The notes under the pieces are model-generated. The model worked only from the letters and a program-made list of their open reading frames with translations. It was not told the DNA's origin and made no database searches. From NCBI RefSeq assembly GCF_025232395.1, contig NZ_CP065938.1:186001-250000 (forward strand): a stretch of 64,000 nt of DNA, written 5' to 3'. Positions 1-64,000 of the stretch are shown piece after piece. Position numbers and translations under genes: made by a program. Each line of letters begins with the position of its first letter. Positions within the stretch are counted from its first letter, which is position 1. Origin of the DNA: Taurinivorans muris (GTDB taxonomy: Bacteria > Desulfobacterota > Desulfovibrionia > Desulfovibrionales > Desulfovibrionaceae).

Positions 1-254
1 TGGAAGCCATGCTTCTTGTTGCTGATTTGGAACATATTTTGATTTTAACGGGAACCGGCGATGTCATAGAACCGGATTCAGGGGTTGCAGCTATCGGATC
101 AGGCGGAAGTTTCGCCCTTTCCGCCGCAAAAGCGCTTTTAAAACACAGCAATTTGGATGCGGAAGAAATCGCAAGGGAATCAATGGAAATCGCCGGTGAC
201 ATCTGTGTCTTCACAAACCATAATTTAACCGTGGAAATATTGAAAAAAGAATAG
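1..254 (+). CDS. hslV: ATP-dependent protease peptidase subunit HslV (3' part only)
   Basis: This is the C-terminal part of the HslV peptidase, cut by the window edge; the reading frame begins at base 3. HslV forms a double hexameric threonine-protease chamber that works with the unfoldase HslU in the cytoplasm. The visible 83 residues match the family's end: EAMLLVAD, then [11 protein letters not shown], then [17 protein letters not shown], and the closing [11 protein letters not shown]. The catalytic N-terminal threonine lies upstream, outside the window. The stop is 8 bases before corA. Family assignment is firm; whether hslU is adjacent cannot be seen. Confidence 0.93.
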
Positions 255-262
255 GTCGCGGA

Positions 263-1231
263 ATGGATAAAAAAGTCGTTTTCATCCATAACAATATTTG
301 CAAAGAAACAGGACAGGAAGTTGTTTTGGAAGAACTTTTTGTTGAGCAATCGCAAAATTTGTATTGGGTGAATTATGAAATTTCAACTGATGACGAATGG
401 GAAAAATTGTTGGCTGCACTCCCTCTTTCTGAATTTGAACAACGTTTTTTTACCGATAAAAAAGCGTTTCCGAGGGTTGAAGTTGTGCAGGCGACAGGCT
501 TGTATCTGCGTATTCCGACTTCTAACCGCTGGGAGGAAACAACCTATTTTATCCATTTGGTTTTATTAGGAAATATTGTTCTTACAATAACAAAGAGCGA
601 AGGTGAAACGCTGGATAAAGCCTATCAGCAGCTGCAGGCGGGCGTGAAGCTCGAAGGTAAGGAAGGCATTTTTTTATTGATGTATCTTCTTGAGGGCATA
701 GAAGAACACCTTATTAATAATTATCTTGAAGCAAGAAGCATTATCAACAGTTTTATCAAGTCCTTGGAAAGCATTCCCGATGATCAGGACAATGATAACG
801 TTGTTAAGATAAAGGGTCGTTTAATGAATATCACCGGGCAGTGCGAAGAGTTTTTATTTGCCTGCACCTTGCTGAGAACCGTTATTTCCGTATCGTTCTT
901 TCCTGCGCATACTAAAAAATTGCTTAATGATATTTTAGATACGCTCGCCCATGTCGAGCAAAGCATGCATAAGTTGGATAAGCATCTGGAAGATCAGCTT
1001 CATAGGATAGATTCCCATTTTCGAGAATTGTCCGATAAACGCCTGCGTATTTTAACGGTTTTGTCTTCGATTTTTTTGCCGCTGACATTCATTTCCAGTC
1101 TATACGGCATGAATTTCGAGCATATGCCGGAATACGGTTATGAATACGCTTATCCTATCTGTTTGGGTATCATGCTTTTCATCGGTCTTGGCATGATTGT
1201 CTATTATGCGGTAAAAGGGTGGTTTCATTAA
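263..1231 (+). CDS. corA: CorA-family magnesium/divalent cation transporter
   Basis: Inner-membrane channel of the CorA family, which admits Mg2+ (some members Co2+ or Ni2+, or export Zn2+). The 322-residue length is typical. A long soluble N-terminal region is followed by a helical stalk (about residues 200-255), and two C-terminal membrane segments lie at about 259-279 and 299-318. The signature YGMN is at residues 281-284, just after the first segment, followed by FEHMP as in classical CorA proteins. The C-terminus is short and basic. It begins 8 bases after hslV with only a weak ribosome site, so it may be read through from hslV. The transported ion cannot be decided from sequence. Confidence 0.9.
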   Translation: MDKKVVFIHNNICKETGQEVVLEELFVEQSQNLYWVNYEISTDDEWEKLLAALPLSEFEQRFFTDKKAFPRVEVVQATGLYLRIPTSNRWEETTYFIHLVLLGNIVLTITKSEGETLDKAYQQLQAGVKLEGKEGIFLLMYLLEGIEEHLINNYLEARSIINSFIKSLESIPDDQDNDNVVKIKGRLMNITGQCEEFLFACTLLRTVISVSFFPAHTKKLLNDILDTLAHVEQSMHKLDKHLEDQLHRIDSHFRELSDKRLRILTVLSSIFLPLTFISSLYGMNFEHMPEYGYEYAYPICLGIMLFIGLGMIVYYAVKGWFH

Positions 1232-1315
1232 TTTTAGTTTTTTTGTTGCAAGCCGAATGAAGCGGTGGTATTTTAAAAAACATGCAAGTAACTTTAACGA
1301 GGAAATAGGTGAATT

Positions 1316-2701
1316 ATGATTTCAAAAGCGTTAATTGCGGAGTTTGAAGCTCTTTTGGGAAAGGAAAATGTTTTATCAGAAGAAATAGACAGGCATAGCT
1401 ATTCTTTTGATGCGGCTGTGCTTGAGTCTTGCGTGCCGGCTTTGGTTTTGTTTCCGACTAAAACAGAACAGCTTGGAGTTATTGTTAAAAAATGTTATGA
1501 TGAAGGATTGCACATCACTGTCCGCGGTTCAGGTTCCAATCTTTCCGGCGGAACCATTCCCGACGATAAGGACAGCGTTGTTATCGCGACCGGAAAACTT
1601 AATAAAATTTTGGAAATCAATGAAGAAGATTTGTATGCGGTTGTCGAACCCGGAGTTGTTACGGAGCAATTTGCAAATCAGGTTCGGACAAAAGGGCTTT
1701 TTTATCCTCCTGATCCGGGTTCGCAAAGCATTTCGACCATCGGCGGCAATATTGCCGAAAACGCAGGCGGTTTGCGCGGTTTGAAATATGGCGTAACCAA
1801 AGATTATGTCATGGGCTTGGAATTTTATGATTTCGAGGGGCAGCTGGTAAAAACCGGTTCCCGCACGGTAAAATGCGTTACCGGATATAATCTTGCGGGT
1901 ATGATGATCGGTTCCGAGGGAACGCTCGGTCTTATCAGCAAAGCTATTTTAAAACTTGTTCCGCCTCCTAAGGCGTCAAAAGCCATGATGGCTATTTTTG
2001 ACGATGTGCAAAAAGCGTCGGAAGCGGTTGCGGGTATCATCGCCGCCCACGTTGTGCCCTGTACTTTGGAATTTTTGGACCATGCGACCATAAATTATGT
2101 TGAAGAAGATAAGAAAATCGGTTTGCCGAAAGATGCCGATGCGCTTTTGCTTATCGAAGTGGACGGGCACCCGGGACAAGTTGCCGATGAAACGGAAATT
2201 GTCGAGAGAGTTTTAAAGGCATGCGGCGCGACAGCCATTCATATCGCCCAAAACGAAGAAGAAAAGAATAAGATTTGGCTTGGCAGAAGAAATGCCCTTC
2301 CGGCTCTCGCCCGTCTTCGTCCTACCACTGTTTTGGAAGACGCAACCGTTCCCCGTTCAAAAATTCCCGCCATGGTGAAAGCTTTGAATGAAATCGCTAA
2401 AAAATACAATGTGCAGATGGGAACATTCGGGCATGCCGGCGACGGCAACTTGCACCCGACCATTTTGTGCGATAGGCGTGACCATGAAGAATTTGTGCGA
2501 GTGGAAGCTGCTGTCGATGAAATTTTCAATGTCGCTTTGGAACTTGGCGGAACGCTTTCCGGCGAGCATGGCATCGGCACCGCAAAGGCGAAATGGCTTG
2601 AAAAAGAAACTTCCCGCGGCACTATCATGTTCTCACGCAGGCTGAGAAGAGCTATCGACCCTAAAGGACTTTTTAATACACAAAAATTAGTGGGCGTTTA
2701 A
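1316..2701 (+). CDS. glcD: FAD-binding 2-hydroxyacid (lactate/glycolate) dehydrogenase, GlcD-like
   Basis: Flavoprotein subunit that oxidises a 2-hydroxyacid, most likely D-lactate or glycolate, to the 2-oxoacid. The 461 residues show the PCMH-type FAD-binding fold: VRGSGSNLSGG (pyrophosphate loop), YPPDPGS, GGNIAENAGG, and CVTGYNLAGMMIGSEG. The C-terminal FAD-oxidase cap carries GHAGDGNLHP and GGTLSGEHGIG, both typical of GlcD/Dld-II proteins. A Shine-Dalgarno GAGGAAA lies upstream of the ATG. The next gene, one base downstream, encodes the iron-sulfur partner, so the two form an electron-transfer pair. Lactate is the usual substrate in sulfate reducers, but the exact substrate is inference. 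Confidence 0.9.
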   Translation: MISKALIAEFEALLGKENVLSEEIDRHSYSFDAAVLESCVPALVLFPTKTEQLGVIVKKCYDEGLHITVRGSGSNLSGGTIPDDKDSVVIATGKLNKILEINEEDLYAVVEPGVVTEQFANQVRTKGLFYPPDPGSQSISTIGGNIAENAGGLRGLKYGVTKDYVMGLEFYDFEGQLVKTGSRTVKCVTGYNLAGMMIGSEGTLGLISKAILKLVPPPKASKAMMAIFDDVQKASEAVAGIIAAHVVPCTLEFLDHATINYVEEDKKIGLPKDADALLLIEVDGHPGQVADETEIVERVLKACGATAIHIAQNEEEKNKIWLGRRNALPALARLRPTTVLEDATVPRSKIPAMVKALNEIAKKYNVQMGTFGHAGDGNLHPTILCDRRDHEEFVRVEAAVDEIFNVALELGGTLSGEHGIGTAKAKWLEKETSRGTIMFSRRLRRAIDPKGLFNTQKLVGV

Positions 2702-2702
2702 T

Positions 2703-4019
2703 ATGAATGATATGGAGCAGTTAAGACAATCTCTTTTGAAGATTGACGACCTTTTGGCATCTTGTATGCGATGTGGAAATTGTCAAGCAGTTTGTCCCGT
2801 TTTTTCACAGACTTGCAGGGAAGCTGACGTTGCAAGAGGCAAAATCGTTCTTTTGCAGAATTTGGCTTACGAACTTATCAAAGACCCTAAAGCTGTCGAA
2901 GAGCGTTTGACTCGTTGCCTGTTGTGCGGTGCGTGTGAACATAATTGTTCTACCGGTGTAAAAACGCTGGAAATTTTCGTTGAAGGAAGAATTGCGTTAA
3001 CGCAGTATTTAAAACTTTCTCCTATCAAGAAATTTATTTTTCAATCATTGCTTACCCACCCGAAACTTTTTAAAAATGCTATCCGCACGGGCTCCCTTTT
3101 CCAAGGGCTTATTTTGCGCAGACAAAAAAACAAGCAGAATACCGCAACAGCCCCTTTGCTCAAACCGTTTCTTGGCGCACGCCATATTCCCACTTTGCCT
3201 AAAAAGCAGCTGAGTGAAAAATACGGAGTTCTTGTCGGGGACAAGTCCAAGAAATACAATGTCATTTTTTATCCCGGCTGTATGAGTGACAAGGTATATA
3301 CGCAAATCGGCGATGCCGTGCTGTCCTTATTGTTTCATTACGATGTCGGGGTAATCATGCCTGATGATTTTTCCTGCTGCGGGCTTCCCGCCTTGGCTTC
3401 CGGTGATAAGAACGGTTTTGACGCCTTGGTTAAAAACAATATCGGAGTTTTTGAACGCATAGGGCTTGATCACGGGGTTGATTATGTTGTCAGCGCCTGC
3501 CCTTCCTGCACGGAAACGCTGCATAAATGGTGGCTGCAACTATCTGGAAATTATAGTCTGAAAGAAAGGGACGTTTTGCAAAAAATCAGCGCAAAGGCTA
3601 TTGATATGCATGATTTTCTGTACAATGTTTTAAAAATTGACACAAGCAAGACCACACCGAAAGAAAATGCGGCTGTGATTACTTATCATGAATCTTGCCA
3701 CTTGAAGAAATCCTTGGGAATTTCCAAAGAAGTGCGTGAACTTTTGAAACTGAATGAAAATTATGTGTTAAAAGAAATGGCGGAAGCTGACAAATGCTGC
3801 GGCTGCGGGGGAAGCTTCACCTTGACCCAACCGGAACTTTCTTTGAAAATCGGCACGCGAAAATGGAAAAATATTGTGGACAGCGGCGCGGAAGAAGTTG
3901 TTACGGCTTGTCCCGCCTGCATGATGCAAATCGCCGATATGCTGGGAAGAAACCAAACAGACATAAAGGTAAGGCACAGCCTTGAAATTTTAGCGGAAAC
4001 GCTGACGGCTGGAAAATAA
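2703..4019 (+). CDS. glcF: Iron-sulfur subunit of lactate/glycolate dehydrogenase, GlcF-like
   Basis: Electron-transfer partner of the flavoprotein just upstream (one base between stop and start). Residues 21-31 hold the first [4Fe-4S] motif (C21, C24, C27, C31-P), and a second ferredoxin motif, CLLCGACEHNC, follows about 50 residues later. The C-terminal half has two cysteine-rich CCG domains, seen as FSCCGLPA, SACPSC, KCCGCGGSF and TACPACM. These resemble the GlcF and HdrB/LutA families and probably pass electrons towards the quinone pool or a membrane complex. The 438-residue length fits GlcF. No transmembrane segment is seen, so membrane attachment would be through partners. Confidence 0.88.
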   Translation: MNDMEQLRQSLLKIDDLLASCMRCGNCQAVCPVFSQTCREADVARGKIVLLQNLAYELIKDPKAVEERLTRCLLCGACEHNCSTGVKTLEIFVEGRIALTQYLKLSPIKKFIFQSLLTHPKLFKNAIRTGSLFQGLILRRQKNKQNTATAPLLKPFLGARHIPTLPKKQLSEKYGVLVGDKSKKYNVIFYPGCMSDKVYTQIGDAVLSLLFHYDVGVIMPDDFSCCGLPALASGDKNGFDALVKNNIGVFERIGLDHGVDYVVSACPSCTETLHKWWLQLSGNYSLKERDVLQKISAKAIDMHDFLYNVLKIDTSKTTPKENAAVITYHESCHLKKSLGISKEVRELLKLNENYVLKEMAEADKCCGCGGSFTLTQPELSLKIGTRKWKNIVDSGAEEVVTACPACMMQIADMLGRNQTDIKVRHSLEILAETLTAGK

Positions 4020-4043
4020 TTAAAAAATACTGATGAGGCAAAA

Positions 4044-5075
4044 ATGTGGGAAAAGTTTGATACGTATTGCGTGTGTAAGCTTTGCTCACATTTTTGCCGT
4101 TTATCGGAAGATGAGCCTGCCGGCAGGTGCAATGTCCGCTTCTACAAGGACGGCGAAGTTTTTTCCCTTGTGGGTAAGCGGTTAGCCGCTGTCAATATCG
4201 ATCCCATAGAGAAAAAGCCCCTTTATCATTTTAAGCCCAAAGCAAAAGCTCTTTCGGTGGGAACTGTCGGCTGTAATTTTCAATGCGCTTGGTGTCAAAA
4301 CCATTCTTTGGTGACAGCTGTTCAATTTGTAAATTTTCCCGATCATGATTTTCAGACAATGAACGCTTGTTTCGGGCAAGCCTATGAACCTGAAGAACTT
4401 ATCCGTATTGCTTGTGAGCATAATGTTGAAACGCTTGCCTATACCTATAATGAGCCGACAATCTTTTTTGAACAGGCACTTTCTCTTGCCGAATATGCGG
4501 TAAAAGAAAACAAGGCAAATATTTTTGTTTCCAACGGATATTTTTCAAAACAGGCGTTTCAGGTATTAAAACAGTGTATTCATGCTTTTAATATCGATAT
4601 TAAAGCATTTTCCGAAAAAACATATCAAGATTTTTGCGGAGCAAGGCTCCGTCCTGTTCTTGATTCCTGCGTGAGAGTGAAAGAAGCCGGTCTGCACCTT
4701 GAGGTGACGACGCTTCTTATTCCTGAATTGAACGACAGTACGGAAGAATTGACGCAGCTTGCTCAATTTATTGCGGAAGAATTGGGAAAAGACACGGTAT
4801 GGCATATCAGCGCGTTTCATCCGAGCCATAATATGCGGAATAAAGCGGCAACTCCGGTTCATACTCTCGATAAAGCCTATGAAATAGGAAAAGAAGCGGG
4901 GCTTCACCATATTTATTATGGAAATGTGCCAAAAGAAAATAACACTGTTTGTCCGAAATGCCAAACAACCCTTATTGAACGAAAGGGATATTCAGTGAAA
5001 ATTTTAGATGATTTTAGGGGAAAATGTCCCCGCTGTAATTTTGAAATAAGCGGAATATGGCGGTACTATGAGTAA
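4044..5075 (+). CDS. amrS: Radical SAM protein of the AmrS type (AmmeMemoRadiSam system)
   Basis: Radical SAM enzyme related to pyruvate formate-lyase activating proteins, closest in pattern to AmrS. The N-terminus has a zinc-like cysteine set (C9, C11, C14, H16, C18) and then DPIEKKPLYHF, a hallmark of this subfamily. The cluster-binding CX3CX2C is C77, C81, C84 in GCNFQCAWCQN. YNEPTIFFEQ and VSNGYFS follow. The C-terminus carries an added zinc ribbon (CPKC ... CPRC). The usual partner genes (AMMECR1 and Memo family) are not in the window, so it is an orphan here. Its stop overlaps the next gene by 8 bases. The substrate of AmrS is not established. Confidence 0.85.
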   Translation: MWEKFDTYCVCKLCSHFCRLSEDEPAGRCNVRFYKDGEVFSLVGKRLAAVNIDPIEKKPLYHFKPKAKALSVGTVGCNFQCAWCQNHSLVTAVQFVNFPDHDFQTMNACFGQAYEPEELIRIACEHNVETLAYTYNEPTIFFEQALSLAEYAVKENKANIFVSNGYFSKQAFQVLKQCIHAFNIDIKAFSEKTYQDFCGARLRPVLDSCVRVKEAGLHLEVTTLLIPELNDSTEELTQLAQFIAEELGKDTVWHISAFHPSHNMRNKAATPVHTLDKAYEIGKEAGLHHIYYGNVPKENNTVCPKCQTTLIERKGYSVKILDDFRGKCPRCNFEISGIWRYYE

Positions 5076-6006
5076 AAATGACGAAAAATCCAATAATCCT
5101 TTTGCAAAACTTGCGGCTATGCAGTTTCCTGATAAAAACGCACCTGAAAAAGCAAGGCGCGTATCTGTTCCGGCGGAAAAGCATAAACCGTCCGATGTTT
5201 CTTTTGATGACGATGAGCGTTTGTTCTTAGCCAGTATCGGGGAAGTGAGTGCGCTTGGTTTTGATAAGAAAGTGTATGCCGGTTTTTCCGAAAATTCTTG
5301 CACCATGGCGGAACTTTTAGAGAAAACAAACATGCGGAAAAAAGAACGTGTTTCCGCCCGTCAGCCTGAAAAACAGGAAGGGACCAAAAAGAAAATCGTT
5401 GTTGATACAAAACATGAGGAAAATCAAGAAGATACTGACGATTTTTATAAGGCGATGCAGGATGTGAAAAGCTTGGACGGAAAAGGCAGGGCTGTTGTTC
5501 CCTGCACGAAAGAGCTGAATGTGAGCCCGCCTCCGGCAACAAATCCCTTGCAGGATTTTATGGACGGTAAATTGGAATTTGCCCTTAACGCTACGGAAGA
5601 TTATGTTGAGGGGCATATTTTGGGCATGGATTTAATGACTGTGGGAAAATTGCAAAGCCGCCAATACAGCCCCGAAGCCCATATTGATTTGCACGGGCTC
5701 AATATCGAGCAGGCTTACTATAATTTGGTCGCATTTTTCAGAAATTCGTACCAAAGAGGTTTGCGTACGGTTTTAGTGGTTACGGGCAAGGGAAAAAATT
5801 CTGTGAACGGTATGCCCATACTGCGCAATAAGGTGCAGGAATGGTTTACAAAAGACCCATTCAGACGTGTGGTTATCGCTTTTTGCACAGCCAAGCAGGA
5901 AGACGGAGGCACCGGAGCCTTATATGTTCTTATCCGTAAGCAAAAGAAAACGAACGGTAAAGTGTGCTGGGATTTAACACCCACGGACAGCGTTTTCTTT
6001 TTATAA
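5068..6006 (+). CDS. Smr-domain protein (MutS2 C-terminal type nuclease domain)
   Basis: 312-residue protein with a C-terminal Smr domain, a nucleic-acid-binding and often endonuclease module first known from MutS2. D207-L-H-G is the conserved DxH box, followed by VVTGKGKNS and GGTGALYVLIRK, which together define the Smr fold. The first about 190 residues are charged, poorly conserved in appearance and probably disordered. The start overlaps the radical SAM gene by 8 bases, suggesting translational coupling. The family's role (RNA or DNA cleavage, possibly ribosome rescue in some members) is known only by homology; the physiological target here is unknown. Confidence 0.85.
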   Translation: MSKNDEKSNNPFAKLAAMQFPDKNAPEKARRVSVPAEKHKPSDVSFDDDERLFLASIGEVSALGFDKKVYAGFSENSCTMAELLEKTNMRKKERVSARQPEKQEGTKKKIVVDTKHEENQEDTDDFYKAMQDVKSLDGKGRAVVPCTKELNVSPPPATNPLQDFMDGKLEFALNATEDYVEGHILGMDLMTVGKLQSRQYSPEAHIDLHGLNIEQAYYNLVAFFRNSYQRGLRTVLVVTGKGKNSVNGMPILRNKVQEWFTKDPFRRVVIAFCTAKQEDGGTGALYVLIRKQKKTNGKVCWDLTPTDSVFFL

Positions 6007-6060
6007 AATTATTTGAAATTCGCAGAGATAGCAGATATGAAAAAAAAGTAAGCTTAATTC

Positions 6061-6089
6061 TTGCTGATTATTTCAAAACTTGTTATAAG
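6061..6089 (+). promoter_or_regulatory. Candidate sigma-70 promoter of glpX
   Basis: TTGCTG and TATAAG separated by exactly 17 bases, about 35 bases before the glpX start codon. The -10 matches consensus at five of six positions; the -35 is weaker. It lies in the 118-base gap after the Smr gene, so glpX-fabD probably start a new transcript here. Confidence 0.45.
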
Positions 6090-6124
6090 ACAAACGGAAA
6101 AAATATTATGAGGGAAGGTTTATT

Positions 6125-7108
6125 ATGCAAGCTCCTGAAAAAAATTTAGCTTTTGATCTTGTGCGTGTTACTGAATCTGCAGCTTTATCCGCGGCGCGTT
6201 GGCTCGGCTTGGGAAATAAAGAAGGCGGTGACGGTGCAGCGGTTGATGCTATGCGTCTTTCCTTTAATTCGCTTGATATCAATGGTACCGTTATTATTGG
6301 TGAAGGTGAAAAAGATAATGCTCCAATGCTCTATAACGGGGAAAAAATCGGTACCGGTGACGGTGCGAGTTTGGATATCGCCGTCGACCCGGTCGAAGGC
6401 ACGAACCTTTTGGCGACAGGACGTCCCAATTCTATTTCCGTAATCGGCGCTTGTGCCGCCGGTACCATGTATAATCCTGGTCCGAGTTATTATATGCAAA
6501 AAATCGCTGTTGGTCCTGAAGCGAGAAATGTTATTGATATTGATGCTCCGGTGAAAGACAATCTGCGCAATGTCGCCAAAGCGCGCGGTAAAGATATCCA
6601 CGACCTTGTCGTTTTTATTCTCGATAAACCCCGTCATCAACGCCTTATTCAAGAAATCCGCGAAGCAGGCGCAAGAATACAGCTGCATACGGACGGTGAC
6701 GTCGCAGGCGCTCTCATGGTTGCCGACCCGCGCGGCGGTATCGATATCATGATGGGAACAGGCGGAACGCCGGAAGGCGTCATTGCTGCCTGCGCATTAA
6801 AAGGTGTCGGCGGACAGCTTTTAGGGCGTCTTGATCCGCAGTCTTTGGTGGAAAAAGAAGCTATCGAGAAAGCCGGTGTCGATATGCGGGAAATTCTGTC
6901 CATTGAATCGCTTATCAAAGCTGACGACGCATTTTTTGCGGCAACGGGCATTTCCGGCGGTTCATTCCTGAACGGTGTTGAATTTGTCGGCGGCGGCGCT
7001 GTCACCCATTCGCTTGTTATCCGTGCTAAAACCGGCACTATCCGTTATATTGAATCCCATCACAATTGGAATAGGCTGATGAAATTCAGTGCTGTTGATT
7101 ATTCATAG
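6125..7108 (+). CDS. glpX: Class II fructose-1,6-bisphosphatase GlpX
   Basis: Cytoplasmic Mn2+/Mg2+-dependent phosphatase of gluconeogenesis, converting fructose 1,6-bisphosphate to fructose 6-phosphate. The 327 residues carry the class II signatures: GEGEKDNAPMLYNGE (metal and substrate site) and DIAVDPVEGTN, the lithium-sensitive phosphatase motif. GTGGTPEGVIAA and the late GVEFVGGGAVTHS also fit. The ATG is preceded by AGGGAAGG at good spacing. fabD follows 10 bases later, so the two are probably co-transcribed. Growth on lactate-type substrates would require this enzyme for hexose synthesis (inference). Confidence 0.95.
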   Translation: MQAPEKNLAFDLVRVTESAALSAARWLGLGNKEGGDGAAVDAMRLSFNSLDINGTVIIGEGEKDNAPMLYNGEKIGTGDGASLDIAVDPVEGTNLLATGRPNSISVIGACAAGTMYNPGPSYYMQKIAVGPEARNVIDIDAPVKDNLRNVAKARGKDIHDLVVFILDKPRHQRLIQEIREAGARIQLHTDGDVAGALMVADPRGGIDIMMGTGGTPEGVIAACALKGVGGQLLGRLDPQSLVEKEAIEKAGVDMREILSIESLIKADDAFFAATGISGGSFLNGVEFVGGGAVTHSLVIRAKTGTIRYIESHHNWNRLMKFSAVDYS

Positions 7109-7118
7109 GTGATTTAAC

Positions 7119-8072
7119 ATGAGTGTTGCTATATTATTTCCGGGACAAGGTTCTCAAAAATTCGGAATGGGCAAACGCCTTTCCGAGAAACGTTCCGATA
7201 TTATGGATTTGTGGATTAAGGCGGAAAAAATAAGCGGTGTGCCTTTGCGTGAAATTTATTGGGAAAGCAATGACAATGATTTAATGGCGAATACCCGCAA
7301 TCTGCAGCCTGCCATTACTGTTGTGAACTTGGCTTTATGGCTTTATACGAAAGATTATATCAAGCCTAACTGCACAGCCGGGCACAGCCTTGGGGAATTC
7401 AGCGCGTTGGCTGCCGCAAAGGTATTGAGCCTTGATGATGTTTTGCAGGCTGTTTCTTTGCGCGGTCGTTTAATGGCTGAAGCAGATCCCGAGGGAATCG
7501 GCTCCATGTACGCTGTTTTGCGTTTAAATGCGGAACAGGTTGAAACGCTCTGCAAAGACGTTTCCGATAATTCCGGCAAAATGGTGCGGCTTGCCAATAG
7601 GAATACCCCCGGACAATTCGCTATCAGCGGACATAAGCAGGCGCTTGAAGAAGTTGTTGAAAAAGCCCAAGCGCTCGGCGGAAAATGTATTCCCCTTGCT
7701 GTGAGCGGCGCTTTCCATACGCCTTTGATGGCTGAAGCTTCTGCCGAATTTTCAAAATATTTGAGTTCCATTGATTTTCATGACGCGGAATTTCCTGTTT
7801 ATTGCAATATCAACGGGGAACCGTTGTCAGAAGCTGAAAAGCTCCGGTCTGCAATAAAAAAACAGATGACTTCTTCCGTGTATTGGATTGAAACCATTTG
7901 CAGTCAATATGAAAATGGCGTTCGGAAATGGTTTGAATTCGGTCCTCAGGGAATTTTAACCCGTATGATGCGGCAAATCATCAAAGTGAACGAGGGGGCG
8001 GACAGTTGTTTTGAAACAATTCATATCCCGAACCTTGAAGAAGCCGATAATTATATCAGCAATAATTGTTAA
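7119..8072 (+). CDS. fabD: Malonyl-CoA:ACP transacylase FabD
   Basis: Loads malonate onto acyl carrier protein for type II fatty acid synthesis in the cytoplasm. FPGQGSQ at residues 7-13 and the nucleophile S90 in GHSLGEFSA are diagnostic; the catalytic H200 sits in SGAFHTPLM. At 317 residues it is a normal free-standing FabD. It is the last gene of the glpX transcript, with an intrinsic terminator 20 bases after its stop. No other fab genes are nearby, so the usual fab cluster is elsewhere or dispersed. Confidence 0.95.
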   Translation: MSVAILFPGQGSQKFGMGKRLSEKRSDIMDLWIKAEKISGVPLREIYWESNDNDLMANTRNLQPAITVVNLALWLYTKDYIKPNCTAGHSLGEFSALAAAKVLSLDDVLQAVSLRGRLMAEADPEGIGSMYAVLRLNAEQVETLCKDVSDNSGKMVRLANRNTPGQFAISGHKQALEEVVEKAQALGGKCIPLAVSGAFHTPLMAEASAEFSKYLSSIDFHDAEFPVYCNINGEPLSEAEKLRSAIKKQMTSSVYWIETICSQYENGVRKWFEFGPQGILTRMMRQIIKVNEGADSCFETIHIPNLEEADNYISNNC

Positions 8073-8091
8073 TAGCAAAAAAAATTATTTT

Positions 8092-8120
8092 AAAATCAGC
8101 CTAATCGGCTGATTTTTTTT
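8092..8120 (+). terminator. Rho-independent terminator after fabD
   Basis: A perfect 10-base stem (AAAATCAGCC / GGCTGATTTT) around the loop TAATC, followed by a T-run. It separates glpX-fabD from the alpha-2-macroglobulin gene. Confidence 0.9.
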
Positions 8121-8142
8121 ATTTAAAAATCTTTGCTTTAAC

Positions 8143-8171
8143 TTGTCAGAAATAGCGATATTGGATATGTT
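8143..8171 (+). promoter_or_regulatory. Candidate sigma-70 promoter of the alpha-2-macroglobulin/pbpC unit
   Basis: TTGTCA (five of six to consensus) and TATGTT (four of six) at 17-base spacing, 36 bases before the start codon and just after the fabD terminator. Confidence 0.5.
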
Positions 8172-8207
8172 TCAAGAAAAAAGCAAATTGATTTTGGAGT
8201 TCGCCAT

Positions 8208-11200
8208 ATGAAAATTTGGAATAAAATTTTTTACTTAGCTGTATTTTTTATATTTTGTTCTTCTGCTCATGCGAAAAATTCCGTTGAATATATACGCTAT
8301 TTGGCGGAGCAAACTTCTGTGAACGAAATTGCGGAAAATAAAGTGATACGTATTGTGCAGGGAATGGACCCTGTTTATTTGAATTTTTCTGCTGATGAAA
8401 AAGTTTGTAAAGAAAAATACGGAGATAAGGCATTTGAAATTTGCGGACGCAGTTTTCAGGATATCCTGCCTGAAACCGGTCAAATTCAAATAACCCCGAA
8501 AATGGAAGGAAAATGGCAATGGCAGTCTGATTTTTCGCTTGCGTTTTATCCCAGTAAGGAATGGAAAGCCGATACAAAATTTTCCGTACAGTTCGGGAAA
8601 GAGTCTTTGCCGAAACTCACGGTGATCACAAAGCCTGTTCAGTTTACAACGCAGGCGCTCAAGCCCAGCATTGTCGGTGATTTTAAATTTGATCCTGAAC
8701 ATGCTGAAACCATGATGATCACAGGTTCCGTATCGTTCAATTACCAAGTGGACAGGGAAAGTCTGGAGTCCAAAATTCATGTTGTTCCTGTGAGCACGGG
8801 TGCGGTGACACTTGGAAAAATGGAAACAAACTTTCATAACGGGACTTTGTATTTTTCCATTCCCGTGCTGAAAGTGAGCGATAAGGCAGCTGACGTGAAA
8901 ATTCAGCTTTTTGCCGGTGTGCAGGCTGTTTCAGGGGGAAAATTGGCCTCTAATCATGAATATGTGATTAAAGTTCCGTCAAAAAGTGAAATTTTTAAAT
9001 TCATCGGCAGCGAAGCAGGTATTGAGGAATTGCCCGATCTGTCTGCCAAGCAAAATATCGTTGCGGAATTCAGCCTGCCTGTTCTTCCCAAACAGTTGGA
9101 AGATAAAATCCACGCTGTTCTTTTGCCCCGTGAAAAAGTGCAGACGGAAGAGGCGAAGGACAACCCGCCTTACAAATGGTGGTCTTTTGCGGAAATCAGT
9201 CCCGACGTATTGAAAAAATCTGAAAATTTGGAGCTTTCGTTCTTGAATAACAGGGAAGAAAATACGCGTTTCATAATGCTTGCACCGCAAAACGCTGTTG
9301 AGGCGGGGCGCTGCGCGTATCTGACCATTTCCGCGCCTGTACAAGGTCCGGACGGTTTCGTCATTGATAAGGATATTCATTTGCTGGTGCAGTTTGATGC
9401 GTTGCAAAGCGTGATGAAAATCATGCAAAAAGGTTCGCTGCTTTCTTTGCGCGGGGATAAGAAACTTTCCTTGTATGCACGCAATGCGGATGAAATTCAC
9501 TATATAGTCAGGCAAATCCGCCCGGAATTTATTAATTCCTATATTCCCTTATTAAAACAAGCCCAATACGGACAAGTTCACGGTGAAATGCTTGACAGCA
9601 TGAGTATCGTGCATGAGGGAAGTCTCCCCTTAGCCTTTACTAATGCGGAAAAAGCGCAGTTCGCTTCTTTGGATCTGGCGCCTTTCCTGAAAAATGACAA
9701 AGGTTTTTTCCATATAACAGTTGAAGCGAAAAAAGAAGGTGCGGTAACTGCTGCCGATTCCCGTTTCATTATGCTCAGCGATTTGGGACTTATTGTGAAA
9801 GCTGACGACAGCGAAGAGAACGTGCAGGCGTATCTTACTTCCTTGGCCGCGGGAAAGCCTGTCAGCGGAGCTGAAATTGAAGTTTTGGGAGCGAACGGCA
9901 TAGCCCTTTTCAAAGGGAAGACGGATAGGAACGGCGTTGTTTCTTTGCCTTCCTTGGCGGGCTATGAGCGGGAAAAGCAAGTGGTTGCCATTGCCGCAAA
10001 ATTTAAAGATGATATGGCAGTTCTTCCTTATGTTGATTATCAATTCATTTTGCGTCCTCAAAACAGAACGGACACCTCCGGAAAAGTTTTTTCCGAAACG
10101 AGTTTGAATGGTTTTATTTTTACCCAGCGCGACATGTATCGTGCAGGGGAAACCGCATATTTCGGTTTTATTTTAAAACAGGAAAATATGAACGCCGGAC
10201 TTGAAAACATGCCTCTTCTCGCAACTGTGTACGCAAGCAGCGGCAAAATACTCCGTAAACAAAAAATTACCGTATCCAAGCAGGGAATGGGGGAATTTTC
10301 CTGTAAAATTCCTGAAAACGCCGTGAGCGGCATGTATCGTTTTCATATTGAAAAAGCGGATAATTCCGCGTCATTGTTGGCGAAAGATTTTTATGTCATG
10401 GATTTTACGCCGGACACTATCAAGGCAAAGCTTGAAAATAATCTTACCGGAGTAAAAAAATGGTATGGCAGAGAAGACTTGCAGGATTTAGCGTATACGG
10501 TAACCGTCGAAAATCTTTTCGGTTCGCCTGCAATGGGCAATACTGTCAAGGCAAGGCTTATCGCTTCGCCCATGCAGTTTGCTTTTGATAATGAATATAA
10601 AGACTTCATTTTTTATGACGCAGGCAAAGCGGAGAAAAGCAATGTGCAGGAACTTGGCAGCTTTGTCACGGATAAGGAAGGAAAAGCGGATATAAAAATT
10701 GATGTCAATGCAATTGGATATGAAAGCTTGGCTTTGACGCTGCAAGCAGAAGTTTTTGACGCGCAGGGCGCTTCCAACATCCTTGTTAAGGATTTGCTGT
10801 ATGTTTCACCCCTCAGCGCCGTGCTCGGGTATAAGACGCAGAGCAATTTGGCGTTTTTGACACAGCAGGAAAAAGCGAGTCTTGAAATCATCGCTTTGGA
10901 TATGTTTGCAAAACCTTATGCGATGGGCGAGCTTGCCGTTGAATTGTATCAGTCTGATTTTGTGAAGAGTTTGGTTAAAGTTAACGGAAAATACCAATAT
11001 ACGAAAGTTCGGCGCGAAAAGCTGCTTTCGACGGGTTCCGCCCAGCTGAACGGTGAGCTTTTGCATTTCAGCCTTGATACGTCCGAAGTGGGCGAAAAAC
11101 TGCTTGTGTTCAAAGATAAAAAGGAACGTGTTGTTTTGCAGGTCCGCTATACCGTTGTGGGAGACAGTTCCGTGCAGTTTGACGAATATAAGTCGGCGGA

Positions 11201-13940
11201 TTTGCAGGCAGCTGTCGACACAAAAGAGTATAAGACCGGCGAGAGCATAAGAGTAGCTTTGAAAACCCCTTACGAAGGATCGGGGCTTATTACAATCGAA
11301 CGTGATAAGGTTTATGCCGCAAAATGGTTTGCAGCCGATAAGGGAAATAGCGTTCAATCCATTGAAATTCCTGAAGGACTGGAGGGAAAAGCGTATATCA
11401 ATGTTTTGTATTTTAGGGACATTGAAGATGAAGAGATTTTTGTGGAGCCTTGCGCAAGCGTGGTTTTGCCGTTTACCGTTGATGTGTCCAAACGCAAGCT
11501 TGGTTTGGAACTTGAAATAGCAAAGGGTGAAAAAGATTTTGTCGCCCGTCCGGGACAGGAGTTCACAGTGCAGGTTCGCACGGATGAGCCGGCAAAAGTG
11601 CTTGTTTATGCTGTTGACGAGGGTATTATCCGCCTGACGGGCTATCAGCGTCCGAATCCTTTGCAGGAGCTTTTCCTGGACAGGGCGCTGTCCGTGCAAA
11701 CATATCAATATTTGGATATGCTTATGCCTGAATTTTCTCTTATGCAAAAGCAGCTGGCAAAGTTCGGCGGGGATATGCTTTTTGCCGCAAAACATGAAAA
11801 CGCGCTGCGAAGCGCAGGGGTAAATCCTTTTAAAGTGAGGGATTACAAGCCTGCTGTTTTCTGGTCAGGACTTTTGGATGTCGATAAAAAGGGCAAAGAA
11901 ATAAAAATTCCCGTGCCGGATACCTATAATGGCAATATGCGTGTTTTTGCCGTGGCTGTTTCCGATACAAAAGCCAATGCCGCGCAAAAAGATGTTTCGT
12001 GCCAAGCCGAAATTGTCGTGCAGCCTTATCTTCCGTTTTTCGTTTCTCCTACGGATGAATTCGAAGCGACTCTTTTATTGACGGATATGCGTAAGGATAA
12101 GCGTTTAAAAGATATTGAATTGAAAATGGATTTAGGCTCAGCCTTTGAGTTGGTCGGAAAAGATACGCTCGCTCTCGTTCTTGAAGAGGGTAAGCAAAAC
12201 ATTGTACGCCTGCGGATAAAAGTGAAAGACGGCGATGATATTTTCGGTGAAAAAACGCTTCGCTTCATAGTGACGCAAAAACAGTCAGGCTTGAAGCAAA
12301 CAATGCCCGCAATGCTTTCCGTGCGCCCGGCTTCTGCTCGGTATGGCACGGTAACGCTTGGCATGCTTTCGGAAAAGAATAAAAAATATGCGGAAGACAT
12401 TGTTCTTTCACGAAAACTGTATCCGCAGTTCGCAATGCTTTCCGCAAGTGTTTCATCTGCACCTATCCCGTATGTGCAGGCGCTCTTGCAGCGTAATGCT
12501 TGGTTTTGCTATCCAAGCACCGTGCAGCGCGTGGCAAAGGCTATGCCTTTGTTATATCTTTTGGAAAATAAGCAATACGCTCCGAAACTGGACGATTTTT
12601 CAGAAGAAAAAATACGTTCCCAAATCATGGAGTGTCTGCAAATTCTTGAAAGCCGTCACACGTACCGCAATGTTTTCTACCGTTGGGATAATTACGGGTC
12701 CTTATCCGTCTACGAGCTTGCTTTTGTTTTTGATTTTCTTACCACCGCAAGGGAAAAAGGCTTTGCCCTCGCAAGTTATCTTTTTGAAGACATAAAGAAC
12801 GCGTTGCAGGAAAAATTAGCGCATATGCCGAGCGATCTGGAAGAAGCGAGAGCCATTGCCTACGGCGCTTGGGGATTGACCCGAAACGGCATAATCACGT
12901 CTCAAATCATGGCGAATTTGACAACATGGCTTGAGCAAAATGTGAAGAATTGGGAAAGCGATATTGCGGCATCTTTAATGGCGGGTTCCATGAAGCTTAT
13001 GATGCAGGACGAACTTGCCGGTATGTTTATTGAAAAATATATGCCTGCAATGCAAAATGCGGGAAAATATCCCGCAGGTTTTGACAGCCTTTCGGAACGG
13101 GCTTTATATGGGGAAATTGTTGCAAAACATTTTCCTGAAAAATTGGAAAGCGAGAAGAGCAAGCAATATATGCAGGAACTTTACAGTTTATTGCAGGAAT
13201 ATTTCGCACAGAGTTCCGAAGCGCTGGCGATACGTACCATCATCGAAACCGGCGCCCGGCAGGATGTTGAAATCATTGCTTCCTATTTGGCTTTTGCGGA
13301 TAAGGCGGGAAATGTTGTTTCTTCCAACGTTGCGGAAACGGAAGATACTGTTTCGCACAGTATAAGCCTGGAAGACAGCGATGGGATTGTTTCCGTCAAT
13401 ACTGTGCGGATACAAGCGGAAAAACCGCTTTTTTACCAAGTAAGTGTCAGCGGATATGATAAGGATCGTTTCGCAGGGCAAGGCAAGCAGGCTTTTTCCG
13501 TAACCCGTGAATATCGTGATGCGGACGGCGCTCCTGTGAAAGCGTTCCGGGTCGGGGAAGAAGTTGTCGTGGTGATAAAAGCGAAATCACAGACAGGCAA
13601 GTCCGAATCCGTCATGATTACGGATATTTTGCCTGCCGCTTTTGAATTTATTGCCGTGCCGTCTGCTGAACCGCTGCGCCTTGGAACCATGCAGGGCAGG
13701 AGCGATGCCGGCGTATTGCGGGACGAAGCAGAAATGCAGGTTGAATTTGCAGACAAACTGGAAGACAGGGCTTTGCTTTTCGCAACTCTTGAAAACAGGG
13801 AAACGGTTTTTAGTTATAAAGTGCGCGTAAGCAATAAAGGAAATTTTGTTTTGCCTGACATCACCGTGCAGTCTGCGGAAAATCCTTTGCTTTACGCTCG
13901 TGACTTAACCATAAAAGATACGAGAATTGTTGCAGAATAA
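8208..13940 (+). CDS. Bacterial alpha-2-macroglobulin (YfhM-like), apparently without a thioester
   Basis: Very large (1910 residues) periplasmic protein of the bacterial alpha-2-macroglobulin family, thought to trap invading proteases when the outer membrane is breached. A signal peptide (residues 1-22, cleavage after AHA) has no lipobox cysteine, so it is probably soluble. Middle and C-terminal parts match the family's MG/A2M domains: SGKVFSETSLNGFIFTQRD, YVVDEG-like VYAVDEGIIRLTGYQ, and VFWSGLLDVDKKG. The thioester CxEQ motif expected around residue 1435 is missing: the region reads WFCYPSTVQRV, and CxEQ occurs nowhere in the protein. It is about 250 residues longer than E. coli YfhM. pbpC follows after 3 bases, the classical pairing that links protease trapping to peptidoglycan repair. 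Confidence 0.88.
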   Translation: MKIWNKIFYLAVFFIFCSSAHAKNSVEYIRYLAEQTSVNEIAENKVIRIVQGMDPVYLNFSADEKVCKEKYGDKAFEICGRSFQDILPETGQIQITPKMEGKWQWQSDFSLAFYPSKEWKADTKFSVQFGKESLPKLTVITKPVQFTTQALKPSIVGDFKFDPEHAETMMITGSVSFNYQVDRESLESKIHVVPVSTGAVTLGKMETNFHNGTLYFSIPVLKVSDKAADVKIQLFAGVQAVSGGKLASNHEYVIKVPSKSEIFKFIGSEAGIEELPDLSAKQNIVAEFSLPVLPKQLEDKIHAVLLPREKVQTEEAKDNPPYKWWSFAEISPDVLKKSENLELSFLNNREENTRFIMLAPQNAVEAGRCAYLTISAPVQGPDGFVIDKDIHLLVQFDALQSVMKIMQKGSLLSLRGDKKLSLYARNADEIHYIVRQIRPEFINSYIPLLKQAQYGQVHGEMLDSMSIVHEGSLPLAFTNAEKAQFASLDLAPFLKNDKGFFHITVEAKKEGAVTAADSRFIMLSDLGLIVKADDSEENVQAYLTSLAAGKPVSGAEIEVLGANGIALFKGKTDRNGVVSLPSLAGYEREKQVVAIAAKFKDDMAVLPYVDYQFILRPQNRTDTSGKVFSETSLNGFIFTQRDMYRAGETAYFGFILKQENMNAGLENMPLLATVYASSGKILRKQKITVSKQGMGEFSCKIPENAVSGMYRFHIEKADNSASLLAKDFYVMDFTPDTIKAKLENNLTGVKKWYGREDLQDLAYTVTVENLFGSPAMGNTVKARLIASPMQFAFDNEYKDFIFYDAGKAEKSNVQELGSFVTDKEGKADIKIDVNAIGYESLALTLQAEVFDAQGASNILVKDLLYVSPLSAVLGYKTQSNLAFLTQQEKASLEIIALDMFAKPYAMGELAVELYQSDFVKSLVKVNGKYQYTKVRREKLLSTGSAQLNGELLHFSLDTSEVGEKLLVFKDKKERVVLQVRYTVVGDSSVQFDEYKSADLQAAVDTKEYKTGESIRVALKTPYEGSGLITIERDKVYAAKWFAADKGNSVQSIEIPEGLEGKAYINVLYFRDIEDEEIFVEPCASVVLPFTVDVSKRKLGLELEIAKGEKDFVARPGQEFTVQVRTDEPAKVLVYAVDEGIIRLTGYQRPNPLQELFLDRALSVQTYQYLDMLMPEFSLMQKQLAKFGGDMLFAAKHENALRSAGVNPFKVRDYKPAVFWSGLLDVDKKGKEIKIPVPDTYNGNMRVFAVAVSDTKANAAQKDVSCQAEIVVQPYLPFFVSPTDEFEATLLLTDMRKDKRLKDIELKMDLGSAFELVGKDTLALVLEEGKQNIVRLRIKVKDGDDIFGEKTLRFIVTQKQSGLKQTMPAMLSVRPASARYGTVTLGMLSEKNKKYAEDIVLSRKLYPQFAMLSASVSSAPIPYVQALLQRNAWFCYPSTVQRVAKAMPLLYLLENKQYAPKLDDFSEEKIRSQIMECLQILESRHTYRNVFYRWDNYGSLSVYELAFVFDFLTTAREKGFALASYLFEDIKNALQEKLAHMPSDLEEARAIAYGAWGLTRNGIITSQIMANLTTWLEQNVKNWESDIAASLMAGSMKLMMQDELAGMFIEKYMPAMQNAGKYPAGFDSLSERALYGEIVAKHFPEKLESEKSKQYMQELYSLLQEYFAQSSEALAIRTIIETGARQDVEIIASYLAFADKAGNVVSSNVAETEDTVSHSISLEDSDGIVSVNTVRIQAEKPLFYQVSVSGYDKDRFAGQGKQAFSVTREYRDADGAPVKAFRVGEEVVVVIKAKSQTGKSESVMITDILPAAFEFIAVPSAEPLRLGTMQGRSDAGVLRDEAEMQVEFADKLEDRALLFATLENRETVFSYKVRVSNKGNFVLPDITVQSAENPLLYARDLTIKDTRIVAE

Positions 13941-13943
13941 TCA

Positions 13944-16292
13944 ATGCTGGAAAGAATAGGCACAAGACTGAAAAACAAAAAGAGCGTTGTTCTTTTGTTT
14001 TTGCTTGTGCCGTTTTTTCTTTTTACGGCAAGCGTTGTTTTCAGCGCCAAGCCGCTTTTATATGAAAAAGCGGAATTTTCTTGGCTTATTCGGGACAGGC
14101 AGGGGAAATTGCTGTGGCTCAGCCTCAGCGAAGACCAAAAATACCGTTGTTTTGTGCCGTTGAAGCAAATTCCGCAGGCTGTGCTTGAAGCAACTCTCCT
14201 TTATGAAGACAGGGATTTCTATGAGCATTCGGGAGTGAATTTTTTATCCCTTGGCAGAGCTGTGTACAGCATGGCAAGAGGAGGACGCAGGATTGGCGCG
14301 TCCACTATCACCATGCAGCTGGTCCGTCTTTCCGAACAAACGAAAACGGATACTGTTTTCACGAAAATACAGCAGATTTGGCGGGCTTTCATTTATGAAT
14401 TTCATTATACGAAAGATGAAATTTTAGAGGCTTATTTGAATTTGGCTCCTTACGGTTCGAATGTCGAGGGAATCGGAGCGGCTTCGTTAGTGTGGTTCCA
14501 TAAAAATATTCAGGAATTGAACCTTGCGGAAATCATCGCTCTTGTGACCGTTCCCCAAAACCCAAGCGCCAGAAATCCGTTAAAAGCTTCAAACAATCAA
14601 TGGAATGAGGCGCGTAAACGTTTATTTGCGTTGTGGGACAGTCAAAAACCGAACCCTTACAACAGTTTTTTCGCCGAGTTGCCTTTAAAGGTTTTTGCCC
14701 CAAAAGATTTGCCTTTTTATTTTCCTCATACCGTGCTTGAAATTTATGCGGACAGACCTCGGAAAAAGAAAAGGGATTTTCCGGAAGAACAAGTCATACA
14801 AACAACTCTTGATTTGGAACTGCAAAAAGAATTGGAAAATGTTTTGACGCAGTACCTTGCGGATAAAAAGCCCTATGGCATGGAAAACGGGGCTATGGTG
14901 CTCGCGGATTGGCAAACAGGGGAAATTCTTTCCTTGGTCGGGTCGGCAAATTTTTACAATGTCCGTATCAGCGGGCAAATTGACGGAACAAATATCCCCC
15001 GCTCTTACGGTTCGACCCTGAAGCCCTTTATCTACGCTCTTGCTTTGGAACAGGGGCTTATCCATTCAAAGACCATATTGCTGGACACTGAAAGAAGTTT
15101 TGCAGGCTATGAACCTGAAAATGCGGACGGAAAATTCAGCGGGCCGCTTTATGCTGACGAGGCGCTGAAAAAAAGCAGGAATATTCCCGCAATCCGATTG
15201 GCGGAGCGTTTATCTTCGCCTGATTTGTATGAATTTCTGCAAAAAGCGGGGATAGTCTTTCCCCGTAAGAAAGAACATTATGGCTTGGCGCTTGTTTTAG
15301 GGGGGGCGGAAATCCGTTTGCGTGATTTGGCGGGCTTGTATGCAATGCTTGCCAATCGGGGATTTTACCGCAAGCTTACGTATTATGCCAAGGAGAAAGA
15401 AAAAGAATTTCCGCTGCTTAGTTCGGAAGCAAGCTATATCACGCTGAAAATGCTTGAAACGAAATCGCTTTTTCCTTTCGGTTCCGTTTTGTCTTCGTGG
15501 AAAACCGGAACGTCGAACGGACAGCGGGACGCTCTTACGGCGGGAGTTTTCGGTCCTTATGTTTTAACGGTTTGGATAGGAAATTTTGATGCGAGCGCCA
15601 ACCCCAATTTCATTGGTTCGCAGGCGGCTTTGCCTTTGTTTTTTCAGGTGGCGGAAAGTTTGCAAAGGTTGAAGACCGGCTTTGACAAGGCTTGGTACAC
15701 CAAGGACAATCTTAATATCAAGGAAATTGAAGTCTGCGCCTCAACAGGGGATACCGATCTTTCGCTGTGTGGGAATAAGCCGAAAGTGCAGGCATATTTT
15801 ATTCCTGCAAAATCACCTATCAAGGAAACAGGGGTGCTTCGGAAAATTTTAATCAACACGCAAACAGGACTTAGGGAATGTAAGGAAATCGAAGGAGTTA
15901 CCAAAGAAGAAATTTATGAGTTTTGGTCTTTGGAGCTGCAGCGTTTGTTTGCGAAAGCGGGTATCCATAAAGAACCGGTTCCGCCTTACAGTTTGCAGTG
16001 TCTGCAGGAAATTCCCCGGTATCAGGGAAATGCCCCGCAAATTATATCTCCCGTTAATGGGGTGTTATATCAGCAAGATATGAAAAATTCACAAACAATT
16101 TCCCTTCTTGCCGACGCCGATGCCGATGTTGATATTGTGCATTGGTTTGTTGATGATGCGTATTTAGGGCATACGAAAAAAAATTCGAGTCTGTCGTATG
16201 TACCGCAGGCGGGTGTGCATACTGTTTATGCCGTTGATGAATTTGGGCGTTCCGGTTCTTTGACTTTTAAGGTTGAAAAAGCGGGTTTTTAA
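13944..16292 (+). CDS. pbpC: Penicillin-binding protein 1C (bifunctional peptidoglycan synthase)
   Basis: Class A penicillin-binding protein of the 1C type, 782 residues. A single membrane anchor lies at about residues 15-33. The glycosyltransferase domain has catalytic E88 in LLYEDRDFYEHSGV and then ASTITMQLVRL. The transpeptidase domain has the SxxK serine S357 (STLK), an SRN triad and KTG at 520-522. A C-terminal BiPBP_C domain (about 695-782) ends the protein, as in PbpC. It starts 3 bases after the alpha-2-macroglobulin stop with no clear ribosome site, implying coupling. PbpC's physiological role is unsettled; the gene pair suggests wall repair coupled to protease defence. Confidence 0.93.
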   Translation: MLERIGTRLKNKKSVVLLFLLVPFFLFTASVVFSAKPLLYEKAEFSWLIRDRQGKLLWLSLSEDQKYRCFVPLKQIPQAVLEATLLYEDRDFYEHSGVNFLSLGRAVYSMARGGRRIGASTITMQLVRLSEQTKTDTVFTKIQQIWRAFIYEFHYTKDEILEAYLNLAPYGSNVEGIGAASLVWFHKNIQELNLAEIIALVTVPQNPSARNPLKASNNQWNEARKRLFALWDSQKPNPYNSFFAELPLKVFAPKDLPFYFPHTVLEIYADRPRKKKRDFPEEQVIQTTLDLELQKELENVLTQYLADKKPYGMENGAMVLADWQTGEILSLVGSANFYNVRISGQIDGTNIPRSYGSTLKPFIYALALEQGLIHSKTILLDTERSFAGYEPENADGKFSGPLYADEALKKSRNIPAIRLAERLSSPDLYEFLQKAGIVFPRKKEHYGLALVLGGAEIRLRDLAGLYAMLANRGFYRKLTYYAKEKEKEFPLLSSEASYITLKMLETKSLFPFGSVLSSWKTGTSNGQRDALTAGVFGPYVLTVWIGNFDASANPNFIGSQAALPLFFQVAESLQRLKTGFDKAWYTKDNLNIKEIEVCASTGDTDLSLCGNKPKVQAYFIPAKSPIKETGVLRKILINTQTGLRECKEIEGVTKEEIYEFWSLELQRLFAKAGIHKEPVPPYSLQCLQEIPRYQGNAPQIISPVNGVLYQQDMKNSQTISLLADADADVDIVHWFVDDAYLGHTKKNSSLSYVPQAGVHTVYAVDEFGRSGSLTFKVEKAGF

Positions 16293-16358
16293 AATTTTCT
16301 AGACTTTTTTTAAAAAAATTTGTTTAAGTTTTTAATGGTAATAATTAGTTATAATCGC

Positions 16359-16390
16359 ATTATTAATTTTTTAAAAAAGTGATTAATAAT
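16359..16390. repeat. AT-only inverted repeat upstream of the riboswitch
   Basis: Perfect 9-base inverted repeat ATTATTAAT / ATTAATAAT separated by 14 bases, in the very AT-rich 190 bases between pbpC and the riboswitch. It could be an operator, a weak hairpin ending the pbpC transcript, or chance in AT-rich DNA. Nothing else was recognised between 16293 and 16480. Confidence 0.35.
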
Positions 16391-16480
16391 AAAATGTTAT
16401 TTTATAACTTCCTAAAAAGATTATGTTAAAAAAATCCATGTCTGTTTGACTTTTTGTGAATTTTGATTATTAAAAATCCA

Positions 16481-16717
16481 TGAGATGAAGCGAAACGCTT
16501 TAGGGAAAACGGTGCAAATCCGTTGCGGACCCCGCCGCTGTAACCCGGACATTTTTTGCAATATGCCACTGAAAATTTTTTTTGGGAAGGTACAAAAAAT
16601 GGATGAAGGGAAGCCAGAAGACCGATCTCACACATACAGGAAAATCTTTCGGTGGAAACAGAGATTTTTCGTTTTGCCGTCCTGTATGCTGTTAAAAGTG
16701 ATACAGGTCTTTTTTTA
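16481..16717 (+). promoter_or_regulatory. Cobalamin (B12) riboswitch with terminator-type expression platform
   Basis: Conserved adenosylcobalamin aptamer blocks appear in order: GGGAA, GGTGCAAATCCG, GCGGACCCCGCCGCTGTAA, GCCACTG (16564), GGGAAGG (16584) and the B12 box AAGCCAGAAGACC (16610). The closing stem P1 is TGAGAT (16481-16486) with ATCTCA (16625-16630). The expression platform is visible. CCTGTAT (16681-16687) can pair with ATACAGG at 16701-16707 to make a terminator followed by a T-run, or with an identical ATACAGG at 16634-16640 to make an antiterminator, whose inner stem is AAAATCT / AGATTTT (16641-16647 / 16662-16668). It controls nrdD. The expected logic, by analogy, is that B12 turns off the B12-independent reductase. 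Confidence 0.95.
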
Positions 16718-16750
16718 AACGGGGTTCTCAAATTCTTTTTGTAGGTTGAT

Positions 16751-19102
16751 ATGGAAAAGAGAATTAGCAGTATTATCAAAAGGGACGGAAAAAAAGAACC
16801 CTATAATGAATCGAAAATCCAAGCGGCAATTTTTAAAGCCGCAAAAGCTGTTGACGGAGTTGACGAAGAAAGGGCGAGGATTTTAGCGTATAAAGTGAAT
16901 GCGTATATTCTTGAAAAAGGCGTCGGCGAACTTGAATATGCTGATGATTCGATTGAGTTTTACCAAGTGAATATTGAAGATATTCAAGACAGCGTCGAGA
17001 AAATCCTTATTGAAAACCAACACGCGAAGACAGCGAAAGCTTATATTTTATACAGAAAGCAAAGAAGCGACATCCGCGATGCTTCCGGGGCTTTAATGAA
17101 GCTTATGAAGGAGCTGACGTTTTCCGACAGCAGACATTGTGAAATGAAGCGTGAAAATGCCAATATCGACGGCAATTCAACCATGGGGACCATGCTTAAA
17201 TACGGCAGTGAAGTCGCCAAGGATTTCAATAAGAAGTTTTTAATCCGTGAAGAGCATGTCAAAGCCTATGAGCAAGGAATTATTCATATCCATGACATGG
17301 AATTTTATGCTTTGACCCTGAATTGCCTGCAGATTGATGCGGGTAAGCTTCTTGACGGCGGTTTCAACACGGGACACGGCGCATTGCGTTCTCCGAGCAG
17401 TATCGGCGCTGCGGCGACTTTGCTTTGCATCATCATTCAAAGCAACCAAAATGAGATGTTTGGCGGGCAATCTGTGCCGACCTTGGATTTCAGCCTTGCT
17501 CCTTATGTTGCATGTTCATATATTAAAAATATCCTTTTATATTTGGAAGCGAATTTTAATAATGACGATCTTGCTGCCGATGTCAAAAATGCACTGAAAG
17601 CGTATCATGCCGGGCATAGACTGCTTATGAATGATGAGGCGAAAAAAGCTTTGCTTGGAATGTTAACGGAATTTGCTCAAAAATACGCTGTCGATGTTGA
17701 CGCGAAAAAAGCCTTGGATTTTGCTTACAAGCGCACGGATAAAGATACGTATCAAGCTATGGAGGCATTGATTCATAATCTTTGCACGCTTAATTCCCGG
17801 GCGGGAAGCCAAGTTCCTTTTTCGTCCCTGAATACCGGCATGGACACATCCGAAGAAGGGCGCATGGTCACGAAGAATTTGTTTCTTGCGACAGAAGCGG
17901 GGCTTGGCAATGGTGAAACGCCTATTTTTCCGATTTCCATATTCAGCATGAAAAAAGGCGTCAACAGAAAGGGCGATCCCAATTATGATTTATTCCGTTT
18001 GGCATGCCGCTGTTCCGCAAAACGTTTGTTTCCGAATTTCAATAATATCGATTCCAGTTTCAATAGTATCTATTATGACGGTAAGCCTGAAACCATCTGC
18101 GCCGTGATGGGGTGCCGGACTCGTGTGCTTGGCAATGACTATGCACCCGATAAGGCGGTTACTCCGGGGCGGGGAAATTTGTCTTTTACAACCGTGAACC
18201 TGCCTTATCTGGCTTTGCTTGCACGTTCCGAACATCCCGAATTGGAAGGGGAAAAACTTTTCAATGCGTTTATGGAGATGGCGGAGCAATATATTCGGTT
18301 GCTTTTTGAGCAATTATTGGATAGGTTTGAAATTCAAGCGAAACGAAAGGCAAGGAATTATCCTTTCCTTATGGGACAAGGTGTTTACCTGGGCAGTGAA
18401 AATTTGCGTCCCGACGATGAAATTCGCGAAGTGATCAAGCACGGAACGTTATCCATAGGTTTCATCGGGCTTGCGGAATGCTTGGTCGCCCTTTTCGGAA
18501 AACATCATGGAGAAGATGCCGTTATCAATGAAAAGGGCGTTGCCGTCATAAAATACTTTCATGACCGCTGCAAAGATGAAACAAAGCGTACCGGATTGAA
18601 CTTCAGTCTTATCGCAAGTCCTGCCGAGGGCTGTTCCGGACGTTTGCTGCGTCTGACCCGCGATAGGTTCGGCGTGCTGAAAGGAATAACGGATAGGGAT
18701 TATTTCACCAATTCTTTCCATGTGCCGGTTTTTCATCCTATCCGCGCATGGGATAAAATTCAAATTGAATCACGTTATCATAAATACTGTCTTGCGGGTG
18801 CGATCAGTTATATTGAAGCGGCTGAGGATTTATCGCCCAATATTGACGCGTTTGAAACTATCGTTACGGCTATGGCGGATTCCGATATGGGATATTTTTC
18901 CATCAATCATCCCGTGGACCGTGACCCTGTTTGCGGCTACGTCGGAATAATCGGGGATACGTGTCCGCGCTGCGGGCGGCATGACGGCGAGGGCTTGCCT
19001 TTGTCCGTTTTGAAAAAAGTGCGGGGATACAGCCCTGACCCGAAATATGCCCGTTCCTATGCCACGGTTCAGGAAAAAGACGATACATTGCCCAATAAAT
19101 AA
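16751..19102 (+). CDS. nrdD: Anaerobic (class III) ribonucleoside-triphosphate reductase NrdD
   Basis: Makes deoxyribonucleotides without oxygen using a glycyl radical. An N-terminal ATP-cone (about residues 1-95, with IIKRDGKKEPYNESKI) senses dATP/ATP. The 10-stranded barrel body includes NSRAGSQVPFSSLN, and the C-terminal glycyl-radical loop is KKVRGYSPD with G759 as the likely radical site. The adjoining zinc site shows only three cysteines, C728, C738 and C741; the position expected to hold the first of four reads Asp. The 783-residue length is normal. A B12 riboswitch precedes it; the activase nrdG and a separate glycyl-radical-like domain follow. The RGY radical loop differs from the RVCGYL of E. 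coli NrdD, suggesting another NrdD subfamily. Confidence 0.95.
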   Translation: MEKRISSIIKRDGKKEPYNESKIQAAIFKAAKAVDGVDEERARILAYKVNAYILEKGVGELEYADDSIEFYQVNIEDIQDSVEKILIENQHAKTAKAYILYRKQRSDIRDASGALMKLMKELTFSDSRHCEMKRENANIDGNSTMGTMLKYGSEVAKDFNKKFLIREEHVKAYEQGIIHIHDMEFYALTLNCLQIDAGKLLDGGFNTGHGALRSPSSIGAAATLLCIIIQSNQNEMFGGQSVPTLDFSLAPYVACSYIKNILLYLEANFNNDDLAADVKNALKAYHAGHRLLMNDEAKKALLGMLTEFAQKYAVDVDAKKALDFAYKRTDKDTYQAMEALIHNLCTLNSRAGSQVPFSSLNTGMDTSEEGRMVTKNLFLATEAGLGNGETPIFPISIFSMKKGVNRKGDPNYDLFRLACRCSAKRLFPNFNNIDSSFNSIYYDGKPETICAVMGCRTRVLGNDYAPDKAVTPGRGNLSFTTVNLPYLALLARSEHPELEGEKLFNAFMEMAEQYIRLLFEQLLDRFEIQAKRKARNYPFLMGQGVYLGSENLRPDDEIREVIKHGTLSIGFIGLAECLVALFGKHHGEDAVINEKGVAVIKYFHDRCKDETKRTGLNFSLIASPAEGCSGRLLRLTRDRFGVLKGITDRDYFTNSFHVPVFHPIRAWDKIQIESRYHKYCLAGAISYIEAAEDLSPNIDAFETIVTAMADSDMGYFSINHPVDRDPVCGYVGIIGDTCPRCGRHDGEGLPLSVLKKVRGYSPDPKYARSYATVQEKDDTLPNK

Positions 19103-19112
19103 GGAGATTGTT

Positions 19113-19289
19113 ATGCAACATCAAAAGAATGAGGACGAACTTGTCGGCGAAGGAGTCCATTTTTCAAGGATACGACGTATCACGGGATATTTGGTCGGTG
19201 ATATGGACAGGTGGAATGATGCGAAAAAAGCTGAAGAAGCGGACAGGGTGAAACATTTCACTGACAAAGATTGTTTATGCAGACACTAG
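19113..19289 (+). CDS. Free-standing NrdD glycyl-radical-like domain (58 residues)
   Basis: Small protein with a strong ribosome site (AAGGAG) 10 bases after nrdD. Its core, RIRRITGYLVGDMDRWND then EEADRVKHF, resembles the C-terminal glycyl-radical tail of E. coli-type NrdD (RRVCGYLG ... RRVKHL); G25 in ITGY aligns with the radical glycine. The preceding NrdD already carries its own radical loop (VRGY), so this is a second, separate copy of the module. By analogy with YfiD/GrcA, which repairs damaged pyruvate formate-lyase, it might be a spare radical domain, or a subunit used by another NrdD. Its C-terminus (DCLC) adds two cysteines. Its 3' end overlaps nrdG by 13 bases. Function is inference. 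Confidence 0.75.
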   Translation: MQHQKNEDELVGEGVHFSRIRRITGYLVGDMDRWNDAKKAEEADRVKHFTDKDCLCRH

Positions 19290-19816
19290 ATTTGTCCGTT
19301 GAAGAACATACGCTTTTAAAAAATACTGTTGTCCGCCTTGCGGGGTATCAGCATGAAAGTGTTGTTGACGGTGCGGGAGTAAGGACAACCGTATTTTTTC
19401 AAGGCTGCGACTTTCATTGTGTGGGCTGTCATAACGGGACGACGCATGATAAAAACGGAGGAATGCTTACAAGCGCTTTGGATATTTATCGTGAAATATA
19501 CGGAAGCAAGCTGGCTGGCGGCGTAACGTTTTCAGGCGGAGAACCTTTTTTGCAGGAAGAAGCATTGCTCGCGCTTGTGAAAGTTTGCAAAGCGAAAGGA
19601 CGGAATATCGTTATCTACACGGGGCATGAAGCGGAAGAACTGCTGACGGTTTGTTCCGCGGAAAAAGCGCGGTTGCGGCGGGAGATTTTAAAATACGTTG
19701 ATACCGTCATTACGGGACGTTTTGTGCAGGAATTAAAAACAGCGGAAAAACCTTTTGTGGGCAGTTCCAATCAGGAAATTTACGAGTTGGCGGTCCATAA
19801 TCCATGGAATGAATAA
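19277..19816 (+). CDS. nrdG: Anaerobic ribonucleotide reductase activating protein NrdG
   Basis: Radical SAM activase that installs the glycyl radical in NrdD. 179 residues from the ATG chosen here (a TTG two codons earlier is possible). The cluster motif is C44, C48, C51 in GCDFHCVGCHN, preceded by the family's ESVVDGAGVRTTVFFQG. GGVTFSGGEPFLQ is the SAM-binding stretch. The gene overlaps the small glycyl-radical-like gene by 13 bases, so nrdD, the small gene and nrdG form one tightly coupled unit under the B12 riboswitch. It could in principle activate both glycyl-radical loops. Confidence 0.94.
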   Translation: MQTLDLSVEEHTLLKNTVVRLAGYQHESVVDGAGVRTTVFFQGCDFHCVGCHNGTTHDKNGGMLTSALDIYREIYGSKLAGGVTFSGGEPFLQEEALLALVKVCKAKGRNIVIYTGHEAEELLTVCSAEKARLRREILKYVDTVITGRFVQELKTAEKPFVGSSNQEIYELAVHNPWNE

Positions 19817-19819
19817 AAC

Positions 19820-19849
19820 AAAAGCCCTTATCGGTTGATGAGGGCTTTT
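19820..19849. terminator. Bidirectional terminator between nrdG and plsY
   Basis: 13-base stem AAAAGCCCTTATC / GATGAGGGCTTTT with loop GGTT. T-rich ends on both strands fit its position between convergent nrdG (+) and plsY (-). Confidence 0.88.
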
Positions 19850-19870
19850 GTTTTCAGATATAAAGAATTT

Positions 19871-20467
19871 TTAATTTTTGCTTTTGCGCCATGATTTTTC
19901 TTCACCTTTCAGCAGGCGTTTCATATTGCTTTTATGCGTCCAAAGGACAATGGCGAGCATAACAAGGGAAAGAGGTATCCAGCGGCTGCTGTCAAAGAAA
20001 TAATAGCAAAAAGGCAGTGCCGTATAAAGGGTTAATGCCCCTGCTGACACATAGCCTGTTAAAGCGATAACAAGAACGCATAAACAGACGGCAGCTAAAA
20101 GCGGCGGAAAGGCTAAAGGAATTAATACCCCGATTCCCGTTGCAACGCCTTTGCCTCCATGAAAGCCCAAGAAAGGCGATTTGATATGCCCGATAAAGGC
20201 GGCGAAAGCGCAGGCGCTCGGCAGCCACTCATAATCGGTTTTATCAAAAAACCAGATGCTTAGAAAGACAGGAACGGTTCCTTTTAAAATATCGCAGACA
20301 AGGGTGAGCAAACCGTATTGAAAACCGCAAAGCCTTGCGACATTGGTTGTTCCGGGATTTTTGCTGCCCTCTTTGCGCGGGTCGATGCCCTTGAATGTTT
20401 TTGCAATGACAACGGCAAAAGGTATCGAACCTGACAGAAAACTGATAAGTACCCAAATAATTTCCAT
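19871..20467 (-). CDS. plsY: Acyl-phosphate:glycerol-3-phosphate acyltransferase PlsY
   Basis: Integral membrane enzyme that makes lysophosphatidic acid from acyl-phosphate and glycerol 3-phosphate, the first step of phospholipid synthesis. Family motifs are clear: GSIPFAVVIAK near the start, then GSKNPGTTNVAR, and FHGGKGVATG. About five hydrophobic segments fit the PlsY topology; 198 residues is typical. I start at the ATG at 20467 because AGGGATTAAG precedes it; an upstream ATG seven codons earlier lacks such a site. It lies 29 bases downstream of the glycosyltransferase gene on the same strand. Confidence 0.95.
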   Translation of the reverse strand: MEIIWVLISFLSGSIPFAVVIAKTFKGIDPRKEGSKNPGTTNVARLCGFQYGLLTLVCDILKGTVPVFLSIWFFDKTDYEWLPSACAFAAFIGHIKSPFLGFHGGKGVATGIGVLIPLAFPPLLAAVCLCVLVIALTGYVSAGALTLYTALPFCYYFFDSSRWIPLSLVMLAIVLWTHKSNMKRLLKGEEKSWRKSKN

Positions 20468-20496
20468 CTTAATCCCTATGTTCGGCAAATTTGTTT

Positions 20497-22824
20497 TTAT
20501 AAGACAAGCGGTTGGGCTTGAGTTTCCGTTTCAGATTCTTCCGTTGGCGCTTGATTTTGTTCTTCCGTTCCAAAGCTTGCTTCGGTGGCGGCGTCCGTTT
20601 TTGCGTAGTCTTCCGTATTTTCAGGCTCTGCGCCGGAATTTGCCGTGTCAGGGTCGATAATGGCGTTCTTGTCTTCTTGAGTAAGCAGTCCGTCTGAATT
20701 ATTGAGAATGTTGTTTTCAATCAATTGATTATGGCTGTTGGTGTTTAAAGCAGGTTTATGGGAAGAGATATTCCATAATGTCAGAATGACGTATTGGTTT
20801 TCTATCCATTGTTTATAGTCGAGAATGGCTGCTTCATTCTTATAGGGAAGTTTTTCAAACTCGCTTTCGGAAATTGCCAAAACCACTTTGCTGTTGTTCA
20901 GCAAGAAGTCTGTCAATGCTTCTATGCTTTCTATTTGGGTAATCATCGCCCGGCTATGTGTTTCGGGATTCAATGCTTCATTGTAATAATACGTGAAAAC
21001 GTCGGGATACAGGGCGTAAGCGGCGGGAACGGCGTTTTCTTCCTTATGGGTTTTTGCCATTTGATAGGCATGGTTTTTGGTGCTTAAAATAGTTCCGAGC
21101 TGAGGGGCGACCAAGAAATTGAGAGGCTGCAGCGCAAGTATCGCTCCTATGGTATAAACAAGTATCGAACCGCCGGTGAATTGACGTTTGACGACATACC
21201 AAAGCAAAATGCCCAAAAGAATGAATAACGCTCCCATCGCGGTTAATCCGAAATGGGTATTTTTTGTTGCGACTTCAATAAATGCGGGAATTTCTCCCGG
21301 TAAGTTCCAGAGGTTCGGCAAATATTCCAATATATAGGCGTGAAACTCAAAAACAATGAAGAAAATACCGCTTAAAACGGTCAGCACGGATAAAATGCCG
21401 AAAAAGATTTTACTGCGTAATTTGCTGAAATCGAGCAAGCTCTTTGCGAATAAAACCGCAAAAAACGGGGCGACCGTAACAAGATTTGAAAAACTTTTAT
21501 TTTTTAAAAGGGAGAATACGGCAAGGTGTGTTAAAATCAAAAGAAAAAGCCATGCGCCGGCATTTTCCTGCCTGCGGTTTTTAAAGGCTTGCGGTGAATT
21601 TTTAAGCCATGCTCCCCATGAGGCAAAAAGAATGACAAAGATCCATGGAAAGAGCGCGAGCGGAAGCCCTGCCAGATAATACCAGTAGGGGTCGCTTTGG
21701 TAGGCATGCGGAGGATTGATTTTTTGCATGATTTGTTGTTCAAAAATCAAACTGATATATTCTGCGTCGCCTTGAAGATATAAATAGGAAAACCATGCGA
21801 AAATAATGAGGATTGCCAGCAAAAATCCGATAATGCCGTCGGCGCTGTTGATACGTTTGTATTTTCCGGTCCAAATGAAGAAAAAGAAAGAAGCGATCAA
21901 TGGAAGGATGAATGCCGTCAGTGTTGAAGTAAGGGCTGCGAAGCAAAGGAAAAGGAATGCGAAAATAAGCCAGATCGGTGCGGATTTTTTTTGCCATGCC
22001 CTAAAAAAGCAGACGTAGCTGAGGTTCAGAAATGCCGCGAAAAGCAGGTCCATGCGGGTGTAATTGGTAAAACCCGCAAGGAAAAACGTTGAAAGAAGAA
22101 TAAGCCCGGCGGTGAAAGCGATTTTATTGGAATACCCTAAGCCGCGCGCTAAAATCCATGTGCTGGCGACGAAAAGCATGGCAAAAAGGATGGAAGAACC
22201 GAAAAAAGCCTGGGGCATATTGATTGTGGGAATTGCATCGAGAAGCCATACGAGGATGAAATACAGGGGACCTGTTTCGGCGTAAGGGTGACCGTTTAAT
22301 GTCAGGGAGAAAAAGTTGTTGGAACTGAGCATATTCATATAAATATCCGCATAGCGGACTTCTTCCGAAAACCAAAAATCACGGGGAAATAAGAATTGCT
22401 GCCCGCAAAGGATAAGGGTGAAAAGCATTAAAAGAGGCAGACCGAGCTTTGAAAAAATATTGAAGCATTTTTCCGCCATGCCCGGAGTTTCCGCCTGTCC
22501 TGCCTGTTCCGTTTGTCCTGCCCGTTCTGTTTCTTCCGCCCGCTCCATATGTTCCGCCTGTTCAGAATGTCGGGCGTGTTCGTCTTGAAACTGTGCGGAA
22601 AGAGGGACTTCTTCGTCTTTCTTCTGCGGGTCAGCGTCAGCCGGATTATTTTCAGCGTATCTTGTATGGTTTTCATATTCTTCCGCATGTTGCGCAAAAA
22701 GCGGGTCTTGCGGATCGGCTGCTTCGTATGCGCTGTTTTGATTTGCAGAAGTATTCATGGCGCGGAGTTTTTGGTCCAACTGCGCGATTTGTTCATCAGT
22801 GTTCGGTTCGTTGCTGTTGCTCAT
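20497..22824 (-). CDS. GT39/ArnT-like membrane glycosyltransferase with long acidic tails
   Basis: 775-residue multi-pass inner-membrane protein of the dolichyl-phosphate-mannose/ArnT superfamily, which moves a sugar from a polyprenyl phosphate carrier to lipid A, protein or glycan on the periplasmic side. The first membrane segment starts at about residue 125; shortly after it comes EEVRYADIYMNML, like the ExRYA region of ArnT-type enzymes, then more than ten hydrophobic helices. The first 120 residues are hydrophilic and dominated by Glu, Gln, Ala and Arg in imperfect short repeats (EQAEHMERAEETERAG). The last 75 residues are also acidic and low in complexity. The start at 22824 is chosen for its AGGA site. 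Substrate unknown; the lipoprotein upstream is oriented the same way. Confidence 0.8.
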   Translation of the reverse strand: MSNSNEPNTDEQIAQLDQKLRAMNTSANQNSAYEAADPQDPLFAQHAEEYENHTRYAENNPADADPQKKDEEVPLSAQFQDEHARHSEQAEHMERAEETERAGQTEQAGQAETPGMAEKCFNIFSKLGLPLLMLFTLILCGQQFLFPRDFWFSEEVRYADIYMNMLSSNNFFSLTLNGHPYAETGPLYFILVWLLDAIPTINMPQAFFGSSILFAMLFVASTWILARGLGYSNKIAFTAGLILLSTFFLAGFTNYTRMDLLFAAFLNLSYVCFFRAWQKKSAPIWLIFAFLFLCFAALTSTLTAFILPLIASFFFFIWTGKYKRINSADGIIGFLLAILIIFAWFSYLYLQGDAEYISLIFEQQIMQKINPPHAYQSDPYWYYLAGLPLALFPWIFVILFASWGAWLKNSPQAFKNRRQENAGAWLFLLILTHLAVFSLLKNKSFSNLVTVAPFFAVLFAKSLLDFSKLRSKIFFGILSVLTVLSGIFFIVFEFHAYILEYLPNLWNLPGEIPAFIEVATKNTHFGLTAMGALFILLGILLWYVVKRQFTGGSILVYTIGAILALQPLNFLVAPQLGTILSTKNHAYQMAKTHKEENAVPAAYALYPDVFTYYYNEALNPETHSRAMITQIESIEALTDFLLNNSKVVLAISESEFEKLPYKNEAAILDYKQWIENQYVILTLWNISSHKPALNTNSHNQLIENNILNNSDGLLTQEDKNAIIDPDTANSGAEPENTEDYAKTDAATEASFGTEEQNQAPTEESETETQAQPLVL

Positions 22825-22909
22825 AATTTTTCCTGTCAAAATATTTTTTTTATTTTTAGCGTAGTTATCCGTAAAAGTAAATAGCTAAGGCGCAAGGTGA
22901 ATGTGCTTG

Positions 22910-24817
22910 TTAAAAAAAGGCGTAATACAATTCATAAGGCTGCAAGGTTCGTTCTGTTTTGGGAATGGAGAATTTTTTTTGGGCTGTGATTTTGATTGGC
23001 TGCGCGGTGGCGCTGAGATTTATTGCTAACAGCATTTTTTGTTTTCGGGGTGTTTCGGAAATAAAAGCGAACGTTTTCGGGTTTTGCGTAGGTGCAATCG
23101 AGCACAATTTCGCTGAATGAAGCTGTTTTTCCTGACGGATTTTCCAAATGCTTCGAAGTTGGTGAAGCGGGCTTTCCCCGTGGCTGATTTGTTCCGCCAA
23201 GGTGCCGAAAAGCAATATGTTTTTCTGCAAATCCCTGTTGAAAGGGCTGTGCTTTTCATGGCTGTTTACCGTGCCTGTCAGGTCTTCTGCATGTATGATA
23301 TTAAGCCCCGGCAAAAGGCTTTGGAAACCAAGAAAAAGCGTTTGCATTTTTTGTGCATGGAGGAGCTTTTCATTGAATTTTAGGTTGTTTTCCCTAAGAA
23401 GCGGATTTTCCCGCATTTTTTTCAGAATGGAACATTCCTGTCTGGTAATGTTTGCTTTCTTAAGAATAAATTGTGTAAGCGCAGGATACGCATAGGGTGA
23501 AAAAGAAAAACAACGTTGTGTCCCGTGCCAAAGGCTTTGCTCGTCGATTTTTTGTTCCTGTAAAACTTGAAAAGCCTGAAGCAAAGGGGTGTTTTTTTCC
23601 TGTGAAAGCGCTTGCTCCAAAGCCGGCATGAGAAGCGTGTCGGCAACGAAATCTGTTTGTGCGTTTTGCAGCGATTTCATATGGTCAGGGGGGAAATTGT
23701 CACGGCAAAATGTCCAAGCGCCGTAACCGTGCACGGCGCGGTTGATGGTTTCCAATGCGGAAAGGGCGGGATGGTGATTTTTTAAAGGTGAACTATTTTG
23801 CCGTGCTGCGGAATTTTCTATGCTTTCCTGCCCCCAGATGTCTTGGACGGAAACGGAAACAAGTCCTTGTTTCAGTATGCCGATTTCTTGGATTATGCTT
23901 GCCTGGAGCATGCGCTGGGTTTGGAAACTCGGGTCGTAAACATTGAGAACAGGGGTATAAGGTGAATTTACATAGCGATAAAGCCAGCGCCTTGTCACTC
24001 CGTCGTATCCTAAAATTTCATTGCTGGCGGCAAAACCGCTTTTGGGGAAGCCGTCAAAAAAATCCCTGTAAAAATGATTCGGAATTAAACCGATTTCTTT
24101 TAATCGTTGAAATTGTTCTTTTGTAAGCGCTGACGGGCTGAAAGAGTTTTCATCGGTTTGCGCAGGCAAAACAGACCAAAGTTCTTTCGGTATTTCAAGC
24201 ATCATGAAAAGTCCCGCGTACTCACGGACATTGTGCAATGCAAGCAAAAAATCGGAGCCGACGCCAAGGCTGAAGGGCAGGATGTTTCCTGCCGGCTGGA
24301 TGGCATTCGCTTCTAGGGCGTAATATTCTTTTTCCGTACCTATGTCGTTGGATATGGAAAGGGAAACAGGGCTGTGCTGTTCCGCTTCGTTCGTATTTTC
24401 AATGGAATACAAGTTTTCAAAACCGGCATTTTTGTTGGGATACAGATACAGTCCGAAAATTTGTGCTTTTTTAAGCAATGCACTGTTGTTATTGATGATT
24501 TTAAGAGGAGTTTGGTCTTTGTGTTTCAAATTGAATGGATTGATTTGCAGCCAAAGGGGCGTGACAGCCAAAATATTGTGCTTATCGTGTTTGGAACTTG
24601 AAAAATTCCAAGCGAACTGTGTTCCTGAAACGATTTTTATTTTTTCCGGACTTGCGTTGAAAATGGATTCTTTTTCGAGCCAACCGATATAACGGCTGTC
24701 CGCCCTTGGCAAATCGGAAATTGTTTGTGTGGTCCGCGTTGTTTTGCAGGCGCAGAGAATAAGGCAGAACAACACGATATAAGCCTTCAGGATTGTTGAG
24801 GGTGTTATTTTTTTCAT
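22910..24817 (-). CDS. Putative lipoprotein resembling a catalytically dead GH13 (trehalose synthase-like) enzyme
   Basis: 635 residues. The N-terminal hydrophobic stretch ends in LCAC, a plausible lipobox with C24 lipidated. The body shows scattered but ordered similarity to GH13 alpha-amylase/trehalose-synthase proteins: LIPNHFYRDFF (about 244), YDGVTRRW (271), LNVYDPSF (291), LLPGLNIIHAEDLTG, FGTLAEQISHGESPLHQL, and a C-terminal LLAINLSATAQPIKI like the family's final beta domain. Where the nucleophile stretch GFRLDA is expected, the sequence reads GLVSVSVQD (from 318), so the catalytic Arg and Asp appear lost. Probably a sugar-binding or structural envelope lipoprotein. It precedes the glycosyltransferase gene on the same strand. 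The ribosome site is weak. The GH13 relation is my inference from motif order. Confidence 0.55.
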   Translation of the reverse strand: MKKITPSTILKAYIVLFCLILCACKTTRTTQTISDLPRADSRYIGWLEKESIFNASPEKIKIVSGTQFAWNFSSSKHDKHNILAVTPLWLQINPFNLKHKDQTPLKIINNNSALLKKAQIFGLYLYPNKNAGFENLYSIENTNEAEQHSPVSLSISNDIGTEKEYYALEANAIQPAGNILPFSLGVGSDFLLALHNVREYAGLFMMLEIPKELWSVLPAQTDENSFSPSALTKEQFQRLKEIGLIPNHFYRDFFDGFPKSGFAASNEILGYDGVTRRWLYRYVNSPYTPVLNVYDPSFQTQRMLQASIIQEIGILKQGLVSVSVQDIWGQESIENSAARQNSSPLKNHHPALSALETINRAVHGYGAWTFCRDNFPPDHMKSLQNAQTDFVADTLLMPALEQALSQEKNTPLLQAFQVLQEQKIDEQSLWHGTQRCFSFSPYAYPALTQFILKKANITRQECSILKKMRENPLLRENNLKFNEKLLHAQKMQTLFLGFQSLLPGLNIIHAEDLTGTVNSHEKHSPFNRDLQKNILLFGTLAEQISHGESPLHQLRSIWKIRQEKQLHSAKLCSIAPTQNPKTFAFISETPRKQKMLLAINLSATAQPIKITAQKKFSIPKTERTLQPYELYYAFF

Positions 24818-24928
24818 AGGAAGGATTTATGCTTTTTCATAGGAAAAGTCTAGTTTTTTGTCATATTGCGTATTGTTTTTCATTAAAAAAAATGATACCT
24901 GAAAGGCATGGTTCATCAAGGAGGAATT

Positions 24929-25582
24929 ATGGCACGGTTTTCAACAATTTTATTTGATTTGGACGGAACAATCAGCGACCCTAAAAGCGGGATTACAAAA
25001 TCGGTTGCCTATGCTCTTGATTATTTGAAAATTCCTTATCCTTCTTTGGACAGCCTCACCGTGTTCATCGGTCCGCCTCTTCGGGATTCCTTTTTGGATT
25101 ATGGGGTGAAAGAACGGGATGTGAACACTGCGATTGCTAAATACCGTGAATATTATACAAATGAAAACGGGATTTTTGATTTAACCGTTTATGCGGGTTT
25201 TGCCGGCATGCTTGAAAAATTAAAGCGGGCGGATAAGAAAATTTTTCTTGCGACTTGTAAAGTTCGTTCTTATGCCCGTGAAATTTTGGAACATTTTTCT
25301 TTGGCGCAATATTTTGATTTTATTTCCGGAAGTGAGCTTGACGGCACAAGAACTTCCAAATCGGAAGTGATCGCCTTTGCTTTGGAGCAAACAAAAACAC
25401 AGGCGTCTTCGGAAGTGATCATGGTCGGAGACAGGAAGCACGATATTATCGGGGCGAAAGACAATAAATTGCAGGTTGCCTCCGTTTTATACGGGTATGG
25501 TTCAAAGGAAGAGTTCTTGGAATACAAGACGGATTTCATTATCGATACCGTGCAGAATTTGGAAATGTTTTTGCTGCAGTGA
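24929..25582 (+). CDS. HAD-superfamily hydrolase, phosphoglycolate phosphatase-like
   Basis: 217-residue soluble phosphatase of the haloacid dehalogenase superfamily. Motif I is DLDGTISD (first Asp nucleophile) near the N-terminus; motif III and IV are represented by KSEVIAFALEQ and VGDRKHDIIGAKDN. The cap is helical, as in Gph/PgmB-type enzymes. The ATG at 24929 has a perfect AAGGAGG site; the longer frame that begins 21 bases earlier would place that site inside the gene. The substrate cannot be told: phosphoglycolate, pyrophosphate or nucleotide phosphatases share these motifs. It converges on the DUF1848 gene. Confidence 0.88.
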   Translation: MARFSTILFDLDGTISDPKSGITKSVAYALDYLKIPYPSLDSLTVFIGPPLRDSFLDYGVKERDVNTAIAKYREYYTNENGIFDLTVYAGFAGMLEKLKRADKKIFLATCKVRSYAREILEHFSLAQYFDFISGSELDGTRTSKSEVIAFALEQTKTQASSEVIMVGDRKHDIIGAKDNKLQVASVLYGYGSKEEFLEYKTDFIIDTVQNLEMFLLQ

Positions 25583-25617
25583 TTGCGGCAGGCAGTTTTC
25601 GCGCGGGAAACACGGAA

Positions 25618-26610
25618 CTAGATAAGCAGCAGCTGATCGTTTGCCAGGGTGTTTATGTTCCTTTCGATGACTTGGGCGTGTTTCGGCAGTTCGCCCAACA
25701 GAATGGGGCTTTCGGCGTCATGGCGCGTTTTATTTTCTTCAAGGCGTTCATTTTGGTATGAGGCGTAACAATAAATGCAGCCGTTGTAACAGCTGTTGTA
25801 CATGCCGATATCGCAGCTTTTCGCGCAGCCGCATAATTCGCGCTGATTGGGGTCTTTTTTTATGATAAGTTTTTTATTGATTAATTCGTTGATTAAATTC
25901 AAATCAATGCAGCGGGCTGGAAAAACAGGGTAATTTTCAATTCTCGGAAGTTCCTGGGAACAAATTTCCATGCGTAAGCCGTTTTCAAAACATATTTTCG
26001 CAAAGATTTTGAGCAGGTTGTTTTTTTCGTTTTCATCGAGGCTGTAAAGCTTTTGTTTTTCGCAGGTTTTTTGTATTTTGCGGTATATGCTCAAAAAACT
26101 GATGATGACTTTTGTCGTGTAAGGGGCGAGTTTTTGGCAGAGTTCCTTGAAATGTCTTATATGATAGTCATACGTGTAGGTTGTGTTAAAAAGAATGGGG
26201 TCATACCGCCAGATAATGCGGTTTTTTCCTATCCGCTCGGATAATCGGATAAAAGTGTCGACAAGGTATTTTTTCATGGGCAGGTTTTTTTCAATGTCAG
26301 GGGAGTACGGGGTGATTGTATATTGGAAATAGTAGGCGTATCCGTTTAATAAATGAAGTTTTTTCAGCATGGGATAGGGATTTTTCGACCAAAAAATAAT
26401 CGCGTCGATATTTGCTTGGTCAAGGGGAATTTTATAGAAAATTTTGGGGTTCATGGGATTGGTCGTATAGCAATAGCCTTCTTGGAGGCGTTTAAAAAAC
26501 CATTCGCTGTAATATGCCGGAATGTCTGTTCTTCTGCTTGCACTGATGATCATGGGCTGTGTGAGGGTAAAAGTGTTTGGAGTGAGAAGTTTTGATTTAT
26601 TATTGTCCAT
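25618..26610 (-). CDS. DUF1848 family protein with C-terminal radical-SAM-like cysteine cluster
   Basis: 330-residue protein of unknown function. SASRRTDIPAYYSEWF near residue 23 and FWSKNP at 73 are typical of the DUF1848 family. The C-terminal part has six cysteines, C260, C262, C266, C274, C278 and C281; the last three form CX3CX2C in NSCYNGCIYCYA, the spacing used by radical SAM enzymes, but placed near the C-terminus rather than the N-terminus. An iron-sulfur cluster is therefore likely. No strong ribosome site precedes the first ATG; many family members begin at the MIISASRR methionine (residue 20 here), so the first 19 residues are uncertain. It faces mutM divergently. Confidence 0.8.
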   Translation of the reverse strand: MDNNKSKLLTPNTFTLTQPMIISASRRTDIPAYYSEWFFKRLQEGYCYTTNPMNPKIFYKIPLDQANIDAIIFWSKNPYPMLKKLHLLNGYAYYFQYTITPYSPDIEKNLPMKKYLVDTFIRLSERIGKNRIIWRYDPILFNTTYTYDYHIRHFKELCQKLAPYTTKVIISFLSIYRKIQKTCEKQKLYSLDENEKNNLLKIFAKICFENGLRMEICSQELPRIENYPVFPARCIDLNLINELINKKLIIKKDPNQRELCGCAKSCDIGMYNSCYNGCIYCYASYQNERLEENKTRHDAESPILLGELPKHAQVIERNINTLANDQLLLI

Positions 26611-26709
26611 AAAAATTTAATTTGCAAGCACTCATTGCTTATTAGCTAGCTGATATTTATATTTAATAACATATATTTTAAAATTGAAAACAAATAAAAG
26701 GAAAACAGT

Positions 26710-27543
<834 letters not shown>

Positions 27544-27610
27544 AACATTAAGTTTTTAACGTTTTTGCCGATATGCTTTACAGAGGAAAAATTCTATCAA
27601 ATATAATAAT

Positions 27611-27626
27611 TGGAATGATTTTTGCA
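27611..27626 (+). promoter_or_regulatory. Sigma-54 promoter upstream of fliD
   Basis: The sequence TTGGAATGATTTTTGCAT places GG at 27612-27613 and GC at 27624-27625 with exactly 10 bases between, the diagnostic -24/-12 spacing of RpoN promoters. It is about 52 bases before the fliD start. RpoN control of flagellar genes is known in many polar flagellates. Confidence 0.75.
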
Positions 27627-27676
27627 TAAAAATTATTGAAGAATTATGCGGGTAGAATTTTCCCGGTGAGGTTATT

Positions 27677-30406
27677 ATGTCCAATACAATTTCAGGCGGA
27701 ATTAGTTTTTCAGGTTTAGGGTCAGGTATTGATACCGATTCTATCATAGCGTCTTTGAAGTCTGCACAAGAAATTCAATCCAACAGATATAAACTTTCTC
27801 AGGCGGAGTATGAATACCGTATTTCCGCTTTGGAAGAAGTCGTCACGCAAATGAAAGACGCGCTTTCAGTCTTGCAGAAATATAATACTGCGAACAAAAT
27901 GTACAACTTGTCCATTGAAAGTTCCGAATCCGCCGTTGCTTCCGCTACGGTAAAAAAGACAGGCAATACCCCGCAAGGCTCCTATACGCTGGATGTCAAA
28001 AAAACAGCCACGTCTTCCCTTTATTGTTACAAACAGATTTTTGATTCCAAAGATGCCGTTATTAATAATACGGGTCAGGATGAAACGTTCACGTATACGT
28101 ATAAAGGAGTGACCCGCAATATCAATGTCGCCAACGGAACCAATTTGGAACAGCTGGTCAGCCGTATCAACAATGATGCGAAAAATCCCGGAGTTCGCGC
28201 AACGCTTATTAAAAACGGTGACGGTTATATGTTCCAAATCCAAGGCACAGGCACAGGAGCGAAATCCGATCTTTCCATTTCCTCATCCTTGTCAAGTTTG
28301 GACAGCAGCAGCAAGGTTTACACCGGAACAGGGGCGGTCATGTCCGCCGCGGACAGCACGTTCACGTATTTTTACGGTGGAAAGGAGCGTACGTTCAATG
28401 TTCCCGCCGGTATGACGCTTGATGAATTTGTGGCTAAATTCAATGAAGACAGCAGGCAGCCTTTAAAAGCAAGCTTGAAATTGAACGGTTCCGACTATCA
28501 GCTGCAATTCACGGACAGAACGACAGGCAATGCCGTGAGCAACCTGAAGACAAGCACGACCATTGAGGCGCTTGGCGGTAAGGCGTTTGGCTCCGCAAGC
28601 GATGTCATCAACAGTTCCGGTTCCGAGAAAACCGTTTCTTATGCGTATTTGGGAAAAAACTATTCCGTGAAAATTGCGGACGGAGCCACCGTTCAGGATT
28701 TGATTGACGAAATCAACGCCAACCCCAAGCATGACGGTTTGGAGGCGCAGTTCAACAGCGCCACGGGGCAAATTGATTTCACCTATAAAGACGGTATTGT
28801 GAACCCCGGTCAATCCGGTAAGGTCGTTATTACCGACAGTAACGGTAAGAAACGTGAAATAGCCATTGAAAAGGATATGAGTCTGCGCGATTACGTGCAG
28901 CAATTCAATGATTATGCCGCAAGCAATAAATTGGACGTGACCGCGAAAATTGATATCGACGCAAGCAATAACGCGACAATCAGTTATGTGGACAAGGACG
29001 GCAATCCCTCTTCGCTTACCGTGGAATGCGCGGAAGTTCCCGCTCTTGAGGGAAATGCGGGCATTGCTGTCGATTATGTCGACCCTAAAGCCGCCTGTTT
29101 GAATGCCGATTTGGAGGGTTTTGGGAAACGCCCCGTAATTTCCGGCAGAACAGAGGCGGAAGCCGCCCGTGACGCTTTCAATGCGGACCCTAAAAACGCA
29201 GGGCTGACTGCCGAAGTTGCGGAAGGCGCATCCGGCTATAAACTTGTTTATAAAGATGTGAACGGTGAGGAAGTCATTCCTGACGGTGAAAAGTGGTACA
29301 GGCAGGAAGCTCAGGACGCGGAATTTTATGTGAACGGCTGGGAACAAAAATTCACTTCAAGCAGCAATACCTTTTCAGAAGTGATCGAAGGTATGGAGAT
29401 TACCGTAAAAAGTACAGGAAAAACCGTTCTGAACACGACACAGGACAGTGAAAAAATCAAGGAAAATATTCAGGAAGTCGTTGAAGCCCTCAATATGGTC
29501 AAGGGTACGATTTTGCAATTGTCCAAAGTCGATACGGAAAAAGATACGGGAGAATACGATACAGACAAAATGTCTTCCTCCCTCACCTGGCAAATGGGCA
29601 GCGCCTTGACAGGCAACTACGGCGTTCAGCTTGTTTTGTCGGAATACAACAATATCGTCAGCGGTTCAAGCACCGGTTTCGCAAAAAAACAATCCGTGGA
29701 TGATGTTTTCGGCGATCTTTTCACCGCATTGAGCGAGATAGGCATCAACACAAACACGAGTACGGGCAGTGAAAACTTCGGTTTGTTGGAAATTGACGAT
29801 AAAAAACTCGATGAAGCTTTGGAAAAGGACTCTGCTGCCGTAATTGAGCTGTTGTCTTCCTCCATGTCCGGAACAACGACATCAGCCGATTTCACGGTCG
29901 CTTCAACAGGGGTTTCCGCAAAAGCGGGTTCTTATAACGTTACGTATGATGTTGATGCGAACGGACAGGCGACTAATGTTTATATCAATGGCGTGTTAGC
30001 CCAAAACGACCCTAATTTCCCCGGACGATGGACTGTCGGCGACATGCATAACGAAGCTGCCGGTGTCGCTATTCAATTTGCCAACGGCGGTATGGCTCAA
30101 GGGTCTTATTCAAGCAAAATCAATATCCGCCAAGGAAAACTCAATGAATTAATTGAATTTTTAAAGAGAGAAACGGTATCAAGCACGGTAGAAGGTGCCG
30201 AACAAGGAAAAATTCCTACCATCATAGCAAGTTTCAGAGAAAGCATTGAGCAGCTGCAAGACAAGATTGATTCTGAAACAAGCCGGATTGCAGCTTGGGA
30301 GCAGCGGGAAAAATTAAAGTATTCCCGGTTGGAGCAAACATTGACTGAATATAACTCAAAACTCAGCACGATCAGTTCTTATGCCCAACAATTGAATGCC
30401 GGCTAA
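27677..30406 (+). CDS. fliD: Flagellar filament cap protein FliD (enlarged)
   Basis: Forms the cap under which flagellin polymerises at the filament tip; exported by the flagellar type III system, so no signal peptide. The N-terminal D0/D1 region (SFSGLGSGIDTDSIIASL) and the C-terminal coiled region (about 815-909, with ESIEQLQDKIDSET) match FliD. At 909 residues it is far longer than most (roughly 450-650). The extra length is a series of related modules of flagellin_IN type, starting near residues 136, 228, 310 and 382 with a more degraded one near 490. Each has an aromatic strand such as TFTYTYKG and then a helix like LEQLVSRINND. fliS follows 16 bases later, as usual. Confidence 0.93.
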   Translation: MSNTISGGISFSGLGSGIDTDSIIASLKSAQEIQSNRYKLSQAEYEYRISALEEVVTQMKDALSVLQKYNTANKMYNLSIESSESAVASATVKKTGNTPQGSYTLDVKKTATSSLYCYKQIFDSKDAVINNTGQDETFTYTYKGVTRNINVANGTNLEQLVSRINNDAKNPGVRATLIKNGDGYMFQIQGTGTGAKSDLSISSSLSSLDSSSKVYTGTGAVMSAADSTFTYFYGGKERTFNVPAGMTLDEFVAKFNEDSRQPLKASLKLNGSDYQLQFTDRTTGNAVSNLKTSTTIEALGGKAFGSASDVINSSGSEKTVSYAYLGKNYSVKIADGATVQDLIDEINANPKHDGLEAQFNSATGQIDFTYKDGIVNPGQSGKVVITDSNGKKREIAIEKDMSLRDYVQQFNDYAASNKLDVTAKIDIDASNNATISYVDKDGNPSSLTVECAEVPALEGNAGIAVDYVDPKAACLNADLEGFGKRPVISGRTEAEAARDAFNADPKNAGLTAEVAEGASGYKLVYKDVNGEEVIPDGEKWYRQEAQDAEFYVNGWEQKFTSSSNTFSEVIEGMEITVKSTGKTVLNTTQDSEKIKENIQEVVEALNMVKGTILQLSKVDTEKDTGEYDTDKMSSSLTWQMGSALTGNYGVQLVLSEYNNIVSGSSTGFAKKQSVDDVFGDLFTALSEIGINTNTSTGSENFGLLEIDDKKLDEALEKDSAAVIELLSSSMSGTTTSADFTVASTGVSAKAGSYNVTYDVDANGQATNVYINGVLAQNDPNFPGRWTVGDMHNEAAGVAIQFANGGMAQGSYSSKINIRQGKLNELIEFLKRETVSSTVEGAEQGKIPTIIASFRESIEQLQDKIDSETSRIAAWEQREKLKYSRLEQTLTEYNSKLSTISSYAQQLNAG

Positions 30407-30422
30407 GGATATAGAGGCGATT

Positions 30423-31505
30423 ATGTTAAATGCTACGCAGTCTTATAAACAAGCACAGGTGAACACTGTCGGGCGGGCGGATATCACGCTCATGCTTTAT
30501 GACGGTTTATTGCGTTTTCTTGATTTGGCCGCTGAAAAAATGGAGCAAAAGCAAATTCAGGATAAAGGCAATTACATTTCACGGGCTCTTGACATCATCA
30601 ATGAATTGGATTCCACCCTCAATATGGAAAAGGGCGGTGAAATATCAAAAGGGTTGCATAATTTATATCTTCTTACGAATAAGAATTTGCTCATGGCGAA
30701 TTTAAAAAACGATTTGGCGATATTGAAAAGCGTTCGTGCCAACATGCAGGTTGTGCGCGATTCTTTTTATGAAGCCATGCAGACGGAAGAAGCGAAAGAA
30801 ATGCTTATGAAAATGGGACCTGTGCCTGTTCAGGCTTCCAACGGCAATGCCCAAATGAAATTTGGCGGCAGCATTCAGGAGCGTGCTGATAAAATTAAAG
30901 AAGCGCAGCAGAAAGCCGAAGCGATAAAAAGGGTTCAGGCAAAACTGGCGAACGCGAAAAATGATGAGGAAAAATCGCTTGCCAAGAAAGAATTGGAAGA
31001 ATTACTCGGAAAAAACATTGTTGCGGCACATAACAAGCCTGTTGCCATGTCCATGGCGCAAAAAGCCAGCCGTGCATTTATGCAGCAGCAGGGATTGAGC
31101 CAGCCTTTCATGCAGGCAAGAACGCAGAATCAGACTGTGCAGGTTAATTCTGCGCCGCAAACAGCTCAGACTGCGCAGCCGGCTTCGCAAAACCAGGCAG
31201 GACAGGCTCCTGCTATGGCGCAAAATCCAGCGTTTGCACAGCAAAAAGTTACAAGCCAAGCCATGCATGCCATGGCAAATGCCTATGCTCCAAAGCAAAT
31301 GCAAAATCAAGCCCCAAATCAGATGCAGGCTGTTCAGCCTCCCGTGCAGCAAGAAAACGGAATGGCTGTTTCTTCCCGAAATGAAGAAGGGCAGGAGGAA
31401 AAAGGCCCTGCGCAATCCCGTCCTGCGGCAATGGGGCAAATGGCGGGAGGACTTATGTCCGGTGGCTTGATGAGTAAAAAAATGTCCCTTTACAAAAATA
31501 TGTGA
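30423..31505 (+). CDS. fliS: Flagellin export chaperone FliS with long Gln/Ala/Met-rich C-terminal extension
   Basis: The first about 125 residues are FliS, the cytoplasmic chaperone that keeps flagellin from polymerising before export: NATQSYKQAQVNT, then ITLMLYDGLLRFLDLA and LNMEKGGEISKGLHNLY. The start at 30423 has an AGAGG site and restores a normal FliS N-terminus; a frame beginning 27 bases earlier overlaps fliD. Normal FliS ends near 130 residues, but this one runs to 360. The tail has a charged helical part (about 150-205, Lys/Glu/Ala) and then about 150 residues dominated by Gln, Ala, Pro, Asn and Met, ending in MAGGLMSGGLM. The tail's role is unknown. Confidence 0.88.
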   Translation: MLNATQSYKQAQVNTVGRADITLMLYDGLLRFLDLAAEKMEQKQIQDKGNYISRALDIINELDSTLNMEKGGEISKGLHNLYLLTNKNLLMANLKNDLAILKSVRANMQVVRDSFYEAMQTEEAKEMLMKMGPVPVQASNGNAQMKFGGSIQERADKIKEAQQKAEAIKRVQAKLANAKNDEEKSLAKKELEELLGKNIVAAHNKPVAMSMAQKASRAFMQQQGLSQPFMQARTQNQTVQVNSAPQTAQTAQPASQNQAGQAPAMAQNPAFAQQKVTSQAMHAMANAYAPKQMQNQAPNQMQAVQPPVQQENGMAVSSRNEEGQEEKGPAQSRPAAMGQMAGGLMSGGLMSKKMSLYKNM

Positions 31506-31555
31506 TACGCTGTAAAAAGCATAAATGAAATTTAGCTGACTGCCATGGTCGGCTG

Positions 31556-31593
31556 AAACCCTTTTTCGGAATTTTTCGGAAGAGGGTTTTTTT
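31556..31593 (+). terminator. Rho-independent terminator after fliS
   Basis: AAACCCTTTTTC pairs with GGAAGAGGGTTT (some G-U pairs), followed by T-run to about 31593. A second imperfect hairpin, AGCTGAC / GTCGGCT, lies just before it. Confidence 0.75.
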
Positions 31594-31620
31594 GAAAAAT
31601 TTTTTAACCTATGCTTTTGC

Positions 31621-31649
31621 TTGTGGCATAAAAAAGAATATGCTATATT
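31621..31649 (+). promoter_or_regulatory. Candidate sigma-70 promoter of gatB
   Basis: TTGTGG and TATATT with 17-base spacing, 47 bases before the gatB ATG and just downstream of the fliS terminator. The -10 is good, the -35 only half conserved. Confidence 0.4.
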
Positions 31650-31696
31650 ATTTTCTTATGGTATAAAATTACAAGGTTATCAGGAGATTTTCATAT

Positions 31697-33133
31697 ATGT
31701 CAGATTTTGAAGTAGTAATCGGGCTTGAAGTGCATGTGCATTTGGCGACCGAGAGCAAGCTTTTCTGTTCTTGTCCCAATTCCTTCGGGGACGCCCCGAA
31801 CAGCAACGTGTGCGAGGTTTGCGCCGGAATGCCGGGGGTTTTGCCCGTGCTGAACAAAAAAGCGGTGGAATTTGCCGCCCGTACCGCTCTTGCCATTAAT
31901 GCGGCGATTAATCAACAATCTGTTTTTGCCCGTAAAAATTATTTTTATCCGGATATGCCGAAAGATTATCAGATTTCTCAATATGATTTGCCGCTGTGCG
32001 AACACGGGTATTTGGATATTACGGTTGATAACCAAACAAAGTGTATCGGAATCACCCGTATCCATTTGGAAGACGATGCGGGAAAAAATATCCATTCTCC
32101 GACGGAAAACCATAGTTTTGTCGATTTGAACCGTGCGGGGACACCGCTTATCGAAATTGTGAGCGAGCCCGATATGCGAAGCGCGGAAGAAGCTGTCGCC
32201 TATTTGAAAGCGCTGCATGCCATTGTTGTCAATCTCGGCGTTACCAACGGAAATATGGAAGAGGGCAGTTTCAGGTGCGACGCCAACGTTTCCATCCGTC
32301 CGAAAGGACAAAAAGAATTTGGAACGCGTACGGAACTTAAAAATCTGAACTCGTTCAGGCACGTTCAAAAAGCTATCGAGTATGAAATAGCCCGTCAGGA
32401 AGATGTTATCCTTGACGGCGGCAAAGTCCGTCAAGAAACACGGTTATACGACAGCGTGAAAAATATTACGCTGGCTATGCGGAGCAAAGAAGACGCGGAA
32501 GATTACCGCTATTTCCCCGATCCCGACCTTTTGCCTGTTTGTATCAGCGATGAGGAACTCGCTCTTTGGAAATCACAAATGCCGGAACTTCCTGCCGAAC
32601 GGAAAAAACGTTTCCAAACCGAATGGCAAATTGCGGAATCGGAAGCGGAACTTATCGCTTTTGATCCGTATTTGACAGGCTTATTGGAAAAATCGGCTGA
32701 ATTATATAATGAACCTAAAAAAATTGCAAATTTGATTTTAGGTCCGCTGCTTCGTGAAATGAACCAGCGCATTGCGGAAGGGCAGGACGGAAAACTTGCC
32801 ATTGAGCCGAAAGCTTTGGCGGAGCTTGCTAAAATTATTGACAGCGGTTTGATTAGTTTTAAAATCGCCGCGGATATTTTTCCCGATTTGGTCAATGGCG
32901 GGGTAATGCCGGAAGCTTTGGTCAAGGAACGAGGTCTAGTGCAGGTTTCCGATACCGGAGCCATTGAAGCGGCTGTGCTTAAGGTCATTGCTGCAAATCC
33001 TGCGGAAGTCGAAGCGTATAAAGGCGGAAAAACAAAGCTTATAGGCTTTTTTGTCGGACAAATCATGCGTGAAATGAAAGGCAAGGCAAATCCTGCCGTC
33101 GTGAATGAGCTTTTAGCGAAACATCTTTCTTAA
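31697..33133 (+). CDS. gatB: Aspartyl/glutamyl-tRNA(Asn/Gln) amidotransferase subunit B
   Basis: Subunit of the GatCAB complex that converts Glu-tRNA(Gln) to Gln-tRNA(Gln) (and Asp-tRNA(Asn) to Asn-tRNA(Asn)). [18 protein letters not shown] starts the protein; [41 protein letters not shown] and [18 protein letters not shown] are standard GatB blocks. The C-terminal YqeY/GatB domain occupies about 330-478. TCAGGAG precedes the ATG. gatA and gatC are not adjacent. Its presence suggests that the GltX encoded at 59021 may be non-discriminating (inference). Confidence 0.96.
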
Positions 33134-33158
33134 CATATCGGGTTAAAAGGTTTTTTTC

Positions 33159-35666
33159 ATGTCTTCTGAAATAAATTTGGAAATGGGAAATTCTGATAAC
33201 AAGCAAAATCCTGAAAAAGCGCCTGAAAAAAAACATACCGTGCTTAAATTTTTATTTGTTTTTTGCGTGCTTGGCGCCCTTGTCGCCTGTGTGGCGGGGT
33301 ATGGGCTGTACCGCTGGGCTGTGAACGATTTGCCGAGTTTCAGCAAGATAGCCGACTATAAACCCGCACAAGTGACGACAGTCCTCGCTCGTGACGGAAG
33401 CCTGATCGGGCAGTTATACCGTGAAAAACGGTATGTTATCGGCATGAGTGAAATGTCTCCCCATTTACCCCATGCTTTTTTGGCAGTGGAGGATTCTGAA
33501 TTTTATGATCACCCCGGGGTGAATATCGCTGCGATTTTCCGTGCTTTTATCGCAAATATGAAGTCCGGAAACATTTCACAAGGCGGAAGCACCATTACCC
33601 AGCAGATTGTGAAGCGTCTCATGCTCACGCCCGAAAAAAGTTACGAGCGCAAGCTGAAGGAAGCTATCCTTGCATACCGCCTTGAAAAACAGCTTTCCAA
33701 AGATGACATTTTAACCATTTATCTGAATCAAATTTTTTTAGGCAGCAATGCGTATGGGGTCGAAGCCGCCGCCCGTACCTATTTCGGTAAGCACGCCAGC
33801 GAACTCAGCATTGCAGAATGCGCCATGATTGCGGGACTGCCCCAATCGCCTTCCACCCATAACCCTTACAGGCATCCGGAAGCCGCCAAAAAAAGACAGG
33901 AACATGTTTTACGGCGCATGCGCGACCTTGGCTGGATAACCGACGAGGAATTTGAACAGGCGTTTTATGAAAAACTGGAATTTTCCTCCATGCCGTCATT
34001 CATGGGGCGTGAGGGCGGCTGGTATTTGGAAGAGGTCCGCCGTCAGCTCATTGATCTGTTTACGGAAGAATTTTCCGCCGAACTTGGTTTTGACATCGGG
34101 GTTTACGGAGAAGATATTGTTTATGAACAAGGGCTGACTGTTCATACTTCCATGGAACCTGTGCAGCAAATTCTTGCGGACAAGGCTTTTCGCCGCGGGC
34201 TTGAAGAGGCTGCCAAACGACAGGGCTATGAAGGGGCGATAGCGCAGGTTTCCATTAATGACGTATCGGCATTTTTTGAGGAAAATCCTTTTGATATTGA
34301 TAAATTCAAACAAGGTGAATGGCAGAAAGCCGTTGTTTTGGAAACGGAAAAAGCAGGTGCTGCTGTTCGTCTCGGAGAATATGAAGGGTTTTTATCCGTC
34401 AATACCATGGGGTGGGCAAGAAAGCCTCATAAAGCCTATAACGGGCGGTTTACGGCAAATGCCGTAAAAGACGCCCGCGAGGTTTTGAATAAAGGCGATG
34501 TTGTTTGGGTTTCTTTAAATTTGCCTGTTCAAAAAGAATTGGATAAATTGAAAAAGAATAATCCCCAAAATTTGGCTTTGGAAGAAGCGGAACTTGTTGC
34601 TGAAAAAGTTTTGCCCGTTGCTTTGCAGCAATATCCGCGCGTGCAGGGAGCCATGATAGCCCTTGAACCTAGAACGGGCGATGTGGTCGCAATGGTCGGA
34701 GGCTATGAATTCAGTTACGACGGTGACCAGTTCAACCGTGCAACGCAAGCCAAACGTCAGCCCGGGTCCGCTTTTAAGCCTTTTGTTTATTCCGCCGCTT
34801 TGGATGCTGGGTTTACAGCAGGCTCCATGACTTTGGACGCGCCGATCATGATTATCGATACGTTTGCGAACAATGTCTGGCGTCCGCAAAATTTCGGCGG
34901 TAAATTCGACGGTCCGCTTCGTTTCAACAGGGCGTTGGCGCGTTCAAGAAATTTGTCAACAATCAGAATCGCCCAGGAAATCGGCATGGATACGGTTCTT
35001 GAAAGAGCAAGGCAAATGAAGCTTGCGAGGGAATATCCTTTGCCTACGCTTGCGGTAAGCCTCGGGGCTATCGAGGTGCTGCCCATTGACGTTGTTTGTT
35101 CCTACAGCGCTTTCGCTAATTTGGGTAAACGCCCCAATCCCCGTTTTATTCAAAAAATTGTCGGACCTTTTGGCAATACCCTTTATGAAACGGAACCGGA
35201 ACTTGAAGAAGTGATAACTCCTCAAAATGCTTATATCATGTCGCAGCTTTTGGAAGGGGTTATCCAATATGGTACTGCGACGGCTTTAAAAGAAATAGAC
35301 CGTCCTCTCGCAGGAAAAACAGGAACGACCAATAATGAGGTTGACGCTTGGTTTGTGGGATTGACTCCGGAACTTGTCACTGCCGCATATGTGGGCTTTG
35401 ACCAAATTGAGCCTATGGGACGCGGCGAAACCGGAACCGGTGCTGCACTTCCGATTTATAAGTATTTTGCTGAGGAAGTTTTTCAATATTATCCCCCAAC
35501 GGATTTTGAGCAGCCGGAAAATATTTATTTTAGAACCGTTGATGGCATATCCTTGCCTTTTGTTGTGGGAACAACACCGGAAACAGGGATTAATGCCGTG
35601 CAGCCCGATAATGTGACGGAAAGCGATTCCGCGGAAGAATTGCTTATGCAAGGTTTTGATATGTAA
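33159..35666 (+). CDS. mrcA: Penicillin-binding protein 1A (bifunctional peptidoglycan synthase)
   Basis: Main class A peptidoglycan polymerase and cross-linker, 835 residues. A short cytoplasmic tail is followed by a membrane helix (about 27-50). The glycosyltransferase domain has catalytic E111 in AVEDSEFYDHPGVN, then GGSTITQQIVKR. An OB-like insert follows, then the transpeptidase with SAFK (S537, K540), SRN, and KTG at 720-722. The C-terminus is short, without the extra domain seen in the PbpC protein at 13944. It begins 25 bases after gatB. Tandem hairpins follow the stop. Confidence 0.95.
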   Translation: MSSEINLEMGNSDNKQNPEKAPEKKHTVLKFLFVFCVLGALVACVAGYGLYRWAVNDLPSFSKIADYKPAQVTTVLARDGSLIGQLYREKRYVIGMSEMSPHLPHAFLAVEDSEFYDHPGVNIAAIFRAFIANMKSGNISQGGSTITQQIVKRLMLTPEKSYERKLKEAILAYRLEKQLSKDDILTIYLNQIFLGSNAYGVEAAARTYFGKHASELSIAECAMIAGLPQSPSTHNPYRHPEAAKKRQEHVLRRMRDLGWITDEEFEQAFYEKLEFSSMPSFMGREGGWYLEEVRRQLIDLFTEEFSAELGFDIGVYGEDIVYEQGLTVHTSMEPVQQILADKAFRRGLEEAAKRQGYEGAIAQVSINDVSAFFEENPFDIDKFKQGEWQKAVVLETEKAGAAVRLGEYEGFLSVNTMGWARKPHKAYNGRFTANAVKDAREVLNKGDVVWVSLNLPVQKELDKLKKNNPQNLALEEAELVAEKVLPVALQQYPRVQGAMIALEPRTGDVVAMVGGYEFSYDGDQFNRATQAKRQPGSAFKPFVYSAALDAGFTAGSMTLDAPIMIIDTFANNVWRPQNFGGKFDGPLRFNRALARSRNLSTIRIAQEIGMDTVLERARQMKLAREYPLPTLAVSLGAIEVLPIDVVCSYSAFANLGKRPNPRFIQKIVGPFGNTLYETEPELEEVITPQNAYIMSQLLEGVIQYGTATALKEIDRPLAGKTGTTNNEVDAWFVGLTPELVTAAYVGFDQIEPMGRGETGTGAALPIYKYFAEEVFQYYPPTDFEQPENIYFRTVDGISLPFVVGTTPETGINAVQPDNVTESDSAEELLMQGFDM

Positions 35667-35673
35667 ATCAACA

Positions 35674-35704
35674 AAAAGGGAGAGGGGAGTACCCTTTTCT
35701 TTTT
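35674..35704 (+). terminator. First terminator after the PBP1A gene
   Basis: AAAAGGG / CCCTTTT stem with an 11-base loop and a T-rich 3' side. Confidence 0.65.
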
Positions 35705-35705
35705 A

Positions 35706-35757
35706 CCCGTCGGTTCCTGCCATGGTGGTTGGTGCCATTCCCCAAGACGGGTTTTTT
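35706..35757 (+). terminator. Second terminator after the PBP1A gene
   Basis: CCCGTC (35706-35711) pairs with GACGGG (35746-35751), followed by six T. The 34-base interior may fold further. It ends just before the small gene at 35775. Confidence 0.65.
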
Positions 35758-35774
35758 AATACTGCGAGGTCGGC

Positions 35775-35945
35775 ATGGAAAGACTGGAAAAGGAAGTTTT
35801 GCAAGTCAGCAAGGAAATTGCGGTGAAATTTATTGAAACGCAGCGTATTTCCCCTACGAATTTTGCGGAAATATTTCCTAATGTTTATAAAGTTGTTTTA
35901 GAAACTGTTATGGCAGGGCAACAAGCTCTTGAAAGTAAAAAATAA
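35775..35945 (+). CDS. Small hypothetical protein, 56 residues
   Basis: Short open frame with GAGGT five bases before the ATG and a regular amphipathic composition: EVLQVSKEIAVKFIETQRIS, then PTNFAEIFPNVYKVVLETV. It has the look of a compact all-helical protein, with no cysteines, membrane segment or known motif. The reading frame fits exactly between two terminators upstream and ubiE 20 bases downstream, so it is probably co-transcribed with ubiE. I recognise no function. The coding case rests on the ribosome site, the length and plausible residue pattern. Confidence 0.65.
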   Translation: MERLEKEVLQVSKEIAVKFIETQRISPTNFAEIFPNVYKVVLETVMAGQQALESKK

Positions 35946-35965
35946 TTTTTATAAAGTAGGAAAAT

Positions 35966-36925
35966 ATGGCGGTTAAGACAAGTTCTTCAAATACGGCAAG
36001 AGGAACAAAAAAGGCAGGTCCGAAGCAAAGCCGCGCGAAAAAGGCGCACGCTGAAAATGTTGCTGAACGGATTGACGCAAAGGGCGCGGTCGATACTTTT
36101 CACGAAACAGTGAATAACGAACATACTCATTTTAAGGAACAAGAGGAAAAAAGTATGGAAAATAAACATGATATGAATAACGAAGAAAAGAATGCCAATG
36201 CGGTTCTCGAACCTGAATTTGCAGCGAGCGAACAAACTGAAAAGGTTTGCGCCATGTTTAAAACCATTACCAAGCATTATGATTTATTAAACCATATTTG
36301 CAGCTTAGGTCTTGATTTTTGGTGGCGTAAAGTTCTTGTGGACGGTTTTGTTTTGGGTCCGACCCGTAAAATTTTGGATATGGCGGCAGGAACGCTTGAT
36401 GTGAGCCTTTATGCTTTGAAAAAGCATAAGCAAGCCCATATTGTCGCAGGGGATATTTGTCCTGAAATGCTTGAAATGGGGAAAGAAAAACTTAAAGCAA
36501 AAGATACGGATAGGATCGAGGTAAAAATTATCGACGCTCTTTCCATTCCTTATGCTGAAAATAGTTTCGATGTGGTGAGTATTGCTTTTGGCATTAGGAA
36601 TATTGAGGATAAAGTTAAAGCATTAACTGAAATGAAAAAAGTTTTAACCGTTGGCGGACAGCTGCATGTTTTGGAATTGTCACCGGTAAAAAATCCTCTT
36701 TTGCAAAAATGCTATTATTTTTATCTTGAAAAAATCATGCCGCAAATTGCGAAGCTTTTTGGGCAGCGCGCGGAGGCGTATCAGTATTTAGCGCAAAGCG
36801 TCAAAGCTTTTCCCGACCAAGAAGCGTTTTGCGAGGAGCTCAAACAGGCAGGTTTTGAATTTGTGCAATACAAAAAATTAACCTTTGGAATTGCTACCCT
36901 TTATACGGCAATCAAGTCAAAATAA
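35966..36925 (+). CDS. ubiE: Demethylmenaquinone/ubiquinone C-methyltransferase (UbiE/MenG), with N-terminal extension
   Basis: SAM-dependent methyltransferase completing menaquinone synthesis. The methyltransferase domain starts near residue 92 (VCAMFKTITKHYDLLNH), with LDMAAGTLDVSLY for the SAM-binding glycine-rich loop, GDICPEML, and GIRNIEDKVKAL. Two starts are credible. The first ATG (35966, with TAGGAAA) gives 319 residues, including about 63 extra basic, Ala/Lys-rich ones (TKKAGPKQSRAKKAHA). A second ATG at 36155 has AAGAGGAAAA and gives 256 residues, the normal family length. The annotation uses the long form; the short form may be the main product. In an anaerobe, menaquinone is the expected substrate. 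Confidence 0.9.
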   Translation: MAVKTSSSNTARGTKKAGPKQSRAKKAHAENVAERIDAKGAVDTFHETVNNEHTHFKEQEEKSMENKHDMNNEEKNANAVLEPEFAASEQTEKVCAMFKTITKHYDLLNHICSLGLDFWWRKVLVDGFVLGPTRKILDMAAGTLDVSLYALKKHKQAHIVAGDICPEMLEMGKEKLKAKDTDRIEVKIIDALSIPYAENSFDVVSIAFGIRNIEDKVKALTEMKKVLTVGGQLHVLELSPVKNPLLQKCYYFYLEKIMPQIAKLFGQRAEAYQYLAQSVKAFPDQEAFCEELKQAGFEFVQYKKLTFGIATLYTAIKSK

Positions 36926-36991
36926 AAAAAATGTGAAAAACAAAAAAAAATGCTTGCAATTCAAGCATAAATAGCATAAAAGATTTTTCGT

Positions 36992-37076
36992 GCCCAGGTG
37001 GTGGAATTGGTAGACACACTACTTTGAGGTGGTAGCGCTGCGAGGCGTGGGAGTTCGAGTCTCCCCCTGGGCACCA
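36992..37076 (+). tRNA. tRNA-Leu (anticodon GAG), copy 1
   Basis: 85 bases including encoded CCA. Acceptor GCCCAGG pairs perfectly with CCTGGGC; anticodon arm CTACT-TTGAGGT-GGTAG gives anticodon GAG, reading CUC/CUU. It has the long variable arm of a class II tRNA and TTCGAGT in the T-loop. Confidence 0.97.
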
Positions 37077-37115
37077 TCTTTTTGAAACAGTTTGCATGAG
37101 TTTATATTGAAATTT

Positions 37116-37200
37116 GCCCAGGTGGTGGAATTGGTAGACACACTACTTTGAGGTGGTAGCGCTGCGAGGCGTGGGAGTTCGAGTCTCCCCTTGGGCACCA
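37116..37200 (+). tRNA. tRNA-Leu (anticodon GAG), copy 2
   Basis: Identical to copy 1 except for one base in the 3' acceptor strand (CTTGGGC instead of CCTGGGC), which changes a G-C pair to G-U. 39 bases separate the two. CCA is encoded. Confidence 0.97.
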
Positions 37201-37205
37201 TAGAT

Positions 37206-37233
37206 AAGGATTACTTTTTGTAATCCTTTTTTT
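37206..37233 (+). terminator. Terminator of the tRNA-Leu pair
   Basis: AAGGATTAC / GTAATCCTT stem, loop TTTTT, followed by a run of seven T starting six bases after the second tRNA. Confidence 0.85.
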
Positions 37234-37250
37234 GTGTTGAAATTACAAAT

Positions 37251-37279
37251 AAAAAGCACTTGCGGAGCAAGTGTTTTTT
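37251..37279. terminator. Terminator between the tRNAs and ahbD, probably serving ahbD
   Basis: CACTTGC / GCAAGTG stem with loop GGA, A-rich 5' flank and T-rich 3' flank, so it can act on both strands. It lies 35 bases past the ahbD stop on the minus strand. Confidence 0.75.
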
Positions 37280-37313
37280 ATTTTGATATTCAAAAATTGT
37301 TTGCAGCAGTTTG

Positions 37314-38498
37314 TTATGCTTTTTTCTTTGGAATATAGGAGCAAAGCGGTTCTTCGCCCATGGGGTTGTTATTCATGGAATAAGCTCTTGCCCTGCAGCC
37401 GCCGCAAACCTTGTGAAATTCGCAAACCCCGCATTTGCCTTCGTATTCTTCTTGGGTTCTGAATTTTTTAAACCAAGGCGTTTCTTTCCAAATTTCCGGG
37501 AAGCCGGAATTGCGGATATTGCCGCAGTCAAGTTCCAAGTAGCCGCAGGGCTGTACTTGTCCTGTGTGGCTGATGAAGCAAAATCCCGTTCCGCCGAGGC
37601 AGCCCCGCGTCATTGCGTCCATGCCGAAATTTTCAAAATTGACGGGAACATTCTCTTTTGCCGCTTTTTGCCGCATGATACGGTAATAATGGGGCGCGCA
37701 GGTCGCTTTTAAATGCATGGACGTTGTTTTTCTAAAATCATAAAACCAGTGCAAAACCTCTTCGTATTCCTCGGCTGTGATTACTTCCGCACTCAAACTT
37801 GAAGCTCTTCCCATGGGCACGAGCAGAAAAATATGCCATGCGGCTGCTCCGATTTTTTCGCAAAGTTCAAAAATCTGTTTGAATGTATGCAAATTGGTTT
37901 TTGTGACAGTCGTATTGATTTGAAATTCTATGCCATGTTGTTTTAAAAGTTCTATCCCATGCATGGAAGCGTCGAAAGCTCCTTTTACGCCGCGGAATTC
38001 GTCATGGCTTTGGGCATTGTGTCCGTCTATGGAAATGGAGCAGCGGGCAAAGCCGGCTTCCTTTATTTTAAGGACGTTTTCTTCATTGATCAGCGTTCCG
38101 TTGGGGCTCATTACGCAGCGCAGGCCCTGTTCTTTCGCAAAGCTTGCGAGCTCATAAACATCCGGGCGCATCATGGGATCGCCGCCCGTGAAAATGATAA
38201 TGGGATCGCCGACTTCCTTAAAGCTTGTGATGAGGTTTTTGGCTTCTTCCGTGCCGAGTTCTCCCGCATAGGGGTCAGGATGGGCTTCCGCCCGGCAATG
38301 CTTGCAGGCAAGATTGCAGGATCGGGTCACTTCCCATGCGATGAGACGGCATTTCGGGGTGACGCCGTCAGCTAAAAAACGGTTGGCATGGGGGTGGTTT
38401 CCCATTGGTCCGTTATGTCCGCCGTGCCCGTCTTGGCTGTGCTTTTTTTCCATATCCCGCATATCGGGGGCAAGTTCCGTACAATGAGGCTTATTCAT
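37314..38498 (-). CDS. ahbD: AhbD-type radical SAM heme synthase (Fe-coproporphyrin III to heme)
   Basis: 394-residue radical SAM protein. The cluster motif is C61, C65, C68 in CNLACKHC; GGDPMMRPD follows. The C-terminus has a SPASM/twitch-like set of cysteines (RGCLGGTGFC, CGYLELDC, CGVCEFHKVCGGC) for an auxiliary cluster. This layout, together with hemB directly upstream in the same operon, fits AhbD, which performs the last decarboxylations of the siroheme-dependent heme pathway of sulfate reducers and archaea. The first 40 residues include a His/Gly-rich stretch (HSQDGHGGHNGPMGNHPH) that may bind metal. NirJ or another SPASM enzyme is the alternative; the hemB linkage favours AhbD. Confidence 0.85.
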   Translation of the reverse strand: MNKPHCTELAPDMRDMEKKHSQDGHGGHNGPMGNHPHANRFLADGVTPKCRLIAWEVTRSCNLACKHCRAEAHPDPYAGELGTEEAKNLITSFKEVGDPIIIFTGGDPMMRPDVYELASFAKEQGLRCVMSPNGTLINEENVLKIKEAGFARCSISIDGHNAQSHDEFRGVKGAFDASMHGIELLKQHGIEFQINTTVTKTNLHTFKQIFELCEKIGAAAWHIFLLVPMGRASSLSAEVITAEEYEEVLHWFYDFRKTTSMHLKATCAPHYYRIMRQKAAKENVPVNFENFGMDAMTRGCLGGTGFCFISHTGQVQPCGYLELDCGNIRNSGFPEIWKETPWFKKFRTQEEYEGKCGVCEFHKVCGGCRARAYSMNNNPMGEEPLCSYIPKKKA

Positions 38499-38517
38499 AG
38501 TATTCCTTTATAATCGT

Positions 38518-39507
38518 CTATTTCACAAGTCCTTTTTCAAGGAGTTCTTCCGCAAAATATGTAATAATCAGCTTCGCCCCCGCTCTTTTCATGCCGATAA
38601 GGGATTCCATGATAATAGCTTCTTCATTGATCCAGCCATTGATTCCTGCTGCTTTAATCATGGAATATTCACCGCTTACCTGATATGCCGCAAGCGGAAC
38701 ATTGGTGCTGTCATAAACCATGCGGATAATATCTTGATACGCGCCTGCAGGTTTGATAATGAAAATATCGGCGCCTTCTTCAATATCCGCATGCATTTCA
38801 CGCATAGCTTCGGATATGTTCCTGCAATCCATTTGATAGGTGCGCCTGTCGCCGAATTTTGGTGTGGATTCAGCCGCGTCACGGAACGGACCGTAATAGG
38901 CGGAAGCGTATTTCACAGCATAAGACATAATCGGGGTTTGCTGGAACCCTTCTTCGTCAAGAGTTTGGCGTATTGCTAAAATACGTCCGTCCATCATATC
39001 GGAGGGGGCGACGATGTCGGCTCCCGCCTTAGCATGGGAAAGAGCGGTTTTAGCCAATAATTTCAAAGTGCTGTCATTGAGGACAAGCCCTTTGCTGTCG
39101 CCTTCGTGCAGAAGTCCGCAATGACCGTGGGAAGTGTATTCACAAAGGCAGACATCGGTAATGACGATAAGTTCCGGAAAATTCTTTTTAAGCATTCGTA
39201 CGGCTTGCTGAACAATGCCGTTTTCATTATATGCTTCGGAGGCGATAGGGTCTTTTCTTTTTGGAATACCGAAAAGAAGTATGGACTTTAAGCCGTGCTG
39301 CACGGCTTTTTTTACTGTTTCATCGAGTTGTTTTAAAGATAACTGATATTGTCCCGGCATGGAGGAAATAGGGCTTTTAAAGTTTTCATCATCAGTTTCA
39401 ACTACAAAATAGGGCATGATTAAATCATTTACAGTGACTTGTGTTTCCGCCATTAAATCGCGAAGCGCAGCGCTGCCGCGAAGTCTTCTTCCTCGATAAA
39501 ATTCCAT
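38518..39507 (-). CDS. hemB: Porphobilinogen synthase (delta-aminolevulinate dehydratase) HemB
   Basis: Condenses two 5-aminolevulinates to porphobilinogen, feeding siroheme, heme and cobalamin. Zinc-type site: C120, C122 and C130 in VCLCEYTSHGHCG. Schiff-base lysines are K199 (SYAVKYASAYYGPFRD) and K252 (IIKPAGAYQD). 329 residues is normal. AAAGGAG precedes the ATG. ahbD follows 19 bases downstream. The divergent neighbour is a WYL regulator, with a palindrome between them. Confidence 0.97.
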   Translation of the reverse strand: MEFYRGRRLRGSAALRDLMAETQVTVNDLIMPYFVVETDDENFKSPISSMPGQYQLSLKQLDETVKKAVQHGLKSILLFGIPKRKDPIASEAYNENGIVQQAVRMLKKNFPELIVITDVCLCEYTSHGHCGLLHEGDSKGLVLNDSTLKLLAKTALSHAKAGADIVAPSDMMDGRILAIRQTLDEEGFQQTPIMSYAVKYASAYYGPFRDAAESTPKFGDRRTYQMDCRNISEAMREMHADIEEGADIFIIKPAGAYQDIIRMVYDSTNVPLAAYQVSGEYSMIKAAGINGWINEEAIIMESLIGMKRAGAKLIITYFAEELLEKGLVK

Positions 39508-39532
39508 AAATACTCCTTTGTTGCCATATGAT

Positions 39533-39550
39533 TGTTACGATATGATAACA
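39533..39550. promoter_or_regulatory. Candidate operator between hemB and the WYL regulator
   Basis: Imperfect 18-base palindrome TGTTACGATATGATAACA. The flanking sequence also gives two direct copies of ATATGAT, 14 bases apart (39526 and 39540). It lies just upstream of hemB. The binding protein is unknown; the adjacent regulator is one candidate. Confidence 0.35.
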
Positions 39551-39713
39551 CTTTGAAAATATTATATTAAATTCATGCTGTTAATGTATGCAAAATTGTT
39601 TGTTCCGTCAAGCAAAACAAAAAATAATCAGGAGGAAATCCTTATCTTGTGCATTTAATTTTTTTGCCGTATTTTTATGGCTATGGTATGGTACCATTGA
39701 GGCGGGTGAATGT

Positions 39714-40682
39714 ATGGCTTATGATAAAACACATGATATTTTGGAATTGGCTGTTTTAATGCAATCAAACCGGACAGGGGTTTCCTTGCAGGATATAATG
39801 GACAGGTTCGGCGTCGCACGCCGAACGGCTGAACGGATGAGAGATGTCATTATTGACAGGTTTCCGCAGGTTCAAGTCCGTACGGGGGAAAATAATACGA
39901 AACGCTGGTATGTTCCGCAGGGAACGCTTAAGGATTTCATCCAGTTTTCAGCGGAAGAATTGGTCGCTTTTGAAAAGGCGATAGCCTATCTGCAGGCTAA
40001 CAGCATGCAGGAAACTTCTGTTTTGCTGCAAAAGATTTTGGAAAAAATACGTGCGAATATCGTGGATAAAACATTTAATTGCATCGATACGGACGCCGAA
40101 GTTCTTTTGGAGGCTGAAGGGTTCGCTCATAGGGTCGGACCTAGGATTATCGTTTCACAGGAAATCATTCAAAAAATCCGTCAAGCGATTTTGAGTTTCA
40201 GGCAGATAAGAATTTCATACAAAAAGAAGTCAAGCGGAAAATTGGGTTCGTACCGGCTTTTGCCTTATGGAATTTTATATGGTGACAGAAATCATTATTT
40301 AGTTGCCAAACATAGTGACGGTTATGGCGGAAACAAGGTGCATTATTTTATTTTAAGCAATATTCTTGAAATGGAATTGCTTGATGAAGAATATGAAATT
40401 GACGAAGGCTTTAATTTAAAAAAGCTTGCAGAGCGTTCGTTTGGCGTTTTTCAAGAAGAACCTTTTGAAGTGGAGTGGCTTTTTGATAAAAGCGCTGCGG
40501 AAGAAGTTCTTCGTTATGAATTTCATCCCAATCAAACTGTTGTTGAAAATGAAGACGGCTCCGTGACAGTGCGTTTTTTTGCCGGCGGACGTTTGGAAAT
40601 GGATTGGCATTTGTATACGTGGGGGGATAAAGTCAAAGTCATCAAGCCGGAAGATTGGTATTCCGCAACTACCGAGCATTGA
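39714..40682 (+). CDS. WYL-domain transcriptional regulator
   Basis: 322-residue regulator with an N-terminal winged helix-turn-helix (about residues 1-65; VSLQDIMDRFGVARRTAERM) followed by a WYL ligand-sensing domain (about 140-220; QIRISYKKKSSGKLGSYRLLPYGILY) and a C-terminal WCX-like region. WYL proteins often sense nucleic-acid ligands or metabolites. The start at 39714 is chosen for GAGGCGGG; the frame is open for 126 bases upstream but encodes a hydrophobic, unrelated stretch. It diverges from hemB and may control itself or the heme genes (inference). Confidence 0.85.
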   Translation: MAYDKTHDILELAVLMQSNRTGVSLQDIMDRFGVARRTAERMRDVIIDRFPQVQVRTGENNTKRWYVPQGTLKDFIQFSAEELVAFEKAIAYLQANSMQETSVLLQKILEKIRANIVDKTFNCIDTDAEVLLEAEGFAHRVGPRIIVSQEIIQKIRQAILSFRQIRISYKKKSSGKLGSYRLLPYGILYGDRNHYLVAKHSDGYGGNKVHYFILSNILEMELLDEEYEIDEGFNLKKLAERSFGVFQEEPFEVEWLFDKSAAEEVLRYEFHPNQTVVENEDGSVTVRFFAGGRLEMDWHLYTWGDKVKVIKPEDWYSATTEH

Positions 40683-40795
40683 TTTCAAAAATGCCTAAAC
40701 GAAAAAATCCGTGATTAAATTTTGTTTTATGGCTGTGCAAATCGTTCCTGCTTCTTCATTATATCATTGCGGAAAGAAGGAGTAAATTTTTTCCT

Positions 40796-40838
40796 AAAAA
40801 ACCCCGCTCATCGGGCTTGTTTTGCCCAATGAACGGGG
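40796..40838 (-). terminator. Terminator of the gcv operon
   Basis: Long interrupted stem ACCCCG...CGGGC / GCCC...CGGGGT with a 7-base loop. On the minus strand it is followed by TTTTTT. It lies 28 bases past the gcvPB stop. Confidence 0.85.
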
Positions 40839-40865
40839 TGCTGTTCGATATTGTTTTTCGGACTC

Positions 40866-42299
40866 TTATTCTTCTTGTTTTAAAATCATGCTTCTTGCGG
40901 CAAAAGTTTCATCAAGGCGGCGCAATGGCGTCGTGAGGGGCATTTGCTGCAGGAAGCCTGCATCTTGTTGTCCTTTTTTGATAAATTCTTCCATAAGGGT
41001 GACAAGATTGTCGAGGGTATCCTTATTTTCCGTTTCAGTCGGTTCAAACATGAGGCATTCATGCACAATAAGGGGGAAATAAATCGTCGGGGCGTGAATG
41101 CCATATTCCAAAAGCGCCTTTGCGACATCAAGGGCTTTTATTCCTTCCGGAGGAGAAGAAACAAATTCATGCATGCACATACGGTCAAAAGGAACATGCA
41201 GGAATGAATCCATTTTTTTACGCAAATAATTCGCATTGAGAACAGCGTATTCGGCGGCTCTCGGAATGCCTTCTTTGCCAAGACGGCTGATATAGGCAAG
41301 CGCTTTTACATAAACCGCGAAGTTGCCTAAGAACGGTGCGATGTAGCCGATGGATTTCGGATAATCGAAATTGAGCTTATAAGTTCCGTCATTGTTTTTT
41401 TCAACACGTCCGACAGGCAAATAAGGCGTCAAACGTTCGCTGACCCCTACTGCGCCGGAGCCGGGACCTCCTCCGCCGTGCGGTGTTCCCATGGTTTTAT
41501 GCAAGTTCAGATGCACAACGTCAAAGCCGACGTCGCCAACACGCATTTTACCCATAATCGCATTGAGGTTTGCTCCGTCATAATAGAGAAGCGCGTCGAT
41601 TTTACGTAATTTTTCAACGATTTCAGGCAAATGTGTTTCAAAAAGACCTAAAGTGTTGGGACACGTCATCATGAGGGCGGCAACATCGTCAGTAAGGGCT
41701 TCTTCAAGGGCTTTCGGGTCAACCATACCGTCTTTGGAAGCGATATTGACAATTTCATAGCCGGCTATCATCGCAGAAGCGGGATTGGTGCCGTGTGCGG
41801 AGTCAGGTACGACGATTTTTGTTTTTTTATTGCCCTTGTCTTTGTGATAAGCGGCAATGAGCATGACGCCGGTAAATTCGCCATTGGCACCGGACATGGG
41901 CTGCATGGTGAAAGCGCTCATTCCGTTTATTTCACAAAGAACTTGTTCGATTTCATACACAGCCTGCAAAGCGCCTTGCACATATTGTTCACCGTGTTTT
42001 AATTGCGCGGTGAGCGGGTGCAGTTTGCTGAACCCGGCTAAGCTTGCGATATGTTCGATAACTTTCGCGTTATATTTCATGGTGCAGGAGCCGAGAGGGT
42101 AGAAGTTTCCGTCAACGGAAAAGTTCTTATGGGAATTTCGGGTGAAGTGGCGAACGACATCAAGTTCAGAAAGTTCTGGCAGGCTTGCGGGTTTTGCCCG
42201 AAGCAAGCTTTTGGGAAGCATATCTTCGGCATGCTTTTTGGGCATTGCAGGAACAACAGCCGTACGACCTTTTACGGATTTATCAAAAAGCGTTCTCAT
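40866..42299 (-). CDS. gcvPB: Glycine dehydrogenase (decarboxylating) subunit 2, GcvPB
   Basis: C-terminal half of the split P-protein of the glycine cleavage system; carries the pyridoxal phosphate. K268 in HLNLHKTMGTPHGGGGPGSG is the Schiff-base lysine. FYPLGSCTMKYN and MQPMSGANGE are standard blocks. 477 residues. Its start overlaps the gcvPA stop by 4 bases (ATGA), so the two subunits are translationally coupled, as expected for an alpha2-beta2 enzyme. It decarboxylates glycine and passes the aminomethyl group to GcvH. Confidence 0.97.
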   Translation of the reverse strand: MRTLFDKSVKGRTAVVPAMPKKHAEDMLPKSLLRAKPASLPELSELDVVRHFTRNSHKNFSVDGNFYPLGSCTMKYNAKVIEHIASLAGFSKLHPLTAQLKHGEQYVQGALQAVYEIEQVLCEINGMSAFTMQPMSGANGEFTGVMLIAAYHKDKGNKKTKIVVPDSAHGTNPASAMIAGYEIVNIASKDGMVDPKALEEALTDDVAALMMTCPNTLGLFETHLPEIVEKLRKIDALLYYDGANLNAIMGKMRVGDVGFDVVHLNLHKTMGTPHGGGGPGSGAVGVSERLTPYLPVGRVEKNNDGTYKLNFDYPKSIGYIAPFLGNFAVYVKALAYISRLGKEGIPRAAEYAVLNANYLRKKMDSFLHVPFDRMCMHEFVSSPPEGIKALDVAKALLEYGIHAPTIYFPLIVHECLMFEPTETENKDTLDNLVTLMEEFIKKGQQDAGFLQQMPLTTPLRRLDETFAARSMILKQEE

Positions 42300-43627
42300 A
42301 AAAGACCTCCAAGAGCGTTCACAAGCTTATCGATTTGTTCTTCGGAATTTTTTTCCGTGCAGCTTATGAGAAGGACATTTTCCATGCCTTGATAATATTG
42401 ACCAACGGGGAAACCGCATAAAAAGCCGCGTTCTGACATTTTTTCAGCAATTTCATCAGCATTTTTGGGAAGTCTTACCGCAAACTCATTGCCGTAAGGA
42501 GCGTCGTTCAATAAGCCGACATGGGGAAGTTTTGTCAATTTATCAGCTAAGATACGGGCAAGATACATGGACGTTTCAGCAGTTCTTTTAAGCCCTTCCG
42601 GACCCAGGAGTGCCATATGGATAATGCTTCTGAGCGCGCACAAGCCTTGGTTTGAGCAGATGTTGGAAGTTGCTTTCGCGCGGCGGATATGCTGTTCACG
42701 GGCTTGCAGGGTAAGGACGAAACCTTCTTTTCCGTTCAAGTCGTTGGTTTTACCCACAATCCGACCCGGCATTTGACGGACCAAGTCTTTTTTGCAGGCT
42801 ATCATGCCAAGATATGGTCCGCCGAAAGAAAGAGGCAGACCAAGGCTTTGCCCTTCGGCAACAGCAATGTCGGCACCCATTTCCCCCGGGGTTTTGAGAA
42901 TGGATTGCATTACCGGATACACGGAAATAATGCCGAGGGCTTTGTGTTCTTTCGCTTTATTGAAAAGTTCCGTAAAATCATCAATAGCGCCAAAGAAATT
43001 CGGGTTTTGCACGATAACCGCGGCACAATCGTCACCAATGGCGTTCATGAGCGCATTTTTGTCCGACTTGCCGCTATCGTGCGGAACCGTGACGATATTG
43101 ATTTTTTGGTTCGCACTGTAAGTTGCAAGCATTTTACGCCAAATTGGGTTTACCGCTTCGTCAACGACCCAAGTGTGCTTGCGCGTATGACGGGCAGCCA
43201 TCATGCCCGCTTCAAAAAGGGAGTGCCCGATATCAAACAGTGAAGCATTGGAGCAGTCCATGTCAAGCAAACGGCAAACCGCTGTCTGGTATTCAAAAAT
43301 CGACTGCAACGTTCCTTGGCTCACTTCCGGCTGATACGGCGTGTATGAAGTCAAAAATTCTCCGCGCTGGGAAAGGGCGTCCACAGCTTTTGGAATATAG
43401 TGGTCGTAATAGCCGGCTCCCAGGAAATTGATGAAGTCGGTTTTGTTTTTCGCTGCCATATTTTCAAAGCAGGCGGTAAGTTCCGCTTCGCTTTTTCCGC
43501 TGGGGATATTGAAAGATTTTGGACGCATATCGGCTTGAATATCCGCAAATAAATCGTCAAGGCTCGCAACGCCGATAACGCTGAGCATTTCTTGCAGTTC
43601 TTCAGGGGTATGGGGAATATAAGGCAT
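42296..43627 (-). CDS. gcvPA: Glycine dehydrogenase (decarboxylating) subunit 1, GcvPA
   Basis: N-terminal half of the split P-protein; 443 residues. MPYIPHTPEELQEML at the start and SYTPYQPEVSQGTLQSIFEY are typical. The fold resembles a PLP enzyme but the lysine is in GcvPB. AGGACAG precedes the ATG. A strong terminator-like hairpin lies between gcvH and this gene, so its expression may be tuned below that of gcvT-gcvH. Confidence 0.97.
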   Translation of the reverse strand: MPYIPHTPEELQEMLSVIGVASLDDLFADIQADMRPKSFNIPSGKSEAELTACFENMAAKNKTDFINFLGAGYYDHYIPKAVDALSQRGEFLTSYTPYQPEVSQGTLQSIFEYQTAVCRLLDMDCSNASLFDIGHSLFEAGMMAARHTRKHTWVVDEAVNPIWRKMLATYSANQKINIVTVPHDSGKSDKNALMNAIGDDCAAVIVQNPNFFGAIDDFTELFNKAKEHKALGIISVYPVMQSILKTPGEMGADIAVAEGQSLGLPLSFGGPYLGMIACKKDLVRQMPGRIVGKTNDLNGKEGFVLTLQAREQHIRRAKATSNICSNQGLCALRSIIHMALLGPEGLKRTAETSMYLARILADKLTKLPHVGLLNDAPYGNEFAVRLPKNADEIAEKMSERGFLCGFPVGQYYQGMENVLLISCTEKNSEEQIDKLVNALGGLL

Positions 43628-43646
43628 AACCTGTCCTTTTTATGAA

Positions 43647-43678
43647 ATTAAAAAAACTTCTCCGCGGGGAGAAGTTTT
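43647..43678 (-). terminator. Terminator-like hairpin inside the gcv operon (between gcvH and gcvPA)
   Basis: Perfect 11-base stem AAAACTTCTCC / GGAGAAGTTTT with a four-base loop, 6 bases past the gcvH stop. On the minus strand the stem is followed by TTTTTTAATTT. It has all features of an intrinsic terminator. Confidence 0.8.
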
Positions 43679-43683
43679 ATTTT

Positions 43684-44058
43684 TTAATGTGTGCATTTGC
43701 CTGCATAATCCTGGGCATTCAGAAGTCCGTCGGTTGAGCCGGTGATATTCACACGCAAAAGCCAGCCTTCGCCATAGGGGTCTTTGTTTACTTTTTCAGG
43801 ATTGTCAAGCACGCTTTCGTTGACAGCAATGACTTCGCAATCGCAGGGCATATAAATATCGCTTGCGGCTTTGACGGACTCCACGGTTCCCATTTCTTGC
43901 CCTTTGGCAAAAGCGCCGCCGACTTGCGGAAGGTCGATAAAGGTAATGTCGCCAAGCGAATCTTGCGCAAAATCCGTAATGCCGATAACGCCCTCGCTTC
44001 CTTCAATTTTTAGCCATTCATGGCTTTCCGCGTACAAAAGATTGTCAGGGTTATTCAT
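43684..44058 (-). CDS. gcvH: Glycine cleavage system H protein
   Basis: Lipoyl carrier that shuttles the aminomethyl group between the P, T and L proteins. The lipoylated lysine is K63 in GTVESVKAASDIYMP. 124 residues is normal. SHEWLKIEGSEGVIGITDFA opens the domain. It starts 13 bases after gcvT. Lipoylation would need a ligase such as the one starting at 63639. Confidence 0.97.
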   Translation of the reverse strand: MNNPDNLLYAESHEWLKIEGSEGVIGITDFAQDSLGDITFIDLPQVGGAFAKGQEMGTVESVKAASDIYMPCDCEVIAVNESVLDNPEKVNKDPYGEGWLLRVNITGSTDGLLNAQDYAGKCTH

Positions 44059-44071
44059 AGTTGACTCCGTA

Positions 44072-45157
44072 TTATGAAAGTTTCATTCTTGCTGTTCCTT
44101 GCGTGAAGAAAGGAGCAGTTGTTTTTTGAGCATTTAATTCGCTTCTGCCTGCTTTGAGAATAAATTCCGCTTGGTCTGCATATTCTTTTTTCACAAAAGC
44201 GAAAGCAATGGCGAAACCTAGGGAAGGAGCGAATGAACCGCTGGCAACGGTGCCGATAACCTCATTGCTTCCGGCTTCTTTAATGACCGAATCGCCATTG
44301 CGGACAGTGCGGCGCCCTTCCAGTTTCAAAGGCACCAGGAGTTCATTCTTTACTTCCATGGCAGGAATTTTGCCGATATAATCGGCTTCGGAAGTAAGCA
44401 TGCCGGCAAGATTCGATTCCGCAACGGTATGCTCTTCATTGAGTTCATGTCCGTAAAGGGCGAGTCCGCATTCAAGGCGCAAGGTATCCCGTGCTCCGAG
44501 CCCGGCAGGTTTCACAAGTTCATGGGCGAGCAAATCCTCCCACAAGGTGAGTACGGCTTCCCTCGGGCAATACAATTCATAGCCGAGTTCCCCGGTGTAT
44601 CCTGTGCGGCTGACAAGGAGAGCGTGTCCTTTATAGTCGATACGGGTGAAAGAAAAATATTTTAAATCATGGAAATTCTGACCTGTGACCGTTTCCAAAA
44701 CTTCTAACGATTTCGGACCCTGCAAGTCGATTTTGCCTGATTTCGCAGAAATATTTTCAATATTTTCTTCGCCCAAGCGCTTGGCGAGGGTTTTGAAATC
44801 CTTTTCGGCACAGCCGGCGTTGACCACTAAGAAGAAATGGTCTTCCGCAAAGCGGTAAACAATCAAATCATCAATGACAGTGCCTTGCTCCGTAAGCAAA
44901 AAGCCATAACGGCATTTGCCGGCAGCCAGGGTGCCAAGGTTGTGGCTTACGGCTTTCTTCAAAAGTTCGGCAGCATTTTCGCCTTTGACGATGAATTGCG
45001 CCATGTGGCAAATATCAAAAATGGAAGCGGATTCACGAGTATGGGCGTGTTCCGCTAAAATTCCGTCCTCATATTGGATGGGCATGTCCCAACCTGCGAA
45101 AGGCGCCATTTTTGCATTATGTGCCGTATGCCATTCGTGTAACGGTGTTTGCAACAT
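44072..45157 (-). CDS. gcvT: Aminomethyltransferase, glycine cleavage T protein
   Basis: Transfers the methylene unit from the H-protein to tetrahydrofolate, releasing ammonia. 361 residues, with PLHEWHTAHNAKMAPFAGWDMPIQY at the N-terminus (catalytic Asp region typically here), SRTGYTGELGYEL for folate binding and GARDTLRLECGLALYG. It is the first gene of the operon. The 163 bases upstream are AT-rich and shared with mfd; no glycine riboswitch is seen there. Confidence 0.96.
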   Translation of the reverse strand: MLQTPLHEWHTAHNAKMAPFAGWDMPIQYEDGILAEHAHTRESASIFDICHMAQFIVKGENAAELLKKAVSHNLGTLAAGKCRYGFLLTEQGTVIDDLIVYRFAEDHFFLVVNAGCAEKDFKTLAKRLGEENIENISAKSGKIDLQGPKSLEVLETVTGQNFHDLKYFSFTRIDYKGHALLVSRTGYTGELGYELYCPREAVLTLWEDLLAHELVKPAGLGARDTLRLECGLALYGHELNEEHTVAESNLAGMLTSEADYIGKIPAMEVKNELLVPLKLEGRRTVRNGDSVIKEAGSNEVIGTVASGSFAPSLGFAIAFAFVKKEYADQAEFILKAGRSELNAQKTTAPFFTQGTARMKLS

Positions 45158-45270
45158 ATGAAATTTCCTTTTTAATAAACCTATCTGTCTTTAGCATAAT
45201 TTGTTTTTTTTGTAAATAAATTTTACTGATTGTGAATAATAAAATTAATAAAAAATATTTCTAAAATTTC

Positions 45271-45299
45271 TTGAAATTATAAGAACTTATTGTTATATG
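45271..45299 (+). promoter_or_regulatory. Candidate sigma-70 promoter of mfd
   Basis: TTGAAA (five of six) and TATATG (four of six) at 17-base spacing, 22 bases before the mfd ATG. A small dyad, ATAAG-AA-CTTAT, fills much of the spacer. Confidence 0.45.
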
Positions 45300-45320
45300 T
45301 TCTGTGCTTGGAGTGATTGA

Positions 45321-48300
45321 ATGAGTAAGTCGTCAGAAATATTGCGGGTTTTATCTGAAAATAAGGAACAAAGTGTTCACAGAAGCGGATTTGCCAGTAT
45401 TGCAAAGCTTATGGCACAGGCAGTTTCTGAAAACAAATATACTGTCGCCGTTGTTAAAAACAGGGATGAATTGTCGACGCTGAAATCGTTTTTATCCTTA
45501 TTTATTGCGGAATTGTCCGTCGGTAAGGAAAAAGGGGCGCTGCAGGAAAAAAATGTTCCGTTGTTTTTTGAAACGCCGTTTGTCAGCATCAATCCGTTTA
45601 ATCGTCGTTCGTTAAATCGTGAAGGCTGGGCGGAACGCTTGGCGGCTCTTTATGCCATGGGGCAGGGGCACGCGAAAGCTTTGATTGTCACCGCCGATAT
45701 GCTTATTCCTTTTTTGCCCGAAAAAGATTTTTTCAATAAGCATGAATTGTTTTTGAAAATCCATGAAGACATGGCGCCCGAACTTTTAATGGAACAGCTT
45801 GTCGATTGGGGGTATCAACGTGAATCCATGGTTTCCCGTGCGGGAGATATCGCAAGGCGCGGGGATATCGTGGATATTTTTCCGGCAGGTTACGATAAGC
45901 CTGTCCGTCTTGATTTTTTTGGGGATACCATTGACGAAATGCGTTTTTTTGATCCCTCAACCCAGCGTTCCGTCGGCAAAACGGAAGAAATTTGCATTAT
46001 TCCGGTAATAGCGATAACGCAGGATGAGGAAGCGAGAACAATCATCCATAAGCATCTTGCGAATTTGTTTCAGCAAGGCAAGCTTTCGGAATTTCGGCAA
46101 GCGAGCGTCATGCGCGCTGTGGAGCAAGGGGATTTGCGGCTTTTGCCGGGCAATATTTATGCCCGCGCAACAAATCTTGAAGACTGGATTCCCGATGATT
46201 GCCAATGGTTTTTACCAAGCAAAGCCGATTTGAAAGAATATCTTGCAGAAGCGGAAAGCGGTTGGAAAGATGCGCTTGAAGAAGACAGGAAAGACGCAGG
46301 TTTTGACCAAGCCGACCATTTGTCGTTTCGGAATGCGGGCGATAGTATGTCCATGCTTTTGAAGCGGCGGCATTGTTTTGTCGAACCTCTCCGCATGGGC
46401 ATTGAAAATCATGGCATTGATCTGTCTGAAAAAACATATTTCAGTTTTGAAGAACTGTTTCAGGGAAAAGAAGTTTCCGAACGGCCATGGCAGCAGCTGC
46501 TGCTTGGACTGCGTAATTATGTGAAAGAAAAGAAGCAGGTCGTGCTGACATTTTCTTCCGAACGGGGGCGGCAAAAGTTTTTAAAATTGATTGAGCAGGA
46601 CGGAATTTATCCGCATTTGCGCTATGATGTGAAAAGCAAAGGGATTTTTGCGCTCATCGCGTCCGTTCATCATGCGGCGGAACTGAGCTGGGACGATTTG
46701 CTCGTTATTCCGGAAGATTTGCTGCAGCCTAAGGCAAATCAGGTGAAACGCCAAGCAAGCCAAGCATTTAAAGGGCTTGATTCTTACGATGAGCTCATGA
46801 ACGGCGATTTGTTGGTTCATAGGGACTACGGAATAGGGCGTTTCGGCGGTTTGCACCGCATGACTGTCGGCGGTATTGAAAATGACTATTTGTTATTGGA
46901 ATATGCGGACAATGCCAAACTGTACATGCCGGTTGACCGGCTTTCCATCATTCAGCGTTTTAAATCCGCAGAAGGCATAAGCCCCGTTTTAGACAGATTG
47001 GGCGGTCAAGCTTGGACGGCAAGCAAGGAAAAAGCGAAAAAAGCCATTGAAAAAATCGCCAGGGACTTGGTGGAAATGTATGCATGGCGGAAGGTTGCCA
47101 AGGGATTCGGTTATAGCCCGTTAGGAGAATTGTACCGGGAATTTGAAGCGAGTTTCGGTTTTGAAGAAACGCCGGACCAAGCGAAAGCCATTCAGGAAGT
47201 TTTGGCTGATATGGAGAAGCCGGAACCGATGGATAGGCTCGTTTGCGGCGATGTCGGTTTTGGAAAGACGGAGGTCGCTTTGCGCGCCGCGTTCAGGGCT
47301 GCCTGCGACGGCAGGCAGGTGGCCATGCTTTGCCCTACGACGGTGCTTGCCGAACAGCATTACCAGACATTCCGTTCCCGTTTGGCAGGATTTCCTGTCA
47401 ATGTGGGATTATTGAGCCGTTTTGTGACCAAATCGAAACAAACGGAAGTTTTGAATATGGCGGCAAAAGGGCAAATGGATGTTCTTATCGGCACACACCG
47501 CATTTTATCGAAAGACGTGGAACTTCCCAACCTTGGTCTGCTTATTTTGGATGAAGAGCAGCGTTTTGGCGTCCGGCACAAGGAACGGCTTAAACAAATG
47601 AAAAAAAATGTCGATGTGCTTACGCTCACCGCAACCCCCATTCCCCGCACTTTGCAGCTTTCCATGTCGGGCATACGCGAACTGTCGGTCATTGAAACAG
47701 CTCCTTTGGAGCGTAAACCTGTTGCGACGCATTTGATAGACAAGGATAAGAACGTTCTGCGGCAAGTTTTGGAGCGTGAACTGGAACGCGGGGGACAGAT
47801 TTTTTGGGTTTATAACCGTGTGAACGGACTTGAGAAAATTGTTTCATACGTGCGGGAACTTGTTCCGCATGCCCGTGTCGGCATGGCTCACGGGCAAATG
47901 GGGGAAAAAGAGCTTGAAAACACCATGCATATGTTTTGGCATGGGGAATTGGATGTGCTTGTTTGTACGTCAATTATTGAATCCGGGCTTGATTTTCCCA
48001 AAGCGAATACGCTTATTGTGGACCAAGCCCAGCTTTTCGGCTTGGGGCAGTTATATCAGCTTCGCGGGCGTGTCGGACGTTCCGACAGGCAGGCGTATGC
48101 GTATTTTGTGGTCAACGATTTACACCATTTGACTGAAATCGCGGAAGAGCGTTTGCGTATCATCTTGGAAATGGATTACCTTGGAGCGGGTTTTCAAGTC
48201 GCTATGGAAGATTTGCGTTTGAGAGGGGCTGGCAATATTCTTGGAGAAGCCCAGTCAGGGCACTTGGCGCGTGTAGGGCTTGACATGTATTTGGAAATGT

Positions 48301-48809
48301 TAGAAGAAGCAGTTGCAAGGGCGAAAGGAGAAGGGGAAGCGCTAAGAAGCCAAGATGTTGAAATCAATCTCGGTTTGCCTGCTTATATTCCGGAATCGTA
48401 TATTGAAGACGGAAAAGAACGCTTGAAATATTATAAAATGCTTTCTTGCGCTTTTGAGAGCAGCCGTCGGAACAGCATCGAAATGGAACTTCGCGACAGG
48501 TACGGGCAGCTTCCTTCCGAACTTCTGACTTTTATGGAAGTTTTGGATTTCAAATATGAAATGAAAAACATAGGCGTGTATAAAGCGGATATTTATGCCG
48601 ATAGGGTGAAAGTCAGCTTTATGGACGGACAAAGAAAGGTTGAGGCGGAAACATTGATTAAATTCATTCAAAAATATATGGAAAGTGCAAAACTTCATCC
48701 TCACGCAAGCCTTGAAATCCAATTGAAAGATTTTGTCGGCAAAGAGGATGGCAATGCCGAAATCATTTGCAAAGCAAAAAATCTATTGCTTTCTTTAAAA
48801 GAAAAATAG
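45321..48809 (+). CDS. mfd: Transcription-repair coupling factor Mfd
   Basis: DNA translocase that removes stalled RNA polymerase and recruits UvrA. 1162 residues in the usual order: a UvrB-like N-terminal region (about 1-350), the RNA polymerase interaction domain (about 490-560, VHRDYGIGRFGGLHRM), RecG-like helicase motifs (GDVGFGKTEVALRAAF Walker A; LDEEQRFGV Walker B; LTATPIPRTLQLS; GRVGRSDRQAYAY motif VI), and the C-terminal UvrA-occluding domain. GGAGTGA precedes the ATG. Three envelope-folding genes follow in the same direction, the first only 10 bases away. Confidence 0.97.
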   Translation: MSKSSEILRVLSENKEQSVHRSGFASIAKLMAQAVSENKYTVAVVKNRDELSTLKSFLSLFIAELSVGKEKGALQEKNVPLFFETPFVSINPFNRRSLNREGWAERLAALYAMGQGHAKALIVTADMLIPFLPEKDFFNKHELFLKIHEDMAPELLMEQLVDWGYQRESMVSRAGDIARRGDIVDIFPAGYDKPVRLDFFGDTIDEMRFFDPSTQRSVGKTEEICIIPVIAITQDEEARTIIHKHLANLFQQGKLSEFRQASVMRAVEQGDLRLLPGNIYARATNLEDWIPDDCQWFLPSKADLKEYLAEAESGWKDALEEDRKDAGFDQADHLSFRNAGDSMSMLLKRRHCFVEPLRMGIENHGIDLSEKTYFSFEELFQGKEVSERPWQQLLLGLRNYVKEKKQVVLTFSSERGRQKFLKLIEQDGIYPHLRYDVKSKGIFALIASVHHAAELSWDDLLVIPEDLLQPKANQVKRQASQAFKGLDSYDELMNGDLLVHRDYGIGRFGGLHRMTVGGIENDYLLLEYADNAKLYMPVDRLSIIQRFKSAEGISPVLDRLGGQAWTASKEKAKKAIEKIARDLVEMYAWRKVAKGFGYSPLGELYREFEASFGFEETPDQAKAIQEVLADMEKPEPMDRLVCGDVGFGKTEVALRAAFRAACDGRQVAMLCPTTVLAEQHYQTFRSRLAGFPVNVGLLSRFVTKSKQTEVLNMAAKGQMDVLIGTHRILSKDVELPNLGLLILDEEQRFGVRHKERLKQMKKNVDVLTLTATPIPRTLQLSMSGIRELSVIETAPLERKPVATHLIDKDKNVLRQVLERELERGGQIFWVYNRVNGLEKIVSYVRELVPHARVGMAHGQMGEKELENTMHMFWHGELDVLVCTSIIESGLDFPKANTLIVDQAQLFGLGQLYQLRGRVGRSDRQAYAYFVVNDLHHLTEIAEERLRIILEMDYLGAGFQVAMEDLRLRGAGNILGEAQSGHLARVGLDMYLEMLEEAVARAKGEGEALRSQDVEINLGLPAYIPESYIEDGKERLKYYKMLSCAFESSRRNSIEMELRDRYGQLPSELLTFMEVLDFKYEMKNIGVYKADIYADRVKVSFMDGQRKVEAETLIKFIQKYMESAKLHPHASLEIQLKDFVGKEDGNAEIICKAKNLLLSLKEK

Positions 48810-48819
48810 CGGAGATGAT

Positions 48820-49860
48820 ATGAAAAAGGGTATGGCTTTTATCGCGGTAATCGTTTTTTTACTTGCATTGAATTATGAAAAACTATTTTCACTTTTTGAA
48901 AAAAATGATGTCAATGTGTTGGCAAAAGTAAACGGGGAAGAGATAACCCTTGAAGAAGTTGAAATATTATATGATATGCGCAATGTGCATTTGAACACTC
49001 CGGCTCCCGATGTGGACAGGGTGCAGCAGGAATATGCGGAAATTCTTTACAATAGGATAAAGCAGGTTCTTGTTTCTCAGGAACTGGAAAAAAGAAATGT
49101 TGCGGTTACCGATGAGGAAGTCCTGCTATTGGAAAACAAAGTCAGGGAAAGTTATTTGGGAGTGCTTGATGAAAATCAGACTTTCGAAGAATATTTAAAA
49201 GAAAACGGCATCAATTATCATGAATGGCTCAAACAAATCAAATCACAGCTGGAAAGCGACAAGCTGCATGCCCTGCTTATGAAAGAAATTCCGCTTGGTT
49301 CCGAAGAAACCCTGCGTTATGCCGAAAAAATCAAACAGGAACAAAAGAAAGATTTCGTCAAAATTCAATTCTTTTTATTGAAAGCAAATCAGGAACTTTT
49401 AAACGAAATTCAGCATGACACGACTTTTTCACGGGAGAATGTCGAAAAAAACGGTTTTTCCGATTTAGCGTTTATTGAACATTTTGAGGGAAAAGGCGCT
49501 CAGGTTTTTCAGTCTCTTTTTGACAGCGACAGTTTGCCGGAACAATACAAAACCGTTCTTGTTTCCATGGAACCGAACACATTTTCCCGTATTCTGCATG
49601 AGGACGGCAGTTGTTATGTTTTGTATCTGGAAGATAAGCAAAGTTTGAAGGAAGATGATGCCGTTGACCTTTATCTGCTTGCGGAAGAAAGATTGTTGCA
49701 GGAAAAATTGCCGCAGGTTTTTGCCGATTGGCTTTCAAACGCCGTAAAAAATTCCGATATCCATTTGGCACGGTCTTTTGACCCCAATAAGTTAACAAAA
49801 AATGTGGATATTAATAATTTGTTGAAATTACAAGAAGTTTTAACGGAAACGGAAAATTAA
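48820..49860 (+). CDS. Membrane-anchored SurA-like peptidyl-prolyl isomerase/chaperone
   Basis: 346-residue protein with an N-terminal hydrophobic helix (about 5-18) followed by a SurA_N-like chaperone region (VLAKVNGEEITLEEVEILYD, then the long helical LYNRIKQVLVSQELEKRNVAVTDEEV). A poorly conserved parvulin-like segment occupies about 185-275; it lacks the clear GG-x-LG signature, so isomerase activity is doubtful. The short anchor suggests it stays on the periplasmic face of the inner membrane. It is 10 bases after mfd and upstream of a second SurA-like gene; the two may be partners in outer-membrane protein folding (inference). Confidence 0.75.
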   Translation: MKKGMAFIAVIVFLLALNYEKLFSLFEKNDVNVLAKVNGEEITLEEVEILYDMRNVHLNTPAPDVDRVQQEYAEILYNRIKQVLVSQELEKRNVAVTDEEVLLLENKVRESYLGVLDENQTFEEYLKENGINYHEWLKQIKSQLESDKLHALLMKEIPLGSEETLRYAEKIKQEQKKDFVKIQFFLLKANQELLNEIQHDTTFSRENVEKNGFSDLAFIEHFEGKGAQVFQSLFDSDSLPEQYKTVLVSMEPNTFSRILHEDGSCYVLYLEDKQSLKEDDAVDLYLLAEERLLQEKLPQVFADWLSNAVKNSDIHLARSFDPNKLTKNVDINNLLKLQEVLTETEN

Positions 49861-49925
49861 GCACTCAATGTTTGCTTATATTTAAAAAAAGGATTAGAAT
49901 AAAAAAAATTGTGTGAGGGCGTCCT

Positions 49926-50855
49926 TTGAAAATAATCACAGTATTAATCGCTTTAGGTTTTTTATTTACTCCTGACTTGAGTTTGGCAAGTTCGAGAGCT
50001 TCAATCGTCGCCACTATAAACAGCGATATGATTACAGCTTTGCAGCTTGAAAAAAATGTTCGGTTGGCATTGCTCGCCAAAGGCGTTGACCCTAATAAAG
50101 TCAGTCCCGGCGAATTGAAAGATATTAAAAAATCCGTGTTGGACGATTTGGTTAAAGAATCCATTCTGATACAGGAAGCAAAAAATCAAAATATTGATAT
50201 CAGCGATAAAGATGTTGAAAAAGAAATTCAAAATTCCATCGATAAAGCCGGCATCTCAAAGGAAGCTTTTTATGCCGATTTGGCAAAACAAGGTTATGAT
50301 GAAAAATTTTACAAGGATAAAGTTAAAAAATCATTATTGACGCAAACTCTCATAAACAGAAACGTGCTTCGTAAAATCATTGTGACCAATGATGAAATTT
50401 TGGAATTTTACCTTGCCAACGGCGGACAAATTACGGGAAAGGCGAATGTCGCACTGCTTGTTTATCCTAATGGCGAACAAATGGATATGCATTCTGAAAA
50501 ATTGCAGGATAATCCCCGCAGGTTTGAAGATATTGCAAAAGATATTTCCGTCGGACCTTCTGCGGATAAAGGCGGCGTTTTAGGGGAAATGGCTGTTTCC
50601 GACCTTGCCGTGCCTGTGCAGTCCGCTATTCAGGGTTTGGATGCCGGTGAGGTTTCAAAGGTATTTTCTTTGAACGGCGCGTATGCGCAGGCGAAAGTGC
50701 TGTCTAAAACAACATCAAGCGATAATTTGGCTGAAATCATCGATCCCGCCGTTGTTGCGAAAATTCGTGACGGATTGCGCATGCAAAGGGTTGGAAATAA
50801 AATTGAAGAATATATAACGGGCTTGGAAAAAAAAGCTATTGTAACCATAAGATAG
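49926..50855 (+). CDS. Periplasmic SurA-like peptidyl-prolyl isomerase (TTG start)
   Basis: 309 residues. The start codon is TTG, preceded by GAGGGCG; no ATG gives a complete signal peptide. Signal peptide 1-21 (cleavage near SLAS). The SurA_N-like chaperone domain begins VATINSDMITALQLEKNVR and continues with VKESILIQEAKNQNI. A parvulin-like domain at about 165-265 shows the typical KGGVLGEM then VFSLNGAYAQAKVL. Likely a chaperone for outer-membrane proteins. It lies 65 bases after the membrane-anchored homologue and 9 bases before the RodZ-like gene. Confidence 0.82.
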   Translation: MKIITVLIALGFLFTPDLSLASSRASIVATINSDMITALQLEKNVRLALLAKGVDPNKVSPGELKDIKKSVLDDLVKESILIQEAKNQNIDISDKDVEKEIQNSIDKAGISKEAFYADLAKQGYDEKFYKDKVKKSLLTQTLINRNVLRKIIVTNDEILEFYLANGGQITGKANVALLVYPNGEQMDMHSEKLQDNPRRFEDIAKDISVGPSADKGGVLGEMAVSDLAVPVQSAIQGLDAGEVSKVFSLNGAYAQAKVLSKTTSSDNLAEIIDPAVVAKIRDGLRMQRVGNKIEEYITGLEKKAIVTIR

Positions 50856-50864
50856 GGCGGTATT

Positions 50865-51863
50865 ATGAATTTAATCGAACTTGGCACCATATTTCGTGAA
50901 AAACGCCAAAGTAAAAATTTAAGTATAGCTGATATATCAAAGGCGATTAAAATACCCCAGCAAAGTTTGATAGCTTTGGAACAAGGTGATTTGGGATTTA
51001 TCGGTTATGAAACGTATTATAAGAATTTTTTGAAATGTTACGCTGTGTATTTAGGGTATGATGTTGAAGAATATCAACAACTCATTAAAAATGTTGATGA
51101 ATTTTCCGAGCAAATCGCACCTCCTAAAAGTTTGGAAGTCCAGCTTGCGGAAACTCAGCCGGAACTGGCAAAACCCCGGGGCAGAAAATTGGCTGTTCAG
51201 CTTTTTATTTTAGCCGTGATCGGGGGCAGCGCATATTTTTATTTTTCACATGGTGATGTTTTGTTCGGTGATGAAAAAGAAAACACTCCTGTGATTGAAA
51301 AACAAACAAAACCCGCTTCTTCTGCCGTTGCGGTGGATAAGAACGTTGAACCCGCAAAAGAACCGGTTCTTGCTTCTGAACCTGAAAATGAAACAACAGA
51401 AGCGGTGTTGCAGGCTGAAAATGAAAAAAGCGATGTGCAGGCGGAAGCTGAGAACGTAATACAAAAACAAGAAGTTTCCGATACGCAAAAACCTACGGAA
51501 ACAGTTGCTCAGGATACTGCACAAAAATCTTCCGGAGCGGTGCAGCAAGAACTTCCCTTTGATTTGCAGGCATTTTTATCCGAATATCCCTCTGCGCAGG
51601 TGATTGATTGGGAAAGCGTCGCAGAGCCTCAAAAAGGCGAACAACAAGCTGTTATGTATGCAAATCAGGATTGTTGGATGCAATACCGTCAAGATGACAA
51701 GTCAGGACATTTTATCATAAAAAAAGGTGAACAGCGTGTGTTCAATTTTAGGAAGAATTTGCAGTTCAAAATTGCAAACGGTTCCGCAATAACGCTTTTC
51801 CATGACAGAAAACCTGTCGACGTGGGGGATTCTTCCAAACTTCGAGAAATCAACCTTGAGTAA
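50865..51863 (+). CDS. RodZ-like cytoskeletal membrane protein (HTH-TM-DUF4115)
   Basis: 332 residues with the RodZ layout: a cytoplasmic Xre-type helix-turn-helix (residues 1-72; LSIADISKAIKIPQQSLIALEQGD), a single membrane helix (about 109-127), a long Glu/Ala/Lys-rich linker, and a C-terminal periplasmic DUF4115 domain (about 240-332; DCWMQYRQDDKSGHFIIKKGE). RodZ couples MreB to the wall-elongation machinery and sets rod shape. The neighbouring SurA-like genes suggest an envelope assembly operon. A strong terminator follows. Confidence 0.85.
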   Translation: MNLIELGTIFREKRQSKNLSIADISKAIKIPQQSLIALEQGDLGFIGYETYYKNFLKCYAVYLGYDVEEYQQLIKNVDEFSEQIAPPKSLEVQLAETQPELAKPRGRKLAVQLFILAVIGGSAYFYFSHGDVLFGDEKENTPVIEKQTKPASSAVAVDKNVEPAKEPVLASEPENETTEAVLQAENEKSDVQAEAENVIQKQEVSDTQKPTETVAQDTAQKSSGAVQQELPFDLQAFLSEYPSAQVIDWESVAEPQKGEQQAVMYANQDCWMQYRQDDKSGHFIIKKGEQRVFNFRKNLQFKIANGSAITLFHDRKPVDVGDSSKLREINLE

Positions 51864-51881
51864 TATACGGAAATTTATTGT

Positions 51882-51910
51882 AAAGGGAACGCAGCGTTCC
51901 CCTTTTTTTT
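51882..51910 (+). terminator. Terminator after the RodZ-like gene
   Basis: GGGAACG / CGTTCCC stem with loop CAG and a C followed by eight T. It ends the mfd-surA-rodZ transcription unit. Confidence 0.92.
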
Positions 51911-51911
51911 G

Positions 51912-52526
51912 TCGCTTCAGCACAATAAAGCTGCCAGCTCTAATCCGGTTGAATAAAAAATCTTTAGACACAAGCCCGTCCTCCTTTGATATATATTGGG
52001 TGTGTTTGTCGATAAGGACTTTAAAATTGAGGCATTAATAATAAACAAAAATACCAATATCATCTTTAGAGTAATGAAGTTAAAAGTGTAGGATTGCCGT
52101 ATGATATTCAAAACTATTTAATGTTGCATGATATGGTTTAATATAGGGTTGATTACGGATTGGATTGCAGCGGTTGAGAAGGAAGTAACGATAATGAAAT
52201 TTCGTATGCGGTTGAATTGCAAGAAAACCTTATATGAGATATCGCATTTTGCATGGTAATTCAGTATAAAAAATATTGTCGGTAATAAAAATAAGCAAAA
52301 GAACTGCGTTTCGTTTTTTTCTTTTTTATTTCAATGGGTATGGTCAGCCCGAAAAACAGTCGGTTGTGATATTCCGAAAATATTGAGGATTATGGTATGT
52401 GGTATTTGTCGAATGGATTTTGCTTATGAAATTTTATCACAAAAATCTTTAGACTTTTTCTTGAAACTTATTTTCTTTTATGCTATGCATGTTGCATATC
52501 ATGCTTATTCTATGAAAGGAAAAGAT
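51912..52526 (+). other. 615-base intergenic stretch without a recognised gene
   Basis: AT-rich DNA with frequent stops in all frames. An open frame runs from 52383 into the next gene but has no ribosome site and an unlikely Met/Cys/Phe-rich N-terminus, so I treat it as upstream sequence. No tRNA, repeat, riboswitch or transposon end was recognised. It may hold the promoter of the next gene, a decayed gene or a small RNA. Confidence 0.5.
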
Positions 52527-52946
52527 ATGCCCCAAGTTGCCGCTAGAATCAGTGATAATCAAGAAAGATGGTTAAAAGATTATTTCAGAACCAAAAGTGC
52601 AGGTGCAGAGTTTATTCTCCCTTGGGCTGTTGATACTTTTTTTCGAGCTATCGGTGGAATACGTGCGATTTTTACGGAAGAAGAATTAAAAACCATTGTC
52701 GAAGCGCATAAAGACACGAAACTTATGCCCGACCATACGCGGCTGACGTATTTGATTGTGCGGGTGATGGATATATGCGACATAAACGGCGTGCACAAGA
52801 AATACGGCGCAAGCCGCACGAGTCTTGAAACAAAATTGAAGCAATTGGACGATACGCAGGCTACGGCATTGATGATATGGGCTGTCGCCTTTTGGGTGAG
52901 CAAAAATTGTTCTTCTGAAAGTTTGGACGAATATGTCCGTTCCTGA
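52527..52946 (+). CDS. Hypothetical protein with ribbon-helix-helix-like N-terminus
   Basis: 139 residues from the ATG at 52527, chosen because AAAGGA lies 7 bases before it. The N-terminus, PQVAARISDNQERWLKDYF then a second helix AGAEFILPWAVDTFFRAI, has the strand-helix-helix rhythm of MetJ/Arc-type (RHH) DNA-binding proteins. The remainder (FTEEELKTIVEAHKDTKLMP, LKQLDDTQATALMIWAVAFW) is helical and unrecognised. It follows the window's only long gene-poor stretch, which makes an accessory origin possible. Function unknown; DNA binding is inference. Confidence 0.7.
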   Translation: MPQVAARISDNQERWLKDYFRTKSAGAEFILPWAVDTFFRAIGGIRAIFTEEELKTIVEAHKDTKLMPDHTRLTYLIVRVMDICDINGVHKKYGASRTSLETKLKQLDDTQATALMIWAVAFWVSKNCSSESLDEYVRS

Positions 52947-52975
52947 TTTTTGGCTTTTTTTCTTTTTTTTGATTT

Positions 52976-54139
52976 ATGCAAAGCCATAAAACAAGCCGGA
53001 ACCGTTTCTTTTATTTTCTTTGCACAAGCATAATGCTCTGTACCGGAGCGTATCTTGCTGTCCGGTTGTTTTGGTTTACGGAACTTCCGCTTTTTATAAA
53101 AATTTTCGCAGGCGCCGTGATCATGCTTTTGTCGCAATGCATGTTCGGCATGCGGTATGTGGTGAGTTTTACTCCGCATATGTCGTATTTTGCGTTAAAA
53201 GTTTGCGGATATTGTTCCGCGTTTTTTATTTGTTTGGCGAGTTTTGTGTGTTTGCATGACATATTTTTTTATGCCCGCTGGTATTATGAAAAGTCTTTGC
53301 CTTCTTATGGAATAACGGCTGCTTTCGCTTTCTGCATGCTTTTCGTTTCTTTTGCCGCCATGGTATATGGTGCATGGCGGGCATTGAAAATTCCCGCATT
53401 CGTATACAATGATTTATATGTCAAGGAGTTGCCAGAAGAGCTTGAAGGAATGCGTATCGTGCATTTGAGCGATTTGCATATAGGCTCGATTTTTGATGGT
53501 AAATGGCTTGGAAAACTGGTTGACGGAATTAATGCCGAGCAGGCTGATTTAATTGTCGTCACGGGGGATTTGGTGGATGCCGTTCCCGCTAAGATAGAGC
53601 AGGATGTCGTTCATTTGCGGAAATTACAGTCCCTGCTCGGCATGCATATTTGTTTGGGTAATCATGAATATTTTTGCGGTGCGATGCCATGGGTTGAAAA
53701 ATGGCATTCTTGGGGCTTCAATGTCTATATCAATGAAAACAAAAAGGTGCTGTATAAAAATTTTCCTTTTTATATAGCGGGTTCTGCCGATTTTGAAGGA
53801 AATAAATTTCCGGGGCTTTTGACTCCCGATATGGAAAAAACATTGCAGGGAATACGGCAGGAAGATTTTGTGCTGCTTTTGCAGCATCAGCCCAAGAAAG
53901 CGAAAAAAAATGCGCACAAAGGTGTAAATGTCCAACTATCGGGGCATACGCACGGCGGGCAGTATTTTTTTCTTTTTCCCATTGTTTGTTTATTGAATAA
54001 CGGCTATCGTTCCGGTTTTTATGAAGTGGGTGATTTATCTCTTTATGTAAGTCCGGGAAGCGGGCTTTGGGGCTATGTCCCTTTGCGCTTCGGAACAAAC
54101 AGCGAAGTCTTGGTTCATACCTTGAAGAAGAAAAAATAA
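52976..54139 (+). CDS. Membrane-anchored metallophosphoesterase (YkuE-like)
   Basis: 387 residues. Four hydrophobic segments in the first 135 residues anchor it in the membrane, and a calcineurin-like phosphoesterase domain follows. Metal ligands are visible in order: D166 and H168 (HLSDLHIGS), D198 (VVTGDLVD), N229-H230 (LGNHEYF), and the C-terminal SGHTHGGQYF. Similar proteins act on lipid A (LpxG/LpxH-type chemistry) or on other phosphate esters; the substrate here is unknown. The ATG at 52976 has no clear ribosome site, so the first residues are uncertain. Confidence 0.82.
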   Translation: MQSHKTSRNRFFYFLCTSIMLCTGAYLAVRLFWFTELPLFIKIFAGAVIMLLSQCMFGMRYVVSFTPHMSYFALKVCGYCSAFFICLASFVCLHDIFFYARWYYEKSLPSYGITAAFAFCMLFVSFAAMVYGAWRALKIPAFVYNDLYVKELPEELEGMRIVHLSDLHIGSIFDGKWLGKLVDGINAEQADLIVVTGDLVDAVPAKIEQDVVHLRKLQSLLGMHICLGNHEYFCGAMPWVEKWHSWGFNVYINENKKVLYKNFPFYIAGSADFEGNKFPGLLTPDMEKTLQGIRQEDFVLLLQHQPKKAKKNAHKGVNVQLSGHTHGGQYFFLFPIVCLLNNGYRSGFYEVGDLSLYVSPGSGLWGYVPLRFGTNSEVLVHTLKKKK

Positions 54140-54180
54140 AAATTACAAAATTGTAAAATAAATAAATTCATGCATAATGT

Positions 54181-54209
54181 TTGACAGCGAAAGTTTTGCG
54201 TTGTAGTGT
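54181..54209 (+). promoter_or_regulatory. Candidate sigma-70 promoter of ilvC
   Basis: Perfect -35 TTGACA, 17-base spacer, and a weak -10 TAGTGT, 43 bases before the ilvC start. Confidence 0.4.
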
Positions 54210-54230
54210 GTTTTTATACTTTTTTGGTAA

Positions 54231-55241
<1,011 letters not shown>

Positions 55242-55260
55242 TCTCATTTGTTTTCTTATG

Positions 55261-55289
55261 TAGGGGGCAAGTTTTTTGCTCCCTATTTT
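55261..55289 (+). terminator. Probable terminator after ilvC
   Basis: TAGGGGGCA / TGCTCCCTA stem with one mismatch, a T-rich loop, and TTTTACTG after it. It lies between ilvC and lysA. Confidence 0.55.
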
Positions 55290-55312
55290 ACTGTCTTTTT
55301 AAAAGGATTGAT

Positions 55313-56578
55313 ATGTCAGTACGCTCTAATTATACGGATTCTCTGAATTTTTATGGAAAAGAAACTCCTCAAGGTTTAATGGAAAAATTTGGTTCGCCTC
55401 TTTATGTGTATAATGAAGTCGTGCTTCGTGAACGCTGCAGGGATTTGGTCGGGCTATGCAAAACAAAGGGACTGCATATCAATTATTCCGCAAAGGCGAA
55501 CGCTAATCCGCACCTTCTGAAAATTATCAGGGAAGAAGGCTGTCTTGTTGACGCCATGAGTCCCGGAGAATTGTATCTTGATTTGAAAGCGGGCTATAAG
55601 CCTGATGAAGTTCTTTATGTCTGCAATAATGTCAGTCCGGAAGAAATGAAAAACGCCCTTGAAAAAGGGGTGCTTGTGAGCGTGGATTCCCTTATGCAGG
55701 TTGAACAGCTCTGCCGGCTGAATAGGGGCGGAAAAATCATGGTGCGTTTCAATCCCGGTATCGGGGCGGGGCACAGCGCAAAAGTCGTGACAGGGGGCAA
55801 AGAAACGAAATTCGGCGTTGACCCTGAAAAATTGCCGCAGCTTCTTGAAATTTTGGATAGATACGGTGTGACTTTGGCGGGTATCAATCACCATATAGGC
55901 TCTTTGTTCATGGAGGGGGAAAGCTATATCGAAGCGGCAAAAGTGCTTTTGGATTTGGCTTTGAAGCTCCCTTGTTTTGAAAAATTGGAAATCATTGATT
56001 TTGGCGGCGGTTTCGGCATTCCTTACCATAAATACGAAAATCAGGCCCGTTTTGATTTGGAGACATTCAGCCGTTTATTGAATGAAACGCTTTCAGGCTG
56101 GGCAAAAGCGCATAATTATCACGGAAAATTTTATTTGGAACCCGGGCGTTATATCGCGGCTGAATGCGGAGTTGTCCTAGGGACTGTTTACAATACGAAA
56201 ACAAACGGAACAAAACCGTATGTGGGAACAGATTTGGGCTTTAACGTTCTTGCCCGCCCCATGCTGTACGATTCTTTTCATGATGTGGAAATATACCGTA
56301 ATAATGCTCAGGAAAATATGGAAGAATTGGAGCAGACCATTGTCGGAAATATTTGCGAATCCGGAGATATTATCGCAAAAAACCGTGTACTGCCCGTTTT
56401 GAGGGAAGGCGATATTGTCGCCATGCTCGATGCGGGGGCTTACGGCTTTTCCATGAGTTCGAATTATACCCAGCGTCTGCGTCCTGCTGAAGTTCTTATT
56501 CAGAAGGACGGTACTGCAAAATGTATCCGCCGACGTGATACGTTTGAGGATATTTTTGCAACCGTGACGGATTTTTAA
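55313..56578 (+). CDS. lysA: Diaminopimelate decarboxylase LysA
   Basis: Last step of lysine synthesis, removing CO2 from meso-diaminopimelate with PLP. K61 in NYSAKANANPH forms the Schiff base; GINHHIGSLF, IDFGGGFGIPYH and YLEPGRYIAAECG bind the cofactor phosphate and substrate; ICESGDIIAKNR supplies the active-site cysteine from the partner subunit. 421 residues is normal. AAAAGGA precedes the ATG. A strong terminator follows. Confidence 0.96.
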   Translation: MSVRSNYTDSLNFYGKETPQGLMEKFGSPLYVYNEVVLRERCRDLVGLCKTKGLHINYSAKANANPHLLKIIREEGCLVDAMSPGELYLDLKAGYKPDEVLYVCNNVSPEEMKNALEKGVLVSVDSLMQVEQLCRLNRGGKIMVRFNPGIGAGHSAKVVTGGKETKFGVDPEKLPQLLEILDRYGVTLAGINHHIGSLFMEGESYIEAAKVLLDLALKLPCFEKLEIIDFGGGFGIPYHKYENQARFDLETFSRLLNETLSGWAKAHNYHGKFYLEPGRYIAAECGVVLGTVYNTKTNGTKPYVGTDLGFNVLARPMLYDSFHDVEIYRNNAQENMEELEQTIVGNICESGDIIAKNRVLPVLREGDIVAMLDAGAYGFSMSSNYTQRLRPAEVLIQKDGTAKCIRRRDTFEDIFATVTDF

Positions 56579-56598
56579 GCGATTAAAAAAAATACGAT

Positions 56599-56630
56599 AA
56601 GCACTCATGCGTTTGCATGGGTGCTTTTTT
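56599..56630 (+). terminator. Terminator after lysA
   Basis: 12-base stem AAGCACTCATGC / GCATGGGTGCTT with loop GTTT and six T. Its T-run ends only 7 bases before the ATG of the MATE gene. Confidence 0.9.
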
Positions 56631-56636
56631 GGCATT

Positions 56637-58007
56637 ATGGATACTCAAAAAATAAAACTTTTTTTGAACGATGTTCCTTATAGGGCAATATGGGAGTTAG
56701 TGTGGCCGCAAACGGCGACAATGCTCTGCATGATCGTGATTTCCCTGACGGATATTTATGTCGGAGGGAAAATCAACTCCGAAGTGCAGGCATCCATCGG
56801 CGTTTCCGCGCAGCTGCATGCTCTTTTCATGGTTTTGGGAACAAGTATCGGGGCGGGAGCAATGGCTGCCGTCAGCCAATCGATGGGGGCGAAACGTTTC
56901 GCCCGCGCTAAACGCTATTCCGGATTTGTTCTTGTCTATGCTTTTTGCATGGCTGTCTTATTGGCTGTTATCGGGTATTGTTTCCGTTATTTCATTATGG
57001 AAATATTGCAGGTTGAGCACCGTATGGTTGAAACGGCGGTCACTTTCTTTACGTTTGTTCTTTTCACTTTGCCTTTCCAGTATACCCATTATTTGAGTTC
57101 CGTCTTGTTCCGTGCTACGAAAGAGGTGATAAAACCGCTTTTAATCATTATCGTCATTGCTTTTTTCAATATTTTCGGTGATTTTGCCTTCGGGCTCGGA
57201 TATTTCGGTTTTACCGCATGGGGAGGCAAAGGAATAGCCTTTTCAACGTGGCTGTCCTATGCGCTCGGAGCTGTCATCGCCTTGATCGCGTTGTATAGGA
57301 ATGATATTTTTGAAAAATATGTCATTCCCCGTTTTCGTTGGATGAAAAAGGCGACGCCGTATTTATTCAAAGTTTCCATTCCGGCGTTGACCATGCAGTT
57401 TTTATGGCAGCTCGGCTATTTGATTCTTTTCGCCATTGTGGCTGCTCTTCCTGACAGTGTTTCCGCTCTTGCGGGACTGACAGCAGGAATGCGGATTGAA
57501 AGCATTTTGTTTATGCCTGCAGTGGCATTCAATGCGACAGCCTCAATTTTAATTGGTAGCACGCTTGGAGCGGGAAAAAAAGAAGAAGCGAAAAAAATTG
57601 GGCTTGCAATTATTTTTTTTGGTACTATTTTAATGTCAACTATCGGGCTCTGCATGCTGCCTTTTGTTGATACGCTCGCGGGATTTTTCAGTTCCGATGC
57701 GGATGCGCAGTGGAATATCAGAATGTATGTGTATATCAACATCGTATCGACTCCGTTTACTGTCGGCGGCTTGATTGTCAACGGTATCATGGTCGGCGCG
57801 GGAGCGACGGTCTATGCTTTGTTTATCAATCCGTTGTGCATTTGGGGAATACGATTGCCCTTAGGCATTTTTTTGGCGCATATTTTGGGGTATGGCTCAA
57901 TAGGCGTTTATTTTGCCATGCTCTTGTCCATGTCAATTCAGGCGACAAGTATGTTTATGATATTTTTAAAAGCAAATTGGACCAGGTATACTCTAAGAAA
58001 AATATAA
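56637..58007 (+). CDS. MATE-family multidrug/sodium antiporter
   Basis: 456-residue inner-membrane exporter with about twelve hydrophobic helices in two related halves, as in NorM/MATE transporters. IWELVWPQTATMLCMIVISLTDIYVGG opens the first half, GTSIGAGAMAAVSQSMGAKR is the characteristic helix 2 loop, and LIGSTLGAGKKEEAKKIG is the matching site in the second half. The start at 56637 follows the lysA terminator directly and lacks a good ribosome site; a start 30 bases upstream would lie inside the terminator hairpin. Substrate unknown. The DUF2156 gene follows 17 bases later. Confidence 0.88.
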   Translation: MDTQKIKLFLNDVPYRAIWELVWPQTATMLCMIVISLTDIYVGGKINSEVQASIGVSAQLHALFMVLGTSIGAGAMAAVSQSMGAKRFARAKRYSGFVLVYAFCMAVLLAVIGYCFRYFIMEILQVEHRMVETAVTFFTFVLFTLPFQYTHYLSSVLFRATKEVIKPLLIIIVIAFFNIFGDFAFGLGYFGFTAWGGKGIAFSTWLSYALGAVIALIALYRNDIFEKYVIPRFRWMKKATPYLFKVSIPALTMQFLWQLGYLILFAIVAALPDSVSALAGLTAGMRIESILFMPAVAFNATASILIGSTLGAGKKEEAKKIGLAIIFFGTILMSTIGLCMLPFVDTLAGFFSSDADAQWNIRMYVYINIVSTPFTVGGLIVNGIMVGAGATVYALFINPLCIWGIRLPLGIFLAHILGYGSIGVYFAMLLSMSIQATSMFMIFLKANWTRYTLRKI

Positions 58008-58024
58008 TAAAGCGGGAATGTGTT

Positions 58025-58978
58025 ATGTTTGAATTTAAACCTGTCACTTTGAATCTTTTTGCCGAATATGAGCAAAAGCGTAAAGAATGTCCTGTGAAAT
58101 CAGCGGATTACACTTTTACCAATTTGTTCGGCTGGGCTGATAAATACGGGCTTTCCGTCGCGTTTACCGATGATTTCGCTGTCATTCATCAAAAATATCC
58201 TTATCATTGCCTTTGGGCGCCTGTCGGAAATTGGGACAAACTCAATGCGGAAGATTTATCGGAACTTATTCATTCGGTTAACATTCCCAGCTGTCATGAT
58301 AATCCGCTCATGGCAAGCGTCAGTTCCCATGAAAACAGATTTTGCATGCATAGGGTCCCCGATGAGCTTGCGGAGCGCGTTATGGATATGTATTCCGGAA
58401 AAGTCGCTGTGATTGAAGCAAGGGGGCAATGGGAATATTTATATTCAAGGCAGGAATTGGCGACGCTTTCCGGAAACAGGTTTCATAAAAAGAAAAATCA
58501 TGTCAACGGGTTTTATAAAAGTTACGCTTGCGAATATCATCCTTTGACGACCGAGGACGGCGTGAAGGGCAGTTTGGAAGATGTGCTTGAACTGCAAAAT
58601 GAATGGTGCAAATGGCACGATTGCGAAAACAGCAATTCCTTATATGCGGAAAATGAAGCTATTTTCCGTGTGATTGGCAGCTGGAGCGCTTTCGGTTCTT
58701 TGTTCGGCGGTTCCTTTTATATTGATGATAAAATGGTCGCTTTTGCCGTTGGGGAAAAGCTTGATGATAAAACGTGCGTTGTGCATTTTGAAAAGGCTCA
58801 TTCCGATTACCGCGGAATTTATCAGGCCATCAATCATGCCTTTGTCAATAACTGCACGGAAGGCTTTGAAATTATCAACAGGGAACAGGATATGGACGAA
58901 GAGGGTATCCGTAAAGCAAAGCTTACGTATAACCCCGTAAATTATTTGAAAAAAAGTACGCTTGTCTTTACTCTGTAA
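58025..58978 (+). CDS. DUF2156 (phosphatidylglycerol lysyltransferase-like) protein
   Basis: 317-residue soluble protein resembling stand-alone DUF2156 proteins, a tandem-GNAT fold related to the aminoacyltransferase half of MprF. FEFKPVTLNLFAEYEQ and CPVKSADYTFTNLFGWADKYG are family-like starts; RFHKKKNHVNGFYKSY and INREQDMDEEGIRKAKLTYNP are the most recognisable blocks. The ATG at 58025 is chosen; the frame continues 315 bases upstream but there overlaps the MATE gene. It may transfer an amino acid to a lipid or peptide, but a substrate cannot be named. Confidence 0.8.
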   Translation: MFEFKPVTLNLFAEYEQKRKECPVKSADYTFTNLFGWADKYGLSVAFTDDFAVIHQKYPYHCLWAPVGNWDKLNAEDLSELIHSVNIPSCHDNPLMASVSSHENRFCMHRVPDELAERVMDMYSGKVAVIEARGQWEYLYSRQELATLSGNRFHKKKNHVNGFYKSYACEYHPLTTEDGVKGSLEDVLELQNEWCKWHDCENSNSLYAENEAIFRVIGSWSAFGSLFGGSFYIDDKMVAFAVGEKLDDKTCVVHFEKAHSDYRGIYQAINHAFVNNCTEGFEIINREQDMDEEGIRKAKLTYNPVNYLKKSTLVFTL

Positions 58979-59020
58979 AGGGTATATACTTTTTAACATA
59001 TCATTTTTTAGGAAAAAAGT

Positions 59021-60400
59021 ATGAAAGTTGTAACCCGTTTTGCTCCAAGTCCTACCGGACATTTACATATCGGCGGAGGCCGCACCGCGATTTTTTGCTG
59101 GCTGCTCGCCCGTCATTTCGGCGGAGAATTTCGTTTAAGGATTGAAGATACCGATACGGAACGTTCCAAGCAGGAATATACCGATTCTATTTTGGCATCG
59201 ATGAAATGGCTCGGTTTGGATTGGGACGGTGATTTGACCTATCAAAGCCAACGCAAAGACGTATATAATAAATATGTCGATAAACTTTTGGAAACAGGGC
59301 ATGCCTATTACTGTGACTGTTCCGTCGAGGAAGTGGAAGCCATGCGTGAAGTCGCCCGTGCGAAAGGCGAAAAACCCCGTTATAACGGTAAATGCCGTGA
59401 ACGCGGACTTGGGTATGCTGAAGGCCGTGTCGTGCGGTTGAAAGTTCCCGCAGAAGGCAGGGTTGTTTTTGATGATATGGTGAAAGGACCCATTGCCGTT
59501 GACGTGAATGAACTTGACGATATGGTTCTTCGCCGTGCTGACGGTATGCCAACCTACAATATGGCTGTTGTTGTCGATGATTATGAAATGGGCGTTACTC
59601 ATGTCGTGCGCGGTGACGACCATGTTTCCAACACGCCGAAGCAAATTTTAATCTATCAGGCTCTCGGATTGGCTGTGCCGACTTTTGGGCACGTGCCAAT
59701 GATTTTAGGTCCGGATAAGCAAAAACTTTCAAAGCGCCATGGGGCGAGGGCTGTTGTCGAATATCAGCAAGACGGTCTTTTGCCGGAAGCTCTTGTGAAT
59801 TATCTTGTGCGTCTTGGCTGGTCACACGGGGACCAGGAAATTTTTTCTTTGCAGGAACTTGTGAAACTTTTTGACGGAAAGAATTTAAATAGTTCCGCTG
59901 CCGCTTTTGACCCTGATAAACTGCAATGGCTGAACGGCTATTATTTGAAACATACGCCGCTTGACAAGGCAGTAGAATTGACCCGTCCTTTCATTGAAAA
60001 ATCTGGGCTCTCCCTTGACGGGAAAAATGCTGAAGCCGCTATTTCCTTATATATTGAAAGAGCAAGCAATTTGAACGATTTGGCGGAGCAAGTCAAACCG
60101 TATTTGCAAAATATCGAAGATGTCGTTTTTGAAGAAAAGGCTCTTAACGCGCTTGACGGGCAGGGAAAAGAACAAATCAAAAATGTGCTCGCCCTTGTGC
60201 GTGATACGGAATTTACGGCGGAAAATCTCGAACATGTCATCCATGATTATGTGGAAACAAGCGGGGTGAAATTCAAATTGGTCGGAACTCCGCTCCGCTC
60301 CGCTCTGATCGGTCTGGCAGGCGGACCTTCCATTCATCTTATTATGTTCGCCCTTGGAAAAGCCGAAACAATAAAACGGCTTGAAAGAGCTTTGGCATAA
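59021..60400 (+). CDS. gltX: Glutamyl-tRNA synthetase GltX
   Basis: Class I synthetase charging tRNA-Glu. The HIGH-type motif is H14-L-H-I-G in APSPTGHLHIGGGR; KLSKR is at residues 235-239. YCDCSVEEVEAM holds the zinc-knuckle-like cysteines. 459 residues is the usual bacterial size. AGGAAAAAA precedes the ATG. Because gatB is present at 31697, this enzyme may also mischarge tRNA-Gln for later amidation (inference). Confidence 0.96.
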   Translation: MKVVTRFAPSPTGHLHIGGGRTAIFCWLLARHFGGEFRLRIEDTDTERSKQEYTDSILASMKWLGLDWDGDLTYQSQRKDVYNKYVDKLLETGHAYYCDCSVEEVEAMREVARAKGEKPRYNGKCRERGLGYAEGRVVRLKVPAEGRVVFDDMVKGPIAVDVNELDDMVLRRADGMPTYNMAVVVDDYEMGVTHVVRGDDHVSNTPKQILIYQALGLAVPTFGHVPMILGPDKQKLSKRHGARAVVEYQQDGLLPEALVNYLVRLGWSHGDQEIFSLQELVKLFDGKNLNSSAAAFDPDKLQWLNGYYLKHTPLDKAVELTRPFIEKSGLSLDGKNAEAAISLYIERASNLNDLAEQVKPYLQNIEDVVFEEKALNALDGQGKEQIKNVLALVRDTEFTAENLEHVIHDYVETSGVKFKLVGTPLRSALIGLAGGPSIHLIMFALGKAETIKRLERALA

Positions 60401-60420
60401 TCGGTTTTGTTTTATCATGA

Positions 60421-60457
60421 AAAAGCTCCTTTATGCATATTAAAGGGGCTTTTTTTA
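60421..60457. terminator. Terminator after gltX (possibly bidirectional)
   Basis: 13-base stem AAAAGCTCCTTTA / TAAAGGGGCTTTT around a 7-base loop, T-run on the plus side; the A-rich 5' arm could also serve the PHP gene from the minus side. Confidence 0.85.
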
Positions 60458-60489
60458 TTTTCATGAAATGGAATAAAGTCGGCAGTGTT

Positions 60490-61347
60490 TTATTGATACC
60501 GGCATTTTTTTATGCCGTCTAAAATGCAGGCCGGCACACGCAATCCGCCTTTTCCTTTTCCTATTTGAATATCCGGCTTGCTTTTTCCATGAAAGTCGGA
60601 ACCTCCGCTTATGCACAGACTGTATTTATGGGCAAGCTCCAAATAATAGCGTTCGTCTTCAAAAGAATGGACAGGATGATACACTTCAATCCCTTTCAAT
60701 CCTAAGGGTATCAATGTTTCGATAAGAGTAATGCGTTCCTGCTCCGAGCATTTTATCAGCTTCGGGTGGGCGAGTATGGGGACGGCTTTGGCTTTGGTTA
60801 AAATTTCAACCGCATGTTCCGGCGTAATAGGTTCCCTTGGCACATAGGCGGATTTTCCTTTGGCGAGATATTTGTCAAAGGCTTCCTTTATGCTTGTCAC
60901 AGCGCCTTTTTGCAATAAAACATTGGCGAAGTGCGGACGGGCGACAACCTTCCCTCCTGCTTCTTCCTCGACATCTCTTAGTGTGATATCGATACCCTGT
61001 TCCTGTAATTTTTGAATGATTTTTTTGTTTCTCGTGTTTCGCCGCTCAATGAAAATATCGAGCTCTTTTTCCAAGTCTTTCAATAAACTGTTGTCTTTCG
61101 GAAGATAGAGCCCTAAAACATGAACGTCGGTGTCAAGAAATTTCGCACTGAGCTCACAGCCCCGTACAAATTCCATATCCAGTTCTTTTGCTTTTTCTTC
61201 CGCTTCAAAAAGTCCCGAAAGCGTGTCGTGGTCAGTTAAGGCAAGAGCTTTCAAGCCTTGCTTTTTGGCTAGTTCCACCACTTCCCGCGGAGAAAAAGAA
61301 CCGTCGGAAGCTGTGCTGTGTGTATGCAAATCAATAAGTTCCGCCAT
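60490..61347 (-). CDS. PHP-domain phosphoesterase (YciV/RNase AM-like)
   Basis: 285-residue metal-dependent phosphoesterase of the PHP family. H8 and H10 in DLHTHSTASDGSFSP, then LTDHDTLSG, GCELSA, and the late SGGSDFHGKSKP supply the metal ligands. This pattern matches the 3',5'-nucleoside bisphosphate phosphatase/5'-3' exoribonuclease group (E. coli YciV). An insertion at about 90-190, also typical, is helical. It is the second gene after the small secreted protein on the minus strand. Confidence 0.85.
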   Translation of the reverse strand: MAELIDLHTHSTASDGSFSPREVVELAKKQGLKALALTDHDTLSGLFEAEEKAKELDMEFVRGCELSAKFLDTDVHVLGLYLPKDNSLLKDLEKELDIFIERRNTRNKKIIQKLQEQGIDITLRDVEEEAGGKVVARPHFANVLLQKGAVTSIKEAFDKYLAKGKSAYVPREPITPEHAVEILTKAKAVPILAHPKLIKCSEQERITLIETLIPLGLKGIEVYHPVHSFEDERYYLELAHKYSLCISGGSDFHGKSKPDIQIGKGKGGLRVPACILDGIKKCRYQ

Positions 61348-61367
61348 AATGTCATTCCCAAGAAAAA

Positions 61368-61925
61368 TTATTTTTTATCAACAATGATTTGTGAACTGCT
61401 TTTTCGGCGGGGACCGTTTGAGGACGTGTTGGAATTGAAATATGTGCCAAAATTCATGGAGGAGCCGTCAGAATTGGTTATATTCATGTAAAATCCGTTG
61501 TTGAGCTGGGTTGAATTGCTATACGTTTCCGGAAGTTTCGAGCTTTTGGTTGTGAGAAGATTTGAACCGTTTTCTTCGACAATAAGCGAATGAACCCTGT
61601 TTGTTTGCAGGATGATGTCGTTTGCGGTGCTACGGTCGGGCGTATTTGTTTTTGCTTTTTCAGTTTTTTTTGTCGTGCCGGTTTGTTCGGGCGTGCCAAT
61701 TTCTTGATTTTCCACATCTGTGCTTAATGCCGGCATTTCTTTTTCCGGTAGCAGCTCTTTTTGAGGAGAGATTTCCAATTTCCCGCCGTAGCTTGGAATG
61801 CCTGATATGTTCTCTTCCTGCGCTTTGCCGTATGAGGGGAGAAGCAGGCAAAAAGCGCACAGGACAATGCCGGGCAGCCAATATTTATTAGAAAATTTTT
61901 GCAGATATGATTTTTTATCTTTCAT
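61368..61925 (-). CDS. Small secreted protein of unknown function
   Basis: 185 residues from the ATG at 61925, chosen for its AAGGGAG site. An N-terminal signal peptide (about 1-36, cleavage after GKA) leads to a mature protein rich in Ser, Thr, Asn, Lys and Glu with no cysteines. The middle (ENQEIGTPEQTGTTKKTEKA) looks disordered; the end (NGFYMNITNSDGSSMNFGTYFNS broken into Asn/Ser repeats) may form beta strands. It precedes the PHP gene by 20 bases. I recognise no family. Confidence 0.65.
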   Translation of the reverse strand: MKDKKSYLQKFSNKYWLPGIVLCAFCLLLPSYGKAQEENISGIPSYGGKLEISPQKELLPEKEMPALSTDVENQEIGTPEQTGTTKKTEKAKTNTPDRSTANDIILQTNRVHSLIVEENGSNLLTTKSSKLPETYSNSTQLNNGFYMNITNSDGSSMNFGTYFNSNTSSNGPRRKSSSQIIVDKK

Positions 61926-62095
61926 AACGAACTCCCTTGATAATAAGAAAATATGCAATTTCCATTCCATAAGGAAAATGGTTTTTTTGAAAAAGAAAAG
62001 CCGGAAAATGAGAAATTTAAGAATATTGTGCTATTTTTCTTGTTTAAATGAAAAGTATAGCATATATTCTAAAAAAGCAATATTGGATAACAATC

Positions 62096-63667
62096 ATGAA
62101 AAATTTATTGAATATATTGGGAAAACTAGCCGTAATTTTTATCTTTTCTTTGGCTGTGTATCTGCTTTACCATAAATTGAAAGCTTACAGTTTCAATGAA
62201 ATCAAGATTGCTGTCAACGCTATTTCACCAAAGGCATTGATTTTTTCTTTTTGTTTGATGGTGATGAATTTCATTGTGCTTATGGGGTATGATTGGCTGG
62301 CTTTGAAAGCCATTAAAAAAAAATTGAGACTGGTCCGTGTCGCTTTGGTTTCTTTTGTCGGTGCAGTTATCAGTTTGAACTTCGGAGCGCTTCTTGGAGG
62401 AAGCACGGTACGATACCGTTTGTATAGCGCTTGGGGATTTTCCCCTATTGAAATCATCCGTCTTGTGCTTATGCTTGCCGTCACTTTTTGGGTCGGAGCA
62501 ATGGGCTTGGCGGGTTTTTTGTTTATTTTTGTGCCGCTGGAGCTTCCGGAAGAACTCGGTATCAATCTTGTGAGCGTCAAACCGCTTGGTTTTTTTCTTT
62601 TCGGGCTGTGCATATTTTACCATATCATCTGCTGGAAGCTGAAAGGACGTTCTTTTCATGTTTTTAAAAAAGAATTCGCATTGCCGACCTTGCCCATAGC
62701 CATTGCCCAAACTGTTGTTTCCGGACTTGATCTGATTGTTGCCGCAGCGTGTTTGTTCGTGCTTTTGCCTACGGACGGCACTTTGAATTTTTTTGAATTT
62801 CTCCCTAATTATTTGCTTGCGCAAGTTGCTGTCGTCTTGACGCACGTTCCGGGCGGCGTGGGCGTTTTGGAAGTGATTATTGTCAACCTCACCCATCAGG
62901 TGTCTGTGAGTGTTGTTTTTGCGTCCATTCTCATTTTCAGGGTGATTTACTATATCATCCCGCTTTTGTTCGCCTCTGTTTTGCTTGGTGTGAATGAAGT
63001 GTGTTTGCAGGTTTCCAAAAAAAGCCCTGACGAAAGCCGTTTGGCTTTGAATGACTGGCTTTTGACCGTATTCAAATATGTCACGTTCGTCGTGGGTGTT
63101 TTTCTTTGCCTTTCCGTTGTGTTTCCGTTCAAACACACCACAACGGTTTATTGTTCGTATCAGCTTGTTGTTTTGGCATATTGGCTGCGCGGCGTCATCG
63201 GGGTTGTGCTTATTGTTTTTGCCTATGGCCTTGACAGAAAACAAAAAAACCATTGGTTTGTCATTGTTGTTTCCCTGTTTGTAGGGCTTATCTGCATTAA
63301 TCTTTCGGGCGGAAGCGTTTATGAATACGTCTTTATTCTCGCCTTATTGCTTCCGCTTCTCATGTCGCATAAAAAATTTACGCGTGAGCGTATTCCTGTT
63401 GCGTCCCATTATCCTTTGGCTTGGTTCATCAGTTCTATCACTGTGCTTTGCGCCATGCTTCTTTTGGGATATTTTCTCATTTCTTTGCACGGTTATAAGT
63501 CGTTATGGCTGGATATTCTGGGAGGAAAAGGACCGTTTATCCAATATGCCGCGCTCATGATACAGCTTCTTACCGGAATTGCTATTTTTGTGCTTCTGAA
63601 TGTGTTTGATAAAATTACGAAACGAAACCGAGGAAAGAATGAAAGGCATAAATATAAAAACTCATGA
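62096..63667 (+). CDS. MprF/YbhN-like lysyl-phosphatidylglycerol flippase-domain membrane protein
   Basis: 523-residue polytopic membrane protein with about 13-14 hydrophobic segments. FGALLGGSTVRYRLYSAWGFSPIEI and LTHVPGGVGVLEVIIV are the hallmark blocks of the lysylphosphatidylglycerol synthase transmembrane (UPF0104) family, the flippase half of MprF. No aminoacyltransferase domain follows. The start is uncertain: ATG at 62096 (with a weak GGAT) or 48 bases upstream. The stop overlaps the lipoate ligase gene by 29 bases. A role in moving an aminoacylated lipid or other lipid is inferred. Confidence 0.8.
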   Translation: MKNLLNILGKLAVIFIFSLAVYLLYHKLKAYSFNEIKIAVNAISPKALIFSFCLMVMNFIVLMGYDWLALKAIKKKLRLVRVALVSFVGAVISLNFGALLGGSTVRYRLYSAWGFSPIEIIRLVLMLAVTFWVGAMGLAGFLFIFVPLELPEELGINLVSVKPLGFFLFGLCIFYHIICWKLKGRSFHVFKKEFALPTLPIAIAQTVVSGLDLIVAAACLFVLLPTDGTLNFFEFLPNYLLAQVAVVLTHVPGGVGVLEVIIVNLTHQVSVSVVFASILIFRVIYYIIPLLFASVLLGVNEVCLQVSKKSPDESRLALNDWLLTVFKYVTFVVGVFLCLSVVFPFKHTTTVYCSYQLVVLAYWLRGVIGVVLIVFAYGLDRKQKNHWFVIVVSLFVGLICINLSGGSVYEYVFILALLLPLLMSHKKFTRERIPVASHYPLAWFISSITVLCAMLLLGYFLISLHGYKSLWLDILGGKGPFIQYAALMIQLLTGIAIFVLLNVFDKITKRNRGKNERHKYKNS

Positions 63668-64000
63668 TCCGGCTTATAATTTGGCTGTCGAGGAAGTTCT
63701 TTTCAATTCGCTGTCCGAGGTCGGGGAAGAATATTTTTTGCTTTGGCAAAATTCCCCTTCCATCATTGTGGGCAGACATCAGAATACTGCGGAAGAAGTC
63801 AATGAACAGTATGTGAAGGAACATCATATCCCCGTCGTAAGACGCACCACAGGAGGCGGGGCGGTTTTTCACGATTTGGGAAATTTGAATTTTTCCTTCC
63901 TGCGGTATATGGATAAAGGAGAAGACACTTCTTTCAGCCGTTATATCAATCCGATTATCCAAGCATTGCGGAGCATAGGCATAAATGCCGAGATGTCGGG
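63639..64000 (+). CDS. lplA: Lipoate-protein ligase A (5' part only)
   Basis: Partial at the window's right edge. The visible 120 residues match LplA/LipB-type ligases: NLAVEEVLFNSL, then FLLWQNSPSIIVGRHQNTAEEVN, then the lipoyl-AMP-binding RRTTGGGAVFHDLGNLNFSF. AGGAAAG precedes the ATG, which lies inside the end of the membrane-protein gene. It would attach lipoate to carrier domains such as GcvH (43684). The C-terminal accessory domain is not visible. Confidence 0.93.
   Translation, partial: MKGINIKTHDPAYNLAVEEVLFNSLSEVGEEYFLLWQNSPSIIVGRHQNTAEEVNEQYVKEHHIPVVRRTTGGGAVFHDLGNLNFSFLRYMDKGEDTSFSRYINPIIQALRSIGINAEMS

Follow-up and report, generated by a model that had tools for sequence, protein, structure and literature searches.

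A cobalamin riboswitch upstream of nrdD-nrdG in Taurinivorans muris and its predicted kissing-loop terminator switch

The nrdD-nrdG locus and its leader

The genome of T. muris, a gut bacterium of the family Desulfovibrionaceae, is a single contig of 2,172,708 bases, and the whole stretch of DNA analyzed here (the window, 64,000 bases) corresponds to its positions 186001-250000. Between a penicillin-binding protein 1C (PBP1C) gene, which ends at 16292, and the nrdD-nrdG genes, the window contains a leader with a cobalamin riboswitch and a series of predicted switching helices (window coordinates, strand in brackets):

16446-16473 (+): probable sigma-70-like promoter (TTGACT, 16-base spacer, TATTAA), in an upstream block conserved in the genus alignment
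16466-16644 (+): full-length cobalamin riboswitch aptamer (RF00174, E = 1.5e-24)
16481-16486 (+): 5' strand of P1, TGAGAT, read from the sequence, with its partner ATCTCA at 16625-16630
16529-16534 (+): loop L5, ACCCCG, from the Rfam structure line; its CCG (16532-16534) is complementary to the CGG of L13
16633-16641 (+): predicted antiterminator, 5' strand CATACAGGA, which includes the first ATACAGG
16639-16670 (+): predicted P13 hairpin, GGAAAATCTTT / AGAGATTTTTC, with loop L13 CGGTGGAAAC at 16650-16659
16680-16688 (+): predicted antiterminator, 3' strand TCCTGTATG, overlapping the 5' arm of the terminator
16681-16707 (+): predicted terminator hairpin, CCTGTAT...ATACAGG, to which the window adds GCT/AGT (16688-16690/16697-16699)
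16708-16717 (+): T-rich tract TCTTTTTTTA
16751-19102 (+): nrdD, class III anaerobic ribonucleoside-triphosphate reductase (NF005497, 910.6 bits; TIGR02487; PF13597)
19271-19816 (+): nrdG, activating radical-SAM protein, start codon uncertain (PF13353; TIGR02491, 119 bits, slightly below the cut-off of 126.1)

The Rfam covariance model RF00174 (Cobalamin) matches this leader end to end (model positions 1-189) and scores 102.6 bits where the gathering cut-off is 31.5. It thus bears out the original prediction of a cobalamin riboswitch, which was given as starting at 16481, the base at which P1 begins. The promoter is a probable one; its -10 hexamer is TATAAA in the congeners, versus TATTAA in the window. 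A strict consensus scan of the locus called neither a promoter nor a terminator, probably because of the bulged terminator stem with its long loop and the deviating -10 hexamer. The assessment of the platform helices rests on folding and conservation.

The gene downstream encodes a B12-independent enzyme, as repression of the isoenzyme type by B12 requires (NrdD by PF13597 and NF005497, its activase NrdG by PF13353). The NrdD protein is 99% identical to that of the metagenome-assembled genome Desulfovibrio sp. UBA8003. Horizontal acquisition of nrdD was considered and set aside, as the same long type occurs in other members of the family at 51-55% identity. Elsewhere in the window, a bacterial alpha-2-macroglobulin gene is directly followed by the PBP1C gene (8208-16292), and two near-identical tRNA genes lie in tandem about 40 bases apart (36992-37073 and 37116-37197).

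Competing helices of the expression platform

Downstream of the aptamer and just upstream of nrdD-nrdG, the heptamer ATACAGG occurs at 16634-16640 and again at 16701-16707, and its reverse complement CCTGTAT lies between the two at 16681-16687, as originally noted. This order (7-mer, reverse complement, same 7-mer) arises in 0.12% of 20,000 dinucleotide shuffles of a 110-base region. Conservation of the helices is much stronger evidence. In the longer platform alignment (five aligned sequences from four species of the genus), standard pairs are kept in 30/30 pair cells of P1, 45/45 of the antiterminator, 35/35 of the terminator, and 54/55 of P13, and P1 is paired in all five sequences. Sequence, folding, and conservation thus all point to a terminator followed by a T-tract and an antiterminator that share a strand, and the proposed competition of the two for CCTGTAT is supported, with the main helices kept in 5/5 sequences.

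No change is seen across the four species in the first copy (CATACAGG), in CCTGTATGC, or in CCTGTATG, which both the terminator and the antiterminator require. The only variants of the second copy are ATGCAGG and ATACGGG, whose pairing is retained through G-U. As most of these pairs are invariant, covariation as such provides weak evidence; the sole compensatory change (C-G to T-A at 16659/16671) falls within an inner extension of the antiterminator that lacks conservation in two of the four species (20/25 and 15/20 pair cells). With 7 bp, three of them G-C, plus the bulged 3-bp extension, the terminator stem is short. In folding computed without tertiary contacts or ligand, as were all energies given here, the terminator-side and antiterminator-side folds of the window are nearly equal (-21.6 vs. 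-20.6 to -21.8 kcal/mol, according to where the ends are set), with the antiterminator ahead until the 3' arm of the terminator has been transcribed, as expected of a co-transcriptional switch.

A further complementary pair, AAAATCT/AGATTTT, forms the core of the 11-bp hairpin GGAAAATCTTT/AGAGATTTTTC. Because this hairpin lies just after P1 and has a CGG in its loop that is complementary to the CCG of L5, we assign it to P13/L13. The L5/L13 complementarity is CCG/CGG in all four species and extends to CCCG/CGGG in the congener G039 and in many relatives, whereas it amounts to only 3 bp in the window. When the window is folded, P13 stands beside the terminator in the terminator-side fold and is opened in the best antiterminator; across the four species, the antiterminator without P13 beats that with P13 by 2.7, 7.0, 6.9, and 7.6 kcal/mol. 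The free terminator-side fold of two congeners, G086 and G101, lacks the full P13, another inner hairpin being preferred by 1.5 and 3.5 kcal/mol respectively, which suggests that P13 in these species would need the kissing contact. Such a contact is known from the metE riboswitch of Priestia megaterium, in which mutational mapping placed the kissing pair between the CCG of L5 and the CGG of L13, and P13 was found to promote the terminator (PMC10653944).

NrdJ, B12 genes, and the distribution of the nrdD riboswitch

The original prediction also expected a class II reductase elsewhere in the genome, and the B12-dependent NrdJ is indeed encoded there (NF006417, 1204.8 bits; TIGR02504, 731.8 bits). 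The genome encodes no other PF02867 protein, and no large subunit of a class I reductase was found. A search for B12 synthesis genes likewise identified a corrin-synthesis cluster at 825-837 kb, consisting of cbiL, cbiC, cbiD, a cbiF-G-H fusion, cbiA, a tetrapyrrole-methylase/methyltransferase gene (cbiE/T-like), and an aminotransferase-CobQ fusion (CobQ/CbiP-like). Outside this cluster lies cbiK (NF047852, 171 bits, below the cut-off of 400), which is preceded by the only other B12 riboswitch of the genome (RF00174, 68.7 bits; locus L002, 1501-1668, reverse strand). This second riboswitch ends at the cbiK ribosome-binding site with no terminator seen, and probably acts translationally.

Among 149 genomes of the family, RF00174 is present in 137, NrdD in 141, and a TIGR02504 match in 127 (123 over the cut-off), and a riboswitch precedes nrdD in more than 30. 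Aptamers in the leaders were called by cmscan, as a crude regular expression missed most of them. We compared 43 family members that have the NrdD type of the window and an assembled, readable upstream region: the riboswitch precedes nrdD in 19 of the 29 with NrdJ and in 1 of the 14 without it (Fisher p = 0.0003, with kinship ignored and with NrdJ absence from draft genomes never certain). When only genomes at least 90% complete are counted, the riboswitch is found in 14/22 and 1/10 respectively (p = 0.007). Ten of the 29 relatives with NrdJ have no riboswitch on this nrdD type. In four genera (g7, g13, g20, and g42), the riboswitch is missing from the NrdJ-less members and present in at least one NrdJ-bearing member.

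The sole NrdJ-less genome with the riboswitch, G086, is probably explained by an assembly gap, since the neighbor gene of nrdJ that is present in G039 and G101 is missing as well; the reading that it truly lacks NrdJ, in which case B12 would stop its only reductase, was set aside. When 13 upstream regions from NrdJ-less genomes were searched at E up to 1, they yielded one degenerate remnant, in G130 (L135, 3880-4094, reverse strand; 21.8 bits, below the cut-off), where it lies upstream of nrdD and looks like a decaying switch; NrdJ was not found in this genome. The nrdD match contains one in-frame stop in each of the relatives G068, G114, and G130 (loci L127, L131, and L135). In another member of the genus of T. 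muris (G067, 96% completeness), NrdJ is present, NrdD was not found, and there are three cobalamin riboswitches.

Proposed mechanism and comparison with known systems

We propose, with a probability of roughly 85%, that nrdD-nrdG is controlled by a cobalamin riboswitch with an L5-L13 kissing loop that represses by terminating transcription. On binding of adenosylcobalamin or a different corrinoid, the CCG of L5 (16532-16534) would dock on the CGG of L13 (16650-16652) and fix the P13 hairpin, which would take up the GGA of the antiterminator strand along with the loop. CCTGTAT would thereby be left free to pair with the second ATACAGG, and this hairpin with its T-tract would end transcription before nrdD, so that a cell with plentiful B12 would rely on NrdJ. 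Without corrinoid, P13 would yield and CATACAGGA would pair with TCCTGTATG, an antiterminator that in the window may be lengthened by CGGTG/TGCCG, which also consumes L13; the terminator would then be blocked and the B12-independent reductase NrdD-NrdG made. The sequence shows the aptamer, the helices with their conservation, the gene content, and the association with NrdJ; the ligand, the kissing contact, termination, the direction of control, and the promoter are inferred. Overall, the model appears ordinary but well supported.

The original prediction assigned AAAATCT/AGATTTT to the antiterminator, such that AAAATCT:AGATTTT inside and ATACAGG:CCTGTAT outside would form one stack without B12 and be lost on B12 binding. 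The two helices are compatible on paper, and the energy of their combined fold is below zero, at -17.9 kcal/mol for the window, but in the four species it is 2.7-7.6 kcal/mol worse than the antiterminator with the hairpin open, and the hairpin matches P13 in its position and its CGG loop; P13 promotes the terminator in a dissected cobalamin riboswitch (PMC10653944). We therefore consider such a stack quite unlikely and the antiterminator role unsupported and probably wrong; P13, the kissing-loop hairpin of the terminating state, is the better reading of AAAATCT/AGATTTT.

Control could instead be exerted mainly by translation or message stability, with the 3' hairpin being an inefficient terminator. 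The short, A+T-rich stem that the simple scan missed would fit this, as would the cbiK riboswitch, which stops at its ribosome-binding site, and a crude scan of 36 nrdD leaders in the family, which found terminators in only about half (a rough count, as some wrong sites were picked). However, all four species preserve the T-rich tract and the pairing of the stem while the remaining leader drifts, and more than 30 bases separate the end of the hairpin from the start codon, which places it away from the ribosome-binding site; this reading is therefore unlikely. It is very improbable that B12 binding favors the antiterminator and raises nrdDG expression: corrinoid activation has a precedent in A. 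halodurans, in which P13 itself is the antiterminator (PMC10653944), whereas here P13 is compatible with the terminator and overlaps the antiterminator, a repressing layout, and there would be little sense in B12 inducing a B12-independent enzyme when NrdJ is present.

Under the repressing, terminating model, the locus would offer a clean, testable case in which a cofactor determines the choice between two essential isoenzymes. The corrected anatomy of the platform suggests specific mutations that would discriminate between the two switching models. The known picture is left unchanged: the nrdD-nrdG riboswitch and its logic are not new. In 2004, Rodionov and colleagues reported B12 elements upstream of nrdDG in Desulfovibrio vulgaris, of a related Desulfovibrio lineage, and in Desulfuromonas, noted NrdJ in all delta-proteobacteria studied, and proposed the same switching logic (PMC545781). 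The family-wide association of the nrdD riboswitch with NrdJ backs that proposal with more genomes, and the originally predicted silencing of nrdD-nrdG under plentiful B12, with NrdJ substituting, is likewise supported and already published for this bacterial group (PMC545781). Riboswitch family, target operon, NrdJ elsewhere in the genome, and proposed logic are all shared; what sets the present case apart is only the species, the A+T richness of the expression platform, and, for part of the family, the NrdD subtype.

The second riboswitch of this genome, before cbiK, also belongs to RF00174 but differs in its apparently terminator-free end at the ribosome-binding site. In Streptomyces, a B12 riboswitch before nrdABS represses a B12-independent reductase where a class II enzyme is present, and differs in its class I target and actinobacterial aptamer. 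The P. megaterium metE riboswitch resembles the nrdD riboswitch, as proposed here, in being repressing and transcriptional, in its B12-independent isoenzyme target, in the CCG:CGG complementarity of L5 and L13, and in a P13 that promotes the terminator (PMC10653944). Its antiterminator uses the 3' side of P13, whereas that of nrdD would draw on a strand that starts directly 5' of P13 and runs into it and, in the window, on L13 too. It is possible, though doubtful, that the nrdD riboswitch has been lost repeatedly along with NrdJ in this family, its presence then serving as an indicator of class II/class III redundancy, and that the platform has a layout undescribed in the literature cited here, in which the antiterminator is drawn from the P1-P13 linker and, in some species, L13, and the kissing loop competes with it directly.
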